Shown: piece after piece, positions 1 to 64,000 of the stretch | Layout of the letters: each line of letters opens with the position of its first letter | How positions within the stretch are numbered: position 1 is the first letter of the stretch | DNA from: Thermomicrobiales bacterium | GTDB lineage: Bacteria; Chloroflexota; Chloroflexia; Thermomicrobiales; UBA6265 | NCBI GenBank assembly: GCA_019637585.1 | Contig: JAHBVL010000004.1 | Location: 62,001-126,000 of the forward strand | Direction of reading: 5' to 3' | Length of the DNA stretch: 64,000 bases | The notes under the pieces: model-generated | Seen by the model: the letters and a program-made list of their open reading frames with translations, nothing else | What the model was told of the DNA's origin: nothing | Databases searched by the model: none | Position numbers and translations under genes: made by a program

Positions 1-44
1 AGATGCCGAACAAGAACATTCGTGTCCAGGAACGCTTCTTTCAC
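1..44 (-). CDS. PIN-domain toxin (VapC-like), N-terminal fragment
   Basis: Only the first 14 codons are inside the window. From a GTG start the frame reads VKEAFLDTNVLVRH, which matches the opening strand of PIN-domain ribonucleases; the D of LDTN would be the first metal-binding acidic residue. The GTG overlaps the stop of the upstream AbrB gene by 4 nt (GTGA), the usual coupling of antitoxin and toxin. The rest lies beyond position 1, so activity cannot be judged. Confidence 0.8.
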   Translation of the reverse strand, partial: MKEAFLDTNVLVRH

Positions 45-322
45 GGACGTCGGCCCGTCATGCCCTCGGCAACCTCATCTGCGATGGCTTGTGCAACAGC
101 CTCCTTTTCCTCCTCGATCGAAAGCAGCTGACGACCTTCCGGCAGCCGAAGGCTGCCCGAGGTTCGCCGCACAATCTCCTCCGGAGTGAGCATCTGCACC
201 GAGCCGTTCTGCCGCACAAAGATCATCCGGTCCCCTTCCTTGATATTCAGCTCTTTCCGAATATCGGCCGGAATGGTGATCTGTCCTTTGCGTGTAACCA
301 CGCTGCTGTTCGAACCCATCAT
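41..322 (-). CDS. AbrB/SpoVT-type antitoxin (VapB-like)
   Basis: This 93-residue protein has an N-terminal swapped-hairpin AbrB DNA-binding domain at about residues 5-50. The segment VTRKGQITIPADIRKELNI is the classic signature. The C-terminus is acidic and helical (about 65-90), as in antitoxins that wrap a PIN toxin. Two adjacent ATG codons (322 and 319) are possible starts. The frame stays open far upstream to 1375, but that extension is antisense to the solute-binding gene and has no domain. Its stop overlaps the PIN toxin start, so the two form one module, probably autoregulated through the inverted repeat just upstream. Confidence 0.9.
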   Translation of the reverse strand: MMGSNSSVVTRKGQITIPADIRKELNIKEGDRMIFVRQNGSVQMLTPEEIVRRTSGSLRLPEGRQLLSIEEEKEAVAQAIADEVAEGMTGRRP

Positions 323-346
323 CAGTCTCCCAGATGGTTGTGAGGT

Positions 347-369
347 ACTACGCCACAGTATATCGTAGT
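347..369 (-). promoter_or_regulatory. Candidate promoter -10 and operator of the AbrB/PIN module
   Basis: An inverted repeat ACTACG-N11-CGTAGT (347-352 and 364-369) flanks TATACT on the minus strand (362-357), a good -10 hexamer, about 35-40 nt upstream of the antitoxin start. I see no convincing -35. An operator straddling the -10 is what toxin-antitoxin autorepression needs. The assignment is inferred from position and symmetry only. Confidence 0.4.
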
Positions 370-436
370 GCGTCGAAGGGCATTGCACTCCGAGTGCGCG
401 TGCCGACCCCGGCGCCAGCGCTGCGTGAAAGCAACC

Positions 437-463
437 CGTAGCCTCGCCATTCATGGCGCTTTC
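437..463. repeat. Dispersed element CGTAGCCTCGCC, copy 1
   Basis: This is the first of four copies of CGTAGCCTCGCCATT followed by CATGGCGCTTTC. It contains the palindrome CGCCAT-TC-ATGGCG. The other copies are at 23085, 39259 and 55269. All lie in gene gaps except the 39259 copy, which forms the end of an ABC ATPase gene. Confidence 0.8.
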
Positions 464-571
464 CCCCACATCCGTTCGACCTTTCACAGCAACGGGAAAG
501 GCGTTGCACAAGCCCCGACCGGCACCAATGCGCGACAATGCCCGCATGGTCACTGTGGAAAGGAGATTCGC

Positions 572-1798
572 ATGCCTGAAGCGCTCCGCATCGCGATTCG
601 CAAATTCGAGGGCTTCGAGCGAGCGATCCAGCAGCAGTGGGCGGATTTCGCCCAAACGACCGGCTGCTCCCTCGAGCTCGAGTTCGAATCGCTCGATCTC
701 AACCCACTGGTCAACGCGCTTTTCACCCGTCAGGGACTCCGGAACGGCGATTTCGACATCGCATTCATCGTCACCGACTGGATTGCCGATGCGGTCGCCT
801 CCGGTGCGCTGCTCGACCTGGCGCCATTCATGAGGGAGCGGCCGGTCGACGGCTATCCCGAAGCGTGGCCCGCCTCGCTTACCCGATTTCAGGAGATCGA
901 CGGCGCCATCTACGGTCTGCCCTATCACGATGGACCGGAGTGCCTCATCTACCGCAAGGACATCTTCGACGACCCGCACCACAAGCAGAAATACCGGGAG
1001 CGAACCGGCGAACCGCTGGAACCGCCGACGACCTGGGACGCGTTCGAATCGATCGCCCGATTCTTCACCCATCCGGAGAACGACGAATACGGCACGCTTT
1101 TCGCCGCCTTTCCCGACGGCCACAACACCGTCTACGACTTCTGCATTCAGCTCTGGAGCCGCGGCGGCGAACTCCACGACGCCGAAGGCCGACCAACCAT
1201 CGCCACACAGCCAGCCATCGAGGGTCTCGATTTTTATCGTCGCCTGCTCAACGACCGGTCGGTGACTCCACCAGGGCTGGAAGAGGTCGATTCCGTGAAG
1301 AGCGGCGAGTTGTTCACCTCCGGCAAGATCGCGATGATGGTCAACTGGTTTGGGTTTGCCGCGCTCTGCGAACAACCTGACAGTCCAGTCAGGGGCAAGG
1401 TCGGGGTGGCGCCGGTACCTGCAGCGGGAGGGGCCGAGAGCGCCTCGCTCAACGTCTATTGGGTGCTGGGCGTTGGGTCAGGGAGCCGGCACGCAACTGC
1501 CGCCTGCGACTTCATCCGGCACTGTTGCACCCCGGCGATGGATCGCATCACGTCACTGGAAGGCGGCATCGGCTGCCGGAAGAGCACCTGGCACGATCCG
1601 GAGATCAACGATCTGATCCCCTTCTATGGTCAACTCGACGTCCTCCACCAGAGCGCCCGTGAGCTGCCTCGCTCCCAGCAACTTCCAGCATTGATTCACA
1701 TCATCGACCGGGCAGTGCACCGTGCGATCGCGACCGGCGATCCAACCGAAACGATCCTGCGGTACGCCCAGGCCGAAGCAGACGGAATTCGCCTGTAG
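572..1798 (+). CDS. Family 1-like extracellular solute-binding protein without a signal peptide
   Basis: This 408-residue protein has the two-lobed fold of carbohydrate ABC binding proteins. Family-typical stretches include FDIAFIVTDWIADA, the hinge-side YGLPYHDGPECLIYRKDIFDD and WDAFESIARFF, and the late segment GKIAMMVNWFGFAALCE. The start at 572 is chosen because AAGGAG lies 8-13 nt upstream. The N-terminus (MPEALRIAIRKFEGFERAI) is charged, with no hydrophobic core, lipobox or Tat motif, and the longer open frame upstream adds none. It may therefore stay in the cytoplasm. No permease or ATPase is nearby. A dehydrogenase gene follows after 19 nt, suggesting a sugar or polyol pathway. The substrate is unknown. 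Confidence 0.8.
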   Translation: MPEALRIAIRKFEGFERAIQQQWADFAQTTGCSLELEFESLDLNPLVNALFTRQGLRNGDFDIAFIVTDWIADAVASGALLDLAPFMRERPVDGYPEAWPASLTRFQEIDGAIYGLPYHDGPECLIYRKDIFDDPHHKQKYRERTGEPLEPPTTWDAFESIARFFTHPENDEYGTLFAAFPDGHNTVYDFCIQLWSRGGELHDAEGRPTIATQPAIEGLDFYRRLLNDRSVTPPGLEEVDSVKSGELFTSGKIAMMVNWFGFAALCEQPDSPVRGKVGVAPVPAAGGAESASLNVYWVLGVGSGSRHATAACDFIRHCCTPAMDRITSLEGGIGCRKSTWHDPEINDLIPFYGQLDVLHQSARELPRSQQLPALIHIIDRAVHRAIATGDPTETILRYAQAEADGIRL

Positions 1799-1817
1799 AT
1801 AGCGAGACCGAACCACG

Positions 1818-2906
1818 ATGAATCTGGCCGGATATGAGGTTTCGGACACAATCGAGCTGCCGGAAAAGCATGACTACGGCATTGGCATCATCGGCTGCGG
1901 CGGCATCGTCAACTACGCCCACTTGCCGGCTTACCGGTCACGCGGCCTGAATGTTGTTGCGTGCTACGACCAAGACCCGGATGCTGCCCGACGGACCGCC
2001 GACGAGCACGGGATTCCGCATGTGGCAACCAGCGTCGACGAGTTGCTGAACCGGGACGACATCGCGATTCTCGACGTGGCCGTCACGCCCTGGGCCCAGA
2101 TGGAGATCGCCGAGCGAGCGATTGCCGCCGGGAAGCATCTTCTCTGCCAAAAACCATTTTCCGATTCGATCGAGTCAGCCGAGCGTGTGGTGGAGCTGGC
2201 CGCGGAGGCCGGGATCAAGATCGCCGTCAACCAGCAGATGCGCTGGGATGCCGGTATCCGCGTGGCGAAGCAACTCGTCGAGCAGGGCGCCATCGGCACG
2301 CCGGCCGACGCGCGCATCGAAGTCAGCGTGAAAACTCCGTGGCATATGTGGCCCTGGATCGCCGCGCAGGACCATCTGGAAGTGATGTTCCACTCGATCC
2401 ACTATCACGACGCCCTGCGCTATCTCTTCGGCGACCCATCCAGCGTGACAGCATTCCATCACAAATGGCCGAACCAACCCGAAGTCGGTGAAACACGCAC
2501 ACTGACTGTCTTCGAATACGACCAGCGCGATCTGCAAACGATCATCGACTGCAACCATCACAACTGGAGCGACGACTTCTACGCCCGCTTCCGCTTCCTG
2601 GGCGACGGCGGCATCATCACCGGCACCCTCGGCGTGCTCTACGACTACCCCACCGGACGCGTCGACACGCTCGAATACCAACCGAACCATGAGCCACGAG
2701 CGTGGCACAAAGCGGAACTCAGCACCTGGTGGATACCAGACGCGTTCGTCGGTCCGATGGCCTCGCTGATGGAGGCCATCCAGACCGGCGGCGAACCCAT
2801 TACCGCTGCCAGGGACAACCTGGGGACATTGCGGACCTGCTTTGCCGCTTACGAATCAGCGACCCAGAAGCGCACCGTGACAATTCCAAGGCCCGAAGTC
2901 CCGTAG
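1818..2906 (+). CDS. Gfo/Idh/MocA family NAD(P)-dependent oxidoreductase
   Basis: This 362-residue protein has an N-terminal Rossmann fold (about 20-140) with the dinucleotide motif GIIGCGGI. The family EKP motif appears as CQKPFSDS, with Q in place of E. The C-terminal alpha/beta substrate domain contains the conserved histidine region HSIHYHDALRYLFG. Members oxidise or reduce sugars, inositols and related compounds. It starts 19 nt after the solute-binding-like gene and is very likely co-transcribed with it. The E-to-Q change in the lysine motif is common in subfamilies and does not by itself mean inactivity. The substrate cannot be read from the sequence. Confidence 0.92.
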   Translation: MNLAGYEVSDTIELPEKHDYGIGIIGCGGIVNYAHLPAYRSRGLNVVACYDQDPDAARRTADEHGIPHVATSVDELLNRDDIAILDVAVTPWAQMEIAERAIAAGKHLLCQKPFSDSIESAERVVELAAEAGIKIAVNQQMRWDAGIRVAKQLVEQGAIGTPADARIEVSVKTPWHMWPWIAAQDHLEVMFHSIHYHDALRYLFGDPSSVTAFHHKWPNQPEVGETRTLTVFEYDQRDLQTIIDCNHHNWSDDFYARFRFLGDGGIITGTLGVLYDYPTGRVDTLEYQPNHEPRAWHKAELSTWWIPDAFVGPMASLMEAIQTGGEPITAARDNLGTLRTCFAAYESATQKRTVTIPRPEVP

Positions 2907-2924
2907 CCTTCTCGCCTCCGGACT

Positions 2925-2957
2925 ACGGACTACGAACTCCGGACTCCGGACCCCGCA
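2925..2957. repeat. Heptamer tandem array (GGACTMC) at a convergent junction
   Basis: Imperfect 7-nt units (GGACTAC, GGACTAC, GAACTCC, GGACTCC, GGACCCC, GCACTAC) fill the gap between two convergent genes. The last unit contains the stop codon of the minus-strand SRPBCC gene. Similar arrays occur at 4002, 18118, 36727 and 47671, always between convergent genes. Confidence 0.8.
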
Positions 2958-3398
2958 CTACGACGCCTCGACCAGGTCTTTCAGCGAATCGAGCGCCTTG
3001 GGCCAGCCGCCGTCGAACTCTTCCCGCCACTCCGCCGGCACGGCCAGCCGGACAGTCAGCTCGGTCTTGCCGTTCTTCTCGACAAAGTCATACTCTTCGC
3101 GCGAGCCAATCCAGCTCCTGGCCATCTCGCTCTCTCTGTCCAGACTGCCATCCTCGCTGATAGCGGCGGTATGCTCGGCTCGAATAGTGCTCGGCCGATC
3201 GGCTGTGAGGATTTTGGCTACGGTGCCGCCCCCCTCGCCACCGAATCGCATCTCAGTCCCGGCTTTCCAATCACCTTCGACCGCTCCGCCGGGCCAGGCA
3301 ACCTCAGTCCATTGTGGATAGGTTTCCTTCCCCAGCATGAAATCCCAGACCTTCTCTCGGGGCGCGTCGATCTCGATCTTGTACTGCAGTTCTTCCAT
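2958..3398 (-). CDS. SRPBCC (START-like) domain protein
   Basis: This 146-residue protein fits one SRPBCC/AHSA1-type lipid- or ligand-binding domain. It opens with YKIEIDAPREKVWDFML, has the W-x-G region EVAWPGGAVEGDWKAG, and ends in a long amphipathic helix (GGWPKALDSLKDLVEAS). The start at 3398 has AAAGGAG 7 nt upstream; an upstream in-frame ATG at 3452 has no comparable site. Such proteins bind hydrophobic ligands or act in polyketide or stress responses. Nothing nearby narrows the ligand. Confidence 0.82.
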   Translation of the reverse strand: MEELQYKIEIDAPREKVWDFMLGKETYPQWTEVAWPGGAVEGDWKAGTEMRFGGEGGGTVAKILTADRPSTIRAEHTAAISEDGSLDRESEMARSWIGSREEYDFVEKNGKTELTVRLAVPAEWREEFDGGWPKALDSLKDLVEAS

Positions 3399-3524
3399 TG
3401 CGTTTCTCCTTTCGACTCCTTGTCGAACAGCATGACGCACAATCGACACCAATCATCGATGAGACGCTAGAATCAGGTGAGCGTTGACATATGAACGACC
3501 GGCGCAGAGGCGGAGGACCAGCAG

Positions 3525-3965
3525 ATGCAACGGCACGCAAGCGATCACGATGACGCTCGGGATATCGCGAACCATGGGCTGATCGTTCCGTACCAGATTC
3601 TCGCCGCCGTGACGTCCGGGTTGATCGTGCTCCAGGCGTTTCTGGCGGGACAGTGGCTCTTCAAAGGAAGAACGAGCTCGATGGATCACCACGAGATCGT
3701 CGGCAGTCTCTTTCTGGTGCTCCTCATCGTGCAGATCGCCGCGACCGTGCCGCTGACCAAACCAGGCAGCTACTACCGGCGTCATCTCCTGACCCAGAAC
3801 GGCTTGATCCTGGTGCTGGCGCTCGTCCAGATGTGGCTCGGTTACGAGGCGAAGGACTCGTCCAATGCCGCAGTCGCTCACCTGCCACTGGGTGTCTTCC
3901 TGTGCGCCTATGCCGGTGGCGTCTTCTCACATGCCTGGGGATTCAAGCGCCATTTCGGCGTCTGA
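3525..3965 (+). CDS. Small four-helix membrane protein of unknown function
   Basis: This 146-residue protein has four hydrophobic segments at about residues 20-42, 60-78, 92-108 and 118-136. The loops are short and polar, with a HHE motif before helix 2. GGAGGA lies about 9 nt upstream of the ATG. It is divergent from the SRPBCC gene and convergent with the SDR gene. The shape recalls small cytochrome b561- or DUF6220-like membrane proteins, but I cannot assign a family. It is predicted to lie in the cytoplasmic membrane. Confidence 0.65.
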   Translation: MQRHASDHDDARDIANHGLIVPYQILAAVTSGLIVLQAFLAGQWLFKGRTSSMDHHEIVGSLFLVLLIVQIAATVPLTKPGSYYRRHLLTQNGLILVLALVQMWLGYEAKDSSNAAVAHLPLGVFLCAYAGGVFSHAWGFKRHFGV

Positions 3966-4001
3966 CAGAACCACGCCGCGGGATTGGGCCAACATCGCGC
4001 G

Positions 4002-4041
4002 GGGCTCCGGACCACGGACTCCGGACTCCGGACCCCGTCCG
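4002..4041. repeat. Heptamer tandem array (GGACTCC) at a convergent junction
   Basis: Units GGGCTCC, GGACCAC, GGACTCC, GGACTCC and GGACCCC lie between the membrane protein (+) and the SDR (-). It belongs to the same family as the array at 2925. Confidence 0.8.
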
Positions 4042-4048
4042 GCGCCCA

Positions 4049-4828
4049 TCACCCCATCTGCAACCCACCATCCAGATTGACCGTTTGCCCTGTGATGTAG
4101 GACGCGGCGTCCGACGCCAGAAACGCGACCAGCTCCCCGAAGTCCTCGGGGGTGCCGAATCGGCCGAGCTTCACCTGGGTGCGCTCGTCCTCGGTGGTTT
4201 CCTCGAACGAGCGCCCACTCGCTGCCGCTCGACGACGCAGCGCCGACCAGTAGAGCTCGGTGGCCATATGACCGGGGCTGATGCAATTGACCCGGATACC
4301 GGACGGGGCAAGTTCCTTGGCCAGTGATTGGGTGATCGCGATCACGCCCGCTTTGGAGGCGCCATACGCGCTCGAACCCGCCGGAGCATCACGCCCGAAC
4401 ACCGAACTGACGGTGACGATCGATCCCGATCCCTGCGCCAGCATCGTTCGGGCCGCCGCACGGCAGGTAAAGAACACGCTGTCCAGATTGACGGCCATGA
4501 TCCGCCGGTAGAGCTCGTCGGACAAATCGACGACCGGCGCTCCTCCGCCCATCCCGGCGTTGGCCACCACAATATCGATCGTTCCCGCTTCGGCCAGGCA
4601 TTCGGCGAAAAGATCATCGACATGCGCCGCGTTGCTGGCGTCCGAAAGCCGGCCGACAGCGCCGATCTCAGCCGCGATCTCCTCGACCCGGGGATCGATA
4701 TCCGATATCCAGACGCGCGCTCCCGACTGCGCAAGCCTCTCGGCGGCGCCACGCCCGAGGCCGTTGGCTCCGCCCGTGACTATGGCCACCTTCCCCTCGA
4801 GATCGTTCGACACCGATGGTTTTGACAC
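4049..4828 (-). CDS. Short-chain dehydrogenase/reductase (SDR)
   Basis: This 259-residue classical SDR has the cofactor motif TGGANGLG near the N-terminus, the structural NAG motif (VVANAGMGGG), catalytic Ser (VSSVFG) and the YxxxK pair in AYGASK. The C-terminus ends TGQTVNLDGGLQMG. It uses NAD(P)H, with the substrate unknown. The start codon is GTG, overlapping the HemQ stop by one base (TAGTG), so it is the last gene of the heme operon by position. Whether it has a role in tetrapyrrole metabolism is unproven; it may simply be co-transcribed. Confidence 0.92.
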   Translation of the reverse strand: MSKPSVSNDLEGKVAIVTGGANGLGRGAAERLAQSGARVWISDIDPRVEEIAAEIGAVGRLSDASNAAHVDDLFAECLAEAGTIDIVVANAGMGGGAPVVDLSDELYRRIMAVNLDSVFFTCRAAARTMLAQGSGSIVTVSSVFGRDAPAGSSAYGASKAGVIAITQSLAKELAPSGIRVNCISPGHMATELYWSALRRRAAASGRSFEETTEDERTQVKLGRFGTPEDFGELVAFLASDAASYITGQTVNLDGGLQMG

Positions 4829-5517
4829 TAGAGCGCACTCTGCAGCGCATCCTGGACGGACATGCGCAACCCCAGGAAGATGGGGGTATCAACCTGCGTG
4901 TACTCGCGAACCTCAGCGCCCCGCAATCGCTGCACCATCCGGATCAGCGTGGCGGGATTGTCGTCTTCCAACGCCACGACGAATTCCTGATCGGCGATAC
5001 CGAAAGAGCTGACGGTGTTGGTCAGAATCGTCGGAAACTCGTCGCCCAGCTGACCGTGAACCATCATCAGTTCTCTTCGTTTCTCGAAGGGAAGGAGATA
5101 CCAGGCCGGGGTCTTGGTGAATGGGTAGACGCTCAGATACTGCTTCGGATCCTTACCCCGCAGAAATGCAGGACCGTGCTCCGGGTTGTACTGCGACGAA
5201 GACGCCATCCCCAGATAGGCGAATTTCGCGTCGATCGCGGCGCCCGCGGCAGTGCTGTTCAGATCGGCGCCGAGCGCCTGAAAACGCGCCACGTCGTCGG
5301 CCACCAGCCAGAGAATGAGGTCGACACCGGCCGTCAGTCCGACGGTGGAATAGGCGGCACGCAGGACCACACCATCGCTGTGCTGGGCCAGGACGGCGCT
5401 GGCCTCGTCGATCGCCGACTGCCGCTCCTGGGCGCTCCATGCGCGGCTGGCGCCCGTCGATCGAAAAATCCAGAAGGTGGTGAACATATCCTTGGGAGTC
5501 GCCTGTTGTTCTGTCAT
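4828..5517 (-). CDS. hemQ: HemQ, coproheme decarboxylase (ChdC)
   Basis: This 229-residue chlorite-dismutase-family protein is the last enzyme of the coproporphyrin-dependent heme pathway. It decarboxylates Fe-coproporphyrin III to heme b using peroxide. The family signature is present: YPFTKTPAWY, LPFEKRREL and MMVHG. Y131 corresponds to the catalytic tyrosine, K135 and W139 to its neighbours, and H154 to the proximal heme ligand. The gene lies 15 nt after the oxidase gene and in the same operon as hemC, D, B and E, which supports decarboxylase rather than chlorite dismutase activity. No signal peptide is seen, so it is cytoplasmic. Confidence 0.93.
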   Translation of the reverse strand: MTEQQATPKDMFTTFWIFRSTGASRAWSAQERQSAIDEASAVLAQHSDGVVLRAAYSTVGLTAGVDLILWLVADDVARFQALGADLNSTAAGAAIDAKFAYLGMASSSQYNPEHGPAFLRGKDPKQYLSVYPFTKTPAWYLLPFEKRRELMMVHGQLGDEFPTILTNTVSSFGIADQEFVVALEDDNPATLIRMVQRLRGAEVREYTQVDTPIFLGLRMSVQDALQSAL

Positions 5518-5532
5518 CGATTCCTCGTGCCC

Positions 5533-6969
5533 CTAGACCATTGCCACGTCCCGGACCTTGCTGGCCGGGAGCGAGGCGCCAATACGATTCGCGATTTCAT
5601 TCGATTGCCTGACGATGTCGGGGATTCCGACGCCATACCAGGCGGCGCCAGCGAGGTGAATGCCTTCCGGCAGGTCTCGTTCGATGGCTGCCATGCGGGC
5701 CAGATGGCCGACTTCGTAGACTGGATTGCCCACGGGATATCGAGCGATGCGCCAGAACGCGGGCTCGCCGGTGACGCCCAGAAGCTCGCGCACTTCGCCC
5801 CGCGCCAGATCCAGCACATGCTGATCGTCCGCCGACATCGTGGCCGGACTGCGAGCACCCCCGAAAAAGAGCCGGAGCAGCGTCCAGCCAGCAGGCGCTC
5901 GTTCGGCGAATTTTCGGGAGGTGACCGTGATGGCGTTGAACGCACGCCCCTCCTTGCCGGGCAGGACCAACCCATAGCCGGAAATCGGTCTGGTGATCTG
6001 CTCGTCACGGTACGCCAGGGAAAGAGTGCCCGAACTCGACGACTGCATGGCGCCGATGGCGTCACCGAGCGTGCGCGCCGACTCGGGCAGGAGCGTGGCA
6101 GTCACCGTCGCCGGTATCGCATACACGATCTGCCGGCAGGCGATGCTTCTGCCTCTGGCCGTGAAGAGACGGAACCCCTCCCCTTCATCGGTGACCGATG
6201 AAACCGTGACGCCAGTCTTCAGGTCCTCCCCAAGGCGAGCCGCCAGCGCCTGCGGCAAGCTTTCCATACCGTTTTTGAGCGACACGAACGTAGGCGGCGG
6301 CGGTCCGTCGAGTGACCGGCGTCGTTTGGTTGCCCGCAACCCCCGGATCAGACTGCCATGCTCCTCCTCCAACGCTTTCAGGTGAGGGAATGTCGCCTGC
6401 AGGCTCACCTCTTCCGGATCGGCACTGTAAATGCCGGCCAGCAAGGGTTCCGCGATCCAGTCGACCGCTTCCTGCCCCAATCTGCGGCGGGCGAATGACG
6501 CGATCGATTCGTCGCCATCGACGGACCCGGCCGGCAGCAGCAGATCGCGAGCCATCCGGACCTTGCCAGGCCATGAGATCAGTGGCGTTCTCAGAAATGG
6601 CTTCAGCTCGGTCGGCGCAACCAGGGAGATGCCCGACGGCCAGGCGATGATTCGGCCATTCCGCAGAATACTGACGGCCTGATCCATTTTCGCCACGGGG
6701 AGGAGCTGATCGCCCAGACCAAGGTCGTCGATCAGTTGCTTTGCCCAGGGTTTCTGGGCCAGGAAGGCATCGGGCCCGGCTTCGACGACGAACGCGCCCC
6801 CCGCATGCTCCACCCGCTCAGAACGAATCTTGCCTCCCGGACGGCTCGACCGCTCCAGCACGACAATCGACAGGTCGGGGCGGTCCTGCTGGAGCCGCCA
6901 GGCGACTGTGAGTCCAGCCAATCCGGCTCCCACGATCGCCACATCCACCTGATCGGGCAGTCCATTCAT
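5533..6969 (-). CDS. hemY: Coproporphyrinogen III oxidase CgoX (HemY/HemG-type FAD oxidase)
   Basis: This 478-residue FAD enzyme oxidises the porphyrinogen ring with O2. The N-terminus has the dinucleotide motif DVAIVGAGLAGLTVAWRL and then LERSSRPGGKIRSE. The mid-protein has the substrate-domain WIAEPLLAGIYSADPEEVSL typical of the HemY family, and the C-terminal FAD segment reads GIHLAGAAWYGVGIPD. The start at 6969 lies 1 nt after the hemE stop; an upstream extension to 7233 is antisense-like and lacks similarity. With HemQ and an actinobacterial-type ferrochelatase present, the substrate is probably coproporphyrinogen rather than protoporphyrinogen. Confidence 0.93.
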   Translation of the reverse strand: MNGLPDQVDVAIVGAGLAGLTVAWRLQQDRPDLSIVVLERSSRPGGKIRSERVEHAGGAFVVEAGPDAFLAQKPWAKQLIDDLGLGDQLLPVAKMDQAVSILRNGRIIAWPSGISLVAPTELKPFLRTPLISWPGKVRMARDLLLPAGSVDGDESIASFARRRLGQEAVDWIAEPLLAGIYSADPEEVSLQATFPHLKALEEEHGSLIRGLRATKRRRSLDGPPPPTFVSLKNGMESLPQALAARLGEDLKTGVTVSSVTDEGEGFRLFTARGRSIACRQIVYAIPATVTATLLPESARTLGDAIGAMQSSSSGTLSLAYRDEQITRPISGYGLVLPGKEGRAFNAITVTSRKFAERAPAGWTLLRLFFGGARSPATMSADDQHVLDLARGEVRELLGVTGEPAFWRIARYPVGNPVYEVGHLARMAAIERDLPEGIHLAGAAWYGVGIPDIVRQSNEIANRIGASLPASKVRDVAMV

Positions 6970-6970
6970 C

Positions 6971-8014
6971 TCAGCGAACCGATACTTCGTGGACGTAGTC
7001 GACCAGCCGCTTGACGGTCTCGACCGGCGTGTTGGGCAGAATGCCGTGCCCCAGATTGAAGATGTGGCCAGAACGGCGGTTGGCCTGTTGAAGAATGCGG
7101 TCAGTTCTGGATCGCACCGCATCCCAGTCTGCAAAGAGGGCCACCGGATCGAGATTGCCCTGAATCGCCCGGTCGTGGCCGATCCGTCGCCATCCCTCGT
7201 CCAGCTCGACTCGCCAATCGATCCCAATGACATCGGCGCCGGTCGACGCCATCAGCTCTAAAAGACTGGCCGTACCGACACCGAAGAGAATCACCGGCAC
7301 TCCCGACTGACGGGCCATCTCCACCGTTGTCCGTGTATGGGGCAGGACGTAATGGCGATAGTCGTCGGGACTGAGCTCGCCGGCCCAGCTGTCGAAGACC
7401 TGCAGCACATCGGCGCCGGCGGCGGCCTGCGCCTGGAGATAGGCGCCGGCGGCGTTGGCCAGCTTCGACATCAGATTTCCCCAAACGGTGGGCTGGGACA
7501 TCATCAGCCGCTTGGCGTTGATATGGTGCCGGCTGCCCCCTCCTTCGATGGCATAGCTGGCCAGTGTATAGGGCGCTCCGCTGAATCCGATCAGCGGCAC
7601 CCCCCGGTTGGCCAGCTCTCGCTTCGCCAACCGGATTGCCTCCAGCGTGAAGTGCAGGCCGTCCTCGGGTGGAACGGTGCGGAGCGAGTCCACATCGGCG
7701 GCCGTTCGCACCGGGTTGGCGATATGGGGACCCTCGCCACGGACGAACGAAAGGGCAAGCCCCATCGGCTCCAGGATCGGCAGAATGTCGGAAAAGATGA
7801 TCGCCGCATCGAGATCGAACGCCTCGATCGGCTGCATTGTCACCTCGACCGCCAGCTCGGGGTTGCGAATCAGATCGAGAATGCCCCATTTTTCCCGCAG
7901 CTTGCGGTACTCCGGCATGTACCGGCCGGCCTGCCGCATCAACCAGACCGGCGTGGCGTCGACCTCTTCTCTCCGGCACGCCCGGAGCAACCGGCTCTCC
8001 TGAACTGAGGTCAT
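6971..8014 (-). CDS. hemE: Uroporphyrinogen decarboxylase
   Basis: This 347-residue enzyme converts uroporphyrinogen III to coproporphyrinogen III. Motifs include [16 protein letters not shown] near residue 20-35, [14 protein letters not shown] (with the catalytic Asp), [16 protein letters not shown], and the C-terminal [14 protein letters not shown]. The ATG at 8014 overlaps the hemB stop (ATGA). An in-frame upstream start at 8110 would read back into hemB and is rejected. It is cytosolic and homodimeric in the family. Confidence 0.96.
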
Positions 8015-9063
8015 GCGGCGCCCGTCCAGCGCGCTACGTCGCGGGCGAAGTAGGTTAGGATGATGTCGGCGCCGGCTCGCTTGATGCCGGTAAGCGCCTC
8101 CTGGGCACATCGGTCGAGATCGATCCAGCCATTCGCCGCCGCCGCGTGCAGCATCGCGTATTCGCCGCTTACCTGGTACGCCGCTACGGGCACATTGCAG
8201 GCGGCCTTCACATCGGAAAGAACGTCCAGATAGGGCATGGCCGGTTTGACCATGATCATATCGGCGCCTTCGGCCAGATCGATCTCGACTTCTTTCAACG
8301 CTTCCCGCCGATTGGCCGGATCCATCTGGTACTGGCTCCGGTCGCCGAACTGGGGCGGGCTTTCAGCCGCGTCCCGAAACGGACCGTAAAACCCGCTGGC
8401 GAACTTGACCGCGTAGCTCATCACGATGACATGGTCATGTCCGGCGCCATCCAGACCGCTTCTGATGGCGCGCACCATGCCATCGATCATCCCGGATGGG
8501 GCGATGATGTCGGCTCCGGCTTCGGCATGCGCCACCGACGATCGCACCAGCAGTTCCAGGGTTGGGTCGTTGAGGAGATAGCCATCTGGCAGCTGCGGCC
8601 GGTAGTCACTGGTCATCGGTGTATTGATCACACCACAGTGACCATGGTCGGTGTACTCACAGAGGCACATGTCGGAAATGACGATCATCTCCGGCACAGC
8701 TTCCTTGATCGCCCGGATCGCGACGGGGATGATCCCGTGCGGGTCCCAGTTCTCGCTGCCGATCGCATCCTTTGAATGCGGAATGCCGAACAGCATGACC
8801 GCGCCGATCCCGATTCTGGCCAGGTCGGCTACTTCATCGACCAGCCGGTCGACCGACCACTGATACTGACCCGGCATCGACTGAATCGGAATCTGTAGGT
8901 CCTGGCCTGGCCGGACGAACAGGGGCGCCACGATATCCGCCGTCGACAACTGCGTCTCCCGCACCAAACGGCGCAGTGCCGGCGATGTCCGCAATCGGCG
9001 CGGCCGAACAGCGGGAAATGCTGCTGTGCCGGCCACAGGTTGGCGCTCGAGTTCCAGGATCAC
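8011..9063 (-). CDS. hemB: Delta-aminolevulinic acid dehydratase (porphobilinogen synthase)
   Basis: This 350-residue enzyme condenses two ALA molecules to porphobilinogen. The zinc-type metal site is seen as [14 protein letters not shown], with C133, C135 and C143. The Schiff-base lysines lie in [16 protein letters not shown] and [12 protein letters not shown]. The GTG start at 9063 overlaps the hemD stop (GTGA). The tail ends [15 protein letters not shown], typical of the family. All three cysteines are present, so a zinc-dependent rather than magnesium-only enzyme is expected. Confidence 0.96.
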
Positions 9064-9845
9064 GTTCTTCCTCCCACTCCTATCGGTGAAAAATGTTCGA
9101 TCAATGCATCCACCAGCCCGCTCATCTCCTGCGTGCCGGCCCGGATGGTCCGCAGCCCCGAGCCATCGGCAGCGCGAGCGGTTGTGTCGCCAAGACATGC
9201 CGCCGGAATGTTCGAGATATCCCCCGCTGTCATGCCTGCCTGGCCCAGCCGCTGCAGCAAACCGTCGACTGCGGATGGGCTGGAAAAGGTGAATGCGTCG
9301 ATTGTTCCCCGCTCCAACAGCGCGGGCAGATCATCGCCGCCCGAACCAGTCACCGTTCGATAGGCATCGACGACATGAACGTCGATGCCCCGCGCTTCGA
9401 GCCCGAGTCGCAGATCGGGTCGCGCGATCGCCGAAGACGGAGCAAGCACCCGGTTCTGCGGCCCGGCCGGCATTGTCGACGACAGCGTTGCCGAGTCGTG
9501 CCGTTCCGGTATGAAGTCTGGGTCTCTGCCGAGGAGCTCCTGTACCGCCTGGCCGGTCGACAGCCCGATTGCCGCGATGCTGACCTCGTCGAGCATGCCC
9601 GTGAGTCCAGCGTCGCGCAGCGCCTCCACAGCGTTGGCGCTGGTGAACACGATCCAGTCGAACGCACCCATCGACAGATCGCGAAGCGCCGCTTCGAGGG
9701 GCCTGGTTTCAAAAGGGGGGAGAATAGCAATGCAGGGATAGGAAACTGGCACGGCGCCTTGCTCGATCAAGAGACGATCGAGCGTCGCGGCTCTGGCCAG
9801 CGGGCGGGTGTTGACAACATGGCGCCCAGTCAGTGCGCCAGTCAC
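9060..9845 (-). CDS. hemD: Uroporphyrinogen-III synthase
   Basis: This 261-residue protein has the low-conservation two-domain HemD fold. It opens with [20 protein letters not shown] and has the signature [13 protein letters not shown] at about residues 64-76. The second half contains [15 protein letters not shown] and [17 protein letters not shown]. It cyclises hydroxymethylbilane with ring-D inversion. It overlaps hemC (ATGA) upstream and hemB (GTGA) downstream. The call rests strongly on both motif and position. Confidence 0.92.
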
Positions 9846-10780
9846 GACGGCACCCCCAAAAGTTCGTCCGCTCCAAGCGCCATCGCCTGACGCGCCAGAT
9901 CACCTCCGGCTGCGAGGGCTGCTTCCACACTGGCACAGTCGTCTTCGAGCGAAACATCGACCGATCGCGATCCGTCGAGCGCCACCACCCGGCCCATCAG
10001 CCGAATCCTTCCCTGCTCGACTTCTCCCAGCGCGCCAACAGGGGTCGAACAGCCGCCGCCCAACGACGAGAGAAACGACCGTTCCGCGGCGACAGCCATG
10101 GTCGTGGCCATATCGCCGATCGATGCGGCCAGAGCGAGCGATGTCGCATCCTCCCTGCACTGGACAGCCAATGCGCCCTGTCCCGGCGCAGGCAGAAACT
10201 CCACGACCGGAAGCTCCTGCGTTGCCCGGTCGAGCAACCCCAGCCGCTCGAGTCCGGCACGGGCCAGCACGATGGCATCGAAGCCATGAGTGGGGTCGTC
10301 GAGTTTGCGCAAACGCGTTTCGACATTGCCCCGAATCGAAATCGGATCGAGATCTGGCCGGGAACGGCGAAGCTGCGCCGCCCGGCGCAGACTGCTCGTC
10401 CCCACGCGGGCGCCCACCGGCAGCGCATCGAGCGTCGGGGCGGTCCGTCCGATCAGAACGTCGGCAACCGATTCCCGAGCCGGTACCGCGCCGACGGTCA
10501 AACCAGGGCGCTGCTCGACCGGTAGATCCTTCAGGCTATGAACGGCAAAGTCGATCTCATGCGAAAGCAAGGCCGATTCGATCTCATCGGTGAAGACACC
10601 CTTGCCGCCCAGAAGGGGCAATGGCGTATCGAGCAACCGATCTCCGGTCGTCGTGAATTCCCGGAGGACGAATCGCGCTTCCGGGTGTGCCGCTGTCAAA
10701 GTCGCGAGCACCGTATTTGCCTGAATCAAAGAGAGTCTGGAGCTTCGAGCACCGATGACAAACGAGTTCCGCGAGGACAT
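9842..10780 (-). CDS. hemC: Porphobilinogen deaminase (hydroxymethylbilane synthase)
   Basis: This 312-residue enzyme polymerises four porphobilinogens. Visible motifs are IGARSSRLSLIQAN at the N-terminus, IDFAVHSLKDLP with the catalytic Asp region, VGTSSLRRAAQLRR, FLPAPGQGALAVQ, and GGGCSTPVGA, whose cysteine attaches the dipyrromethane cofactor. The start at 10780 is preceded by a modest AGGGGTGG. A longer frame to 10855 lacks similarity. It is the first gene of the tightly overlapped hemCDBE-cgoX-hemQ run, 113 nt after hemH. Confidence 0.95.
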   Translation of the reverse strand: MSSRNSFVIGARSSRLSLIQANTVLATLTAAHPEARFVLREFTTTGDRLLDTPLPLLGGKGVFTDEIESALLSHEIDFAVHSLKDLPVEQRPGLTVGAVPARESVADVLIGRTAPTLDALPVGARVGTSSLRRAAQLRRSRPDLDPISIRGNVETRLRKLDDPTHGFDAIVLARAGLERLGLLDRATQELPVVEFLPAPGQGALAVQCREDATSLALAASIGDMATTMAVAAERSFLSSLGGGCSTPVGALGEVEQGRIRLMGRVVALDGSRSVDVSLEDDCASVEAALAAGGDLARQAMALGADELLGVPS

Positions 10781-10893
10781 TCCCACCCCTGCCAACCAAC
10801 TGCTGGCAAAGGGTATCGACGATGAGCGACAATAGGGAGGCGACAATCTCCCCAAACATCACCGATTCTGAGGAAATCTAGGCACGAACTTCG

Positions 10894-11994
10894 TCAGGCG
10901 GTTGCTGGCACTGGAATCTGCGCGCCCGCGTTGCGCGCTCCGGCTCCCAGGAGACAGCAGTTGACCGGGCAGATATCGTGCGTCGGCCCCCGTTTGCCCA
11001 CCGATGGGCGAACCGGATTGGCAGTCATCCGCTCCTGTACCAGCTCCCGAATCATCCGCACGAAGCGGCGGTGCACACCAACAGTCGGCACACGGTGAAA
11101 GTGAAGACCGAGCGACTCGGCAGTTTCGAGTGCTTCGGTATCGAGATCGAACAGGATCTCCATGTGGTCGCTGATGAATCCGACTGGAACGACAACGGCA
11201 TCCGTGACGCCGTCTTTCACGACGTCGGCGAGCACGTCCAGAATATCTGGCTCGAGCCAGGGAACCTGGGGCGGCCCGCTGCGACTCTGGTATGCCAGCT
11301 GGTGAATGGGAAATCCCGCACCTTCGGCAATGAGACGCGAGGCTTCGGCCAGTTGCAGCTCATACGCACAATGCCGGGCCATGCTCTCTGGAATGCTGTG
11401 CGCGGTGAAGATCAGTCGGGTCGTCGGCAACCGATCGGCGGGAATGCCGGCAAACGCCTGACGCGTCAGTTCGGTCATTGGCTCGATGAAACCCGGATGG
11501 TTGTAGAACGTCCGAACCTTGTCAAATTCCGGCGCGCCATCCCCAACCTCAGCCAGCGCGCGCGCCATGTCTTCGCGATACTGGCGGCACCCTGAATAGG
11601 AGCTCAACGCCGACGTGACGAACACAAGGCCGCGCCGAACACCGTCGTCGCGCATCTGCCGAACGGTGTCGGTGACGAACGGTTCCCAGTTGCGGTTGCC
11701 GAAGTAGACGGGGAGGTCGATCCCGGCAACGGCGAATTCCCGCTCGATCGCTGCAATCAGCGCTCGATTCTGGGCATTGATCGGACTCACCCCACCGAAA
11801 TGGAGATAGTGCTCGGCAACCTCTTCCAGCCGGGTTCTCGGGATATTCCGGCCGCGAGTGACGTTCTCGAGAAACGGCATGACATCACCCGGACCTTCGG
11901 GCCCGCCGAACGACAGAACAAGCAAGGCGTCGTACGTCCTCGCCTCGTCGTCGAAACGCCTGTTGTCCTGGGATGTTGCGCCGAAGATCGTCAC
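10894..11994 (-). CDS. hemH: Ferrochelatase, coproporphyrin type (CpfC/HemH)
   Basis: This 366-residue enzyme inserts Fe(II) into the porphyrin. It closely resembles actinobacterial ferrochelatases: LLVLSFGGPEGP, FLENVTRGR, HYLHFGGVSPIN and YFGNRNWEPFV. The active-site histidine is in IFTAHSIPESM. The C-terminal CPVNCC, together with a cysteine in SSYSGCRQY, resembles the ligands of the [2Fe-2S] cluster known in actinobacterial enzymes, though cluster binding is not certain. The start is GTG with AGGA 8 nt upstream. The late pathway here suggests coproporphyrin III as substrate. Confidence 0.94.
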   Translation of the reverse strand: MTIFGATSQDNRRFDDEARTYDALLVLSFGGPEGPGDVMPFLENVTRGRNIPRTRLEEVAEHYLHFGGVSPINAQNRALIAAIEREFAVAGIDLPVYFGNRNWEPFVTDTVRQMRDDGVRRGLVFVTSALSSYSGCRQYREDMARALAEVGDGAPEFDKVRTFYNHPGFIEPMTELTRQAFAGIPADRLPTTRLIFTAHSIPESMARHCAYELQLAEASRLIAEGAGFPIHQLAYQSRSGPPQVPWLEPDILDVLADVVKDGVTDAVVVPVGFISDHMEILFDLDTEALETAESLGLHFHRVPTVGVHRRFVRMIRELVQERMTANPVRPSVGKRGPTHDICPVNCCLLGAGARNAGAQIPVPATA

Positions 11995-12122
11995 TGGGGT
12001 TCCTGTTCGCTCAGTCCGAAAGCGCCGCCTGCGCTTCGCCTAAAGAACATCACACATCAGAGGGAACTTGTGCAAATCAGCACATCGAGAGAGGGCACCT
12101 GCACGGGTTCTCCCGGACAAGC

Positions 12123-12150
12123 GAATCCCGGGTGGCTGGACCCGGGATTC
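12123..12150. other. Perfect 11-bp hairpin in the gap upstream of hemH
   Basis: GAATCCCGGGT (12123-12133), loop GGCTGG, ACCCGGGATTC (12140-12150). No T-run follows on either strand, so it is not a standard terminator. It lies about 130 nt upstream of the hemH start and could be part of its leader or an operator. It stands out because the rest of the 11995-12580 gap is unstructured by eye. Confidence 0.6.
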
Positions 12151-12195
12151 GGAAAAAGGGGGGAGGATTTTTCGGTGTTCTGGCGCTGTTGGGGG

Positions 12196-12549
12196 TCAGT
12201 CCGCCAGGTCCACCGACGAAATTTGGGAAGTTGTCATCTGTAATCGTCTGGCGACTCGTTGAACCGACGAGCCACCATTGGCGTGGTCTGGGGACGAGAC
12301 GGTTTGAACGCGGGCCACCGTCCAGCCGGCTGGATGCACTTCGGGTCGCGGGTAGCCGTTGTCCGATGAAAGAAGACCCCGCAGACATCCATCCGCACCG
12401 ATCCAGAGCTGACCGAACGATTCGATCCCTTCGATCTCGCCGCCGGTGTTGTCCATATCTGTCCACTCCATCAACTGAGAGCCAGTCGACCACTGAGACC
12501 CATTCTGGAGCAGGCGGATTAACGGCAGATGAACAAACGATAAACTCAT
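12196..12549 (-). CDS. Possible hypothetical protein, 117 residues
   Basis: This is the only credible frame in a 586-nt gap. It opens MSLSFVHLPLIRLLQNGSQW and includes GGEIEGIESFGQLWIGADGCL, with mixed polar composition and no recognisable domain. The ATG lacks a Shine-Dalgarno site. It would be divergent from the VOC gene at 12581, with only 31 nt between starts. It may be spurious. Confidence 0.25.
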   Translation of the reverse strand: MSLSFVHLPLIRLLQNGSQWSTGSQLMEWTDMDNTGGEIEGIESFGQLWIGADGCLRGLLSSDNGYPRPEVHPAGWTVARVQTVSSPDHANGGSSVQRVARRLQMTTSQISSVDLAD

Positions 12550-12580
12550 CGTAAGGCTCGAGTTAACGGTTCGGTGACAC

Positions 12581-12991
12581 ATGGAGCAATGGGCACAGAT
12601 GGCAGTGAAAGCGGTCGATCACGTGATGCTTGCCATTCCACCGGAGGGTGAGTCAGCTGCTCGCGCGTTCTACGCCGGGCTGCTCGGCTTGAGGGAAATC
12701 GAGAAACCCGAGCAGCTCAGGCAGCGTGGCGGACTGTGGTTTCAGATCGGCGGAGTGCAGCTCCATCTGGGAATCGACTCCGACTTTCGACCCGCCCGCA
12801 AAGCGCATGTCGCGTTCCGCGGCGACGATCTCGCCACACTTCGCCACGAGATAACCAGCGCAGGTTTGGCTATCACCGACGATGATCTCCTTCCAGGATT
12901 CGATCGATTCTACGTCGACGATCCCTTCGGCAACCGGCTCGAGTTCCTCTCCCCTGAACCCGGAAATGAGGCATCGGAATCACCCGAATAA
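12581..12991 (+). CDS. VOC (glyoxalase/bleomycin-resistance) family protein
   Basis: This 136-residue single-domain VOC protein contains VDHVMLAIPPEGESAARAFYAGLLGLREIEKP and the second half RFYVDDPFGNRLEFL. Possible metal ligands are H14 region, H57 region (VQLHLGI) and E near the end (RLEFL). A second in-frame ATG at 12599 could be the true start; neither has a strong ribosome site. Family members include dioxygenases, glyoxalases and antibiotic-binding proteins. The substrate is unknown. Confidence 0.85.
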   Translation: MEQWAQMAVKAVDHVMLAIPPEGESAARAFYAGLLGLREIEKPEQLRQRGGLWFQIGGVQLHLGIDSDFRPARKAHVAFRGDDLATLRHEITSAGLAITDDDLLPGFDRFYVDDPFGNRLEFLSPEPGNEASESPE

Positions 12992-13061
12992 GCCGCGGCA
13001 GTAATTTGGATATCCTGCACCAGGAATTCGCGTTCAATGGACAGGAAAGGAAACTCAGCCA

Positions 13062-13604
13062 ATGACCGTCTCTGTCAGCCGCCGCCGGATGCTGGCGTTC
13101 ATCAGCACCCTGCTTCTCATCCTCGCCGCCGGAGCATTCGCAACCCAGCCAGCGCCTCGAACTGCCACCGCACAGGAGGCCACACCGGTCGCAGCAGCCG
13201 TGCGCGAGGTGATGGTGTCCGGTTTCCCCGAAAACGCGAATGGTCAAGCGTTGCAGCTTCTGCGAACGGTCGTGCCCGCTGGCGTGGTGTTGCCGCAGCA
13301 CACGCATCCCGGCATGCAAGCTGCCTGGGTAGAGTCGGGCGTGCTGACCTATACCGTTGTCGAAGGTGGTTCGGTACCGGTGACACGAAAAGGGTCCGAG
13401 GGAAGTCCTGAGCCAGCCGAGATGCTCGGTCCCGGCGAAACGACCGATCTCCACCCCGGGGACGCCGTTGTGGAGATCGAAGGTGTCGTTCACTTCGGCG
13501 CAAACCTGGGCACCGAGGACGTCATCCTCTGGTCGGCGGTGCTCTTCGACCCGGATCTTCCCGCCGCAATTCCATTCGTCCCGGAAGCGACACCCGAGTC
13601 CTAG
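13062..13604 (+). CDS. Secreted cupin-domain protein
   Basis: This 180-residue protein has an N-terminal signal peptide (RRRMLAFISTLLLILAAGAFA), with probable cleavage near residues 27-38. A single cupin barrel follows, containing LPQHTHPGMQAAWVESGVLTYTV (HxH motif) and LHPGDAVVEIEGVVHFG. The histidines suggest a metal site. The VESG turn recurs many times in the anti-sigma-like protein at 61434. It is expected outside the membrane. The function is unknown. Confidence 0.85.
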   Translation: MTVSVSRRRMLAFISTLLLILAAGAFATQPAPRTATAQEATPVAAAVREVMVSGFPENANGQALQLLRTVVPAGVVLPQHTHPGMQAAWVESGVLTYTVVEGGSVPVTRKGSEGSPEPAEMLGPGETTDLHPGDAVVEIEGVVHFGANLGTEDVILWSAVLFDPDLPAAIPFVPEATPES

Positions 13605-13620
13605 TTACTCAGATCGCCCT

Positions 13621-13644
13621 CCTGCCGGCTAGGGCGCCGGCAGG
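13621..13644. terminator. Bidirectional hairpin between convergent genes
   Basis: CCTGCCGGC (13621-13629), loop TAGGGC, GCCGGCAGG (13636-13644): a perfect 9-bp GC-rich stem 16 nt after the cupin stop. It includes the last codons and stop of the aldo/keto reductase. There is no clear T-run. Confidence 0.5.
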
Positions 13645-14555
13645 AAGGGATAGTCGTGCGCCAGGCGTCCTTCGTTGGCTTCGAACACCCGGGTGGTCTT
13701 GAATCGCTCCATCGCGCCATCTTTGGCGGCGGGCGCGCTCTTGGCCAGCAACGCAGTGCGTTCCTCTGCCGTCAATGGCTTGAAGTCGGTTGCCGTGGCG
13801 ATGTTTTCCCGGAGCACTTCGAGCGAGTCCATTCCGGAGACAACGGTCGCGACCGGCAGACTCATGGCGTACCGCAGCGCGTCGGCAGGCGAGATGCCCA
13901 GGCCACCGGTGACGATGTCGCCACTGGCAAAGGATTTCATCCCGATCACCGCGATTCCCCGCTCCTGACAGATCGGCAGAATCTCTTTTTCGAAGCTCCG
14001 ATAGTGGGCATCGAGCACATTCAGCGGCATCATCACTGAGTCGAACGGAAAATCATGCGAGAGCATCCGCTTGAAGATATCGGGATGCTTGTGCCCGGTG
14101 AACCCGATGTACCGGACTTTGCCCTCTTCCTTCGCTTTGATCAGCGCCTCCGCCGATCCACCCGGAGCGAAAATCCAATCGGGGTCATCCTCCCAGACCA
14201 CTTCGTGCAGCTGCCAAAGGTCGAGATAGTCGGTCTTCAGCCGCTTCAGACTCTGCTCGAGTTTGAGCATCGAGTGTTTGGCCTTGCGATCGTGCGCGCA
14301 GTCCTTCGTCATCAGGAAGGCTTTTTGCCGGTAGCCATCCTGCGCCAATGCTTGCCCCATGCGGATCTCAGAATCGCCGCTGTTGTATTCCCAGGCATTG
14401 TCCATGAAATTGGCGCCGGCATCGATTGCTTCCTGAATTATTCGGATTCCGACAGAAGGATCTTCCGGGAATCCAATGTGAGCTCCGCCCACACCGAGCA
14501 GGCTTACCTCTTCGCCGGTCTTTCCGAATGGACGTCGTGGAATTCCGTTCGCCAC
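13629..14555 (-). CDS. Aldo/keto reductase
   Basis: This 308-residue TIM-barrel oxidoreductase opens with PRRPFGKTGEEVSLLGVGGAH. It has the catalytic Asp/Tyr region FMDNAWEYNSGDSE, the Lys strand AFLMTKDCAHD, and YLDLWQLHEV. The GTG at 14555 is chosen because AAGGAG lies 9 nt upstream; another GTG at 14561 would be too close. It uses NADPH in the family. It is convergent with the cupin gene and divergent from the toxin-antitoxin block. Confidence 0.9.
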   Translation of the reverse strand: MANGIPRRPFGKTGEEVSLLGVGGAHIGFPEDPSVGIRIIQEAIDAGANFMDNAWEYNSGDSEIRMGQALAQDGYRQKAFLMTKDCAHDRKAKHSMLKLEQSLKRLKTDYLDLWQLHEVVWEDDPDWIFAPGGSAEALIKAKEEGKVRYIGFTGHKHPDIFKRMLSHDFPFDSVMMPLNVLDAHYRSFEKEILPICQERGIAVIGMKSFASGDIVTGGLGISPADALRYAMSLPVATVVSGMDSLEVLRENIATATDFKPLTAEERTALLAKSAPAAKDGAMERFKTTRVFEANEGRLAHDYPFLPAP

Positions 14556-14679
14556 GTGCACGCACTCCTTCGCTTGCGAGGGTTCTCTCCCCACAATACC
14601 GTCCACCGGCAGTTGCCGCAAGCGGAGCCGATCGGCAGACACTCTCCCTGCACCGGGCGGTGCTATCCTTGGGAGCATC

Positions 14680-14698
14680 AGGTGACCACCTATGTGGT
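14680..14698. promoter_or_regulatory. Overlapping inverted repeats upstream of a toxin-antitoxin module
   Basis: AGGTG-AC-CACCT (14680-14691) overlaps ACCAC-CTAT-GTGGT (14685-14698). The pair ends 18 nt before the antitoxin start at 14716, where an autorepressor would bind. This is inferred from symmetry and position. Confidence 0.35.
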
Positions 14699-14715
14699 GC
14701 CGAAGGGTTGAATCA

Positions 14716-14994
14716 ATGCCTCAGGTCGGAATCCGCGAATTCAGAACGCATATCAGCGCAATCATGCGGCGGGTGCGCGACGACGGCGAGATCTTCGAGA
14801 TCACCAGACGGGGCAAGGTCGTGGCGCGTCTCCGCCCGATTCACCCCTGGGAGAAGGCGGCCGCTGATGGGCTTGCCTACAGCGACGCCGACCGGATCGC
14901 CTTCGAGGAAAAGCTTCGCCGGATCCAGGAGGAGCGCCGGGCTGCAGCGGAAAACCAGGACCCGGAAATGCCGGAGGATCATCGTCATGAGTAA
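14716..14994 (+). CDS. Phd/YefM-family antitoxin
   Basis: This 92-residue protein has the Phd N-terminal DNA-binding fold: VGIREFRTHISAIMRRVRDDGEIFEITRRGKVVARLRP. A charged helical C-terminus rich in E and R follows. The start at 14716 is preferred over 14692 because homologous antitoxins in this window begin just before the VGxRxL strand. Its stop overlaps the next gene by 8 nt. It is the first of three consecutive small genes ending in a PIN toxin. Confidence 0.88.
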   Translation: MPQVGIREFRTHISAIMRRVRDDGEIFEITRRGKVVARLRPIHPWEKAAADGLAYSDADRIAFEEKLRRIQEERRAAAENQDPEMPEDHRHE

Positions 14995-15250
14995 GGTCAC
15001 GCTGCGCGAGTTGAAAGAGAACACCCCGGCAATCGTGCGAGCGGTCGAAGAGGAATCAGCGGTCTACAACGTGACCCTTGATGGCGGCGCCGTCGCGGTG
15101 CTGGAACCGCAAGGACAACGTGTCGATCCAGATATCCACCGAGCATTCATGAAAAGGCATCGGAACATTGTCGATCTCATCGACAGGTACTGGACCAGCG
15201 AGAAGACATCGATGGAACTGTTGAGGGAGCAGCGGGACGACAACTCCTGA
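14987..15250 (+). CDS. Second small antitoxin-like protein
   Basis: This 87-residue protein reads MSKVTLRELKENTPAIVRAVEEES, which looks like a second Phd/prevent-host-death N-terminus. The beta strands VYNVTLDGGAVAVLEPQ follow, then a basic/acidic helix. It begins 8 nt inside the preceding antitoxin and its TGA overlaps the toxin ATG by 1 nt. By adjacency it is the more likely direct partner of the PIN toxin. The double-antitoxin layout is unusual. Confidence 0.75.
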   Translation: MSKVTLRELKENTPAIVRAVEEESAVYNVTLDGGAVAVLEPQGQRVDPDIHRAFMKRHRNIVDLIDRYWTSEKTSMELLREQRDDNS

Positions 15251-15687
15251 TGGTGATCGATGCCAGTGTTTGGCTGCGATTCCTGAATTCGGGAGAAGAG
15301 CATCATTCCGCCACATCGGCGTGGATCGAGAAGGTGGGATTTGCTGGCCGATCCTTCGCGGTTCCGGCGATATTCCTGGCCGAGATTGCCGGTGCGGTTG
15401 CCAGGTCGGGTACGCCGGACGATGTGTTGGATTTGGTCGTTGCTGAAATCGCGCAAAGCGGGTTCATCGAGGTCTATCCAGTTGACTCGTCGCTGATAGT
15501 CGATTCGGTGGCGATCATCAAGTCCACACGGCTCAAAGGCGCCGATGCCATCTACGCAGCCCTGGCGCTCAGACTGCACCTGCCACTGGTTTCGTGGGAC
15601 AAGGAACACCTCTCTCGCGCCAGTTCGGTTGTCGACGTCATGACTCCAGTCCAGGCACTGGAACGATTCCCGCTCCAGACAAGCTGA
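15250..15687 (+). CDS. PIN-domain toxin (VapC-like)
   Basis: This 145-residue PIN protein has its first acidic residue in MVIDASVWLRFL, the second in FLAEIAGAVAR, the third in LKGADAIYAALALRL and the fourth in LVSWDKEHL. All four acidic positions expected for a PIN ribonuclease are present. It is coupled to the upstream antitoxin by TGATG. It probably cleaves RNA when released from its antitoxin. Confidence 0.9.
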   Translation: MVIDASVWLRFLNSGEEHHSATSAWIEKVGFAGRSFAVPAIFLAEIAGAVARSGTPDDVLDLVVAEIAQSGFIEVYPVDSSLIVDSVAIIKSTRLKGADAIYAALALRLHLPLVSWDKEHLSRASSVVDVMTPVQALERFPLQTS

Positions 15688-15704
15688 CGGCCATGCCGAC
15701 TCTG

Positions 15705-15727
15705 GTCACATGCTAGACTCATGTGAC
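15705..15727. promoter_or_regulatory. Inverted-repeat operator candidate, GTCACATG-N7-CATGTGAC
   Basis: A perfect 8-bp inverted repeat (15705-15712 and 15720-15727) lies 29 nt before the antitoxin start at 15757. A further half-site TGTGAC follows near 15733. This placement suits autoregulation by the Phd/PIN complex. Confidence 0.5.
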
Positions 15728-15756
15728 TATCTGTGTGACTACATTGGAGCGCGTCC

Positions 15757-16017
15757 ATGCAAAAGGTAGGAGTCCGCGACCTGAAGATTCATGCGAGCGA
15801 AATCGTCCGCAGAATGCGAGAAGAGGGCGAATCGTTCGAAATCACCTATCGCGGGGAGACCGTTGGGCGGATTCTCCCAGCTGAGGCAAGAGGTTCGCAG
15901 GCGAAGCGCGAGGCGAGTTTCCGCCGCTGGTTGGACTTCGCAGACGAGATCGACAAAGAGCGAACGGATAGCGTTTCCGCAGAAGAGACAATGAGAGAAA
16001 TCAGGCGCGATCTTTGA
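15757..16017 (+). CDS. Phd/YefM-family antitoxin
   Basis: This 86-residue protein has VGVRDLKIHASEIVRRMREEGESFEITYRGETVGRILP, a standard Phd fold, followed by a charged helical tail. It closely parallels the antitoxins at 14716 and 16534, suggesting local duplication. Its TGA overlaps the TTG start of the PIN toxin. An inverted repeat upstream is the likely operator. Confidence 0.9.
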   Translation: MQKVGVRDLKIHASEIVRRMREEGESFEITYRGETVGRILPAEARGSQAKREASFRRWLDFADEIDKERTDSVSAEETMREIRRDL

Positions 16018-16448
16018 GAGTTGTGGATGCAAGCGCCTGGGTCAGCTTGTCGCTTGTCCGTGACGCGAATCACCAGGTGACGCGCCAATGGTTCGAACTG
16101 GATATCGCTTCCGGATCACTCTTCTATGCGCCATCGATCTTTCTGGTCGAAATCGCAGCCGCCTTCCGACGCCGAACTGGATCAGCTGAAACAGCCGCCG
16201 CGGCTGTGACGCAGATTGACCGGGACAATCTGTTCGAAATCTATGAGATGGACAGCGTCCTCATCGACCGGTCTGTTGAAGTTGCCTCTGGACTTGGTCT
16301 GAGGGCAGCAGATGCCGTTTATGTGGCGCTCGCAGCCATGCTCGGCGTCCCATTGATCACCTGGGATACCGAGCAACTTTCCCGTGCAGGCCGGATAGTC
16401 GACGTGACGACCCCGGCCGAAGCCCTTGCCTCTCAGCAGACGGATTGA
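16014..16448 (+). CDS. PIN-domain toxin (VapC-like)
   Basis: This 144-residue PIN protein starts at TTG, overlapping the antitoxin stop (TTGA). Acidic residues are in RVVDASAWVSL, FLVEIAAAFRR, RAADAVYVALA and LITWDTEQLSRA. The layout matches the toxin at 15250. It is probably an RNase held inactive by the preceding antitoxin. Confidence 0.9.
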   Translation: MRVVDASAWVSLSLVRDANHQVTRQWFELDIASGSLFYAPSIFLVEIAAAFRRRTGSAETAAAAVTQIDRDNLFEIYEMDSVLIDRSVEVASGLGLRAADAVYVALAAMLGVPLITWDTEQLSRAGRIVDVTTPAEALASQQTD

Positions 16449-16533
16449 CGAAGCAGCCGCGCACCAGCGTCGCGTCACCGACGTGATAGGATGTCCGGCA
16501 AGCAGGAAAAGAGTTCCACCACCGAGAACGATC

Positions 16534-16785
16534 ATGACCCAAGTGAGCATCGACGAACTCAGCAAGCACACCTCAGAAATCGCCCGACGTGTCCGGGAAG
16601 AGGGCGAAACGATCGACCTGACCGATCGAGGCACGGTCTTCGCCCGCATCGCCCCCGTGCCCGCGCTTCCCAAGAAGTCGTTCGAAGAAACCTGGGCCGA
16701 GCACGATCGGCTCGCGCGCGAAATCGGCAAGCGTTGGCCCAAAGGGGTGAGCGCTGCCGAGGCCATCTCCGAAGACCGTCGTTAG
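16534..16785 (+). CDS. Phd/YefM-family antitoxin
   Basis: This 83-residue protein contains QVSIDELSKHTSEIARRVREEGETIDLTDRGTVFARIAP, the Phd fold, plus a tail with GVSAAEAISEDRR. The start at 16534 is inferred by alignment with its neighbours; an upstream frame to 16426 lacks similarity. The ribosome site is weak. The PIN toxin follows immediately with no gap. Confidence 0.88.
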   Translation: MTQVSIDELSKHTSEIARRVREEGETIDLTDRGTVFARIAPVPALPKKSFEETWAEHDRLAREIGKRWPKGVSAAEAISEDRR

Positions 16786-17217
16786 GTGATCGTCGTCGAC
16801 GCGAGCGTTTGGATCAGCTCGTACATCGCCAATGAGCGGGATCACCATCACAGCCGACGACTCCTTCAAGCTGCCGGCCAGTCTGAGAACATCGTTGCGG
16901 TGCCGGCGACGCTGCTCCCCGAAATAGGCGGGGCACTGACTCGTCGCCTCAATGACTCCAGATTCGCGATAGAGGTTACGAACAACCTGTTGTCGAGGAG
17001 GGACATCCTGTTGTTCGATGTCGACCAATCCCTCGCATCCTCATCGGCCGCGTTCGCAGCCGAACTCCGGCTTCGCGGGTACGATGCCGTCTACGTGGCG
17101 CTGGCCTGGTCTCTGCGTGTCCCGCTGGTCACGCTTGACAGCGACCACCTCTTGCGGGCATCCGAACGCATCACCGTCTGGACACCCGAGGCTGCTCTCG
17201 ATGCAATCAATCGTTGA
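16786..17217 (+). CDS. PIN-domain toxin (VapC-like)
   Basis: This 143-residue PIN protein starts at GTG directly after the antitoxin TAG. Acidic residues are in IVVDASVWISSYI, LLPEIGGALTRR, RGYDAVYVALAWSL and LVTLDSDHLLRA. It is the third PIN gene in a row; the copies differ clearly in sequence, so this is an old array rather than a recent duplication. Confidence 0.9.
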   Translation: MIVVDASVWISSYIANERDHHHSRRLLQAAGQSENIVAVPATLLPEIGGALTRRLNDSRFAIEVTNNLLSRRDILLFDVDQSLASSSAAFAAELRLRGYDAVYVALAWSLRVPLVTLDSDHLLRASERITVWTPEAALDAINR

Positions 17218-17235
17218 CCGAAAGGACGCTCTGAC

Positions 17236-18087
17236 GTGACGCATCCCATCCGCTTCGGTATCGTTCTCGGCCAGCGCCTCCCATGGGACGACCTGGTTCG
17301 CATCGCCCAGACCGTCGAAGCGACCGGGTGGGACGACTTCAATCTGGTCGATCACTTCTTCGGACTCTTCGATGTCATGGACCCCTGCTTCGAGGGGTAC
17401 ACCGCGCTTGCCGCTCTGGCGCCGCACACGAATCGCGTGCGCCTGGGACTGATGGTGGCGGGGAACACCTATCGCAACCCGGTCTTTCTCCTGAAACAGG
17501 CCCTCACAGTCGACGCCATCTCCGGGGGACGGGTCGATTTCGGCGTCGGCGCGGGTTGGACTCGCCGAGAACACGAAGCCTATAGCTGGGATTTTCCCTC
17601 GGCCAGGGTACGGGTCGACATGTTCGCCGAAGCGCTGGAGATCTGGGAACTCCTGCAAACGTCAGAGCGACTGAACTATGAAGGCCAGTACTACCAGCTG
17701 TACGACGCACCGTTCGAACCAAAGTCGACGCAGGGACGCCTCCCCACCATCATCGGCGGCTCGAAGCCTCGCATGATGCGGCTTTGCGCCCGGTATGCCG
17801 ACATTTGGAACGCCGGCGGACTCGTCGACGACGCATTCGCCTCGAACCGTCAGCTCGACGACTTCTGCCATGAGATCGGCCGCGACCCCGCGACGATCGC
17901 CCGGTCGATCAGCCCACCAGTCAACTTCCTCGAATCAGCCGCCGCCTTCGAACGCCACTACCGCACCTACCGCGATGCTGGTTTCACCGACTTCCGCCTG
18001 CCGTGGCCACGGAATGCCGACCAGAAGGTGATTTTCGACGAGATCATCGAAGCAGGATTGCTTCAGAAACTGCGGGACGAGGGGTAG
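17236..18087 (+). CDS. LLM-class F420-dependent-type oxidoreductase
   Basis: This 283-residue luciferase-like TIM barrel begins RFGIVLGQRLPWDDLVRIAQTVEATGWD. It has LGLMVAGNTYRNPVFLLKQALTVDAISGGRVDFGVGAGW and PTIIGGSKPRMMRL, all family signatures. The cofactor is F420 or FMN; the sequence alone does not decide. The start is GTG, 18 nt after the last PIN toxin. Two other members lie at 49961 and 53132. Confidence 0.9.
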   Translation: MTHPIRFGIVLGQRLPWDDLVRIAQTVEATGWDDFNLVDHFFGLFDVMDPCFEGYTALAALAPHTNRVRLGLMVAGNTYRNPVFLLKQALTVDAISGGRVDFGVGAGWTRREHEAYSWDFPSARVRVDMFAEALEIWELLQTSERLNYEGQYYQLYDAPFEPKSTQGRLPTIIGGSKPRMMRLCARYADIWNAGGLVDDAFASNRQLDDFCHEIGRDPATIARSISPPVNFLESAAAFERHYRTYRDAGFTDFRLPWPRNADQKVIFDEIIEAGLLQKLRDEG

Positions 18088-18091
18088 CTAG

Positions 18092-18113
18092 CGTAGTTCG
18101 GGCACCTGTGGCC
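18092..18113. repeat. 22-nt element shared with the 23440 block (inverted orientation)
   Basis: CGTAGTTCGGGCACCTGTGGCC occurs here, and its reverse complement occurs at 23452, 23558 and (one base different) 23649. It sits directly before the heptamer array at 18118. Confidence 0.75.
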
Positions 18114-18117
18114 CGAA

Positions 18118-18220
18118 GTCGGCAGTCGGCAGTCGGCAGTCGGCAGTCGGCAGTCGGCAGTCGGCAGTCGGCAGTCGGCAGTCGGCAGTCGGCAGTCGGC
18201 AGTCGGCAGTCGGCAGTCGG
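18118..18220. repeat. Perfect heptamer tandem array (GTCGGCA), 14.7 copies
   Basis: Fourteen exact copies of GTCGGCA run from 18118 to 18215, with a partial copy to 18220. The array lies in a 202-nt gap between the convergent LLM gene and a hypothetical gene. The perfection suggests recent expansion by slippage. Confidence 0.95.
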
Positions 18221-18289
18221 ACAGAGCGTAGACCATCTCCTGACGACCTTGTCGACTCCCCCTGACTGCTGAATGCCGACTGCTGACAG

Positions 18290-18586
18290 CTACGAGCGCG
18301 CCGCCGCCAGCAGTGCCGCGGCTGACTCGGACATGCTGTAGCCCCGCTGGGCCTCGTTCCAGGGACGGGCAATGCCGAGCCTCGTCGCCTCCTGTCCAAT
18401 CGTCCAGGCCGCCAGCGCGATCTGCTTGTGCTCCGCAAAGCCCAGTTCTTCCTGCATGGCTTCGCTCCAGAGTTGCACTCCCGGGTGATCGATCAGATAG
18501 TCGAGAAAGCGTTTCGGGTCTCCCTCAGGGGTCGCGGCGTACAGCGCCGCCGCCGTACCGGCGTCCAGATCAACAATTGCGGTCAT
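18290..18586 (-). CDS. Hypothetical protein, 98 residues
   Basis: I do not recognise this family. The protein is predicted to be all-helical and soluble, with DPKRFLDYLIDHPGVQLWSEAM and HKQIALAAWTIGQEATRLG. It follows an SDR gene after 15 nt on the same strand and is probably co-transcribed with it. No signal peptide or metal motif is seen. Confidence 0.6.
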   Translation of the reverse strand: MTAIVDLDAGTAAALYAATPEGDPKRFLDYLIDHPGVQLWSEAMQEELGFAEHKQIALAAWTIGQEATRLGIARPWNEAQRGYSMSESAAALLAAARS

Positions 18587-18601
18587 CGGTTGGTCCTCGG
18601 G

Positions 18602-19363
18602 CTAGAACTCGGGCAGATAGGTATTGTGCGCACCATCGACCAGGAGTGTCTGGCCAGTGGTAAACGCCGTCTCGGGCAGGCAAAAGAAGAGTACCGCGGC
18701 AGAGATGTCCTCCGCGCGGCCCAGGCGGCCGAACGGGATGCGCGCCGTGGCTGCCGGCCACCAGTCGGCCTCTTCCGCGCCGGGACGCTCGGCCATATTG
18801 CCTGGCGCGACGCAGTTGACACTGATTCCGTATGGCGCCAGTTCATACGCCATATTTCTGGTCATCGTCTCGATGGCGCCCTTGGACGCGTCGTAAACGA
18901 GACGATCGGTATGGCAGGCACGCGCACCGATAGTGCTCGTATTGACGATTCGCCCTTCGATCTTTCGTCCGATCATGTGCCGTGCCGCATGCTGCGCGAG
19001 AATGAAGGATGAGCGCCAATTGGCGTTCACCTGGATATCCCACTCTTCGTCCGACACCTTCCAGAAGTCGTTCTGAATACTCATCCCGGCGTTGTTGACC
19101 AGAATGTCGAGCTGAGGAACGGTAGCCAGCGTCTCCTCACCCAGCCGGTGCGCTTCGCTGACAATCGCCAGATCAGCAGCGATTCCCCAACCCTGAACGC
19201 CATACGACTCGACGGCCGCCACCGAGCTGGCCACAGCCTCAGGATCGCGGCCAGACACCACCACGTTCGCCCCTTCGCGGGCCAGCCATTCCGCCGTCGT
19301 CCGTCCGAGTCCTCGCGTGCTGCCAGTCACCAGTGCTGTTTTCCCGGCGAGTTTCCCTGTCAT
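18602..19363 (-). CDS. Short-chain dehydrogenase/reductase (SDR)
   Basis: This 253-residue classical SDR has the cofactor motif TGSTRGLG, ILVNNAG, the catalytic Ser in VNTSTIGARA, and Tyr/Lys in VYDASKGAIE. The C-terminus contains GQTLLVDGAHNTYLPEF. The start at 19363 has GAGAGGG just upstream; a GTG or ATG further up at 19396 is less likely. It is distinct from the SDR at 4049. The substrate is unknown. Confidence 0.92.
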   Translation of the reverse strand: MTGKLAGKTALVTGSTRGLGRTTAEWLAREGANVVVSGRDPEAVASSVAAVESYGVQGWGIAADLAIVSEAHRLGEETLATVPQLDILVNNAGMSIQNDFWKVSDEEWDIQVNANWRSSFILAQHAARHMIGRKIEGRIVNTSTIGARACHTDRLVYDASKGAIETMTRNMAYELAPYGISVNCVAPGNMAERPGAEEADWWPAATARIPFGRLGRAEDISAAVLFFCLPETAFTTGQTLLVDGAHNTYLPEF

Positions 19364-19815
19364 GACCCTCTCAGCATTCCTCACTTCATGCGCCATGGCG
19401 CGAATGCCGGGATTCTACCAGTCTGGTTTCCGAATTCCGTGTCCGAGATACTTGATTTTGCGTCTTTTCACCGATACGATCGATGCGGCTTCCAGTAAGC
19501 CCTGTCGCATTTCAAAGAATGGAGGGTTCTATGTCCATCAACTCATTGATCCTTGTCGGCAACGCGATGATGGCGGGGTAGCGATTCAGCGAGTTTTCAA
19601 TCAGCCCGAATGATCTGAATCTTCACCGGTCCATCCGGTAGATTCGATCGGGGCCACCCATCGACTCCCTCCATCGCGCACGGGATGCATCCCGTCCTCC
19701 TCATCGCGCGTCTTTCACCGTTCCCGAATCCAATTTTTGAACCGGCGCATGGTTTGCGCCCCAGATCGTACTGATCGCAGTACGGCGTACGTTGCCGTAG
19801 CTCGAGGAGGGCCGC
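19364..19815. other. Gene-free stretch
   Basis: I find no convincing coding frame, RNA gene or repeat of the other families here. Base composition is slightly less GC-rich than the flanks. It probably carries the promoter of the SDR gene on its left and that of the RNHCP locus on its right. Confidence 0.5.
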
Positions 19816-19935
19816 ATGCAAAGTGTCATCAACCAGCGCGTGAGCGCACGAACTCTTCGTTCGTTCCTAGTAGCTGGAGAACACTCCCGTGCCAAGAATC
19901 GCATTCGACGCAATGCAGGACGTCGACGATGTTGA
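19816..19935 (+). CDS. Possible basic leader ORF, 39 residues
   Basis: An ATG sits 5 nt after GAGGAGG (19804-19810), one of the best ribosome sites in this region. The frame gives a 39-residue peptide with a very basic end (RAKNRIRRNAGRRRC). It overlaps the first 47 nt of the RNHCP gene in another frame. It could be a leader that couples translation of the RNHCP gene, or a frameshift artefact. No homology is claimed. Confidence 0.3.
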   Translation: MQSVINQRVSARTLRSFLVAGEHSRAKNRIRRNAGRRRC

Positions 19936-20362
19936 ATCTGAAAACAGCCGCTTCCGATCGCGGCGCAAACAAACCAGACAAAAGCGCAGGTTTTCGCCGC
20001 CGGATCACCGCACCAGCGCGGAAGAATTCAAATGCGGTCATTGCCGAACCTTTGTCGGCCCACCCATCAGTGGGGGGCGGCATCGCAATCACTGTCCGCT
20101 CTGTCTCTACTCACGGCATGTCGATCGCCAAACGCCGGGCGACCGGCTGAGCGATTGCCGCAGTCTGATGGAACCCGTTGGCACCTGGTTTCGGCGCAAC
20201 GGTGAACAGGTCATCGTTCACCAATGCCTGGGATGCGGCAAAACACGCAACTGCCGCGTCGCTGCCGACGACTATCACGTCGCTTGCATGCACCTGGTTC
20301 CATGGACCGAACCGGGCCAGCTCGACGACCAGGCGGCCGGCAACGATGAAGAGATTGCGTAG
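19889..20362 (+). CDS. RNHCP domain protein
   Basis: This 157-residue protein contains FKCGHCRTFVGPP, then RHRNHCPLCLYSRHVD, then HQCLGCGKTRNCRVAADD. These CxxC and RNHCP elements define the RNHCP domain, a probable zinc-binding module of unknown role. The N-terminal 45 residues are basic and low-complexity. The start is GTG with GGAGA about 10 nt upstream; an in-frame TAG at 19871 rules out a longer protein. It is convergent with the Uma2 gene across a hairpin. Confidence 0.85.
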   Translation: MPRIAFDAMQDVDDVESENSRFRSRRKQTRQKRRFSPPDHRTSAEEFKCGHCRTFVGPPISGGRHRNHCPLCLYSRHVDRQTPGDRLSDCRSLMEPVGTWFRRNGEQVIVHQCLGCGKTRNCRVAADDYHVACMHLVPWTEPGQLDDQAAGNDEEIA

Positions 20363-20368
20363 CATGGT

Positions 20369-20396
20369 GCACCCGGGGCCTCAAAACCCCGGGTGC
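20369..20396. terminator. Bidirectional hairpin between convergent genes
   Basis: GCACCCGGGG (20369-20378), loop CCTCAAAA, CCCCGGGTGC (20387-20396): a perfect 10-bp stem placed between the RNHCP stop and the Uma2 stop. It has no T-run, but it is stable and well placed to end both transcripts. Confidence 0.6.
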
Positions 20397-20403
20397 AGTC
20401 ATC

Positions 20404-20964
20404 TCATGAACCGGAGACTGCCAGGGTGGATGGATCGATGGTCAAGCCGGGAATGACCGCCGAAGTTGCGACGCCAGCCCCCGGCAATCGCTCGATGTAG
20501 ACGCCACCTTCAAGCGACAGGACGGTGATTGACGGCCCCTCCGGGTCAACAATCCAGTATTCGGGCACCCCGAAGTTCGCATAGAGCATGCGCTTCTTGA
20601 CATTGTCCTGCCCACGACTGCCGGGTGAGAGAATCTCGATGCAAATCGAAGGGGCGCCGGCGACTCTTTCGTCGGTGATGATGTCGGCAATCACGGATCC
20701 AACGACCACGATGTCCGGCTGAACGACGTTGAAGCGATCGAACCGGACATCAAGTGGTGCGGCGAGGACTTCGCCAGTCTGCTCCCGGGTGAGATGCGCA
20801 TCGAGTTGCTTGACAAGCTCGCGGGAGACTCGTTGGTGGCGGATGCTGGGAGCTGGGCTCACATACACCTCTCCCCATATCAGTTCGTATCGACTGCCGT
20901 CATCAGGCAGTTCCTCAAGGTCATCGATGGTCAGTGGGCGATCAAGTCGTAGAGCGGTCACCAT
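20404..20964 (-). CDS. Uma2-family (DUF820) putative endonuclease
   Basis: This 186-residue protein has the restriction-like fold of the Uma2 family. It shows YELIWGEVYVSPAPSIRHQRVSREL, then VVQPDIVVVG, then CIEILSPGSRGQDNVKKRMLYANFGVPEYWIVDPE. The E, D and E-x-K residues form the expected PD-(D/E)XK site. The ATG at 20964 has GGAG 7 nt upstream and is preferred to 20988. Uma2 genes are abundant in Chloroflexota and cyanobacteria; their biological role is not settled. Confidence 0.9.
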   Translation of the reverse strand: MVTALRLDRPLTIDDLEELPDDGSRYELIWGEVYVSPAPSIRHQRVSRELVKQLDAHLTREQTGEVLAAPLDVRFDRFNVVQPDIVVVGSVIADIITDERVAGAPSICIEILSPGSRGQDNVKKRMLYANFGVPEYWIVDPEGPSITVLSLEGGVYIERLPGAGVATSAVIPGLTIDPSTLAVSGS

Positions 20965-21019
20965 ACCGAAACTCCAAGCATCCTGCAATGTGAAGCAATG
21001 TTAGCAGCACAGAAAGACT

Positions 21020-21979
21020 CTAACTCACCGATGCTGCCTTTTCCGCTTGTTTCCGGTAGAGCCGCGTCAGCCCCATCGCGGCCATATAGGAGGGGGTCGC
21101 CAGCTCGTAGCTCTGGAGAACCTCCGGGTCGGCTGCGTCGACATCCCGGGCCATGAGATCGTGGAGCGATACAGTCAGGATGTCCTGCGCTTCCCCTGCG
21201 GCGAAGCTCTCCTCACCCCGCTTCAGAAAAACGTCCAGCGCCGGTTCGATGCGTGCGAGGTGCCCTTCCGCATCATCGAACATGCCGAAATGGGCCAATC
21301 CGAGCCTCTTCGGCCGGAGCGCCTGCATCGCCGCGATACTCGCTCGCCATGAATCAGGGTCGAGATCGGGCGGCGGCGTCGGCGGGCAGATGTAGTCCCG
21401 TCCGGGCATGCGGATTCCAGCCACGTCCCCGGTGAATAGATCCCGGGAGTCCAGGTCGAACAAGGCGACGTGGTGCCAGGCGTGACCCGGCGTGAAGAGA
21501 ATCTGCAGGCGACGATCGGCGACATCGACAACCTGCCCATCCTCGTACTGCACTACCTGCTGTTCCGGAATCGGCAGGATCGTGCCCCACAGACTGTCCA
21601 TCTGGTCCGTATAGATGCGTGTGGCGCTGGCGATCAGCTTGGACGGATCGATCAGGTGCGGAGCGCCAAAGGGATGGACATACACCGTCGCATCCGGATT
21701 CGCCTGCGCCAGCAACCCAGCGGCGCCGGCGTGATCGAGATGGATGTGCGTCAGCAGGATATGCCCGATATCCGTGATCGAGATACCCAGCGAGCCAAGA
21801 GCGGCATTCAGGTGATCGAGCGTGGACGAAGGACCCGTTTCGATCAGTGCCCACGAATCGCTGCCGCGATAGAGCCATGCGGAGATGATCTCCCGGCGAT
21901 CCTGAAATCCCAAATCGATCTGCCAGAGACCGTTTCCGCGATCGATCACCGCATCGTCCAGTCGCCACTCCCAGGTCAT
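21020..21979 (-). CDS. MBL-fold metallo-hydrolase
   Basis: This 319-residue metallo-beta-lactamase-fold protein has the metal motif LLTHIHLDHAGAAGLL (HxHxDH). Further ligands are H in FTPGHAWHHVALF, D in LFTGDVAGI and H in RLGLAHFGMF. Size and motifs fit the glyoxalase II-like/MBL hydrolases. GGGGAG lies upstream of the ATG. It is divergent from the HTH/PIN module. The substrate is unknown. Confidence 0.9.
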   Translation of the reverse strand: MTWEWRLDDAVIDRGNGLWQIDLGFQDRREIISAWLYRGSDSWALIETGPSSTLDHLNAALGSLGISITDIGHILLTHIHLDHAGAAGLLAQANPDATVYVHPFGAPHLIDPSKLIASATRIYTDQMDSLWGTILPIPEQQVVQYEDGQVVDVADRRLQILFTPGHAWHHVALFDLDSRDLFTGDVAGIRMPGRDYICPPTPPPDLDPDSWRASIAAMQALRPKRLGLAHFGMFDDAEGHLARIEPALDVFLKRGEESFAAGEAQDILTVSLHDLMARDVDAADPEVLQSYELATPSYMAAMGLTRLYRKQAEKAASVS

Positions 21980-22068
21980 TTCTTCACTCCCCTCGTTCGT
22001 TCGCAGGGTTCATCATAGCGCCACTGTGCGGCGGTCCGGAACGTTGCGGTTGCCACCGTCCATGACTC

Positions 22069-22074
22069 TATAAT
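22069..22074 (+). promoter_or_regulatory. Consensus -10 box (TATAAT) before the HTH/PIN module
   Basis: A perfect TATAAT lies 84 nt upstream of the HTH antitoxin start. The best -35 (TTGCGG) is 19 nt upstream, a little far. It is the most consensus-like -10 in this AT-poor region. Confidence 0.4.
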
Positions 22075-22157
22075 GGCAGCCTTGGGAAGGGATGGTGGCT
22101 CGTCGCGCAGCATGACCCGCATCGCTGCAACACGAGAAAATCGATTGGGAGGACAAC

Positions 22158-22469
22158 GTGGAAGGCGGCGATCTGGTAACCGTGGCCGACGCAGCCGTTC
22201 ACCTCAGTCGCAGCGCGGAACAAGTCCGCCGGTACCTGAGGGAAGGACGACTCACCGGCACCCGTATCGGTGGTCAGTGGTTCATTCATCGCGACGTCTT
22301 GGCAGCGTTCGGTCACGAGATGCGCGAGGAGCGAGGCTTTCTCGACCGGATTCCACCGGCTCGCGAATGCGCTCCGCTGGACCGAATCATCGGTATTGGC
22401 GCCGGTGGGGGGAGCAATCTCGCCGAAGGCATGGAAGCGTACCGCAGGACCTTTCGCTGGAGGCGGTAA
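22158..22469 (+). CDS. Excisionase-like HTH protein, probable antitoxin
   Basis: This 103-residue protein has a MerR/excisionase-type helix-turn-helix at about residues 6-52: LVTVADAAVHLSRSAEQVRRYLREGRLTGTRIGGQWFIHRD. A C-terminal tail contains LDRIIGIGAGGGSNLAEG. It is followed directly by a PIN gene, so the tail is the likely toxin-binding part. The start is GTG with GGGAGGA upstream. This antitoxin type differs from the Phd proteins elsewhere in the window. Confidence 0.82.
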   Translation: MEGGDLVTVADAAVHLSRSAEQVRRYLREGRLTGTRIGGQWFIHRDVLAAFGHEMREERGFLDRIPPARECAPLDRIIGIGAGGGSNLAEGMEAYRRTFRWRR

Positions 22470-22883
22470 ATGGCGGCATCAGTTCCTGAATACCTGCCGA
22501 TCGCATTCGTCGACACGTCGGCCATTGTCGCGCTCGTCGATCGCGAAGATCACACCCATGGCGATGCGGTCAATGCCTATCACTCCCTAGTCGACGACGG
22601 ATACCGCCTTTTCACAACCAACCATGTGATCCGCGAAACCTACGATCTGCTGGCCTCGACGCTTGGGCACACCGTTGCCGCGCAATGGCTGAGCGATGTG
22701 GGTCTTGCCGTCTACGTGACCGACAACCAGGACGAAACCCGGGCGCGTGAACGCATTCTTGCCGCTGGTCCCGACCGGCCACTTCGCTACTCCGACGCCA
22801 TCAGCCTGTCGGTTATGGAACGGCTGGGCATCGTCGAGGCATTCGCAGTCGATCCTGACTTCCTCGAAAGCATGACGGGATGA
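22470..22883 (+). CDS. PIN-domain toxin
   Basis: This 137-residue PIN protein has acidic residues in IAFVDTSAIVALVDRED, VIRETYDLL, LRYSDAISLSV and AFAVDPDFLESM. The start immediately follows the HTH gene stop (TAA ATG). It resembles the COG2402 type of PIN proteins more than the VapC array at 15-17 kb. Its stop overlaps the start of a small membrane peptide (ATGA). Confidence 0.88.
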   Translation: MAASVPEYLPIAFVDTSAIVALVDREDHTHGDAVNAYHSLVDDGYRLFTTNHVIRETYDLLASTLGHTVAAQWLSDVGLAVYVTDNQDETRARERILAAGPDRPLRYSDAISLSVMERLGIVEAFAVDPDFLESMTG

Positions 22884-22996
22884 CCTCACGCAGCATCATC
22901 GAAGCGATCCGGGTTCCGCTCTTTCTGGTCACAGCGATGTGGGTGATCGTCTTTCTGATGATGGTGGTCATCGAGGGACTGAAGCGAGCCTTCTAG
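22880..22996 (+). CDS. 38-residue single-pass membrane peptide coupled to the PIN toxin
   Basis: ATG at 22880 overlaps the PIN stop (ATGA). The frame encodes an amphipathic start (MTSRSIIEAIRVP), one strongly hydrophobic helix of about 20 residues (LFLVTAMWVIVFLMMVVIEG), and a short basic tail LKRAF. It is a good transmembrane segment with the positive end after it. I know of no named family. Tight coupling suggests it is translated with the toxin. It could be a membrane anchor, a third module component, or chance, though the hydrophobicity argues against chance. Confidence 0.6.
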   Translation: MTSRSIIEAIRVPLFLVTAMWVIVFLMMVVIEGLKRAF

Positions 22997-23084
22997 CGCC
23001 TCACTTCGCGGGATGCTCTGCACTCGGGAAAATCAGCGCGCATCCAGCCAAGTGCCGTGTCATCGCGCCACCCCCCAATCGATG

Positions 23085-23111
23085 CGTAGCCTCGCCATTT
23101 TTAGCGCTTTC
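23085..23111. repeat. Dispersed element CGTAGCCTCGCC, copy 2
   Basis: CGTAGCCTCGCCATT then TTTAGCGCTTTC: the central palindrome is degraded compared with the copies at 437 and 39259. Confidence 0.7.
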
Positions 23112-23242
23112 GCCCAGACGCGCCCTAAGAGGCTCTTTCACAGCAGCATGATCAGATGTTGAACGAATGTACCAAAGGCCGTATCCATTCGGACCATCTG
23201 GTGACCTATGTGTTTCGGTACTATGAATACACGCCATTCCGG

Positions 23243-23265
23243 CTACACCGCCAGCCACGGTGTAG
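23243..23265. other. 8-bp hairpin
   Basis: CTACACCG (23243-23250), loop CCAGCCA, CGGTGTAG (23258-23265). There is no T-run. Function unknown. Confidence 0.4.
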
Positions 23266-23439
23266 TTGTCCCCCTTCCCTCGAGTGGTGAAGATACGGCG
23301 CGGTGCCAGCACTACCGCGCCGTATCGCTTTTTCCGGCAGTTTTGCGTTCATCCACTCCACGTCGTCCCGGCAATTGAGAACCGCCGGCACAGGGCCGGG
23401 TCTACGTTCGCGACCGCAGAGGCCCACGCATGCCGCCGT

Positions 23440-23745
23440 CCAGTCTCGTCAGGCCACAGGTGCCCGAACTACGTTTGCCCATCATGCCGTCTTGCCGTCT
23501 CGCCGACTCACCGTCTCCCTCTCCGCCTCTCCGCCCTTTCGCCTCTCCGCCTCGTCAGGCCACAGGTGCCCGAACTACGCTCGCCCGTCTCGCCGACTCG
23601 CCGTCTTTCCTCTCCGCCTCTCCGCCCTTTCGCCTCTCCGCCTCGTCAGGCCACAGCTGCCCGAACTACGTTCACCCGTCTCGCCGACTCGCCGTCTCCC
23701 TTTCCGCCTCTCCGCCTTTTCGCCTCTCCGCCTAAGCCCGTCCTG
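23440..23745. repeat. Long tandem repeat block (about 91-106 nt units, three copies)
   Basis: Each unit begins near CTCGTCAGGCCACAGGTGCC, continues CGAACTACG, then runs into pyrimidine-rich octamers (CGCCTCTC, CTCGCCGT). The 22-nt core starts at 23452, 23558 and 23649. The intervening stretches resemble one another, so they are not CRISPR spacers. The core also occurs once in inverted orientation at 18092. Confidence 0.85.
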
Positions 23746-23800
23746 CCCTTACACTACGCCCGCGAACCTCTCGCTCGCTGTTGGTTCTACGGGCTCTGGT

Positions 23801-26188
23801 ATGGATGACTCGCCTTCCGGGATAATCACAACTCCCCCGTCACGATCGGCCGATGCTGACGCCGGCCATCTGATGAGTCTGACCTCCTTCATCGGACGGC
23901 AGCAGGAGCTCGCCTGGATGCGCGAACGGCTGCTGGAGGGGCACCGCATCGTCACGATCACCGGCCCGGGCGGGGTGGGGAAAACCAGACTCGCCCACGC
24001 CGTCGCATCGATGCCCGAGTGCCAGACGGTCTATCCACACAGCATTCATCTCGTTCCACTGGCCCCGGTGACCGAGGTGGCAATGGTCATTCCGTCGGTC
24101 GCCCGGGCGCTTGGCGTTCTGGCCGACGAAAGCGCGTCGGCAGTGGAGCGGCTGACCGGCGCGATCGATCAACAACGCATCCTCCTCATCATCGACAACC
24201 TGGAGCATGTCATTGGCGCGTCAGTCGACCTCAAACGGATTGTCGATGCCTGCCCGAACGTGACACTTGTCGTGACGAGCCGGCGTGCGATGCGCGTGAC
24301 GGGAGAACAGGAATTCTCACTCTCGTCACTTCCATTGCCGGCGATTGGCAGCGATCTGCTTGATGAGATGAATGCGTCGCCAGCTGTCCAGCTCTTTGTC
24401 GACAGAGCCGCAGCGGCAAATCCCGCGTTCGCCCTGACCCCGGAAACGGCCTCGTCCGTTGTCGAGATCTGTTACCGGCTCGACGGTCTGCCATTGGCTA
24501 TCGAGCTGGCCGCGGCGCGAATCAAGATGCTCTCCGCGCAGGCACTGGCTTCCCGCCTCACCGGCCGGCTGCAGCTGCTCACCTCCGGACCGAGAGACGC
24601 CCCGCTCCGCCAGCAAACGCTCCGGGAAACGGTCCGGGAAACGGTCCGCTGGAGCTACGACTTGCTCACGCCGTTCGAGCAGCTCATCTTCCGGCGTATG
24701 TCGGTTCTGGGAGGTGGCGCCACCCTGGAAGCGATCGGCGCGATCGCCGGTCATGGAGTGCCGGTCAACGAACTGGACATCCTCGACGTCGTGGCCACAC
24801 TCGTCGAACACTCCCTCCTCGTCCGGGACGAAGCTCCCGGTGCGGAAGTGCGATTCCGGATGCTGGAAACCATCCGCGAGTTCGCCCTGGAGGAGCTGGG
24901 CAAGGAAGAGGATGTCGAGAGCATTCGCAACGCGCACGCCGCGTACTTCCTCAGACTGGCGGAGCATGCTGCGAGCAATGAGTATGGCCCGGACGAAGCC
25001 ACCCGCATCATCGCCCTCGAACCGGATCTCGGCAACGTGCGGTTGGCGCTCGGCTGGTTGCTGATCGACCGAGAATTCGATTCGCCCTACGTGCACATGG
25101 GGCTCCGCCTGGCGGGCGCCATGGTCCGGTTCTGGGATATTCGCGGCTACATCACGGAAGAACGGGAGTGGCTCATCCACGCCCTCTCCACCGTGCCGGA
25201 CGACCCCACACCGGAGCGAGCGACGGCGCTCACCGGCATGGGTGTCAACTACTGGTACTCCAATCTGCTTCCGGAATCCGAAACGTGGCAGGAACAGGCG
25301 CTCGATGTCTGGCGACAGCTCGATCAACCGGCCGGCGTTGTTCGCTCGATCTGGTTTCTCGCGCTCGTGGCGGCGAAGCAGGGCGACATCGAACGCCTCG
25401 AAGCGCTGCTCTCCCAGGCACAGGCGGAGCGGCCCCGCATTCCCGATTCGATCTGGCACATCGTGCCGGTCGCCATCCAGTCGCTGATCGAGCTGGCAAA
25501 GGGAGATGGTGTTGCCGCAACTACCTATCTGAAGATGGCCGTCGAGTATCACAATGAGCGTGGGTTTCACTGGCCCGAGGCCTGGACCATCGGATTGATG
25601 GCCGATGCCGCGCTGATTCAGGGCAACCGGCCGGAATCCATGGACCTGATGCGTACCAGCCTGGCGCTCTTCGTGGAAACGGGCGACGTCTACGCCATGC
25701 TGGACGGCATGTTGACCATGGCGCTGCATCGGGCGGCGCTTGGCGACCCGGAAAACGCCGCGCGCATCCTTGGCGTCGTGGCGCGGGTACGCAAGTCGGT
25801 CGGGGAACGCCTCACCTGGCGGACGGTGAAGGAAGAAGATGTTCGGGCCGAGGTTGTTGCGGCACTGGGCAGCGAGCGCGTCGCGGCAATCCAGCGAGAC
25901 TCCGCGTCGATGACCCTGAAGGATGGGGTGGAACTTGCGCTTTCGGCCGGCAGCGCCGATCTCCGTCCCGCCCGGCCGGTCGCCGCATCAGGCGGATTCA
26001 ATCTCTCGCCGCGAGAGCTCGAAATCCTTCATCTGCTAGCACAGGGAAAGACCAATCAGGAAATCGGCGATGAGCTCTTCATCAGCCACCGCACCGCGGG
26101 CACCCATGTGGCCAATATTCTGGGCAAACTCGGCGTCCACTCCCGAGCCGCGGCAGTCGCGGTGGCGTTGAACAACGGTCTGGTCTAG
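23801..26188 (+). CDS. STAND ATPase regulator: NB-ARC, TPR-like, C-terminal LuxR HTH
   Basis: This 795-residue signal-transduction ATPase has Walker A GPGGVGKT at residues 55-62, Walker B in RILLIIDNLEHV, the sensor region LVVTSRRAMRVTGEQ, and LDGLPLAIELAAARI (GxP motif). Tetratricopeptide-like helices fill roughly residues 400-700. The C-terminus is a LuxR helix-turn-helix: LSPRELEILHLLAQGKTNQEIGDELFISHRTAGTHV. It should bind ATP on sensing a ligand, oligomerise and activate transcription. The ATG at 23801 lacks a strong ribosome site; ATG 23873 is an alternative. The core is closely related to the TIR protein at 57454. The TAG stop is part of a MITE-like element. Confidence 0.9.
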   Translation: MDDSPSGIITTPPSRSADADAGHLMSLTSFIGRQQELAWMRERLLEGHRIVTITGPGGVGKTRLAHAVASMPECQTVYPHSIHLVPLAPVTEVAMVIPSVARALGVLADESASAVERLTGAIDQQRILLIIDNLEHVIGASVDLKRIVDACPNVTLVVTSRRAMRVTGEQEFSLSSLPLPAIGSDLLDEMNASPAVQLFVDRAAAANPAFALTPETASSVVEICYRLDGLPLAIELAAARIKMLSAQALASRLTGRLQLLTSGPRDAPLRQQTLRETVRETVRWSYDLLTPFEQLIFRRMSVLGGGATLEAIGAIAGHGVPVNELDILDVVATLVEHSLLVRDEAPGAEVRFRMLETIREFALEELGKEEDVESIRNAHAAYFLRLAEHAASNEYGPDEATRIIALEPDLGNVRLALGWLLIDREFDSPYVHMGLRLAGAMVRFWDIRGYITEEREWLIHALSTVPDDPTPERATALTGMGVNYWYSNLLPESETWQEQALDVWRQLDQPAGVVRSIWFLALVAAKQGDIERLEALLSQAQAERPRIPDSIWHIVPVAIQSLIELAKGDGVAATTYLKMAVEYHNERGFHWPEAWTIGLMADAALIQGNRPESMDLMRTSLALFVETGDVYAMLDGMLTMALHRAALGDPENAARILGVVARVRKSVGERLTWRTVKEEDVRAEVVAALGSERVAAIQRDSASMTLKDGVELALSAGSADLRPARPVAASGGFNLSPRELEILHLLAQGKTNQEIGDELFISHRTAGTHVANILGKLGVHSRAAAVAVALNNGLV

Positions 26189-26323
26189 AGCGGTTGCGAA
26201 AACTTGTGCTCAACCACCGCGCTCCCTGGACCAATTGATCCGTCATTCTGAGCGCAAGCGAAGAATCTCCCGCCGCAGCGGTGCCCTCAACCACGCGGTG
26301 CATAACTTTGCGCAACCGCTCTA
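26186..26323. mobile_element. MITE-like element with TA ends, copy 1
   Basis: This 138-bp element has imperfect terminal inverted repeats: TAGAGCGGTTGCG-AAAACTTGTGC at the left and the complement of TTAGAGCGGTTGCG-CAAAGTTATGC at the right. It is bounded by TA on both sides. A nearly identical copy of the same 134-nt core lies at 56979. Both start inside the TAG stop codon of the preceding gene. No transposase is encoded. TA ends are typical of IS630/mariner-type elements. Confidence 0.8.
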
Positions 26324-26329
26324 AACAGC

Positions 26330-26359
26330 AAGAGAGGTCCCACTGGTGGAACCTCTCTT
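26330..26359. terminator. Hairpin between convergent genes
   Basis: AAGAGAGGTCCCAC, 2-nt loop, GTGGAACCTCTCTT: a 14-bp stem with one mismatch. It lies after the MITE-like element and before the end of the minus-strand sigma-like gene, so it could end either transcript. Confidence 0.6.
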
Positions 26360-26421
26360 CTGACCCCCGCGGAGCCGCACCTCATATGCCAAAGGCTCGC
26401 CAGCCACGAGCCGGCATTCGA

Positions 26422-26742
26422 TCAGGCGGCGCGGCTTCCTGAATGTCGCAGCACCGGCAACTCCTGCTGCAACAGGTCGTTGGCAATGCTGATGAGCCAG
26501 CCCGGCAAGGCTCCGCGCTCGCCGTGGAAGCTGTGTATTCTGGCCCACGCCCGGTAGAAGGTCTCGACCAGCAGCGATTCGGCGATTTCAACGTTTTGTG
26601 CCACGTGAATAAGGTGCCCATACACGGCAGGCGACGTCTCGTCGTACAACTGCTCGAACGCGGCAACATCGAGTCGGGTCAGACGCCGGACAAACCGCGC
26701 GTCTTCCAGAGCAGCCATGTTCAGTGTGTCGAATTTCGACAT
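26422..26742 (-). CDS. Truncated ECF sigma factor-like protein (region 2 only)
   Basis: This 106-residue protein contains a sigma-70 region 2: FEQLYDETSPAVYGHLIHVAQNVEIAESLLVETFYRAW, then GALPGWLISIANDLL, which parallels the GSFRSWLFTIAHNIV of the sigma factor at 63511. It stops soon after, with no region 4 helix-turn-helix in any frame I can follow. The ATG at 26742 has GAGGGG upstream. It may be a degenerate sigma factor, a decoy that binds core polymerase or an anti-sigma factor, or a decayed gene. Confidence 0.65.
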   Translation of the reverse strand: MSKFDTLNMAALEDARFVRRLTRLDVAAFEQLYDETSPAVYGHLIHVAQNVEIAESLLVETFYRAWARIHSFHGERGALPGWLISIANDLLQQELPVLRHSGSRAA

Positions 26743-26887
26743 TGTGGTCCCCTCTTCCCGGTTGCGAATCACCTCTTCGTGTCGGCGGCGATTCGCGGAA
26801 TTCCCTGCGATTCGGTTCTCCCGAGACTACTTTCGCCTCCGTGGCTCAAGAAGTGCCGAAAGAAACCTTAAAGAACCCTGAGAACCT

Positions 26888-27008
26888 CGTCATTTCGACC
26901 GAAGTGGAGAAATCTCTCGTTGATGGCTCGGACCGCTGTTCATGGAGGGCGCCCTGAAGAAACGAACGAGGGATTCCTCCGCTCCGCTACGCTTCGGTCG
27001 GAATGACG
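26888..27008. repeat. Palindromic element GTCATTTCGACCGAAG, copy 1
   Basis: The left arm (26888-26919) CGTCATTTCGACCGAAGTGG with AGAAATCTCTCG is mirrored by the right arm ending CTTCGGTCGGAATGACG (to 27008). A second copy is at 39076. It could fold into a long imperfect hairpin of about 120 nt. Confidence 0.75.
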
Positions 27009-27072
27009 GGGTTGGCTGCGTCGCAACGCCTCTCGCTCGGATTATTCTGCAGAGGCCCCCTCTGTGTTTGTC

Positions 27073-27239
27073 TGTAGTCGCAGACCCCCGTGTCTGCTAT
27101 CTCAGGGGGCACAACGCATCCATTGACGGCGGCGTCTCGTCACCTGCCGATACGGGTTCCCGATGGTTGCGCATGAGGATTGTGGCGAGCGATCGCAGTG
27201 TCTCCCATACAAGTGCAGACACGGGGGTCTGCAACTACA
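27073..27239. mobile_element. GCAGACCCCCGTG inverted-repeat element, copy 1 (167 bp)
   Basis: The left arm TGTAGTCGCAGACCCCCGTG plus TCTGC (27073-27097) is matched by the right arm GCAGACACGGGGGTCTGC plus AACTACA (27215-27239). The arms are about 25 nt. Related elements are at 36001 and 47113. There is no coding content. Confidence 0.8.
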
Positions 27240-27293
27240 AGGCGATGAAATCGCTGCCAGAAGTCGTGTTGATCGCCCAATGAACAATCCGGG

Positions 27294-27659
27294 CTAGTGA
27301 TCCATCGTCATCGCTTCATCGAGCGGACGCACTTCGATACTGCCGAACTGCGCGGAGGGGGTTCTGGCGGCCAGGCGAATCGCGTCGTTCAGGTCCCGTG
27401 CATCGAAGATGTAGAACCCGGCGAGATGCTCCTTGGTTTCGATGAATGGTCCATCCGAAACGGTGACCATACCGCCATCCAGGCGCATCGTCGCTGCCGT
27501 TTCAGGCGGTTGCAACGGAGACGAGAAGACATGCCGGCCGGCCAATCGCAGTTCCCCGATGAACTCGCGCACTGAGTGCTGGATCTGCTCCAGCTCGGCG
27601 GCTGGTCGTTCACTGACTCGCGCGTCCGCATCGTGATAGACCAGGCAAAGATACTTCAC
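27294..27659 (-). CDS. DGPF (YCII-family) protein
   Basis: This 121-residue YCII-fold protein (ferredoxin-like dimeric alpha/beta barrel) contains the name-giving motif VSDGPFIETKEHLAGFYIF and ends in FGSIEVRPL. The start is GTG with a weak ribosome site. It is the last of a series of DGPF genes downstream of the ECF42 sigma factor, with which such proteins are known to be co-encoded. The biochemical role of the family is unknown. Confidence 0.88.
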   Translation of the reverse strand: MKYLCLVYHDADARVSERPAAELEQIQHSVREFIGELRLAGRHVFSSPLQPPETAATMRLDGGMVTVSDGPFIETKEHLAGFYIFDARDLNDAIRLAARTPSAQFGSIEVRPLDEAMTMDH

Positions 27660-27811
27660 AGATTTCTCACTCTCTCGCGGAACAGCGCATGAACGATGGT
27701 TCTCTTCGTTGTCGACCAGCGTCCCGGCAATTCGACATCGCGGCGCTGGTTCGGTTGTCAGAGAAACGCACGCACCGCCTTCTTTGAGGAACGACGGTGG
27801 CCGAGTCCCGG

Positions 27812-28168
27812 CTATTCGAGCGACGGCAACTCTGCAAGCGGACGAATTTCGATTGCGCCGATCGTGGCCGGCGGCATGGTCAGCGTCAGTTGAACCGCCT
27901 GGTCCATATCCTCGGCTTCGATCAGGTAGAAACCGCCCACTTGCTCCTTGGTCTCGGCAAACGGCCCGTCGGTGACGGTGTGGCCCTCTTCCCGCACCTG
28001 GACGGTGATCGCCGTCGTCGCAGGTTGCAGCGGCGACGAGGCGATCAGATGACCGCTTCTGGCCAGATCGCGGTGATTCTCCAGCACCTTCTGGTAGATC
28101 CCCGCCGGAGTTGGCTGCGGATCTCCACCCGGTCCGTCACATCCGTAGACGATGCACAGGAATCTCAC
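27812..28168 (-). CDS. DGPF (YCII-family) protein
   Basis: This 118-residue protein opens MRFLCIVYGCDG, has VTDGPFAETKEQVGGFYLIEAEDMDQA and ends IGAIEIRPL, a full DGPF domain. The GTG start overlaps the stop of the next DGPF gene (GTGA), so the two are translationally coupled. Confidence 0.9.
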   Translation of the reverse strand: MRFLCIVYGCDGPGGDPQPTPAGIYQKVLENHRDLARSGHLIASSPLQPATTAITVQVREEGHTVTDGPFAETKEQVGGFYLIEAEDMDQAVQLTLTMPPATIGAIEIRPLAELPSLE

Positions 28169-28518
28169 ACCGGTAGCCCTTCGACCTCGTAGACTGGACG
28201 AATCTCGACAGTTCCCAGGCGTCCGCCCGGGATCTTCTTGGCGATCTCGATCGCTTCATCCAGGTCCTTGGCATCGACCAGGAAGTACCCTCCCAGTTGT
28301 TCGCGGGTTTCCGCGAACGGCCCGTCGGTGATCACTCGCTTGCCGCCGCCAGCCACCACGCTCGTCGCGGTCGCCACCGGCATCAACGCGTTGGTCCCCA
28401 GGAGTTTTCCCTGCTCGTGCAGCTCCCGGGCCAGCTCGGCTGATTCCTCGTAGCAAGCGGCCCGGCCAGCGGCATCCCAGACTTGCTCGTCTCCATAGAT
28501 CAACAACAGATACTTCAT
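28165..28518 (-). CDS. DGPF (YCII-family) protein
   Basis: This 117-residue protein reads MKYLLLIYGDEQVWDAAG, then ITDGPFAETREQLGGYFLVDAKDLDEAIEIAKKIP and GTVEIRPV. The ATG at 28518 has GAGGAG 5-7 nt upstream and is preferred over 28548. It is coupled to the DGPF gene at 27812. Confidence 0.9.
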   Translation of the reverse strand: MKYLLLIYGDEQVWDAAGRAACYEESAELARELHEQGKLLGTNALMPVATATSVVAGGGKRVITDGPFAETREQLGGYFLVDAKDLDEAIEIAKKIPGGRLGTVEIRPVYEVEGLPV

Positions 28519-28598
28519 CGAACTCCTCGTTCCTGTTTCGTGCGCCACACCGTTCCCGGCAAGTCATTCATTGGACGATGGTTCACGTCGCTATTCGG

Positions 28599-28898
28599 TC
28601 AGCCGCCGGCCATCGCCCCGACGACGAAATAGGCCTCTTTACCAGACGCAACCTCATCGGGAAGGAGCGCATCCGGCGACTCGTGCGACAAATCCTTCTG
28701 GCAGGCGAAAAAGCGCACCAGGGGACGGCGTTGCTTCGTCGCATGGTCCCGAATGGTGCCCTTCAGCATCGGATAGGACGCTTCCAGCGCATCGAGCACA
28801 TTGCGCTGCGTCACCGGAGCGGCGACATCCAGCTCGACCTCCTTGCCCGTTTTGGCCAGCGTTCGCAAATGCCCTGGCAGCACAACCCGAACCGTCAT
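28599..28898 (-). CDS. MoaD/ThiS-type ubiquitin-like sulfur carrier
   Basis: This 99-residue beta-grasp protein ends in the Gly-Gly tail required for thiocarboxylation (VGAMAGG). It shows [22 protein letters not shown] and the [11 protein letters not shown] helix typical of archaeal-type MoaD. It overlaps the BNR-repeat gene by ATGA. No E1-like MoeB/ThiF is nearby. It could serve molybdopterin or thio-modification, or a pathway tied to its BNR partner. Confidence 0.85.
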
Positions 28899-30007
28899 AA
28901 CGTCTGCACTTCCACAGAGAGAACGCCCGGCAGATCGCGAACGATTGCGTTCCAGGTATCACCGGAATCGCTCGAGGCGTAGACCTGTCCTCCGGTTGTG
29001 CCGAAGTAGACGCCGCACGAATCGAGCGCGTCGACCGCCATCGCGTCGCGCAGGATGTTGACGTAGCAATTCTCCTGCGGCAGCCCTTCGGTCAGTGCTT
29101 CCCACTCATTGCCCCCGGTGCGGCTGCGATAGACCCGGAGCTTGCCCTCCGGCGGATAGTGGTAGTGATCGCTCAGGATCGGCACCACATACACCGTTTC
29201 GGGATCGTTCGAGTTGACCACAATGGGAAAGCCGAAATCGCTCGGCAGGTTGCCGCTGATCTCCGTCCACAACTCGCCGCCGTTGTCCGTGCGCATCACG
29301 TCCCAATGCTTCTGCATGAAGATCGTGTCCGGTTTCGACGGGTGCATCGCCAGATTGTGAACGCAATGTCCCACTTCCGCGACGGGATCGGGAAGCTCCC
29401 ACTCCGACTTCAAACCGTGGCAGATCGCTCGCCAGGTTTCCCCGCCGTCGTCGGAACGGAACGCCCCCGCCGCTGAAATGGCCACGATGATCCGGTCCGG
29501 ATTGGCGGGATCGAGGAGGATCGTGTGCAGACACATCCCGCCGGCGCCCGGTTGCCACATCGGTCCGGAAACCTCCCGCAACCCGGGCAACTCGGTCCAT
29601 GTCTGGCCACCGTCGGTCGATTTGAAAAGCGCGGCATCCTCAACTCCGGCGTAAACGGTGTCGCGATCCTGATACGACGGCTCCAGATGCCAGACCCGCG
29701 AGAACTGCCACGGATGCTGCGTGCCGTCGTACCACTGATGCGTGCCGGGATCGCCAACGTAGTTGAATTCGTTGCCGATCACCTCCCAGGTCTTGCCTCC
29801 ATCGTCCGACCGCTGCATCACCTGACCGAACCAGCTGCTCGTCTGCGAGGCATAGATCCGGTTGGGATCGACGGGCGATCCCTTCAGGTGATACATCTCG
29901 AATCCCGGAAAATGAGGTTCGCTCACATCCCATTGCTGCCGTCGTTCATCCGACGTCAGGATGAATGCCCCCTTTTTGGTTCCCACCAGCAGTCGAACTC
30001 CGCTCAT
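28895..30007 (-). CDS. BNR-repeat (sialidase-like) beta-propeller protein
   Basis: This 370-residue beta-propeller has several BNR/Asp-box motifs: [40 protein letters not shown] and [10 protein letters not shown]. There is no signal peptide, so it is probably cytoplasmic, and it lacks the catalytic arginine triad pattern of true sialidases as far as I can see. It is coupled to a MoaD-like gene (ATGA), a pairing seen in other genomes. GAGGAG precedes the ATG. Function unknown. Confidence 0.85.
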
Positions 30008-30210
30008 TGCTCGCTCCTCGCTTCAAAGCACCATTGAGTCACCGCTCTTTTGTCGTTCAGGCCGGGCCGAATTCTACATGCGGTGCTTCCGACCTCGCCC
30101 ACTCCACCGCCTGCTCTCGCGAATCGACCTTCCAGGGCCAGAAGGCGACACTTCCTTGTCGATTGCGGAGACCCCTAATCTACACCGGAGCAATCGATTC
30201 GGCGTGTCCC

Positions 30211-30999
30211 TCACCCATGAATCTCTCTGATCACCCCGACGATCGGCTCGTTCCGCCAGCGGGCTTCGATCTCCATACCTGCTTTGCTCATCTCGATCAT
30301 CTCGTCCAGGTTCGCCGCCCGGAAAATGGCGTATCCGGCAATGACTTCCCTGGTTTCGGCAAATGGACCGTCGGTGACAACCGGTGCGCCATTCGAAAAG
30401 ACGACGCGCGTCGCCGCCGAAGATGGCAAGAGTCCGCCCCCGCCTTCAAACCGCCCCTCCGCAACCAGTCTGCCAACGACCTCTCCCATCGCATCGAATA
30501 TCGATGGACCGGGCATAACGGCGGCTTCCGTTTCCGGACTTGCGGTGAAGCCACCGAAGTAGCGCTTCAGTTCCGTTCCACCAACAGACGCCTCAGCGTC
30601 TTCTTCAGCAGCGTCCGGCGCCGGTTCCTCATCCGGAAACTCCATGCACGGCATCAGGACGATCTCGCCGTCACCTTTGGCGTACCCGGATCCCTCGACC
30701 AGCATGGGAACTTGTTTGGCCCAGTCGATCGCTTCTTCCTTCGAATCAACCTGAATGATCCAGAAACCGGCGTCGATCTTCTCCGGATTGGGAAACGGCC
30801 CCTTTTCGACCCGAAACTCTCCCTTCTCCAGCGTGACAACCGCGCCCATGTCGCTCGGTTTGAACCCTTCCGCGCTCACCCAGATTCCGGCCTCGTACAT
30901 CCGCTGGTTGTATCGCTCGATCGCCTCGAAACCGGGATCGTTCACCGGCGTCCCCGCTTCGAGTGTGGGGTTGCTCTTGATGATCATCATGTATTGCAT
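30211..30999 (-). CDS. Fused tandem YCII/DGPF protein
   Basis: This 262-residue protein carries two YCII-like domains. The first (about 1-120) has a degenerate motif VEKGPFPNPEKIDAGFWII. The second (about 145-260) has a full VTDGPFAETREVIAGYAIF. A Glu/Ala-rich acidic linker (EEPAPDAAEEDAE) joins them. GGAGCGC precedes the ATG. It lies between the ECF42 gene and the BNR/MoaD pair. A fusion could form the usual dimer within one chain. Confidence 0.88.
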   Translation of the reverse strand: MQYMMIIKSNPTLEAGTPVNDPGFEAIERYNQRMYEAGIWVSAEGFKPSDMGAVVTLEKGEFRVEKGPFPNPEKIDAGFWIIQVDSKEEAIDWAKQVPMLVEGSGYAKGDGEIVLMPCMEFPDEEPAPDAAEEDAEASVGGTELKRYFGGFTASPETEAAVMPGPSIFDAMGEVVGRLVAEGRFEGGGGLLPSSAATRVVFSNGAPVVTDGPFAETREVIAGYAIFRAANLDEMIEMSKAGMEIEARWRNEPIVGVIREIHG

Positions 31000-31235
31000 G
31001 CGCGCTCCATTCGATGCCCAGTGATTCCAGCATCACCTTGTCGAATGGCGTTCGCCTCGTTCGACATGAGCCCGGCCCTCCGGTTCAAATCGGTGGCTGA
31101 TACACCTCGCTGGTTCCTGAGGATCGTCTCGGGATGCACCGGGGATTTGTCCCGATACGGGTATCTCGATAGACACTGCGATCATCACCCGCAATCAGGC
31201 GTGTTAGCCGTTGGCTTCAACCATCGGACCCGCGC

Positions 31236-32492
31236 CTAAACCGCCAGCTCCTGTAGCCGACCCTCGAGAAAGCGGCGCTCAGGTTCGAGTTGCGTCAGTG
31301 CCAGCGCCCGCGTGTAGGCCGCTCTCGCTTCATCTGCCTTGCCGAGCCGGCGGTACATATCGGCCCGCGCCGAATGCGCAAGATGGTATTCGGTGAGATC
31401 GCCCCGCGCCAGAATCGCTTCGATGATGGCCAGGCCCGCCTCGGGTCCCTCCAGCATCGCCACGGCGACGGCCCGGTTGAGCTCGATGATGGGTGTCGGG
31501 GTGGCCACCATGAGGAGATCGTAGAGCGCCACGATCTCCTGCCAGCTCGTCTCCGCCGCGGACGGAGCCGAGGCATGAACCGCCGAGATGGCAGCCTGCA
31601 CCGTATACGGTCCCACCGGACCCCGGGACAACGCCTGCCCGACCAGCGCCTGCCCTTCAGCGATCAACTCCCGGTCCCACAGACTGCGGTCCTGGTCTTC
31701 CAGCAGAACGAGATCGCCGCCCGGTGTCGTTCTGGCGACCCGGCGCGACTCGTGGAGCAACATCAGGGCCAGCAGTCCCATAACTTCGGTCTCGGGCAGC
31801 ATCTGCAGCAGGAGCCGGTTCAGCCTGATCGCTTCCGAAGAGAGATCAGCTCTGGTCAGGCTCTCGCCAGAAGAGGCGGAATACCCTTCGTTGAAAACGA
31901 GATAGATGACGTGCAACACCGTCTCGAGCCGCTCCGGCAGCTCCTCAGGACCGGGAACCTGGTAGGGAATGCCGGCGTCGCGAATCTTGCTCTTGGCCCG
32001 CACGATGCGCTGGGCCAGCGTCGCTGGTTTGGTCAGAAAGGCGCGGGCAATCTCTTCGGTCGTCAGCCCGCACATTTCGCGCAGCGTCAGCGCGATACGC
32101 GCTTCCGGCGCCAGCGCGGGGTGGCAGCAAGTGAAGATAAGCCGCAACCGGTCGTCGCCGATTCCTTCCTCGTCCAGCACTTCGTCGAATTCATCCGCTG
32201 CCTCATCGAGCTGCTCCGCCAGAACCGGCAACGATTTGTCGAATCTGGCTCGCCGCCTCAGATTGTCGATCGCCTTGAACCGGCCAGTGGAAACGAGCCA
32301 AGCCCGTGGATTGTCCGGAACGCCCTCCGCCGACCATTGACGAAGCGCCGCGGCAAACGCATCCTGCATCGCGTCTTCGGCCAGATCGAAATCGCCGAGC
32401 AGCCGGATCAGGGTCGCCAGAACCCGCCTCGACTCGGTGCGATACACCTCCTCGACGATCAGCTGCATCTGGTCGATCGTGGTTGCGGTCAC
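31236..32492 (-). CDS. ECF42-type RNA polymerase sigma factor with C-terminal extension
   Basis: This 418-residue sigma factor has region 2 (LATLIRLLGDFDLAEDAMQDAFAAALRQW), NPRAWLVSTGRFKAIDNLRR, and region 4 (LTLREMCGLTTEEIARAFLTKPATLAQRIVRAKSKI). The long C-terminus contains VIYLVFNEGYSAS and TPR-like helices (MYRRLGKADEARAAYTRAL). This is the ECF42 architecture, known to be linked to DGPF proteins and to lack a classical anti-sigma factor. The start is GTG. It is first in the run of DGPF genes that follows. Confidence 0.93.
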   Translation of the reverse strand: MTATTIDQMQLIVEEVYRTESRRVLATLIRLLGDFDLAEDAMQDAFAAALRQWSAEGVPDNPRAWLVSTGRFKAIDNLRRRARFDKSLPVLAEQLDEAADEFDEVLDEEGIGDDRLRLIFTCCHPALAPEARIALTLREMCGLTTEEIARAFLTKPATLAQRIVRAKSKIRDAGIPYQVPGPEELPERLETVLHVIYLVFNEGYSASSGESLTRADLSSEAIRLNRLLLQMLPETEVMGLLALMLLHESRRVARTTPGGDLVLLEDQDRSLWDRELIAEGQALVGQALSRGPVGPYTVQAAISAVHASAPSAAETSWQEIVALYDLLMVATPTPIIELNRAVAVAMLEGPEAGLAIIEAILARGDLTEYHLAHSARADMYRRLGKADEARAAYTRALALTQLEPERRFLEGRLQELAV

Positions 32493-32697
32493 GGACGCGA
32501 TCCCCTCATCATGTCCGGAGGCTCCGTCACCAGCCCCCCTCGAATCGAATTCATCGTGCCGGCTCTTGGCTCTTCAGACGACACCAGTCTCAACGCATCG
32601 ATCGTGCGCATGACGGTCATCCAATCCGGTACTAGTCCGGAAATCATCGTACAAGTGTTCTATAGCGCCGTCAATACCCTGGCATGCTCCTCGATGG

Positions 32698-32967
32698 CTA
32701 GCGAGCAAATCGTTGCTGCGATCGAGCCTTGGCTTTGGCCGCTTCGATCTCCCGGTCGCGCGCCGGAGCGCTGGTCTGCAATCCGTCGAAAAGCCGGGCG
32801 ATGACACCGCTCACATCGTCGACAGCCGCATCGAACGCCTGCTGGTTGGCTGCCGACGGTTTCTGCATTCCACTCACTTTGCGCACGAACTGAAGCGACG
32901 CCGCCCGAATCTCCTCGTCGGTGGCCGGCGGCGCGAAATTGAACAGTGGTCGAATATTGCGGCACAT
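32698..32967 (-). CDS. DUF2277 family protein
   Basis: This 89-residue protein begins MCRNIRPLFNFAPPATDEEI and continues RAASLQFVRKVSGMQKPS, the hallmark of the DUF2277 family (small conserved bacterial proteins of unknown function). The ATG at 32967 has GGAGGA 6 nt upstream; an ATG two codons up (32973) is closer to that site and less likely. It is divergent from the glycosyltransferase gene. Confidence 0.9.
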   Translation of the reverse strand: MCRNIRPLFNFAPPATDEEIRAASLQFVRKVSGMQKPSAANQQAFDAAVDDVSGVIARLFDGLQTSAPARDREIEAAKAKARSQQRFAR

Positions 32968-33104
32968 GTGCATCTCCTCCGAACTGCCCGCGCTCTGTGG
33001 TAAGACCGGCGGCATCGCCGGGCACTGGAGCCAAGCGATCCCGCCGGAAGTAAACTAGACCGCCAGCTGGTGGCGCCGAACTCAGATTCCAGGGTTTCTC
33101 TTCG

Positions 33105-35384
33105 ATGGCATATCTGCCGATCGTGTTCACGGTGATCGTCGCTGCGGCCCTTCTGCTCCATCACTTCCGGCGACCCATCCAGTCTTCGTCCAACAGCCAT
33201 ACTCCCGAACCTGGTGCTTTCATCACGCCCCTGACGTCCCGCATGAACCGGACCGCAGGGAACGGCCGCTCATCGTCCGAGACCGGATCTGGCGACACTG
33301 AGGACATCTCGATCGTGACGCCACCCCGCCACGATGCCACCCCCCGCCCATCCCCGGCAGTGCTGGCAACGACCGGTCTCCCTTTGGCGATGCTCGGATT
33401 GAGCCTGCTCGTCGCGGCGAATGCACGACTCTACCACCAGAATCTCTCCCTCTTCGCCGGAGTGGCGCTGCTGGCCGGTGTTTCGCTCTGGGTCATCTAC
33501 CTGTGGGCCAATCGGGGTTGGGAGATCGTCACAACTGCTCGCCCCGCCATCGACCGGCTCCGAATCACTCCGCAGCTGGCGCTGCTGGCCGTGGCGGCCA
33601 TCGCTGGGTTGTTCGCCTGGCGTCTGGCCAGCGACAACCACTTTCGCGTCAATGGAGTCGTGGCCTGGTGCGTCGCCATCGCCGCCTGGCTCGGTGCATG
33701 GTGGCCAGTGCGACAAAAACCGGCGTTGTTCAGACTCAGCCGGAGTCACTCTCTGCGACCGGAACAGGGTTGGGCGCTCGCCGCCGGACTGATGGCGATC
33801 ACCGCTATTGGCCTCTTCTATCGATTCTTCCGCATTCGCCTCACCCCCGGCGACCCCACCAGCGACCACGCCGAGAAGGTCGGCGATGTCTACCGGCTCC
33901 TGCACGGCCAGCACTACGTCTTCTTCGAGATGAACACCGGTCGCGAACCAGCGCAGTTCTATCTCACGGCCGCCATGATCGAGCTCTTCCATTTGCCGAC
34001 CGACTGGGTCACGCTCAAGATCGGCACAGCGGCGATCGGCGTCCTGACCATCCCCTTCATCTACCTCTTCGTCGCTGAGATCGCCGGTCGGTACGCTGGG
34101 CTTACCGCGGCACTGCTTGTCTCAGTTGCCAAATGGCCCGTCGCCATCAGCCGGGCCGGTTTGCGCTTCCCCTACGCCGTTTTGTGGGGCGCGGTGACGC
34201 TCTGGTTCCTGATGCGTTGGATGAGAACCGGCGATCGGCGGGACGCGCTCCTCTGTGGCGCCGCGATGGGTTGCGGACTCTACGGCTATACCCCCTTTCG
34301 AGTCGTCGCCATTGTGGTCGGCATGGGGTTCGCCATCGAACTGCTCGACCCTCGCTGGAAAGGGCGCCGGCGCCAGATCATCGAGCAGGGTCTTCTGGCG
34401 CTTGGCACCGCTTTGGTGATCTTCATCCCACTGGGCCGGTACGCCTGGGACGACCCGGACATGTTCTTTTCCCGCACAACAGAGTCGATGAAAGCGGAAG
34501 CGGGCACGCCGGTCAGCGAGCAAGTCGTCACCTTCCTCCACAACATCTGGCATTTCCTGCTGGCGTTCAACTGGCAAGGCGATTCGACCATGGTCAACAT
34601 GGTCAGCTATCAGCCCTTTCTCGATGTGATCACCGGTGGTTTGCTTCTCGCTGGAGCGCTGATGGCCGTCTATTCGCTGGTACGGGTGCGGGACGTTCGC
34701 CTGATCCTGCTCCTCCTCTCGCTGCCGGTGCTGATGCTCTCGTCGACGCTTGTGCTCGGAGAGACGGCATATGAGAATCCCAGCGTCAACCGGGGAGGAC
34801 CAGTCATCCCGGTCGTGTTTCTCATCTGCGCGCTTCCGGCCGGCATCCTCCTTCCCGCACTGGCCAGCAAGCTCCGGCCCGGCCGCCTCTGGGCCGGTCT
34901 TGGCGTCGCGACAGTTGTCGCCATTCTGCTGTCAATTGGAGGTCAGAACTACCGGAGCTATTTCGAGGAATTCCAGGCGCAGCAGGAGATCACCCTCGCG
35001 CCAACCACGCGCATCGCCCAGACCATCAAGGCCTATGAGGACATCGGCGTCGACATCGACAATGTCTGGCTGGCTGACTACCCCTTCTGGCTGGACATCC
35101 GGAACATCGGTTTCACCGCGGGATACCCGGAGTGGGCGGCCACTCACAACCTCCTTGCAGACAATGAGCTACCAGCAATCCCGCCCTGGGAATCGGCGCT
35201 GTTCATTTTGAACCGGAGTGATACAGAACGCCTGGCCGACCTTCGGCAACGCTTTCCGAATGGCATCGTCACCGAGATCGCCGTACCCGACCCGAACCGG
35301 AACTTCATCGCCTTCTGGGTCCCGCCATCGGCGCCGTCAGAGCCGGGGCAAACGATCCCTGTTGGATTCACGCCCGGCGCTTGA
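33105..35384 (+). CDS. GT-C type membrane glycosyltransferase (family 39-like)
   Basis: This 759-residue polytopic protein has one helix at the N-terminus, a disordered stretch (about 25-85) and about 11 more helices. The loop after the sixth or so helix carries RIRLTPGDPTSDHAEKVGDVYRLL, the acidic catalytic-type loop of lipid-linked sugar transferases. YLTAAMIELFHLPTDW and FPYAVLWGAVTLWFLMRW follow. A soluble C-terminal domain of about 180 residues ends the protein. It probably transfers a sugar from a polyprenyl phosphate to a protein or envelope glycan. Its end overlaps the cyclophilin gene by 17 nt on the opposite strand. Confidence 0.8.
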   Translation: MAYLPIVFTVIVAAALLLHHFRRPIQSSSNSHTPEPGAFITPLTSRMNRTAGNGRSSSETGSGDTEDISIVTPPRHDATPRPSPAVLATTGLPLAMLGLSLLVAANARLYHQNLSLFAGVALLAGVSLWVIYLWANRGWEIVTTARPAIDRLRITPQLALLAVAAIAGLFAWRLASDNHFRVNGVVAWCVAIAAWLGAWWPVRQKPALFRLSRSHSLRPEQGWALAAGLMAITAIGLFYRFFRIRLTPGDPTSDHAEKVGDVYRLLHGQHYVFFEMNTGREPAQFYLTAAMIELFHLPTDWVTLKIGTAAIGVLTIPFIYLFVAEIAGRYAGLTAALLVSVAKWPVAISRAGLRFPYAVLWGAVTLWFLMRWMRTGDRRDALLCGAAMGCGLYGYTPFRVVAIVVGMGFAIELLDPRWKGRRRQIIEQGLLALGTALVIFIPLGRYAWDDPDMFFSRTTESMKAEAGTPVSEQVVTFLHNIWHFLLAFNWQGDSTMVNMVSYQPFLDVITGGLLLAGALMAVYSLVRVRDVRLILLLLSLPVLMLSSTLVLGETAYENPSVNRGGPVIPVVFLICALPAGILLPALASKLRPGRLWAGLGVATVVAILLSIGGQNYRSYFEEFQAQQEITLAPTTRIAQTIKAYEDIGVDIDNVWLADYPFWLDIRNIGFTAGYPEWAATHNLLADNELPAIPPWESALFILNRSDTERLADLRQRFPNGIVTEIAVPDPNRNFIAFWVPPSAPSEPGQTIPVGFTPGA

Positions 35385-35892
35385 TCGATGCGATGCGAAT
35401 GGGCGGCGTCAGATGCTGCTCGTCGCGCGGCGCGCCGTTGATGGCCCGAACCACCGCCATACCCTCGATCACCTGCCCGAACGCGGCGAATCCCTGCCCG
35501 TCCGGGTTGCGCCCTCCACCGAAATCAAGCTCCGGTTGATCTCCAACGCAGATGAAGAACTCGGTTTTCGCGCTATCGGGATCGCGACGAGCCATCGAGA
35601 TCGTGCCATCCAGATGCCGGAGTCCGGTCGCATTCGTTCGTTCGAGGAGGAGGGCCGGTTGCGCCTCGATGTCGAACGTTTCCGGCACGCCTCCCTGGAT
35701 CACCGCAATACGCACGGCGTCGTTCGGCTGATTGTCCGGGGTCACCGTTCGGTAGAACCGGCCGCCATCATAAGCGCCGCTCTCCACGAAACCGAGGAAA
35801 TTCGCCACCGTTCCCGGCGCCGCGGTTTCATGCAGCTCGACGACGATCGTTCCCGCGTCTGTCGCGATCTCCACAACTGGATGCACCATCAC
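35368..35892 (-). CDS. Peptidyl-prolyl cis-trans isomerase, cyclophilin type
   Basis: This 174-residue single-domain cyclophilin has VEIATDAGTIVVELHETAAPGTVANFLGFVESGAYDGGRFYRTV, then VIQGGVPETFD, ISMARRDPDSAKTEFFICV, and AAFGQVIEGMAVVRAI. The active-site region FYR, Q and SMAR is present. There is no signal peptide, so it is cytoplasmic. It overlaps the glycosyltransferase end by 17 nt in a convergent arrangement. Confidence 0.92.
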   Translation of the reverse strand: MMVHPVVEIATDAGTIVVELHETAAPGTVANFLGFVESGAYDGGRFYRTVTPDNQPNDAVRIAVIQGGVPETFDIEAQPALLLERTNATGLRHLDGTISMARRDPDSAKTEFFICVGDQPELDFGGGRNPDGQGFAAFGQVIEGMAVVRAINGAPRDEQHLTPPIRIASIKRRA

Positions 35893-36000
35893 CCGCTCCT
35901 CCTCAATCCCTCATCCATACCGGCGCCGACGATATCACAGCGCCGACCCTTGCTCTCCACCGAACCCCGCGCATCCCGCAGACGCAGCCCTCCATCATCC

Positions 36001-36096
36001 GTAGTTGCAGACCCCCGTGTCTGCTATCCCATGGGAATCGATGCCATGCATTGCCTACATCCCCACAGAAAAGCACAGCCGGGGTCTGCGACTACA
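36001..36096. mobile_element. GCAGACCCCCGTG inverted-repeat element, copy 2 (96 bp)
   Basis: Left arm GTAGTTGCAGACCCCCGTGT plus CTGC (36001-36024); right arm GCACAGCCGGGGTCTGC plus GACTACA (36073-36096). It is shorter than the other two copies, apparently with an internal deletion. It lies between the cyclophilin start and the methyltransferase gene. Confidence 0.8.
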
Positions 36097-36201
36097 AGGG
36101 CATCGCGCACAGCATTGAACACCGTTTTTGCCATATCACAAGAGTGCCGTTCAGGCGTCATATATGCAGAACCGCAGGATATTCGTATGCAAGGAACCGA
36201 C

Positions 36202-36717
36202 ATGAACGTATCGACAAGCAAACTCAAAACACCTATTGGAACGATCGCTGTTGCGATGACCGAGCGTGACGAAGTCGCCGGGATCTGGCTCGACGATGAC
36301 TCGGACGCCAAAGCGTTCGACACCTGGCTGACACGCCATGGATTCGAAGCGCAACCCGCTCCCGAGATCCCAGCGACCATTGCCGATCAGTTCGATGCCT
36401 ACTTCGCTGGCTCACGGCAATCCTTCACCCTGCCACTGGCGGAGCAAGGGTCGGCGTTCGAGCGAGCGGTCTGGAAAGAGCTCAGATTCATTCCGTTTGG
36501 CGGGACGATGTCCTACGGCGAAGTCGCCGACGCCATCGGCCATCCGGGCGAAGCACAGCGAGTCGGGCAGGCGTGCGCTTCCAACCCATGGCTCATCGCC
36601 GTGCCGTGCCATCGCGTTGTCGCTTCCGACGGTTCACTCCGCGGCTACGCCGCCGGATTGCACATGAAGGAACGACTCCTCAATCACGAACGCGGCCTGT
36701 TGGGGATGTCGTTCTAG
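36202..36717 (+). CDS. ogt: Methylated-DNA-[protein]-cysteine S-methyltransferase
   Basis: This 171-residue DNA repair protein removes the alkyl group from O6-methylguanine to its own cysteine. The active site is IAVPCHRVVASDGSLRGYAAGL. Upstream are FERAVWKELRFIPFGGTMSYGEVADAIG (wing/HTH) and VGQACASNPW. The ATG at 36202 has AAGGAA 5 nt upstream; ATG 36187 is an alternative. The open frame reaches much further upstream but passes through the inverted-repeat element and is not coding. Confidence 0.95.
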   Translation: MNVSTSKLKTPIGTIAVAMTERDEVAGIWLDDDSDAKAFDTWLTRHGFEAQPAPEIPATIADQFDAYFAGSRQSFTLPLAEQGSAFERAVWKELRFIPFGGTMSYGEVADAIGHPGEAQRVGQACASNPWLIAVPCHRVVASDGSLRGYAAGLHMKERLLNHERGLLGMSF

Positions 36718-36726
36718 TAGGCACAG

Positions 36727-36791
36727 GGTCCGAAGTCCGAAGTCCGGAGCATCGATCGGACTACGGACTCCGGACCTCGGACTCCAGACTA
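36727..36791. repeat. Heptamer tandem array (GGACTCC/AGTCCGA) at a convergent junction
   Basis: Units GGTCCGA, AGTCCGA, AGTCCGG, a break, then GGACTAC, GGACTCC, GGACCTC, GGACTCC, AGACTAC. The halves are roughly inverted copies of each other, so the array could also fold. It lies between the methyltransferase and universal stress genes and reaches the latter's stop codon. Confidence 0.8.
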
Positions 36792-37724
36792 CTCACTCCG
36801 CGCGTTCACGATCAGCACCGGCGCCCTGGCGTTGCGCACCAGCTTCTCCGCCAGGCTGCCCAACGCCCACCGCTCGATACCGCTCCGCCCGTGTGTCGTC
36901 AGCGCGATGACGTCGTGCGGGTGGGCAGCGTCGTCGATCATCTGGAACGGCTCGCCGACAGCCACACTGAAGGTCGTGGCAATCCCTTCGTCGTTCAGCT
37001 CGTTGGCCAGCAGCGTGAGGTCGTCGACCGCTTTTCGTTCGAGCGAGATCAGCGTTTCGCCAGTGTCGTATCCGACGACCGGCGGACCCATCCAGGGCAG
37101 CGGCACCGCAACCGCGTCCGGCGCCACAACCACCGAAATCAGGTGAACGGCATCACCCGTCTCCCTGGCGATTCTGCGGACCACCGTGAGCGCTCTCGTC
37201 GCCCGCTCGGATCCATCCAGGGCCACCACGAAGCGACCGATTCTGCCGTTGTCCAGTTCGGCTTCGCCGTCGACCGGTCTGACGACCAGCACGGGAACAT
37301 CGGCCGAGCGAGAAATCCGGTCCGCAACTGAACCGAATCGCCATCGCCCGATCGCGCCCCGACCATGGCTGGCAATGGCGATGACATCGACCGCTTCCTC
37401 GCGGGCAATCCGCAGAATTTCCTCGGCAGCGTCGCCCGCCGAAACGACGACATGGGCCGGTCCATGCCCGTTCACCCACCGTTCGGCGATCTGCTCGAGG
37501 TACTCGGCAGCCCGGCTGGCCACGCGGTCCTGGTCTTGCTCGGTCAGCGGCATCGTCCAGCCGCGCTCATCACGCTTCGGCTCCGCCACTGGCACAATCG
37601 AGGTGAAAATGAGACTGCCGGAGCTCCCGGCCAATGCCGATGCATACGGAATCGCCTGCAGTGCCAGGGCGGAACCGTCCAATGGCACGAGAACCTTGAT
37701 GGGATTTGATCGCTCGGTTGTCAT
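36789..37724 (-). CDS. Universal stress protein, tandem USP domains
   Basis: This 311-residue protein has two UspA domains. The first opens IKVLVPLDGSALALQAIPYASAL and has the ATP motif IASHGRGAIGRWRFGSVADRI; the second opens GRFVVALDGSERATRAL and has TTHGRSGIERWALGSLAEKL. Both fit G-x2-G-x9-G-S, so both halves may bind ATP. The ATG at 37724 has GGGGAG 9 nt upstream. It is a cytosolic stress protein. Confidence 0.93.
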   Translation of the reverse strand: MTTERSNPIKVLVPLDGSALALQAIPYASALAGSSGSLIFTSIVPVAEPKRDERGWTMPLTEQDQDRVASRAAEYLEQIAERWVNGHGPAHVVVSAGDAAEEILRIAREEAVDVIAIASHGRGAIGRWRFGSVADRISRSADVPVLVVRPVDGEAELDNGRIGRFVVALDGSERATRALTVVRRIARETGDAVHLISVVVAPDAVAVPLPWMGPPVVGYDTGETLISLERKAVDDLTLLANELNDEGIATTFSVAVGEPFQMIDDAAHPHDVIALTTHGRSGIERWALGSLAEKLVRNARAPVLIVNARSE

Positions 37725-37876
37725 GGTGTGCAACTCCCCAGGCATTCGCCTGCTACGAGTTCAATTCTCGCCACAACCCGCAACAATCATCCCCTTACGC
37801 GGCATCCGACTGTGTCAAGATCATCACATTCCGCGGCGAGTCTCGGGCGACCACTGCGGAGCAAGCCAGAACCTGG

Positions 37877-38995
37877 CTATCCGGCCACCGAACGGATCAC
37901 GACGCCAGCCGCCCCGGGCCGGGCCTCGACGATCATCTTGTTGTACCGGGTCACCTGCTGGTCGGCAAAACTGACCCGCCAGCGGTCGAGCTCATCGAGT
38001 CGCGACGGTTTCTGGGCGGCCAGCAGGCGGCCCATGGAAAAGAGCGCTTGTTCGGCGGTCATCGTCGACAAGAGCGTGACCCCGACCGAGAATCCCAGCG
38101 CCGCCAGCTCTTCCAGCACATCGAGCACCAGAGGCCCGCGGCTGTTGCCAATCCCCTCCAGGTAGACGATCGCCCGGCCCTGCTCGGTCAGGTGCTCAGC
38201 GATACCCTTGAAAAGCGGCCGAACGACAGTCAAGCCATCCTCGCCTCCCCCGCCGTAGAGGGGAAAGCTCACACCGTCCGGCACCGGAATGAATGGCGGA
38301 TTGGCCACGATCAGCGCGAAGCGTTGGCCGGCGATCGGTTCGTAGAGATCACCCTGGCGCACAGAGAATCGCGCTTGCATGCCATTCAGCATCGCATTGA
38401 ATGTCGCCGCGTCGACCGCCTGCTCGCTGAGATCGACCGCGGTCCACTCCAGTCCTCGTCTGATGGCGCCAATCGATTGCCCGGCAATACCCGAACCTGT
38501 GCACAAGTCGAGCGCGCGACCACTCGCAGCCAGCGCGGTCGCCTGCCGCTGCAGATGATTGACCAGCGTCAGCGACTCGGGGCCCAGATAGACATCGGCC
38601 AGCTCGGGATTGAAACCGGGGTAGTAGGGATTGGTGGAGACAACGAAATACAGCCCGAGACGGCTGGCCACCGCCAACCCATCGGTCGAAACCGATTCGC
38701 CGGCGTCATCCAGCACCAGAAGCCCGCTCGCCAGCGCCGCCTCCAGAAAGTCCCGGCCCAGCGCGCCTTCGACGACCTCAACAGGCGCCGGCTGACCCAG
38801 GGAAAGCAACTGCAGCGCGATCCGCAATGGCGGCTCGAGACCACTGATCGCCCCGGCAAATGTCTCGAAATGCGGAAAAGGGGACGCCAGGTAGTCTGGC
38901 CGCAGCGCTTCCTGCGCGACATCGAACCCGATCTGTTCGAGCGTCGACCGAAGAACCGAAACGCTCCCCGCATCCGCAAACAATCGTTGGCTCAT
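37877..38995 (-). CDS. Class I SAM-dependent methyltransferase (NPPF type)
   Basis: This 372-residue protein has a helical N-terminal domain (about 1-140), then the SAM-binding motif LDLCTGSGIAGQSIG and the NPPY-type catalytic motif VANPPFIPVP. NPPF enzymes methylate amide or amino nitrogens in proteins, RNA or DNA. The overall layout resembles HemK/PrmC-like and DUF7059-containing methyltransferases. The substrate is not clear. Confidence 0.82.
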   Translation of the reverse strand: MSQRLFADAGSVSVLRSTLEQIGFDVAQEALRPDYLASPFPHFETFAGAISGLEPPLRIALQLLSLGQPAPVEVVEGALGRDFLEAALASGLLVLDDAGESVSTDGLAVASRLGLYFVVSTNPYYPGFNPELADVYLGPESLTLVNHLQRQATALAASGRALDLCTGSGIAGQSIGAIRRGLEWTAVDLSEQAVDAATFNAMLNGMQARFSVRQGDLYEPIAGQRFALIVANPPFIPVPDGVSFPLYGGGGEDGLTVVRPLFKGIAEHLTEQGRAIVYLEGIGNSRGPLVLDVLEELAALGFSVGVTLLSTMTAEQALFSMGRLLAAQKPSRLDELDRWRVSFADQQVTRYNKMIVEARPGAAGVVIRSVAG

Positions 38996-39075
38996 GACCT
39001 ACCCGCTACCCCCGAATATCCACCACGCCGATGCCGGTGCGGCATGAAGATCGTGCATTTCTAGACCACTACACC

Positions 39076-39192
39076 GTCGTCCCGACCGAAGTGGAGGGAT
39101 CTCTCGGTCGCGTTGGGCGACCTGTTCATCTGTAGCGTTTCCGGACCCGACCGAGAGATCCCTCCACTCCGCTTCGCTCCGGTCGGGATGAC
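39076..39192. repeat. Palindromic element GTCRTYYCGACCGAAG, copy 2
   Basis: The left arm GTCGTCCCGACCGAAGTGGA with GGGATCTCTCGG is mirrored by the right arm ending CTTCGCTCCGGTCGGGATGAC. It is related to the 26888 element. It would form a long hairpin with a loop of about 40 nt. Confidence 0.75.
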
Positions 39193-39258
39193 GATGGCAA
39201 GGGCATGTTGGAGACCGTCTCGCGGTAGCACCCACGCCCAGCCTGGTATGAAACGACG

Positions 39259-39285
39259 CGTAGCCTCGCCATTTATGGCGCTTTC
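39259..39285. repeat. Dispersed element CGTAGCCTCGCC, copy 3, inside a gene end
   Basis: CGTAGCCTCGCCATT then TATGGCGCTTTC. Read on the minus strand it provides the last codons (AKAP) and the TAA stop of the oligopeptide ABC ATPase. Confidence 0.8.
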
Positions 39286-40289
39286 GCACTCATGCGTTCC
39301 TGATCCCCAAGCGCGGGAACATCTTCCGAAAAGTGACACGCGGCCCATTGACCGGGCGCGATCTCCCGCAACATCGGGCGCGATTCGGAGCAGATCTCCC
39401 GGGCCATGGGGCACCGCGTATGGAAAGGACAACCGGACGGCCGCTCGATCGGACTCGGCACCTCGCCGCGCAGCAGCACCGATCGCTGGTCGCGCATGGA
39501 AACCTGATGATCGGGAATCGAATTCAGCAATGCCAGCGTGTAGGGATGTCTGGGCCGGGAGAAAACAGTCTCAGCGGTCCCGTACTCGACGACATTGCCC
39601 AAATACATCACCGCGATCTTCTGGCAGAGATAGCGAACCACCCGCAGATCGTGGGAGATGAACAGATAGGTCAATCCCAGCTGTTGCTGCAACGAACGCA
39701 ACAGGTTGAGCACCTGCGCCTGCACGGAGACGTCCAATGACGAAACCGGTTCATCGAGCACCAGAATCTCCGGTTCGAGCGCCAGCGCCCGGGCGATATT
39801 GACCCGCTGACGCTGTCCGCCACTCAGCTGATGCGGATAGCGACTCGCCAACCGGTCACCCAGACCGACCAGCGTCAGGAGTTCCGACACTTTCGCTTTG
39901 CGCGACGCGCTGTCGCCGATACCGTGAATGCGAAGCGGATCCTCGATCGCCCCACCGACGGTCATGCGCGGCGCCAACGCGCCGTAGGGGTCCTGGAAAA
40001 CAAGCTGCACTTTGCGCGGAAACGTCCGTATCTCATCTTTCGACAGGGCGGCCGCATCCTGCCCTTCGATCAGCACTCGCCCCGAGCTGGGAGACTCCAT
40101 CCGCACCACCAGCTTGGCCAGTGTGCTCTTGCCGCAGCCGCTTTCGCCGACCACGCCGACGATCTCTCCCCGGGCCACCTGCAGATCGATGCCGTCAAGG
40201 GCGCGCAAGGTTCCCTTGCCGCCCTGACCGCGCACCGCGTACTCCTTGACCACATTCTCCATCGCCACCACGGGCGCCACGGCGGTCAT
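39273..40289 (-). CDS. Peptide ABC transporter ATP-binding protein (OppF/DppF type)
   Basis: This 338-residue ATPase has Walker A GVVGESGCGKSTLAKLV, the Q-loop QLVFQDPYGALAPRM, the signature LSGGQRQRVNIARAL, Walker B EILVLDEPVSSLDVS and the H-loop LFISHDL. The C-terminal oligopeptide-type extension has the cysteine cluster SGCPFHTRCPMAREIC. The ATG at 40289 overlaps the stop of the partner ATPase (ATGA). Its last four residues and stop come from a dispersed repeat. It energises uptake through the 41-43 kb permeases. Confidence 0.95.
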   Translation of the reverse strand: MTAVAPVVAMENVVKEYAVRGQGGKGTLRALDGIDLQVARGEIVGVVGESGCGKSTLAKLVVRMESPSSGRVLIEGQDAAALSKDEIRTFPRKVQLVFQDPYGALAPRMTVGGAIEDPLRIHGIGDSASRKAKVSELLTLVGLGDRLASRYPHQLSGGQRQRVNIARALALEPEILVLDEPVSSLDVSVQAQVLNLLRSLQQQLGLTYLFISHDLRVVRYLCQKIAVMYLGNVVEYGTAETVFSRPRHPYTLALLNSIPDHQVSMRDQRSVLLRGEVPSPIERPSGCPFHTRCPMAREICSESRPMLREIAPGQWAACHFSEDVPALGDQERMSAKAP

Positions 40290-41308
40290 CGGCCCACCCC
40301 TTCGTTTACCGGTGCACCCAGCGGGTAGAAGCAGGCGACCTGTCGACCATCCTGGCCCGCCGTTTGCAGCAATGGCCGTTCGGAGACACACCGCTCGGTG
40401 GAGAAGTGGCAGCGCGGGGCGAAGACGCACCCCTTGGGGACATTGTTCAGGGACGGCAAGCGCCCTTCGATCGCCGGCAGGGGTTGATTCGGATCGCTGG
40501 CCAGCGTGGGCGCCGAACCCAGCAGAGCCGCCGTGTAGGGGTGATTCGGTTGCTGAAAGAGCGCATCGACCTGACTCGTTTCGAGCGTGTGTCCGGCATA
40601 CATCACGATCACCCGGTCGGCGATCGATCGAATGACGCCAAGATCGTGGCTGACGAAGATGAGCGAGAAGTTCAGCTGGTCTTTGAGCGACCGCAACAGC
40701 TCGATGATCTGCGCCTGAATCGAAACGTCGAGCGCGGTCGTCGGTTCGTCGGCGATGATCAACTGCGGATCGAGGAGCAGGGCCATGGCGATGGCCACCC
40801 GTTGACGCAGCCCGCCACTCAGCTCCCAGGGATAGGCGGAAAGACGAGATTCCGGCGCTGAAACACCGACCAATCGCAGTTTTTCGACGGCAAGCGCCGC
40901 TGCGTCGCTTTTCGAGACCTTCCGGTGAGCGCGCACGACATCGGTCATCTGCCGGCCAACGGTGAAGAGGGGGTTCAACGCCGTCAACGGATCCTGAAAA
41001 ATGATGCCGATCTGCGTGCCGCGGATCGAGCGCATCTGCTTGTCATTGAGGAGCAGGAGATCGCGCCCGCCAAACTCGACCTGCCCCTGGTCGACCCTGC
41101 CGGGATAGCCGATCAATCCCATGATCGAGAGACTGGCCACGCTCTTGCCGCTGCCGCTCTCCCCCACGATGCCGACGCATTCGCCCGGGTAGACATCGAA
41201 GGAAAGGTTGTCGACAGCCCGAACCACGCCTTCCCGCGTCTGGAACACGGTGGTCAGATTGCGGACGGAGAGCGCCGGGGCTCGATCGGTAGGAAGCGAA
41301 GAAACCAT
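40286..41308 (-). CDS. Peptide ABC transporter ATP-binding protein (OppD/DppD type)
   Basis: This 340-residue ATPase has Walker A GIVGESGSGKSVASLS, the signature LSGGLRQRVAIAMAL, Walker B LIIADEPTTALDVS and the H-loop IFVSHDLGV. The oligopeptide-type C-terminal cysteines (GCVFAPRCHFSTERC) are present. It starts 4 nt after the permease stop and overlaps the second ATPase, so it is one operon. Confidence 0.95.
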   Translation of the reverse strand: MVSSLPTDRAPALSVRNLTTVFQTREGVVRAVDNLSFDVYPGECVGIVGESGSGKSVASLSIMGLIGYPGRVDQGQVEFGGRDLLLLNDKQMRSIRGTQIGIIFQDPLTALNPLFTVGRQMTDVVRAHRKVSKSDAAALAVEKLRLVGVSAPESRLSAYPWELSGGLRQRVAIAMALLLDPQLIIADEPTTALDVSIQAQIIELLRSLKDQLNFSLIFVSHDLGVIRSIADRVIVMYAGHTLETSQVDALFQQPNHPYTAALLGSAPTLASDPNQPLPAIEGRLPSLNNVPKGCVFAPRCHFSTERCVSERPLLQTAGQDGRQVACFYPLGAPVNEGVGR

Positions 41309-41312
41309 CGGG

Positions 41313-42248
41313 CTACACCGTCTGCAATCGCGGATCGAGAAGCTGGCGCAACCCATCGCTCATGATGTTCAGACTCATTGTCACCAGCAGGATCGCCAAA
41401 CCGGGCAACGTGATGACCCACCAGGCGCTGGCGATGTACTGGCTCCCGTCCAGCATCATGCCGCCGAGCGATGGCGTCGGCGGCTGAATGCCTAAACCGA
41501 GAAAACTCAGTGTGGCTTCGAAGATGATCAATCCCGGCAGCTGCAGGGTGGCGATGATCGCGATAGCCGGCATCACGTTCGGCAGCACATAGCGCAATCC
41601 GATCCGCCACCGGCTCGCTCCCAGCACCTGCGCTGCCTTGACGTAGTCTTTCTGCATCTCCTGCAGCACCACGCCACGCACCACCCGGGCGAAATAGACC
41701 CAGCCGGCCAGTCCCAGCAGGATGATCAGAATGCCGATCGATGTTTTCGTCGCCGCCACAATGGCCATCGCCAGCACGATGTAGGGAAAGGCCAGCTGCA
41801 GGTCGACCAGGCGCATCAGGATCATGTCGATGCGGCCGCCGACGAGACCGCTGATCAGCCCGATCGTCACGCCAAGCGCCATCGACAGCAGCAAACCGGC
41901 CACCGCCAGCACCAGCGACACTCGCATGCCGAAGAGCATCCGGGACAGCATGTCGCGGCCGAGTCCATCCGTGCCCAGAACGAACTCGGTCGAGCCTCCG
42001 CCATCCTTGTTCCAGAATGGGGGGCGCAGCCGGGCCGTGATGTTGTTGCGCGATGGATCATGCTCGGTGATCAAGGGCGCCGCAAGCGCGGCTCCGGCGA
42101 TCAGCGTGAAGAGGAAGAGTCCGATCAGAAAGGTTCGGGCTCCGTTCCGTCCCAGGAAATCACGCCACCAGGAGAGCTCCTGAGGCGCATCTTCCATTGC
42201 CGGGCTGGCGCCGGGATCTCCAGTCAGAGGTAGAGCAGTCGACGCCAT
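41313..42248 (-). CDS. Peptide ABC transporter permease (OppC/DppC type)
   Basis: This 311-residue membrane protein has six predicted helices. The EAA-type loop reads KDYVKAAQVLGASRWRIGLRYVLPN. The N-terminal OppC extension is followed by FLIGLFLFTLIAGAALAAPL. LGTDGLGRDMLSRMLFGMRVSL and PPTPSLGGMMLDG are family signatures. It pairs with the permease at 42252. Confidence 0.95.
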   Translation of the reverse strand: MASTALPLTGDPGASPAMEDAPQELSWWRDFLGRNGARTFLIGLFLFTLIAGAALAAPLITEHDPSRNNITARLRPPFWNKDGGGSTEFVLGTDGLGRDMLSRMLFGMRVSLVLAVAGLLLSMALGVTIGLISGLVGGRIDMILMRLVDLQLAFPYIVLAMAIVAATKTSIGILIILLGLAGWVYFARVVRGVVLQEMQKDYVKAAQVLGASRWRIGLRYVLPNVMPAIAIIATLQLPGLIIFEATLSFLGLGIQPPTPSLGGMMLDGSQYIASAWWVITLPGLAILLVTMSLNIMSDGLRQLLDPRLQTV

Positions 42249-42251
42249 CTG

Positions 42252-43175
42252 CTACGCCTCGATCCGAATGCGAGGGTCGAGCGCCATATAGAGCAGATCG
42301 ATCACGAGATTGACGAAGACGAACACCATGGCCGTCAGAATGGTGATGGCCTGGATGACGGGATAGTCGCGGGCGTTGACGGAGTCGATCGCCAGTTGGC
42401 CGACCCCCGGGTAGTTGAATACGACCTCGGTGACGATCGTCCCGCCCAGGAGATAGCCGAGATCGATGCCGACCACGGTGACGAGCGGCAGCGCCGCATT
42501 TCGCAGCGCATAGAACAACGTGATCCGCGCTTCGGAAACGCCGAAGGCGCGAGCGGTACGAATGTAGTCCTGGTTGAGCGCATCCATCATCGATGCCCGG
42601 ATCACGCGCAGGTCGGCAGGCATGACAGCGAGCGCCACGGCGATTGCCGGCAAGACCAGACTCTTCCAGCCGGTGAACCCGACGGCAGGAAACCAGCCGA
42701 GATTGACGGAAAAGATGAGGACCAGCATCAGCCCGATCCAGAATGTCGGAGCCGACTGCCCAAATGTGCTCGCCGCAATGCCGAACCGGTCGATCCAGCT
42801 CCCCGGCCAGCGCGCACCGGCGATGCCAACGATCAACGCGAAGACAAGGGCCAGAACGAGCGCGGTGAACGCGAGCAGCAACGTTTCCGGCACCCGCTGC
42901 CAGATGAGCGAGAACACCGGTTCCTGATAACGGAATGACGTGCCGAAATCGCCCTTCGGCAAACCGGAGACGAAGTCCCAGAGCTGCGCCGTGAGTGGTT
43001 TGTCGGTGCCAAACTGCTCGCGATAGGTCTGCAGAATCTCGTCGCTGGCAAAAACGGGGGTGGACATGCGAGCCGGATCGCCGGCCGTGAGGCGCATCAG
43101 GATGAACACGGCCAGCACGATCACCACGATCAGAACGAGGTTCTGCAACATTCGACGCAGAATGATTCGTGCCAT
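42252..43175 (-). CDS. Peptide ABC transporter permease (OppB/DppB type)
   Basis: This 307-residue permease has the N-terminal helix NLVLIVVIVLAVFILMRLTAGDPA typical of OppB proteins. The EAA loop is NQDYIRTARAFGVSEARITLFYALRNA, and GGTIVTEVVFNYPGVGQLAIDSV is conserved. It starts 132 nt after the binding-protein gene. Confidence 0.95.
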   Translation of the reverse strand: MARIILRRMLQNLVLIVVIVLAVFILMRLTAGDPARMSTPVFASDEILQTYREQFGTDKPLTAQLWDFVSGLPKGDFGTSFRYQEPVFSLIWQRVPETLLLAFTALVLALVFALIVGIAGARWPGSWIDRFGIAASTFGQSAPTFWIGLMLVLIFSVNLGWFPAVGFTGWKSLVLPAIAVALAVMPADLRVIRASMMDALNQDYIRTARAFGVSEARITLFYALRNAALPLVTVVGIDLGYLLGGTIVTEVVFNYPGVGQLAIDSVNARDYPVIQAITILTAMVFVFVNLVIDLLYMALDPRIRIEA

Positions 43176-43307
43176 CGCCTAACGACCGTGCGGAATGTGG
43201 GCGTTCATCACCATCGAAGCTTACTACCGTTTGCTGGAATGACGACCGGATACGAGCGGCAGACCGGTCGCCCGGTCTGCCGCCGCACGTTCTTCTCTTG
43301 CTGTGCG

Positions 43308-44900
43308 CTATTCGCTCTTGGTGGCGAAGCGGAGCAGCGGCTCACCGACCACGGGCACTCGCTCGTAGTTCTGGACCTTGGAAGAAACGATAAATGGCCA
43401 GAGCTCATCCGAGAGATAGAGCGTCGGCTGCTGATCCCAGAGATAGGCGGCCATTTCGTTGATCTTGGCCAGGCGATCGTCGCCGGAAGCCTGCCGCTGA
43501 GCGTCGATCAGCGGCTGAATGGCCGGATCGTTGAGACTCCAGACAGCCTCTGCCGTTGCGCCGGCATAGAAACCGAGTGTGAAGTCGGGATCGTAGTTGA
43601 AGCTGGCCAGCGTGTTGAGGGTCAGGTCGTACTGGTTGTAGCTGGTGCGGAACGCGCCAACCTCCAGTGTCGTGATATCGACCGAGATGCCCACATCCTC
43701 CAGGAACTGGGCGATCGCCTGATCGATCTCCTTCTGATGCGGCACCAGCGTGGTGGTGGCCATCGTCAGGGTCAGGTTGTCTTCGAAACCAGCCGCGGCG
43801 AGAAGCTCGCGAGCTTTGTCCGGGTTGTAGTCAAACCGCTCCGGCTGTTCCTGATAGCCCGGCGCATTCGTGGCAATCGCCGAATATGGCACCTTGCCGA
43901 CACCCATCAGGATGCCGTCGACAATCGCCTGCCGGTCGATGGCGAACGCCAGCGCCTGCCGGACTTCCTTGGAGGCCAGGTTATCCCGGTTCTGGTAGAT
44001 GCAGACGATCTGCGTCAGCGGCGGGGCGTCGACCACGTAGTAGTTGTCGTCACCGGACACCCGATCGAGCTGCTCGGACGAACAGCGGGTGATGATGTCC
44101 GCCTGACCGGCCAGCAACGCGCTGATGCGGGCGTTGGCGTCCTGGATGTAGTCGAACACCACGGTCTGGATGCCGGGCGCTCCGCCCCAGTACTCGGTGT
44201 TCGCCTCCATGGTGACTTTGTTCTCGGTGTAGCTGACCCATTTGTATGGGCCAGCCCCGATCGCGCGCTCCTTGAAGATCTCCGGGTTGGCGATGTCCGC
44301 CGCCGGGAAGATCGGGGCCACAGCCAGCGACTTCTCGAGCGGACCGAAGACCGCCTCGGTCACGACTTCGATCGTGGTCGCATCGATGATGTTCACTGAC
44401 ATGGCCGGGAAGATCAGTCCATGCCAGGCCATGCCGCCTTCCGGATCGCCGGCCCGGTCGAGGGTCGCTTTGACATCCTCGGCGGTCACCGGTGCGCCGT
44501 CGTGGAACGTCACGCCTTCGCGCAGCGTCAGCTGCATCGTGGTTGGCGATGTCATCTCCCATGCGGTGGCCAGGTGTCCGACGATTGTGCCGTCGACCGA
44601 GTCATAGCCGAGCAGCGAGTCGTGGACGAGCGACGCAACCTGCGCATCGACGAGGCCGAAAACCGTATAGGAGTCCCACTGTGCGGATGTTGGCGGCTCG
44701 GCGTTGGCAATAACCAGCGTGCCCGAGGGGGCATCCTGCGCAGCGACCGGCGAAGCGCCCCAACGGGCCAGGAGTCCGATGGCGCCCGAAAGCGACAGTC
44801 CGAGTGCAGTCGCCTGCTTGAGGAAATCCCGCCGCCCCAGCTGTCCCGCCGAGAGGGCCGCTCGAAGCTCGTTCAGCTTCGAGTCATGTACCGTATCCAC
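43308..44900 (-). CDS. Peptide/oligosaccharide-binding protein (SBP family 5), Tat-exported
   Basis: This 530-residue solute-binding protein has a twin-arginine signal (GRRDFLKQATALGLSLSGAIGLL, then SPVAAQDA). Mature motifs include LTLREGVTFHDGAPVTAEDVKATLDRA and QALAFAIDRQAIVDGIL, both typical of SBP family 5. The GTG start has AAAGGAG 8 nt upstream. It delivers substrate to the downstream permeases. The adjacent ROK regulator and PIG-L deacetylase hint at a peptide-sugar or oligosaccharide substrate, as some family 5 proteins bind sugars. Confidence 0.94.
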   Translation of the reverse strand: MDTVHDSKLNELRAALSAGQLGRRDFLKQATALGLSLSGAIGLLARWGASPVAAQDAPSGTLVIANAEPPTSAQWDSYTVFGLVDAQVASLVHDSLLGYDSVDGTIVGHLATAWEMTSPTTMQLTLREGVTFHDGAPVTAEDVKATLDRAGDPEGGMAWHGLIFPAMSVNIIDATTIEVVTEAVFGPLEKSLAVAPIFPAADIANPEIFKERAIGAGPYKWVSYTENKVTMEANTEYWGGAPGIQTVVFDYIQDANARISALLAGQADIITRCSSEQLDRVSGDDNYYVVDAPPLTQIVCIYQNRDNLASKEVRQALAFAIDRQAIVDGILMGVGKVPYSAIATNAPGYQEQPERFDYNPDKARELLAAAGFEDNLTLTMATTTLVPHQKEIDQAIAQFLEDVGISVDITTLEVGAFRTSYNQYDLTLNTLASFNYDPDFTLGFYAGATAEAVWSLNDPAIQPLIDAQRQASGDDRLAKINEMAAYLWDQQPTLYLSDELWPFIVSSKVQNYERVPVVGEPLLRFATKSE

Positions 44901-45151
44901 TGGTCACACTCCTTTCGAACGAAACCACCCATCAGATGTACCGCGCCGTCCATATATGCACTTGCCCGACAACACATGCTTCAGGAGAGAGAATGTGCCA
45001 AACGTCAGGGAAGTAAGCTACGACGGCTGCGACTTAGTTGCATGTTAGCAAAAAACTCGGTACAAGCATAGTAGCGTCGTCGCAGGGCCGCTGATTCCGG
45101 CATGCCCCGCGGCAGCCAATCAGTGGCGAACGCCCGAAAGTCTGGAAACGT

Positions 45152-46306
45152 GTGATCGAACTCAATCCGTCGGGAAGGCAGCGGGACGTGCTCGCGTTGA
45201 TTCGCGAGCGGGGCACCGCCACGCGGGCGGAGATCCAGGCTGCCACCGGCCTCAGCGCCAGCCGCGTCAGCCGGCTGACAGGCGAGCTGCTGAGCTCCGG
45301 CGTGATCGTCATCGAAGAACGCCTGCCGAGCGGCGAGGGCCGGCCTCAGGAGGTCCTGGCCCTTGCGCCACGCCGCCATTTCGTTATCGGGCTCGACGTC
45401 GGTGGTCTGGTCCAGCAGGTGGCGATCACCGATTTGCGCGGCGAGCTCCTGCAGGTCAGGTCGAGCCGGAAAGCGCTGGACGGACCTCGTTCGGACATTC
45501 TCGACTTTCTGAAAGAGCTCGTGGATTTAGTGCTCGACGATACCGGCGTCGATGCGGCGGGAGTCCTCGGGCTTGGCGTCGGACTTCGCGCCATCGTCGA
45601 CCCGGTCACCGGCATCGTGTCGGCCGGTCCGGAAGCACCGAGCTGGTCACCCTCCTGGACGAACTTCGCCATCCGCGACGAACTCTCGGCACTCTTCCCC
45701 TGGAAAGCCATCGTCGTCGACGACACGGTCCGCGCCAGCGCCGTCGCCGAGCGGCGCATGGGTAGCGCGCTCGGCATCGACGACTTCGTTTTCGTGCTGG
45801 CCGATACCGGTATCGGCGCCGCCCTGATGATCAACGGCAAGCCCTACATCGGACCTGGTCATCTTGCCGGCGAAATCGGGCATGTCACGATCGACCCGAA
45901 TGGTCCGATGTGCGGATGCGGCAAACGAGGCTGCATCGAAGCGTATGCGTCCTCCAGTGCGCTGCTCTTACGCTCCCGTCAGGAAACCGGCAACACGGCG
46001 ATGGAGCTGGAGGACCTGATCGTGGCCGGAGATAGCGGCTGCGAACCGCATCGCTCGATTCTCGAGGCTGGCGGCGGCATCATGGGTCGCGGTCTGGCCA
46101 TTCTCTTCAATCTTCTTTCGCCCCGGCAGATTGTTCTTGGTGGAGCCTCCAGCGCGTCGACCGTCTACCGGGAAGCGGCGATGCAGGTGGCCCGGCAGCA
46201 AACGGTGGGAAAGGTGCGTGACAGCGTGCACATCGTTCCCGCTTCCGGTCATCCCCACACCGGTGTACTCGGCGCCTGTTCGATGGTTTTGGACACGCTT
46301 TTCTGA
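45152..46306 (+). CDS. ROK-family transcriptional regulator
   Basis: This 384-residue protein has an N-terminal winged helix (RQRDVLALIRERGTATRAEIQAATGLSASRVSRLTGELLSSG). A ROK sugar-kinase-like domain follows: FVIGLDVGGLVQQVAI, LADTGIGAALMING, and the zinc motif GHVTIDPNGPMCGCGKRGCIEAYAS. ROK regulators repress sugar-uptake operons and release on binding a sugar. It is divergent from the ABC operon (252-nt gap) and precedes a deacetylase, so it probably controls both. The start is GTG. Confidence 0.93.
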   Translation: MIELNPSGRQRDVLALIRERGTATRAEIQAATGLSASRVSRLTGELLSSGVIVIEERLPSGEGRPQEVLALAPRRHFVIGLDVGGLVQQVAITDLRGELLQVRSSRKALDGPRSDILDFLKELVDLVLDDTGVDAAGVLGLGVGLRAIVDPVTGIVSAGPEAPSWSPSWTNFAIRDELSALFPWKAIVVDDTVRASAVAERRMGSALGIDDFVFVLADTGIGAALMINGKPYIGPGHLAGEIGHVTIDPNGPMCGCGKRGCIEAYASSSALLLRSRQETGNTAMELEDLIVAGDSGCEPHRSILEAGGGIMGRGLAILFNLLSPRQIVLGGASSASTVYREAAMQVARQQTVGKVRDSVHIVPASGHPHTGVLGACSMVLDTLF

Positions 46307-46353
46307 CGGTCTCAGTCTGGCAACACACTCAACGCGGAAGGGAGACGATCGAG

Positions 46354-47079
46354 ATGACAGCGAAAAAGCTACGAGTTCTCGCCGTTGGGGCGCATCCCGA
46401 CGATCTGGAGTTTCAGGTTGGGGGAACGCTGGCCAAGTACGCCGAACGCGGACACACCGTCGTCATGGCAGTCGTCACAAATGGCAATGTCGGCTCGTCG
46501 ACGTTGCCGTCCGACGAGATCGCCGCGATTCGGTTCCAGGAAGCCACAACTGCCGCCGCGATGATCGGCGCGGAACTTCTCTGGCTCGACTACGACGACG
46601 AATTCTTCTTTTACAACGAGGAGAGCCGCCGCCGGTTGATCGACGTCATGCGGCAAGCAGAGCCGGATGTCGTTCTCGCCCACTGGACCGACGATTACCA
46701 TCCCGACCACTCCCTCAGCGGTCAGGCCGTCCGCGACGCCCGCATCATGACCGCCGTCCCCAACATCGTCACCGCTCACCCTCCGCTGAAGACAATCCCC
46801 AAACTCTTTTTCTACGACACGCTGGCCGGCATCAACTTTCAACCCGAAGTCTATGTGGACATTTCCGGGACCTTCGCCACCAAGCAGGCAATGCTGGCCG
46901 CCCACGTCAGCCAGAGCGCCTGGATCGAGGACATCTTCGAGGGATCGAGCATCGGCGGCATGATGGAGACACAATCCCGCTTCCGGGGTTTCCAGGCCGG
47001 CTACCGCTACGCCGAAGGCTTCCGCGCTCTCCAAACCTGGCCCCGCGCTGCCGACTTCGGCCTTTTGCCACTGGACTAG
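46354..47079 (+). CDS. PIG-L family LmbE-like deacetylase
   Basis: This 241-residue zinc deacetylase has the metal motif VGAHPDDLEFQVGGTLA near the N-terminus and the second ligand segment DDYHPDHSLSGQAVRDA. Family members remove N-acetyl groups from GlcNAc derivatives (for example GlcNAc-PI, MshB and BshB substrates, or chitobiose). It lies 47 nt after the ROK regulator and near a peptide-type ABC transporter, so an amino-sugar substrate from uptake is plausible. Confidence 0.93.
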   Translation: MTAKKLRVLAVGAHPDDLEFQVGGTLAKYAERGHTVVMAVVTNGNVGSSTLPSDEIAAIRFQEATTAAAMIGAELLWLDYDDEFFFYNEESRRRLIDVMRQAEPDVVLAHWTDDYHPDHSLSGQAVRDARIMTAVPNIVTAHPPLKTIPKLFFYDTLAGINFQPEVYVDISGTFATKQAMLAAHVSQSAWIEDIFEGSSIGGMMETQSRFRGFQAGYRYAEGFRALQTWPRAADFGLLPLD

Positions 47080-47112
47080 AGCGCGGACCGTTCACGGAGC
47101 ACCACTAGCGAC

Positions 47113-47261
47113 GTAGATGCAGACCCCCCGTGTCTGCTTTCTCATGGGAAGCGCTGTCAACGATGGCCACCGAGAGGCATTGGCCTCTTGTCTCATTCGC
47201 GCGTTCGTCTTGGATGGCGCCGCACCCGCGAGATTCGGCAGACACGGGGGTCTGCATCTAC
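47113..47261. mobile_element. GCAGACCCCCGTG inverted-repeat element, copy 3 (149 bp)
   Basis: Left arm GTAGATGCAGACCCCCCGTG plus TCTGC (47113-47137); right arm GCAGACACGGGGGTCTGC plus ATCTAC (47238-47261). It ends 42 nt before the HigA-like gene, where a HigB toxin gene would normally sit. Confidence 0.8.
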
Positions 47262-47303
47262 CTTCTAGACTAGGCGGCAATCGAAGCAAGAAAGGAGAAC
47301 TCG

Positions 47304-47621
47304 ATGACGGCACGGCCGCTTATTCATCCAGGAGAAGTCCTCCGCGAAGAAATCGAATTCCTGAGCCTCACCCCTGCGGAGCTTGCTCGAACGCTAAGCG
47401 TTCCACCTAACCGGGTGTCTCAGATTCTGAACGGCAAGCGGTCGATTAGTGCCGACACCGCCCTGAGGCTTGGGCACTGGCTGGGCACTGGACCCGAACT
47501 CTGGCTCAACCTGCAGCGGCAGTACGATTTGCGCGTCGCGGACAACGAGAACGGGGACGAAATTCGCGCGACCGTGCAACCACTCCAACGCGACGACGCT
47601 ACCGAACAGCAGCCCGCCTGA
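47304..47621 (+). CDS. HigA-type XRE antitoxin, apparently without a toxin
   Basis: This 105-residue protein opens LIHPGEVLREEIEFLSLTPAELARTLSVPPNRVSQILNGKRSIS, the hallmark of the HigA addiction-module family. ALRLGHWLGTGPELWLNLQ follows. HigB normally lies just upstream, but here the upstream space is filled by an inverted-repeat element and no HigB-like frame is visible on either side. It may regulate other genes or be a relic. Confidence 0.9.
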   Translation: MTARPLIHPGEVLREEIEFLSLTPAELARTLSVPPNRVSQILNGKRSISADTALRLGHWLGTGPELWLNLQRQYDLRVADNENGDEIRATVQPLQRDDATEQQPA

Positions 47622-47670
47622 ACTCGACCTGCCGTCAATATACGATCGCCATACGATCGCCCGGCCCCTG

Positions 47671-47740
47671 CTGCCCGCTGCCCGCTGCTCGCTGCCCGCT
47701 GCCCGCTGCCCGCTGCCCGCTGCCCGCTGCCCGCTGCCCG
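47671..47740. repeat. Heptamer tandem array (CTGCCCG), 10 copies
   Basis: Nine exact copies and one variant (CTGCTCG) of CTGCCCG. On the other strand the unit is GCAGCGG, close to the GCAGTCG unit of the 18118 array. It lies between the convergent HigA and VOC genes. Confidence 0.95.
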
Positions 47741-47746
47741 CTAACC

Positions 47747-48307
47747 CTACCCCGCCGGTGTCGTAACCGGCTCGTCTGCTTCGGCCAGGAGCGCCCGCAC
47801 ATCCAACCGCCGGTGCCCCTCCTGCATGTTCCGCAGGGCTTCGTCGTTCGACACACCCTGAAACTGGGGCCATTCGCTCGGGTCGCGATCCCAGGCCAGC
47901 TCAATGCCGTTGAAGTCGGGATCGTGGAGGTACAGGGCGATATGCGTACCATGATCGTTGTATCCATCGATATCCCAGCCATGGTCGCGGAGCCGCTTGA
48001 ACGCCACCGCCAGGTCACGCCGTGTCGGATAGTTGATGGCAAAGTGATAAAGCCCGGTCGAGCCTGCCTGGGGACGGTCGCCGTTCAGGCTTTCCCACGT
48101 GTTCAACGCGATATGGTGGTGGTAGCCGCCCGCCGACAGAAACGCCGCCGACGGAAAGGTGAAGAGAAGATCGAAACCGAGAAAGTCGCGGTAGAAGGTG
48201 ATGGCTCGATCGAGATTCGCCACCTTCAGATGCACGTGCCCGATGTGCGTGCCGGCAGGTATGGAAGAGCTTGTCTGATGCTCGGGAGAAATGGGTGACG
48301 ATGTCAC
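47747..48307 (-). CDS. VOC-family ring-cleavage dioxygenase-like protein
   Basis: This 186-residue protein has HIGHVHLKVANLDRAITFYRDFLGFDLLF, then GYHHHIALNTW and HIALYLHDPDFNGIELAWD. The two H and one E metal ligands of catechol-2,3-dioxygenase-type VOC enzymes appear present. The GTG at 48307 is chosen for AGGAG 9 nt upstream. It is divergent from the XRE-cupin regulator, which probably controls it. Confidence 0.88.
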   Translation of the reverse strand: MTSSPISPEHQTSSSIPAGTHIGHVHLKVANLDRAITFYRDFLGFDLLFTFPSAAFLSAGGYHHHIALNTWESLNGDRPQAGSTGLYHFAINYPTRRDLAVAFKRLRDHGWDIDGYNDHGTHIALYLHDPDFNGIELAWDRDPSEWPQFQGVSNDEALRNMQEGHRRLDVRALLAEADEPVTTPAG

Positions 48308-48427
48308 AGTGAAAGGCTCCTGTTGGGGTGCTGACGATGGCGGCGCACGTTGTCTGTTTGTGGACCGCCATGTATATTGCTGAAAGCATACGAGCTGTAC
48401 GCCACCCATGCAATCGGCGGGATGATC

Positions 48428-49003
48428 ATGGCAATCGCGCGAAAGACAAACCGCAAACGGCCATTGATCGGAGCGCAGGTTCGCAAGCTCCGCACAGCGC
48501 AGGGACTAACCCTCGCTCAGGTCAGCGCCACCTGCGGACTCAACATCGGCTATCTCTCGCAGATCGAAACGGACAAAGCCTCGCCGTCGCTCGAAACCCT
48601 CTTCGCGCTCTCAGAAGCGCTCGACGTGCCGCTTCACTGGTTCCTCACCAGCGCCGCACCTCCACCCCGGGTTGTTCGGAAAGCAGATCGCGAGATCGAA
48701 TGGACTGCCTACGGCAAAGCGATCGAGATCGTCGACGGCGGGTTCGCCCGCACCGTGCGGATCGTCGAGGGAATCATCCCGCCCGGCGTCTTCTCCCCTG
48801 ACCTGATCGACTCAGGAGAAGAGCACCACATCATCCTGGAAGGAGAGCTCCGGGTACGGCAGGGCGACTTCGAAACAACCCTCTATGCCGGTGACTACCT
48901 GGTGTGGGATGGCACCTTCCCTCACGAAGCGGAGAACACCGGACCTGGTCCCTGCCGGCTTCTCGTCATCACTCCGGGTCCCGCCAGCAGGTCGATTGGG
49001 TGA
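48428..49003 (+). CDS. XRE-cupin transcriptional regulator
   Basis: This 191-residue protein has an N-terminal XRE HTH (GAQVRKLRTAQGLTLAQVSATCGLNIGYLSQIETDKASPSL). A C-terminal cupin follows (GEEHHIILEGELRVRQGDFETTLYAGDYLVWDGTFPHEAEN). Such regulators sense small molecules through the cupin. ATG 48428 has GGCGGG 6 nt upstream; ATG 48422 is possible. It is divergent from the VOC gene, with 120 nt between starts. Confidence 0.92.
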   Translation: MAIARKTNRKRPLIGAQVRKLRTAQGLTLAQVSATCGLNIGYLSQIETDKASPSLETLFALSEALDVPLHWFLTSAAPPPRVVRKADREIEWTAYGKAIEIVDGGFARTVRIVEGIIPPGVFSPDLIDSGEEHHIILEGELRVRQGDFETTLYAGDYLVWDGTFPHEAENTGPGPCRLLVITPGPASRSIG

Positions 49004-49005
49004 CC

Positions 49006-49443
49006 TCACCATTCGGCCAGTTGAAGCAAGAACTCGCCCGGGCGAACGATATGCAACTTCTGAATGACGCCGCTGAGCGCCAGCAGATCGGCATCGCCAG
49101 TGACCAGGAAATCTGCGTTTCCTTCCAGGGCAGCGGCAATGAGAAAGTCATCATTCGCGTCACGCACTATTGAAGGAATTGCCACCGACGTCAGGTCGAT
49201 GAGCTCAGCCAGTTCGCCAACCGCCTGCAGCAGAGCCGATGCATCGGCCAGATCGATCCGCTCTTTCAGATATGGGCTCGTCGCCGTCTTTCTCAGAATC
49301 TCCTCGACGACTCCCATGGGAAGCAACGGTTGAAAACCTCCGCCAAGCGCCGCTTCCAGGGTGCGCGTGACCGCGGTATCAGCCGCAGGGCGAAGGAGGT
49401 AGCTGAGATACAGGTTCGTGTCCAGGACGACTCGCGGTCCCAC
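49006..49443 (-). CDS. PIN_3-family toxin
   Basis: This 145-residue PIN protein of the COG1569 type has acidic residues in RVVLDTNLYLSYLL, VVEEILRK, DANDDFLIAAAL and FLVTGDADLL. The GTG start follows its antitoxin after 3 nt. It has the same architecture as the module at 50917, including antitoxin order. It ends 2 nt from the convergent XRE-cupin gene, so there is no terminator space. Confidence 0.9.
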   Translation of the reverse strand: MGPRVVLDTNLYLSYLLRPAADTAVTRTLEAALGGGFQPLLPMGVVEEILRKTATSPYLKERIDLADASALLQAVGELAELIDLTSVAIPSIVRDANDDFLIAAALEGNADFLVTGDADLLALSGVIQKLHIVRPGEFLLQLAEW

Positions 49444-49446
49444 GGC

Positions 49447-49779
49447 CTAGTCTCGCTCGAACTGGATCGCACCGGCCTCTCGCAGACCTTCAACAATCTC
49501 TTGAGTTGCTCGCTGAGCGATCGATGCGACCTCCGCCTCGCTCAGATCGTCGTTCGCCGAAGCATGTTTTTCCCGATAGTCGCGCAACAACTCGAGCGCC
49601 GCCCGGCGCTGCTTTTCCTTTCGCCATCGAAGGAGTTCCTCGAAGTCGCCGGGAGAAATCAGAATCGCGACTGGTTCCCTGCGACTCTCGATGACAACAG
49701 CACTGTCCCCCTCACTCACCGTTCGAATGAGCGCGCCCAGCCGGTTCTTCGCCTCAGTTGCGGTCACAGTTCTGGTCAT
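49447..49779 (-). CDS. Phd/YefM-type antitoxin
   Basis: This 110-residue protein has TVTATEAKNRLGALIRTVSEGDSAVVIESRREPVAILISPGDFEELL, the Phd fold. A long charged helix (RWRKEKQRRAALELLRDYREK) and a predicted toxin-binding tail follow. A palindrome and a -10 box lie just upstream, so autoregulation is likely. Confidence 0.9.
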   Translation of the reverse strand: MTRTVTATEAKNRLGALIRTVSEGDSAVVIESRREPVAILISPGDFEELLRWRKEKQRRAALELLRDYREKHASANDDLSEAEVASIAQRATQEIVEGLREAGAIQFERD

Positions 49780-49820
49780 CGAGAAGGCTCCGTCATGGCA
49801 CCCAATAGTTTGGCTGATGA

Positions 49821-49848
49821 GTTAGCTAACAATTCAGCGCATATTATA
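49821..49848 (-). promoter_or_regulatory. Promoter -10 and palindromic operator of a Phd/PIN_3 module
   Basis: A perfect palindrome GTTAGCTAAC (49821-49830) lies between a minus-strand TATAAT (49848-49843) and the antitoxin start at 49779. This is the expected place for an autorepressor site. No good -35 is seen. Confidence 0.5.
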
Positions 49849-49960
49849 GCGGATTGCGACGCTTGAACACGACATGTTTTCAATCTCGCTTGTTTCGCCA
49901 GGAAGCATTCTCCGGTACGCTTTCCACCGACGTCATCCATGCTCCTGTGAGGTACCGAAC

Positions 49961-50920
49961 ATGCCCGACCGCACCAACCGGCCCCTGAAAGTCGGACTCC
50001 TGCTCCCGGACACGGAGAATCAGTTCGATGGCGAAACGGCCCACTGGCCCGAACTGGCAGGGATGGCGCGCCTGGCCGAGCAGGTGGGCTTCGATTCGAT
50101 CTGGGTGACCGATCATCTTCTGCACCGGACCAAACCAGATGGCGGCGACGTCGTCATCGGAGGCGATCTTCGGTACAACGAGGGTCCATGGGAATGCTGG
50201 TCTCTTCTCGCCGGGTTGGCCGCCATCACCGAGCATGCCGAACTCGGCACCCTGGTCATCTGCAACAGCTTTCGCAACCCGGCGATCCTGGCCAAGATGG
50301 CCGATACCGTGGAAGACATGTCGGGCGGCCGTCTCATCCTGGGCATCGGCGCCGGCTGGAACGAAGCGGAGTACCGGGCATTCGGCATTCCCTACGACTT
50401 CCGGGTCGATCGATTCGCCGAATCGATTCGGATCATCACGAGTCTTCTCCGCACTGGTCAATCCGATTTCTCCGGCGCCTACTACACGACGGAAGACGCC
50501 GTGCTTCGGCCTCGCGGTCCACGACCAGCGGGTCCTCCCATCCTGATCGGCACCACCAGCCCGCGCATGTTGCGCTACACCGTCGAATACGCCGACATCT
50601 GGAACACCTGGTTCAGTCAATCGAACAACAGTCTCGATGGGTTGCGAACGCTGCTGAGATTGGTCGATGAGGCATGCGAGGCGGGAGACCGCAATCCGGC
50701 CACGCTGGCGCGCTCTACCGCGATGGCGATCGAGGTTGCCGACCACACGCCATCGACGATGGGCGTGCCCTTGATCTCGGGAGAGCCAGAAGCACTCGCC
50801 GATGAGCTGCGCGCATACGCAGCCGCCGGGATCTCCCACGTGCAAGTGTGGCTCGAACCGGCGACGCCCCGCGGTATCGAAGCATTCGCGCCGGTGCTGG
50901 AGCTGCTCGACCAGGGTTAG
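49961..50920 (+). CDS. LLM-class F420-dependent-type oxidoreductase
   Basis: This 319-residue luciferase-like barrel has VGLLLPDTENQFDGETAHWPELAGMARLAEQVGFDSIWVTDHLL, then LGTLVICNSFRNPAILAKMADTVEDMSGGRLILGIGAGWNEAEY and PILIGTTSPRMLRY. The ATG at 49961 has GAGGT upstream; the earlier frame to 49874 has no similarity. Its TAG overlaps the TAA of the convergent PIN gene. Confidence 0.92.
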   Translation: MPDRTNRPLKVGLLLPDTENQFDGETAHWPELAGMARLAEQVGFDSIWVTDHLLHRTKPDGGDVVIGGDLRYNEGPWECWSLLAGLAAITEHAELGTLVICNSFRNPAILAKMADTVEDMSGGRLILGIGAGWNEAEYRAFGIPYDFRVDRFAESIRIITSLLRTGQSDFSGAYYTTEDAVLRPRGPRPAGPPILIGTTSPRMLRYTVEYADIWNTWFSQSNNSLDGLRTLLRLVDEACEAGDRNPATLARSTAMAIEVADHTPSTMGVPLISGEPEALADELRAYAAAGISHVQVWLEPATPRGIEAFAPVLELLDQG

Positions 50921-51360
50921 TAAGGTGCGCCTGACTCGATCATCTCGAGGAACTCAGCCGCGCGCATGATGGCGGGCCGCTTCAGGCGATCGCGAAGCAC
51001 GAGCAAATCCAGATCGCCGGTGACCAGGACGTCGACATCAGCAAATGCGCTTGCTGCCAGGAGATAGTCATCTTCAGGATCACGAGTGACCCTGGTGACG
51101 GTCAGGGAGCCCGCCGGCAAGAGTTCGGCTCGATCAAACAGCACCGAAAGGAAGTGCTCGATCTGCTCTGGGCCGACCTGGCGAGCGAGATGGGGCTTTC
51201 TTGCCACAGTCTCGATGAGCTCTTCAACGAGCTCAGCCGGAATGACCAGCGTGAACACCCCCGAAATCGCGGCTTCAATCAGGCGCACCACTGCCCGCTC
51301 GCGATTGAGCGGAGAGATCAGGTAGGTGATGAAGATGTTCGTGTCACAGATTACGCGCAC
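50917..51360 (-). CDS. PIN_3-family toxin
   Basis: This 147-residue PIN protein has acidic residues in RVICDTNIFITYLI, ELVEELIE, RDPEDDYLLAAS and VLVTGDLDLLVL. GTG start. It pairs with the antitoxin at 51370 after 9 nt. It closely parallels the 49006 module, suggesting an old duplication with the LLM gene between. Confidence 0.9.
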   Translation of the reverse strand: MRVICDTNIFITYLISPLNRERAVVRLIEAAISGVFTLVIPAELVEELIETVARKPHLARQVGPEQIEHFLSVLFDRAELLPAGSLTVTRVTRDPEDDYLLAASAFADVDVLVTGDLDLLVLRDRLKRPAIMRAAEFLEMIESGAPY

Positions 51361-51369
51361 GACCGAATA

Positions 51370-51699
51370 CTAGTCCTCATACCTGATGACACCTTTTTTG
51401 ATGAGGGATTGAATGGTGTCACTCCTGATCTCCTCAACAATCGCATCCGCTTCTTCCTGCGTCAGGTCCTTCTGACGCTCGTCGAGCTCGGCACGCAGTT
51501 CCCGGAGTTCCTGCAGCGCTTCTTCCCGCCTGGCGCGCTCTTTCAGTTCCTTCAGCATGTCGAATTCGGCGATGGAGATAATTGCCGCGGTGGGAGCTCC
51601 ACGGTTTTCGACGATAATCGCTTCGTCGCTCGTTCGCACGCGACTCAGTAGTGAACCCAGGTTTTTCTTTGCATCACTGGCGCTGACGACTACAGCCAT
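51370..51699 (-). CDS. Phd/YefM-type antitoxin
   Basis: This 109-residue protein has VVSASDAKKNLGSLLSRVRTSDEAIIVENRGAPTAAIISIAEFDML, the Phd fold. A strongly charged coiled-coil-like helix (KELKERARREEALQELRELRAELDERQKDL) and a C-terminal tail follow. AAAGGAG lies upstream of the ATG. Partner of the PIN gene at 50917. Confidence 0.9.
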   Translation of the reverse strand: MAVVVSASDAKKNLGSLLSRVRTSDEAIIVENRGAPTAAIISIAEFDMLKELKERARREEALQELRELRAELDERQKDLTQEEADAIVEEIRSDTIQSLIKKGVIRYED

Positions 51700-51832
51700 C
51701 GGGTGTCTCCTTTCGTGCGGCAGATTCAGCTTGAACCAGAATGATAACCCATTGCTTGCTCATCATGGTGTACAAGATAGTGATCGTTATTCTGTCCGCA
51801 CGACTCGGCAAGCCATCTGAATCGCGGTTGCT

Positions 51833-53041
51833 ATGACCGAGCTCGCCAGCCCTGCCCCGTCGAGCGCTTTTCGCCGCACGCGTACGACGTGGGCGGCCTA
51901 TTTCATGCTCGGTCTTTTCGCCTATCTCGAGACGGTCGTCGGCCCGTCCATGCCGTTTCTGCGGGAGAAACTCGGACTGGCATTCACCATGGCCAGCGTG
52001 CATTTCTCCCTCTTTGCGGCGGGAGTCATCCTGGCGGGCATAACTGCCGATCGCATCCTCTCGCGCATCGGCCGTCGCCGGGGTTTCTGGTTCGGGATGG
52101 CCGGCATGGCTGGCGGCGCATTGCTGGTCGGATTGAGTCCGGTCGTGGCCGGCACACTGCTCGGTGTGGCCATCATGGGATTCATCGGCACCTGGGCGCT
52201 GGTGTCGAATCAGGCCGTTCTCGCCGATCTGCACCCGAATGCCCGCACCGTCGCCCTCTCCGAGTCGAACGTCGTGGCCAGCGCCGCCGCGATTCTCGCC
52301 CCGCTGGCCGTTGGCGGATTCGCCCGGTTCGGTCCGAGCTGGGAACTGGCGTTGGTGATCGGCGCTCCCGTGCTTCTCCTTCTCTACTGGCGATACGGTT
52401 CGGCCCCCATCGCACCAGCACAACCAAGGACGACAACCGGTTCGGGGGACGAACCGCTGCCAAGGCTCTTCTGGATTCTCTGGTGCGTTCTCTTCCTTTC
52501 GCTGTCGGTCGAATGGTGCATGGCCTACTGGGGAGCGGATTTCCTCCATGAAGAGGTGGGGCTGCGAAACTCGACAGCCTCGACAACGATGGCCGTCTTC
52601 TTCATTGCCATGATTACGGGACGAATGATCGCCTCCCGGCTGGCCAGAAAGGTCGCCAGCAGCAAGATGTTGATCGCTTCCTACGCGATCGCGCTGCTGG
52701 GCTTCCCCCTCTTCTGGCTGGGCACATCCGTCTGGATGAATGTCCTCGGACTCTTTGTTACCGGCCTGGGTGTGGCCAACTTCTATCCGCTGACCGTCGG
52801 AACCGCGATGTCCGTGCTCACCTCGGGTGTCGATCGCGCGCTGATGCGCCTCCAGATCAGCGCCGGCAGCGCGCTCCTGCTCATGCCGCTTCTGGTCGGC
52901 GTCCTGAGTGACGCCGTCGGCATGAAAACCGGTCTGGGCATCATCATTCCGACACTGGTGATGGCCGTGCTTCTGGCATCATTCGTCGATCGCGAGCTAC
53001 GAAGCCGGGCATTTGCCCCCGAGATCCCCGGATCCGCGTGA
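51833..53041 (+). CDS. Major facilitator superfamily transporter
   Basis: This 402-residue protein has about 12 transmembrane helices in two bundles. The loop 2-3 signature GITADRILSRIGRRRGFWFGMAG is followed by a less conserved equivalent in the second half (ITGRMIASRLARKVASSKMLIAS). The substrate is not deducible. The ribosome site is weak. Three F420/secreted-type genes follow downstream. Confidence 0.88.
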   Translation: MTELASPAPSSAFRRTRTTWAAYFMLGLFAYLETVVGPSMPFLREKLGLAFTMASVHFSLFAAGVILAGITADRILSRIGRRRGFWFGMAGMAGGALLVGLSPVVAGTLLGVAIMGFIGTWALVSNQAVLADLHPNARTVALSESNVVASAAAILAPLAVGGFARFGPSWELALVIGAPVLLLLYWRYGSAPIAPAQPRTTTGSGDEPLPRLFWILWCVLFLSLSVEWCMAYWGADFLHEEVGLRNSTASTTMAVFFIAMITGRMIASRLARKVASSKMLIASYAIALLGFPLFWLGTSVWMNVLGLFVTGLGVANFYPLTVGTAMSVLTSGVDRALMRLQISAGSALLLMPLLVGVLSDAVGMKTGLGIIIPTLVMAVLLASFVDRELRSRAFAPEIPGSA

Positions 53042-53131
53042 GAGTAGCGACAAACTCCTCTCATGCGTTATAGAGTTCATTGGTCGTAGTGCCCATGCGT
53101 CACATCCTGGATGCGCAGGAGTCCCTGAGCG

Positions 53132-53998
53132 ATGAAAATCGGCGTCGTTTTCCCACAAACCGAGTTTGGCAATGACCCTGTTGCCATTCGCGAATATGCC
53201 CAGACCGTCGAGGAACTGGGTTTCAACCACATCCTGGCGTACGATCACGTGCTCAGTGCGGACCTCACCTCCCGGCCCGATTGGAAAGGCTCCTATTCGC
53301 TTGCGGATCCCTTCCATGAAGTCTTCGTCCTCTTTGGTTTCATGGCGGCCGTCACCAAACGAGTCGAACTGGTCACAGGAGTTGTGATCCTGCCGCAACG
53401 CCAAACCGCGCTCGTGGCTAAACAGGCTGCCGAGGTCGACATTCTCTCGGGCGGGCGGATGAGGCTCGGTATCGGCGTGGGGTGGAACGACGTCGAATAC
53501 CACGGACTGGACAAGCCGTTCTCGAATCGCGGCAAACGAAGCGAAGAGCAGATTGCTCTCCTGCGAGCACTCTGGACGAACGAGTCGATCACCTTCGACG
53601 GTCAGTGGGAACAGATCGACCGGGCCGGCATCACGCCACTCCCCATCCAGCGGCCCATTCCCATCTGGATCGGCGGATATGCCGACGAAACGCTGCGCCG
53701 GTGCGCTCGACTGGGCGACGGATGGTTTCCCTGGCGCCAGCCGGACGATGCCATGCAACGCATGCTCGAATCGCTCAGACGCTATACGGAGGAAGCCGGT
53801 CGCGACTTTAGCGATATCGGTCTGGAACCCCGCCTGGATATCGGCAAGGGAACGTCCGCCGAACGAGAGTCCTTTGTCAGAAACTGGCAAGAGCTTGGCG
53901 CCACCCATCTCTGCCTCGGCACCATGGGGAACGGGTACGCATCCCCCGCCGATCATCTGGCGGCAATCGAGCGGGCAGCAAAGGAGCTGGGTGTTTGA
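53132..53998 (+). CDS. LLM-class F420-dependent-type oxidoreductase
   Basis: This 288-residue luciferase-like enzyme has KIGVVFPQTEFGNDPVAIREYAQTVEELGFNHILAYDHVL, then VEVVTGVVILPQRQ-type strand (ELVTGVVILPQRQTALVAKQAAEVD), ILSGGRMRLGIGVGWNDVEY and PIPIWIGGYADETLRRC. It probably uses F420. The last codons contain AAAGGAG, the ribosome site of the overlapping secreted-protein gene. Confidence 0.92.
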   Translation: MKIGVVFPQTEFGNDPVAIREYAQTVEELGFNHILAYDHVLSADLTSRPDWKGSYSLADPFHEVFVLFGFMAAVTKRVELVTGVVILPQRQTALVAKQAAEVDILSGGRMRLGIGVGWNDVEYHGLDKPFSNRGKRSEEQIALLRALWTNESITFDGQWEQIDRAGITPLPIQRPIPIWIGGYADETLRRCARLGDGWFPWRQPDDAMQRMLESLRRYTEEAGRDFSDIGLEPRLDIGKGTSAERESFVRNWQELGATHLCLGTMGNGYASPADHLAAIERAAKELGV

Positions 53999-55245
53999 AC
54001 AGAGCACCAGCCATCCACATGAGCGGAATCGTGCGCGTCGCGCTGGCGGCGCTCCTGGCGGCGGTGCTCATCGCGCCACTCGTCCGCGCCGACGTATCGG
54101 GCCAGAACCTGATCATCGTGCCGATCTCCGAAGTCGGCGGTTCGGGGGTCTTCGGCGACGCGACCCTCATCGACAACGGGGACGGCACCACGACTGTCGA
54201 CATCCTGGTCAGCGGGGTGACGGGCGATCACCCGACAACGATTCGCTCCGGCACCTGCGCCAATCCGAGAACGGTCGTCTACACCCTCGATCCGATCGCG
54301 TCGGACGGAACGAGCGTTTCCGACATCGACGCCGCGCTCGGGGCCTTTCTCAACGACGGTCCGTGGGCAGTCATGATTCGCCGCTCCACCGCTTCTGCCG
54401 CGCCAACGATCGCCTGCGGGACGGTCGAGGTCGGCGGTATGCCCTCCCAGGGCAGCAGTGCGCCAACATCCCAGCCCAGCCGGCCAACGGCAACCGCAAC
54501 CTCGACTCCCGCTCCCGAGCCGACAACCGCCACGACTCCAACACCGGCTCCCACAGCGACCGCGACCGTCGATCCGGCCCTGCCAACCTGCCAGCAGTTC
54601 GACGCCTGGGTTTGGGCTCAGACAGTGTTCCAGGAAGACGTTGACCGGCTCGCCCCCTCGCTCGACCCGGATGGCAACGGCATTGCGTGCGAGGAACTGC
54701 CAATGCAGGGATTCGCCCCGGCGTTATGGACTGATTCGATGCCCGAAGGACTGACCGCGGTCAGGGTCACCGGTTTCTACAATGGCGACACCATGCAGAT
54801 TCTGGCCAACGGCCAGCTCGATGTGCTCCATCTGAACGGCACCACGGCTCCTCTGGGCGACCAGTGCGGCTACGGATCGGCAGGCTCCTTCCTCGCGTTC
54901 GTGCTCAATCTGGCGCCGAGTCTCACGCTGTATGTCGATTATCAGAACGCGGTTCGAGACGAACAAAACCGGCTGGTGGCCGACGTCTGGTACGACTACG
55001 CCGGTGATCCCTACCTGATCAACGAGGTTATCGTCCGAAATGGCTGGGCGGTCTCCACCCCGATCGACGGGATGGATCGCTACGCGGACCAGATCGACGC
55101 CGCGGAAGCGTTTGCCGCTGACCATGTACTCGGCGCGCACTTCGAGTGTGGTGGTATCGGCGCACCCTTCGGTTCGACGCCAAGCGCCGAACAACTCGAA
55201 CAAGCACGCCAGCGCCAGCCAAACCAGGGCCAATTCGCCCCGTAG
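53995..55245 (+). CDS. Secreted protein: N-terminal domain, Thr/Pro linker, excalibur and nuclease-like domains
   Basis: This 416-residue protein has a hydrophobic signal (SGIVRVALAALLAAVLIAPLVRA). An N-terminal beta domain (about 30-145) may resemble CHRD-type domains. A Thr/Pro-rich linker (about 155-195) leads to an excalibur-like calcium site (SLDPDGNGIACEELP) and a C-terminal thermonuclease-like domain (LTAVRVTGFYNGDTMQIL, LVADVWYDYAGDPYLINEVIVRNGWA). The TTG start overlaps the LLM stop and has AAAGGAG 8 nt upstream; an ATG at 54019 is the alternative. The nuclease catalytic residues look incomplete. Confidence 0.8.
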   Translation: MNRAPAIHMSGIVRVALAALLAAVLIAPLVRADVSGQNLIIVPISEVGGSGVFGDATLIDNGDGTTTVDILVSGVTGDHPTTIRSGTCANPRTVVYTLDPIASDGTSVSDIDAALGAFLNDGPWAVMIRRSTASAAPTIACGTVEVGGMPSQGSSAPTSQPSRPTATATSTPAPEPTTATTPTPAPTATATVDPALPTCQQFDAWVWAQTVFQEDVDRLAPSLDPDGNGIACEELPMQGFAPALWTDSMPEGLTAVRVTGFYNGDTMQILANGQLDVLHLNGTTAPLGDQCGYGSAGSFLAFVLNLAPSLTLYVDYQNAVRDEQNRLVADVWYDYAGDPYLINEVIVRNGWAVSTPIDGMDRYADQIDAAEAFAADHVLGAHFECGGIGAPFGSTPSAEQLEQARQRQPNQGQFAP

Positions 55246-55268
55246 TCGCTAGTGTTATCGATATTCTG

Positions 55269-55293
55269 CGTAGCCCCGCCATTTATGGCGCCC
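55269..55293. repeat. Dispersed element CGTAGCCTCGCC, copy 4 (degenerate)
   Basis: CGTAGCCCCGCCATT then TATGGCGCC, in the gap between the convergent secreted-protein and WYL genes. Confidence 0.65.
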
Positions 55294-55420
55294 CAGCAAC
55301 CATCACACCGTAGCGGTGGCGCCTTGTGCCCACCAGTGGCGCAGCAGAACGCAGCGAAGCGGAGTGGCGCGAAGCCACAATCCCCCTCAACCCCCACCTT
55401 CGATATCTGCGGCCGGACCG

Positions 55421-56386
55421 TCAACTCCTCTCCTGCCCACCAGCCGCGATCCGCCCCGACCGCAACGCCACTTCCGCAAACGCCTCCCGCAGCTCCCACG
55501 GACGCCGGATCCGCACCTCAGCGCCCAACGAAAGCAGATGCAACGCCGTTCCCGGCAACCAGGAAGAACCACAACGAATCACCGTTCCGCCATCTTCCTC
55601 GTGCAGCTGGGCAAACGCCGGCGGAAGCCGCCAGGCAACTTCTTCGCTATCGAGATCGACCCATACCTCCACTCGCCAGCGATCCCCGGCATGAGCGAGC
55701 GAGCGGTGAATGTATGCGCGCAGATCGAACGCCGGCGGAGGTTCGAAACGTTCGTCCGTCGTTTCCAGATTCTCGATCCGGTCGACACGGAACGACCGCA
55801 ACCCCTTGCGCAACAGACACTTCGCGCCCAGAAACCAGCGGCCCTCGTACTGCATGACGCCCAGCGGTTCGACCGTTCGCTTCGTCCGTTTGCCGTCTCG
55901 AGCCCGGTAATCCATTCGCACCCGGTGACAGGTCGTGGTCGCAACCGCCAGCTCCATCAGCTGCACGGCATTGGCATCGACAACACGCCGGGGTCGTTCC
56001 AGCACCATCGCGGCGCGAATCGCCGCCACCCGCTCGCTGGCCGCACTGGGCAGAACGCGTCCCAGCTTTGCCCTAGCGCTTTCCGCCTGGGGCGCCATAT
56101 CGGCCATCCCCACATACGACAGCGCATCGAGTCCAAGCGCCACCGCGTAGGCCTCTTCCAGACCGAACATCACCGGCGGCATCCGGTATCCGGTGCGCAA
56201 GCGGTAGGACCCTCCCGGCCCTCGCGTCGAATCGACCGGCACGCCAAGATCCTGGAGCCGCACGATGTAGCGCTGCACGGTGCGCAGACTCACCTCCAGG
56301 TGGTCGGCAAGCTCCTGCCCCGAAATCGCGTCTCGGGACTGCAAAAACTCCAGAACGGTGAGGATACGCATCGATGGGTCATGCAT
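55421..56386 (-). CDS. WYL-domain HTH transcriptional regulator (YafY-like)
   Basis: This 321-residue regulator has an N-terminal winged helix (RILTVLEFLQSRDAISGQELADHLEVSLRTVQRYIVRLQDLGVPV) and then RGPGGSYRLRTGYRMPP. The WYL domain follows (HRVRMDYRARDGKRTKRTVEPLGVMQYEGRWFLGAKCLL) and a WCX-like C-terminus. WYL domains sense nucleic acids or small ligands. The exact start among several ATGs (56395, 56386, 56371) is uncertain. It is divergent from the gene at 56496, which it may control. Confidence 0.9.
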   Translation of the reverse strand: MHDPSMRILTVLEFLQSRDAISGQELADHLEVSLRTVQRYIVRLQDLGVPVDSTRGPGGSYRLRTGYRMPPVMFGLEEAYAVALGLDALSYVGMADMAPQAESARAKLGRVLPSAASERVAAIRAAMVLERPRRVVDANAVQLMELAVATTTCHRVRMDYRARDGKRTKRTVEPLGVMQYEGRWFLGAKCLLRKGLRSFRVDRIENLETTDERFEPPPAFDLRAYIHRSLAHAGDRWRVEVWVDLDSEEVAWRLPPAFAQLHEEDGGTVIRCGSSWLPGTALHLLSLGAEVRIRRPWELREAFAEVALRSGRIAAGGQERS

Positions 56387-56495
56387 GTCACCCATGATAG
56401 CCAAAAATTACGACATGTTCTGTCGGGATTTCACGATAGGATAGGGGTAAGCCCGGGAACAAGCAGCGGGGATGAACCGGGAAAGAGGAGCAGAT

Positions 56496-56981
56496 ATGTC
56501 ACCCAAAGTAGATGGCCGCGCCGACTTCGATTTCCTCTATGGCGCCTGGCAGATTCGGAACCGGCGACTCAGAAGTGTCTTTCAGCGCAACCCGGAGTGG
56601 CAGGAGTTCGACGCGACAGTCGAAGTCGAGCCAGTGCTCGGTGGCGTCGGACACATCGAGAAATTCGAAGCTGTCATGCCGGACGGCTACGCCCTGGACG
56701 GCTTGACGTTGCGCATCTTCAATCCGGAAACGGGGCTCTGGTCGATGCACTGGTCCGATACGCGCGTCTATTCGCTCATTCCACCAGTCGTCGGCAGGTT
56801 CGAGAATGGCAGCGGCCAGTTTCATGGCACCTACCGGGCCAATGGCATGGATGTGCGGATTCTCTTCACTTGGTCGGACATCACGCCGACCACCGCAGCC
56901 TGGTCGCAATCATTCTCGATCGACGACGGCCAAACCTGGGAACGGAACTGGGAGATGGAATTCACGCGGATCGCGGCTTAG
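56496..56981 (+). CDS. DUF1579-like small beta protein
   Basis: This 161-residue protein contains FDFLYGAWQIRNRRLRSVF, EPVLGGVGHIEKFEA, LRIFNPETGLWSMHWSDT and GQFHGTYRANGMDVRILFTWSD, which fit a lipocalin-like or DUF1579-type barrel. The ATG at 56496 has GAGGAG 5 nt upstream. Its TAG stop is the first base pairs of a MITE-like element. It is divergent from the WYL regulator. Confidence 0.75.
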   Translation: MSPKVDGRADFDFLYGAWQIRNRRLRSVFQRNPEWQEFDATVEVEPVLGGVGHIEKFEAVMPDGYALDGLTLRIFNPETGLWSMHWSDTRVYSLIPPVVGRFENGSGQFHGTYRANGMDVRILFTWSDITPTTAAWSQSFSIDDGQTWERNWEMEFTRIAA

Positions 56982-57115
56982 AGCGGTTGCGAAAACTTGT
57001 GCTCGACCACCGCGCTCCCTGGCCCAATTGATCCGTCATTCTGAGCGCAAGCGAAGAATCTCCCGCCGCAGCGGTGCCCTCAACCATGCGGTGCATAACT
57101 TTGCGCAACCGCTCC
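56979..57115. mobile_element. MITE-like element with TA ends, copy 2
   Basis: It is nearly identical to the 26186 copy (TAGAGCGGTTGCGAAAAC at the left, TTTGCGCAACCGCTC at the right), with the same 134-nt core. As in copy 1, the left TAG is the stop codon of the preceding gene. The right end is followed by CA rather than TA. Confidence 0.8.
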
Positions 57116-57138
57116 AGTGAGGAGCGACAGGACAAATC

Positions 57139-57438
57139 ATGGCTACCTATGTCGTCGTCTCCGATGCTGGTCCCAATCGCGATCTGAGCAAAGGCGCTCG
57201 CGAACAAGCCTATTGGGACGACCACGCCACCTTCGTCGATGCTCTGGTCGAGAACGGCTCCATCATCCTCGGTGGACCATTCGAGGACGGCGGCGCCATG
57301 ATCGTGGTCCGGAGCGACAGTGAGGATTCCGTGCGGGCCGCGCTGGCGGGCGATCCGTGGTACCTGAACGGCATCCTCACGCTAACCTCAGTCCGGCGAT
57401 GGGAAATGTTCATCAACGAGCTGCACCGGCTGGCGTAG
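57139..57438 (+). CDS. YCII-family protein
   Basis: This 99-residue YCII-like protein opens ATYVVVSDAGPNRDLSKGAREQAYWDDHATFVDALVENGSIILGGPF and has VRAALAGDPWYLNGILTL. It lacks the DGPF motif found in the 27-31 kb set. Its promoter region contains the MITE-like element. It is convergent with the TIR gene, 15 nt apart. Confidence 0.88.
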   Translation: MATYVVVSDAGPNRDLSKGAREQAYWDDHATFVDALVENGSIILGGPFEDGGAMIVVRSDSEDSVRAALAGDPWYLNGILTLTSVRRWEMFINELHRLA

Positions 57439-57453
57439 CCCTTCCGCTCTCGC

Positions 57454-60072
57454 CTATGGCCCACCGGTTTTCGTCTCTGCTTCCCAGGCATCGAGCGCGG
57501 CCCTGGCCGCTTCCATTGCCGCCTCGATCGCAAGGGAGTGACCTGCCGTCCATTCGGCCTCGAACTCCGCCGCGCCAAGCTCCTGGCGCAGTCGTTCGGT
57601 GTCCGCGGCGAACGTTGCGATCTCTGACGCAGATGGCGTTCCGGTTAGCTGGAATTCCGCATCCGCTGCGGCGTAGAGTCGCACCGCCTGCCGGCCTTCG
57701 CCTCTCGCGCCAAGCGCGAAGCCGACGCAGTTCAGCAGGAAACCGAGATTGGCCCGGTGTCCCAAACGTCGCTGGTCCTCGACGAGTTCTTGCAGGAGCG
57801 GTAACGCTTCCTCCACCCTGCCCAGTATCACCAGCGCCTCGACCATATTCGTGACCGGTACAATGAACGACAGCCTGTCGCCAATCTCCCGGCACATGGC
57901 CGCGCTCTCCCTCGCAAGGTCGATTGCGGCGTCGAAGTCGCCGAGATACATTTTCGTCAGGGAAAGGTTGCTGGCGATCATCGCGATGTATTTGCGATCG
58001 TTGAGCATCCGCATGCGGTCCAGTGCACCGGAAAGCAACGCCTCCACAGCGGTCAGGTCCTCATTGACCACAGTCGATGCCATGGCCAGGGCCATCATCG
58101 CCAAAGCAACGCCACGCTCATCCCCAAGCTGCTGGAAGAGCTGCAGCGCCTCCTCGCCTCGCTGCTTGGCCACCGCGTCATCCCCCTGCCGGTAACCCAG
58201 CCGCGCCGCGACGACAGTGGTTTCGGCCACAAATGCCGGGTTGGCCTCCTCACCAGCCTCCAGCGCGCGCCGGCACCACAGCGTTCCCTCCCTCATCGTG
58301 CTCGTAAGGATCCAGAACTCCAGCAGAGCCGCGCACAGCCGCAGCGCGGTTTCGGGTTCTTCTGCTACTGCCCAGCCAAGCGCCGCCCGCACATTGTCCT
58401 GCTCCAGGCTGAAACGCTGCAGCCATTCACGTTGATTCGGACCGGTGAACTCAGGCGCCGCCCGCTCCGCCAGATCGCGAAACCACACCGCATGCCGCTG
58501 ATGCGCTTCCGCCGACTCGCCGCTCGCCTCCAGTCGCTCCAGTCCGAATTCCCGGATCACCTCCAACATCGTGAAGCGCGCTTCTCCCTCTTCACTCACC
58601 ACCTGCCGCAGCAGACTGTGCGCCGCCAACCGCTCCATGGCGCCAAACACATCGACGTCGTTGCGCAGCTCGCCCGGCGTGTCGGTGACCGCCAGCGCCG
58701 CTTCCAGCGTGAATCCCCCCACGAAAACCGACAGCCTGCGCAGAACCGCCCGCTCGTCTTCGGTCAGCAGGTCTTCGCTCCAGCCGATGGCATCGCGCAG
58801 CGTCCGCTGCCGCTCAGGCAGATCACGGGCGCCTCCGGTCAGCAGTGGCAGTCGCTGCTCCAATCGGCTCAACATCGCTTCCGGAGCCAGCAGCGATGAT
58901 CGCGCCGCCGCCAGCTCGATAGCCATTGGCAACCCATCCAGACGCCGGCAGATTTCGTGTACTGCCGCCCTGTTCGCATTGGTCAGCGCAAATCCGCGCT
59001 TGGCTGCCGAGGCACGCGCCACAAAGAGCGCCACCGCGGGTATCTCCGTCATCTGTCCGGTCGACGACTTTCCCGCGGACTCATCGACGGTCAGCGGTGG
59101 AATATCGATCGTCTGTTCCGCTCGCAGCCGCAAGGGTTCGCGACTCGTCGCCAGCACCTTCAGGTCGGGCAGACCGGCCAGCAGCTCGCCGATCTCGCCA
59201 GACGCCTCCAGCACCTGTTCGCAGTTGTCGAGCACCAGCAGCACCGGCTGACTCCGCAGGGCGGTGTGCAGTTTCGCCACCAGCGTCTCCTGCCCCGCGT
59301 TGTTCAGACCGGCCGACGCCGCGATCTCCGGCAGCACCAGCGCCGGGTCGCGCACCGGCGCCAGATTCACAAACGTGATCGCCCCCTCAAACGTCTCCCG
59401 CAATCGCCAGCCTACCGCCAGCGCCAGCCGCGTCTTGCCCACACCGCCCGGTCCGGTCAGGGTCACCAGCCGCGTCTCCCGCTCGCCGAGCAATGCGCAG
59501 ACGGCAGCGATCTCCTCGTCGCGCCCGATGATCGCTGATGGGGGCACCGGCAGGTTCGTTGCCATCGGCACGGGCGAAGGGGGCGCAGGCGGAGTGGTTG
59601 CCACCGGCGTCGGCACGCTTGCGGACGAAGGAATCGGCCGGAACTCGGTGTGGTCCAGGGCCTTGACGACCCGATCGATCCACTCGGCATCGCCGGATGC
59701 GTCGACCTCGATCCACTGCCGACCTTGCAGGAAATAGGCGATCTCATCGGGGAACCGCACTCGCTCCAGGAGCAACGGCACGATCGGCCGGTCGTGATCC
59801 CAGGCCAGCTGCACCTCCTGCCGGACATTGCGCGACTGGACCGAGGCCGCAGTGCACACCAGGAGCACAGTTGCGCACGACCGAATCGCCGCCGTGATTT
59901 CCGCCGCCCACAGCTCACCGCCCCCGATGCCCCGCCGATCGATCCAGACCGGCACGCCGGTCGCCTCCAGGGCATCGGCAATCGCCAGCGCTCGCTCCCG
60001 GTCGGACGACGCGTAGCTCACGAAGAGATGGGCGCCCCGGTGAGTCTCCGTGTCCCCTGGCAGGTCCAGCAT
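57454..60072 (-). CDS. TIR-NB-ARC-TPR protein (STAND, plant-R-like architecture)
   Basis: This 872-residue protein has a TIR domain (about 13-125) with AHLFVSYASSDRERALAIADAL, VPVWIDRRGIGGGELWAAEIT and RPIVPLLLERVRFPDE. E58 in WAAEI fits the catalytic Glu of NADase TIR domains. A proline-rich linker (150-175) leads to NB-ARC with Walker A GPGGVGKT (207-214), Walker B PVLLVLDNCEQV, SREPLRLRAEQ and DGLPMAIELAAARS. Tetratricopeptide-like repeats fill about 540-870. It could be a ligand-triggered NAD-depleting immune switch or a TIR-scaffold regulator. No defence neighbours are visible. Confidence 0.9.
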   Translation of the reverse strand: MLDLPGDTETHRGAHLFVSYASSDRERALAIADALEATGVPVWIDRRGIGGGELWAAEITAAIRSCATVLLVCTAASVQSRNVRQEVQLAWDHDRPIVPLLLERVRFPDEIAYFLQGRQWIEVDASGDAEWIDRVVKALDHTEFRPIPSSASVPTPVATTPPAPPSPVPMATNLPVPPSAIIGRDEEIAAVCALLGERETRLVTLTGPGGVGKTRLALAVGWRLRETFEGAITFVNLAPVRDPALVLPEIAASAGLNNAGQETLVAKLHTALRSQPVLLVLDNCEQVLEASGEIGELLAGLPDLKVLATSREPLRLRAEQTIDIPPLTVDESAGKSSTGQMTEIPAVALFVARASAAKRGFALTNANRAAVHEICRRLDGLPMAIELAAARSSLLAPEAMLSRLEQRLPLLTGGARDLPERQRTLRDAIGWSEDLLTEDERAVLRRLSVFVGGFTLEAALAVTDTPGELRNDVDVFGAMERLAAHSLLRQVVSEEGEARFTMLEVIREFGLERLEASGESAEAHQRHAVWFRDLAERAAPEFTGPNQREWLQRFSLEQDNVRAALGWAVAEEPETALRLCAALLEFWILTSTMREGTLWCRRALEAGEEANPAFVAETTVVAARLGYRQGDDAVAKQRGEEALQLFQQLGDERGVALAMMALAMASTVVNEDLTAVEALLSGALDRMRMLNDRKYIAMIASNLSLTKMYLGDFDAAIDLARESAAMCREIGDRLSFIVPVTNMVEALVILGRVEEALPLLQELVEDQRRLGHRANLGFLLNCVGFALGARGEGRQAVRLYAAADAEFQLTGTPSASEIATFAADTERLRQELGAAEFEAEWTAGHSLAIEAAMEAARAALDAWEAETKTGGP

Positions 60073-60220
60073 CGCTTGTTCCCGTAAGGCAGTGGAGTTC
60101 GATTGTAAAGAACGATATTTGTTCTGGCTGACCGATGGCGTCAGGGTAGCACACGGGAAGTTTTCGTCAACCGCATCGAGTCATGGTCCGGCGAAAGCTG
60201 ACCGTTGACTCCTCCGTCGG

Positions 60221-61447
60221 CTAGGCGCCGCCGATAGGCTCGATCGCGAGACGCCAGAGGGTCACCGGATCGTGGCCGGCGACCTGGTACTCCACAATGG
60301 TTCCGGCCCTCACCTGCAGCCCTGTTCCGTCGTCGATGACCTGTTGGTCGGCGATGGTGGCAAACACCCCATCTCGCTGTCGCAGCACCGCACGATTTCC
60401 GTCGACTCGCACGTCGACGGCTCCCTGCGTCACCAGCAGCATCTCGGTGGTTTCGATCACACGGCGGGGCAAGATGGTTCCAGGTGGCAGGTCGACCCGG
60501 CCGACATGGATGGCGAAGCGATGGTCGTCTGAGGAGGGATGAGGCAACACACCGCCGAGGATCACAGTCCGGCTGACCTGTGCGGACCGAATGACCGTTG
60601 CCGTCCCCCATACGGATCCAAGAGGCCCCTGGACCGAGGCGAAGCTCAGCAGAATCGCCGACGCCGATCCTTCTGAAGCAATGCGTGACGTGGCTCCCGC
60701 TGGCGCAACGATCGATTCCCCTGCTTCCAGCTGGATGCGTTCTCCTGCCCCTTCTCCAGGTACTCCGCTGACGAATTCATACGTGAAGCGTCCCGCTTCG
60801 GCGATGAAGACGAATCCGTTGGCGTCCTGCACTTCGTGGTGGCCGCCAGGTCCGAAGAGCAATCGTTCCATTCGCACGTCGAGCGATCCGCCTCGCGGTA
60901 CCAGAATCTCGGAGGACACGACTGACCGGTAGAGCTGCGGCGACTCCCAGGTCGACCAGCGCTCGACGATCAACCGGTTTTCGATGCGCAGCATGTCGTA
61001 TCCGCTGCTTCCCCGCCCCAGTTCGAGATGGAGACCGGCGGTTGGTCCCGACGCGACGGGCACGAAGGTGTAGTCTGCGACCACCGATCCTGGCTGCGCC
61101 GCCAGCTGCCCGACATCCAGCCGTATCTCCGGGTATGTCTCTCTCAGCGACGTCAGATGCAGAACCAGATCTTCCCCGGGCAGACCGACCGGGCCCCTGC
61201 TCCGGTGCTCCCGATAGTCAGGCGACAACATCCGCATGATTCTCCCGGCATCACCGCCGGCCAGATACTCATTGATGCCGTCGTAGAACGTTCTGGCAAC
61301 CTCCACATCGTCGCGGCTGTCAGTCATCAGAGAGGGTGCGGCCCGTCCGGAGAACGACGACAGTCTTCCGAGCACAATACCCGTGGCCAGTGTCAGGCAG
61401 AGGAGGACGATTGCAGCTGTTCGAGGCACGGCACTATTCATTCGCAT
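60221..61447 (-). CDS. Membrane-anchored SnoaL/cupin protein
   Basis: This 408-residue protein has one N-terminal hydrophobic helix (AAIVLLCLTLATGIVLG). A SnoaL-like domain follows (VARTFYDGINEYLAGGDAGRIMRMLSPDYREHR), then two cupin-like segments (about 190-290 and 300-400), including LEAGESIVAPAG and GTIVEYQVAG. It starts 14 nt inside the end of the anti-sigma-like gene and is likely the third gene of that operon. It is predicted outside the membrane. Function unknown. Confidence 0.8.
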   Translation of the reverse strand: MRMNSAVPRTAAIVLLCLTLATGIVLGRLSSFSGRAAPSLMTDSRDDVEVARTFYDGINEYLAGGDAGRIMRMLSPDYREHRSRGPVGLPGEDLVLHLTSLRETYPEIRLDVGQLAAQPGSVVADYTFVPVASGPTAGLHLELGRGSSGYDMLRIENRLIVERWSTWESPQLYRSVVSSEILVPRGGSLDVRMERLLFGPGGHHEVQDANGFVFIAEAGRFTYEFVSGVPGEGAGERIQLEAGESIVAPAGATSRIASEGSASAILLSFASVQGPLGSVWGTATVIRSAQVSRTVILGGVLPHPSSDDHRFAIHVGRVDLPPGTILPRRVIETTEMLLVTQGAVDVRVDGNRAVLRQRDGVFATIADQQVIDDGTGLQVRAGTIVEYQVAGHDPVTLWRLAIEPIGGA

Positions 61448-63518
61448 CGTGGTAGCGGATCGAGATGATCAGCACCTCGGCCGGTGAGGTGCCCGCCGCG
61501 AAGATCTCCCGTTCCGTACCGGAACTCAGTCCCAGCGAATCGTCGAGATTGAGCATCTCGCCCGGGCTATGCCTGGCTGAATGAGTCACCTCGAAGGAGT
61601 TCCCCGACTCCATGGTGATCATCTCCTGAACCGTTCCCGATTCGACCACCAGAAGCGCCAGGTTGTCGTTGGGATTTGCGGGCAGAACAAATCCCAGCAA
61701 GTCGTCTCTCGAATGCGCCTCGTACGGCGTCAGCGCCACGCGATCGATGCTGATCTCGAACGCGGCCGAGTTGGGGAGCGCCGGCAGCCGGTCTGTTGTG
61801 CCCCATTCGATGCTCGCCTGGTCCGCCGCTTCCGGGCTTCCATACGTACAGCTGACGTCCGCGAACCAGACGGCCCGCACGATCGTTGTCGCCGGCTCGT
61901 GGGCATTTCCGGCAACGCCAGACATCTCTCCCCCCTGATTGATGTGAACGAAGCTATCCCCCTCATGAACGACAACAGACACACCCGAATCAGGAACCTC
62001 GACCGGGCCGTCCGCTCTGGTGATCTCCAGATTCCCGTCTGCCAGAATCAGATACGATCCCGACTCGACCAGCGCCACAGTCATCACCGGTTCGCCGCAG
62101 GCCGCCGGATACGCAATCGATTCTCCAGCCGGCACGGTTGTCCTATTGATGACCAATTGCCCCGGGACGTCGCGGGGCACCGTTCCGGCCGGAACGGCGA
62201 GCTTCACCAGCGACGTGCGCGTTTTGTCCGCTGCGGCATCAGAAAGGGTTTCGTCGCTGTACGACCAGCGGAAGGCGGTGAGGATCAAGGTTTCCTCTCC
62301 CCCATTCCTGAACTCGCGCAGATCCCCGTCCTCCAGCGGTTCCGCAAGCTGCGAGATCCATGTCTCTCCCGCGGCGAGCGTGTGGTCGCTCACCAGCGGC
62401 TGTTGCACGGACTCCGTCGCGAGCGCATCCGGCGAACCAGCCACAACCCGCAGCGAACCCGATTCGACCCCCATGACATTCAGCAGATCGTCATCGCCGG
62501 CGACCAACCCGATCCGCCTGGCGTCGTCCAGGCTGAGCGTTCCTCCCGATTCGACAACTACCTGCTCCAGACTGGCGACCACCGGACGGGAATCATCAAA
62601 GGTGATTCCCGTTTGGGATCCATGCCAGATCCACTCCGGATTGCCAGGGACCCCCTCGCAGCTCCCTGCGAGCGCCCAGTCGGTTTGGTAGGCGACCATG
62701 GGCTCACGACCGGGATTCCACTTGTATAGATTGGTTTCGGAGCTGCCCGAAATGTAGATCCAGCTGTCGCCTGGGCGAACTTCGCCACGTTTCCCTGCTT
62801 CGATGATCTCGGTCGATCCATCCGCTCGCCGGATCTCGAACGGACCCGCGTTGATCATGGCCAGCGTGCCCGACTCGACCAGGCCGACCACATACTGGGG
62901 CGCCATGTCGCATGGGATCGGGTTGTCGCGCCAGTGCTCGCCTGGTTCGAGACTGAACTTGAACATCGCGATCCAGTGGGTTGGGCTGCCCGGAAGCGTG
63001 CCGCCCGGGACCTGCTCTTCGAGCAGCGTCCGGATCACCACCCCCTCTGCGGTTATCTCTGTCCGCAATGGCACGATCTGGTGCACCTCAGGCGCCCTCG
63101 ACTGCCAGATCCAGACGCCGGCCACGAGGGTCAACAGCATGGCCAGGACCGGCCCGACTGGCGTCAGATGTCTGAGCCACCCGGACCTGCCACCTTGTGG
63201 CTCGGGCTCATACGGCAATGCCGGGGTTGCCACCGGAGCGCATCGTTCCGGCGGCGTCTGGATGCCGGCGCATTCGGCCTCGACTGCCACCGGGTTGGCA
63301 TCGGCGGCTTCCATCAACCTGCCGAACAACGCTACGCTGAACTCCGGTGCTGGCAGCGGAGCTTGATCCCCGGCATGGATGCGCTCGACCGACTCCACGA
63401 GCTGCGAGTCGAGCCCAGCATTCACCTGCGCATCCCGGTCGCCCAGCACCCGGGCGTCCCAGTAGTCGCGCAGCGCCCCGATCGACGCCTCAGTCGAGTG
63501 AGAAAAGCGTCTAATCAT
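61434..63518 (-). CDS. Membrane anti-sigma-like protein with cupin-like ectodomain repeats
   Basis: This 694-residue protein has a cytoplasmic N-terminal part of about 120 residues, one transmembrane helix (about 120-141, VGPVLAMLLTLVAGVWIW) and a large outer part. The outer part repeats a cupin-like unit: VGLVESGTLAMINAGPFEIRRADG, VVVESGGTLSLDD, VALVESGSYLILADGNLEITRADG and LLVVESGTVQEMI. It overlaps the sigma factor gene by 8 nt, the usual place for the anti-sigma factor. No ZAS-type zinc motif is seen in the N-terminus. The repeats may sense an external signal. The assignment as anti-sigma rests on position and topology. Confidence 0.7.
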   Translation of the reverse strand: MIRRFSHSTEASIGALRDYWDARVLGDRDAQVNAGLDSQLVESVERIHAGDQAPLPAPEFSVALFGRLMEAADANPVAVEAECAGIQTPPERCAPVATPALPYEPEPQGGRSGWLRHLTPVGPVLAMLLTLVAGVWIWQSRAPEVHQIVPLRTEITAEGVVIRTLLEEQVPGGTLPGSPTHWIAMFKFSLEPGEHWRDNPIPCDMAPQYVVGLVESGTLAMINAGPFEIRRADGSTEIIEAGKRGEVRPGDSWIYISGSSETNLYKWNPGREPMVAYQTDWALAGSCEGVPGNPEWIWHGSQTGITFDDSRPVVASLEQVVVESGGTLSLDDARRIGLVAGDDDLLNVMGVESGSLRVVAGSPDALATESVQQPLVSDHTLAAGETWISQLAEPLEDGDLREFRNGGEETLILTAFRWSYSDETLSDAAADKTRTSLVKLAVPAGTVPRDVPGQLVINRTTVPAGESIAYPAACGEPVMTVALVESGSYLILADGNLEITRADGPVEVPDSGVSVVVHEGDSFVHINQGGEMSGVAGNAHEPATTIVRAVWFADVSCTYGSPEAADQASIEWGTTDRLPALPNSAAFEISIDRVALTPYEAHSRDDLLGFVLPANPNDNLALLVVESGTVQEMITMESGNSFEVTHSARHSPGEMLNLDDSLGLSSGTEREIFAAGTSPAEVLIISIRYHDANE

Positions 63519-64000
63519 CGGCGTCCCTCTGCTCCTGAACGCCCATAAGGAGCCGCAGCTTCTCCACCGCCCGGTACTGCGCCACGTCGACCGACCGCGC
63601 CTTGCAACCCATGACCACGCCGATCTCCATGCTGGTCAGACCGGCCAGCCGCAGTTCGATGACCTGCCGCTGTCTGGCCGGCAAAACGACCAGCGCCTCT
63701 CGCAACGCTCGACCGCGATCCGCCATCTCGGCCAGATCCTCCGGCGAAGGCCGGTGGTCGGGGAGCAACTCCAGCTCGTCCTGATCGTGACCCGGACGAG
63801 CCGCTCGATAGTGGTCGACGACAATGTTGTGAGCGATGGTAAAGAGCCAGCTTCGAAACGATCCTCGATCACCGCGGTAGCGCGGCAATGCCGCCAGAGC
63901 CTGGAGGAAGACCTGGCTGGTGGCATCCTCCGCCGATTCTCTGGTCCCCAGTCGCCGGAAGCAGTACTGATACACCCTGTCGACATACCGCCCATACAAC
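63511..64000 (-). CDS. ECF-type RNA polymerase sigma factor (5' end outside window)
   Basis: At least 163 residues are visible. Region 2: YQYCFRRLGTRESAEDATSQVFLQALAALPRYRGDRGSFRSWLFTIAHNIVVDHYR. Region 4: LVVLPARQRQVIELRLAGLTSMEIGVVMGCKARSVDVAQYRAVEKLR. The frame is still open at the window edge without a clear start, so the first few residues lie beyond 64000. Its stop overlaps the next gene by 8 nt. It probably responds to an envelope signal relayed by that gene. Confidence 0.93.
   Translation of the reverse strand, partial: LYGRYVDRVYQYCFRRLGTRESAEDATSQVFLQALAALPRYRGDRGSFRSWLFTIAHNIVVDHYRAARPGHDQDELELLPDHRPSPEDLAEMADRGRALREALVVLPARQRQVIELRLAGLTSMEIGVVMGCKARSVDVAQYRAVEKLRLLMGVQEQRDADD

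Follow-up and report, generated by a model that had tools for sequence, protein, structure and literature searches.

A TIR-STAND-TPR gene in a Thermomicrobiales bacterium, with a putative NADase domain on a widespread signalling chassis

Gene, domain organization and predicted structure

The window, a stretch of 64,000 nucleotides from a Thermomicrobiales bacterium (Chloroflexota), carries a real and intact gene that encodes a TIR-STAND-TPR protein (Table 1). Its open reading frame starts with ATG, is free of internal stops and shows a coding-like codon-position GC content (0.72/0.49/0.78). A promoter scan 5' of the gene gave no match.

Table 1. Coordinates of the gene, its domains and motifs, and related features in the window and in other loci.
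Feature	Residues	Position (strand)	Basis or remark
TIR-STAND(NB-ARC)-TPR gene	872 aa	57454-60072 (-)	ORF, codon-position GC, domain matches, AF2 model
TIR domain	15-141	59650-60030 (-)	TIR_2, AF2 TIR model, Foldseek
Glu86 in helix C (SRNVRQE), putative catalytic glutamate	86	59815-59817 (-)	Alignment with SARM1 E642, invariance
Glu58 (WAAEI) in helix B, not the catalytic position	58	59899-59901 (-)	TIR model, Ala in G001_C99
Pro-rich linker, low confidence	142-180	59533-59649 (-)	pLDDT mostly 25-55; conservation absent
Nucleotide-binding domain	181-330	59083-59532 (-)	Pfam, motifs, AF2 model
Walker A, GPGGVGKT	207-214	59431-59454 (-)	
Walker B, LLVLDN	278-283	59221-59241 (-)	
SREPLRL motif	310-316	59125-59145 (-)	
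STAND helical and winged-helix region	331-510	58543-59082 (-)	Motifs, AF2 model, Foldseek
C-terminal TPR-like helical array, putative ligand sensor	520-869	57466-58515 (-)	TPR_12, model, phmmer, Foldseek
Protein after the ECF sigma gene	694 aa	61434-63518 (-)	
Second STAND-TPR paralog	961 aa	23303-26188 (+)	
Cysteine-rich neighbours of TIR-STAND genes		L057:12985-14766, L058:11139-13700, L069:3567-5702	
AAA and SLOG-like pair beside TIR-STAND		L057:7289-10100, L071:4087-7010; also L164, L165, L166	
Truncated TIR-STAND copy in G025		L119:10541-11335	
Decayed TIR in G001:C236		L072:4475-4804	

The Pfam search on the 872-aa protein returned TIR_2 (85.5 bits against a cut-off of 28, E=5e-24), TPR_12 (E=1e-9) and several P-loop NTPase models, with AAA_22 over its cut-off and AAA_16 and NB-ARC slightly below theirs; the NB-ARC model reached 22.6 bits on the protein, against a cut-off of 23.5, and 24.5 bits in the genome search. 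Walker A, Walker B, sensor and GLPL-type motifs and a winged helix are all present, as in STAND/NB-ARC proteins, and the homolog alignment places GLPMAIELAA at residues 380-389 of the STAND region. On the basis of its position, the stretch MLEVIREFG may be equivalent to the MHD motif. An earlier note on this DNA had described a TIR domain, an NB-ARC ATPase and repeats in one chain, with Walker A, Walker B and SREPLRL motifs, and had likened the protein to plant resistance proteins (NLRs). The three motifs were located in the sequence, and domain searches and fold comparison back both the architecture and the analogy. The order TIR, NB-ARC, TPR in a single chain is that of bacterial TIR-NB-TPR proteins.

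The full-length AF2 model, obtained with six homologs, had a mean pLDDT of 78.5 and a pTM of 0.56, which leaves the placement of the domains uncertain. It comprises the TIR domain, the low-confidence linker, the NTPase, the winged-helix region and a long C-terminal array of continuous helix hairpins with high pLDDT. In Foldseek, the whole chain matched best the TPR-bearing STAND protein 6mfv, the RPP1 resistosome and Apaf-1 among PDB entries, with Avs3 also among the matches, while both phmmer and Foldseek matched the C-terminal array to the TPRs of LGN/Pins.

The TIR pocket and the putative catalytic glutamate

The AF2 model of the TIR domain (pLDDT 84, pTM 0.82) matched the TIRs of SPARTA TIR-APAZ, SARM1 and RPS4 in Foldseek. 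The earlier note had proposed this modelling, with a missing catalytic pocket as the outcome that would speak against an NADase; the fold resembles those of the known NADases SARM1 and SPARTA, and the pocket is not missing. The note had also reported an intact putative NADase residue, E58 of WAAEI. Such an acidic residue is indeed present, at another position: the equivalent of SARM1 E642 (numbering counted from the printed alignment) is E86, aligned through the SARM1-like TIR L080, which itself aligns with SARM1 at E=2e-28. In the TIR model, E86 lies in helix 81-92, the helix C in which NADase TIRs carry their catalytic glutamate, and it is invariant in the six TIR-STAND homologs (6/6), as are S19 and D45. 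E58 was rejected as the catalytic residue, lying in helix B (53-65) and being replaced by Ala in the homolog G001_C99.

Most bacterial NADase TIRs carry a WxxxE motif, whose place is taken by NVRQE in this TIR. This is not disqualifying, since the filament-activated anti-phage NADase Sf TIR-STING has N80 before E84, both in its pocket together with S10 (PMC9402430). S19, N82 and E86 correspond to these three residues, by sequence offset and not by superposition. The comparison with AbTir is more divided. S140 and D167, needed for its NADase activity (PMC11374754), correspond in the alignment to S19 and D45; conversely, W204, four residues before the catalytic glutamate, is Asn82 here, and R151 falls opposite a gap, and mutating either residue inhibits AbTir (PMC11374754). 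As the W204A change reduces the formation of cyclic-ADPR by AbTir (PMC10937652), linear ADPR may be the likelier product of the Thermomicrobiales protein.

The missing equivalents of W204 and R151 would suit a TIR that works as a non-enzymatic adaptor for homotypic interaction. We consider this very improbable, because E86, S19 and D45 are invariant and the active Sf TIR-STING likewise has an asparagine at -4. Cleavage of NAD by the protein upon its activation appears rather likely.

Genomic context and relatives

A distance of 148 bp separates the window copy from the cupin/SnoaL gene that precedes it, in a row that includes a sigma factor, the 694-aa protein and a cupin protein. The earlier note had placed the gene beside a sigma/anti-sigma operon: the sigma-factor gene is real, whereas the anti-sigma assignment is conjectural, as the 694-aa protein has no Pfam match. 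With a single apparent membrane segment and with repeats that resemble cupins on visual inspection, this protein may be an anti-sigma factor whose sensor is extracellular.

Recognised defence genes were found around none of the six intact TIR-STAND copies (PADLOC on part of the neighbours, inspection for the rest), which extends what the earlier note had stated for the window copy. Among the neighbours tested, PADLOC mainly returned generic WYL/HTH regulators, oxidoreductase and nuclease-like proteins; on the TIR-STAND protein itself, its matches to defence systems are located in the TIR, with weak Cas3b matches at the P-loop. As a separate observation, three of the six genes directly adjoin genes for cysteine-rich proteins whose N-terminus bears a twin-arginine-like motif (FDDLTRxLA..TSRRSVLR), possibly by chance.

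Each of the 32 genomes of the family carries numerous copies of the STAND-TPR chassis, mostly joined to cyclase or LuxR domains, and the genome of the window alone has 24 NB-ARC matches. Intact TIR-fused copies are found only in that genome (G000: the window copy, C23 and C1) and in G001 (C99, C37 and C87), corresponding to two genera among the 33 of the order. Remnants, namely a truncated copy in a third genus (G025) and a decayed TIR in G001, show the loss of this gene type; each may be an assembly error. A TIR-alignment scan also found close relatives in AVDCRST_MAG73, a MAG of an uncultured Thermomicrobiales bacterium. TIR proteins of other kinds are frequent in a sample of 400 Chloroflexota genomes. 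Among about 40 of them, the STAND-core HMM identified one clear related core, that of L131 (TIR and TPR), and gave weak or partial matches to three. The earlier note had suggested a search for the three-domain order in Chloroflexota; in the sets searched, the TIR subtype described here is confined to one Thermomicrobiales family and intact in two genera only. A viral origin of the TIR was discarded: the scan of viral contigs with the TIR alignment gave one distant SARM1-like TIR (28% identity). In the plasmid search, the best matches listed cover residues 171-847 only, with the TIR outside.

In the core tree, the TIR forms have among their neighbours the TIR-less proteins L013, L018, L029 and L037, with N-termini called cyclase-like from a Pfam match slightly below cut-off (L013) or from visible similarity (the other three), and L008, with a C-terminal LuxR HTH. 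More generally, TIR-less STAND-TPR regulators of Chloroflexota and actinobacteria (cyclase-, LuxR- or HTH-linked) have a homologous chassis, about 35-48% identical, but lack a TIR and carry signalling or DNA-binding domains. The second STAND-TPR paralog in the window ends in a LuxR-type HTH and gave no match to TIR models. The core tree scatters the TIR rows, the AU test did not reject a single TIR clade (p=0.448), and TIR and core distances are uncorrelated over six proteins (Mantel p=0.38), a result that suits TIR shuffling but is underpowered; the fusion may have had one origin or several. The idea that the TPR sensor evolves faster in the TIR forms was also considered and set aside, the TPR/core identity ratio being 0.63 against 0.66 in TIR-less pairs.

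These relatives bring in a different reading, in which the protein is a physiological switch rather than an immune receptor. Its STAND-TPR chassis would swap outputs, and a TIR producing an ADP-ribose-type messenger would replace the class III nucleotide cyclase of its relatives. The abundance of the chassis, the cyclase-like and LuxR neighbours in the tree, and the housekeeping or regulatory genes near the TIR-STAND copies are all coherent with it. The earlier note had held that homologs always tied to non-immune pathways would tell against a defence role, and this is partly the case, given the cyclase or LuxR signalling domains of the nearest homologs without a TIR. Yet the restricted and decaying distribution of the TIR forms is unlike that of a core physiological switch, and the pocket resembles that of the NAD-depleting Sf TIR-STING, so we regard this reading as the less likely one.

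Unlike Thoeris, in which the TIR protein ThsB is paired with ThsA, the window copy has no ThsA-like (SIR2/TM-SLOG) neighbour. Two of its relatives have a more suggestive context: in G000:C23 and G001:C87, a gene that we take to be SLOG-like, on the basis of a motif, directly precedes the TIR-STAND gene and overlaps it. The two SLOG-like proteins are 37% identical, and the divergent AAA proteins encoded beside both loci are 50% identical. In G024, the AAA gene is flanked by comM- and his-like genes, apparently at the same site of the chromosome, and stands there with neither SLOG nor TIR-STAND. In two distant Chloroflexota (G127 and G288), a SLOG-like gene and a gene for a TrkA-RyR protein come after the AAA gene, and next in G127 are genes for a TIR-WD40 protein and for one with a DUF4062-like N-terminus (assigned by eye; DUF4062 is not among the 25 Pfam matches listed). 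A literature search for the SLOG/RyR/TrkA/ribokinase combination retrieved no useful account.

At least in some copies, the TIR and the SLOG-like partner could then form a Thoeris-like pair of signal and receptor, as the gene overlap, the flanking AAA gene and the co-occurrence of AAA and SLOG-like genes with TrkA-RyR channels would suggest. On the other hand, the genome of the window has a single SLOG homolog, which is at C23 and not beside the window copy, and the SLOG-like protein has no Pfam match; we find such a pairing unlikely. Equally speculative is a broader scenario, in which a large signalling family swapped its cyclase for a TIR while keeping its NLR-like chassis, and the SLOG-like and AAA proteins relay the signal of some copies, with an ADP-ribose messenger for the SLOG receptor, bridging plant TIR-NLRs and Thoeris.

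A candidate NLR-like receptor within a large switch family

Taken as a whole, the protein is probably an NLR-like signalling ATPase with a NAD-cleaving TIR. The TPR-like C-terminus would be the sensor, and the NB-ARC/STAND core a switch under nucleotide control. On activation the core would oligomerise, gather the N-terminal TIR domains and allow Glu86 to cleave NAD+, leading to NAD+ depletion and/or an ADP-ribose-type signal and, most likely, to an abortive-infection or stress-death response. Phage is a plausible trigger, and we propose the corresponding role in phage defence more tentatively than the enzymatic activity.

This overall reading is supported by the domains and motifs, by the SARM1/SPARTA-like fold and by the invariant counterpart of SARM1 E642. 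The residues shared with Sf TIR-STING and AbTir and the whole-chain structural matches also favour it, as do the patchy distribution and the decayed copies. Conversely, the lack of a defence-gene neighbourhood, the ordinary signalling appearance of the closest TIR-less homologs, the two AbTir residues without equivalent and a sensor region whose divergence does not exceed that of TIR-less paralogs count against it.

The architecture itself is already known, since bacterial TIR-NB-TPR proteins (PMC9806590) and bacterial AP-ATPases with an N-terminal TIR (PMC7159879) have been reported. These TIR-NB-TPR (TIR-AP-ATPase-TPR) proteins have the same three-domain order, but their accounts stress actinobacteria or peptide-processing/vWA systems, and no such genes were seen here. 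Plant TNPs (TIR-NB-ARC-TPR) and TNLs such as RPP1, whose tetramer is among the top whole-model Foldseek matches, also share the domain order; the bacterial likeness to plant TNPs rests on the NB domain, not on the TIR or the TPRs (PMC9806590). With the anti-phage Avs STAND proteins and TIR-STING the protein has in common the STAND sensor logic, in the first case, and the pocket, in the second, although it lacks an Avs-type nuclease, a STING domain and a defence context.

What is specific to the TIR-STAND proteins described here is a lineage-restricted TIR on a signalling chassis, together with the SLOG/AAA linkage of two relatives, and they form a branch particular to this lineage within a very large family of bacterial switches. 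Should the TIR prove to be an active NADase, the protein would be a compact bacterial analogue of TIR-NLRs, of about 870 aa, in a family with abundant TIR-less members. It would then allow one to test directly how a common bacterial switch turns into a receptor for cell death or immunity, and whether domain swapping repeatedly gave rise to plant-like architectures of TIR receptors.
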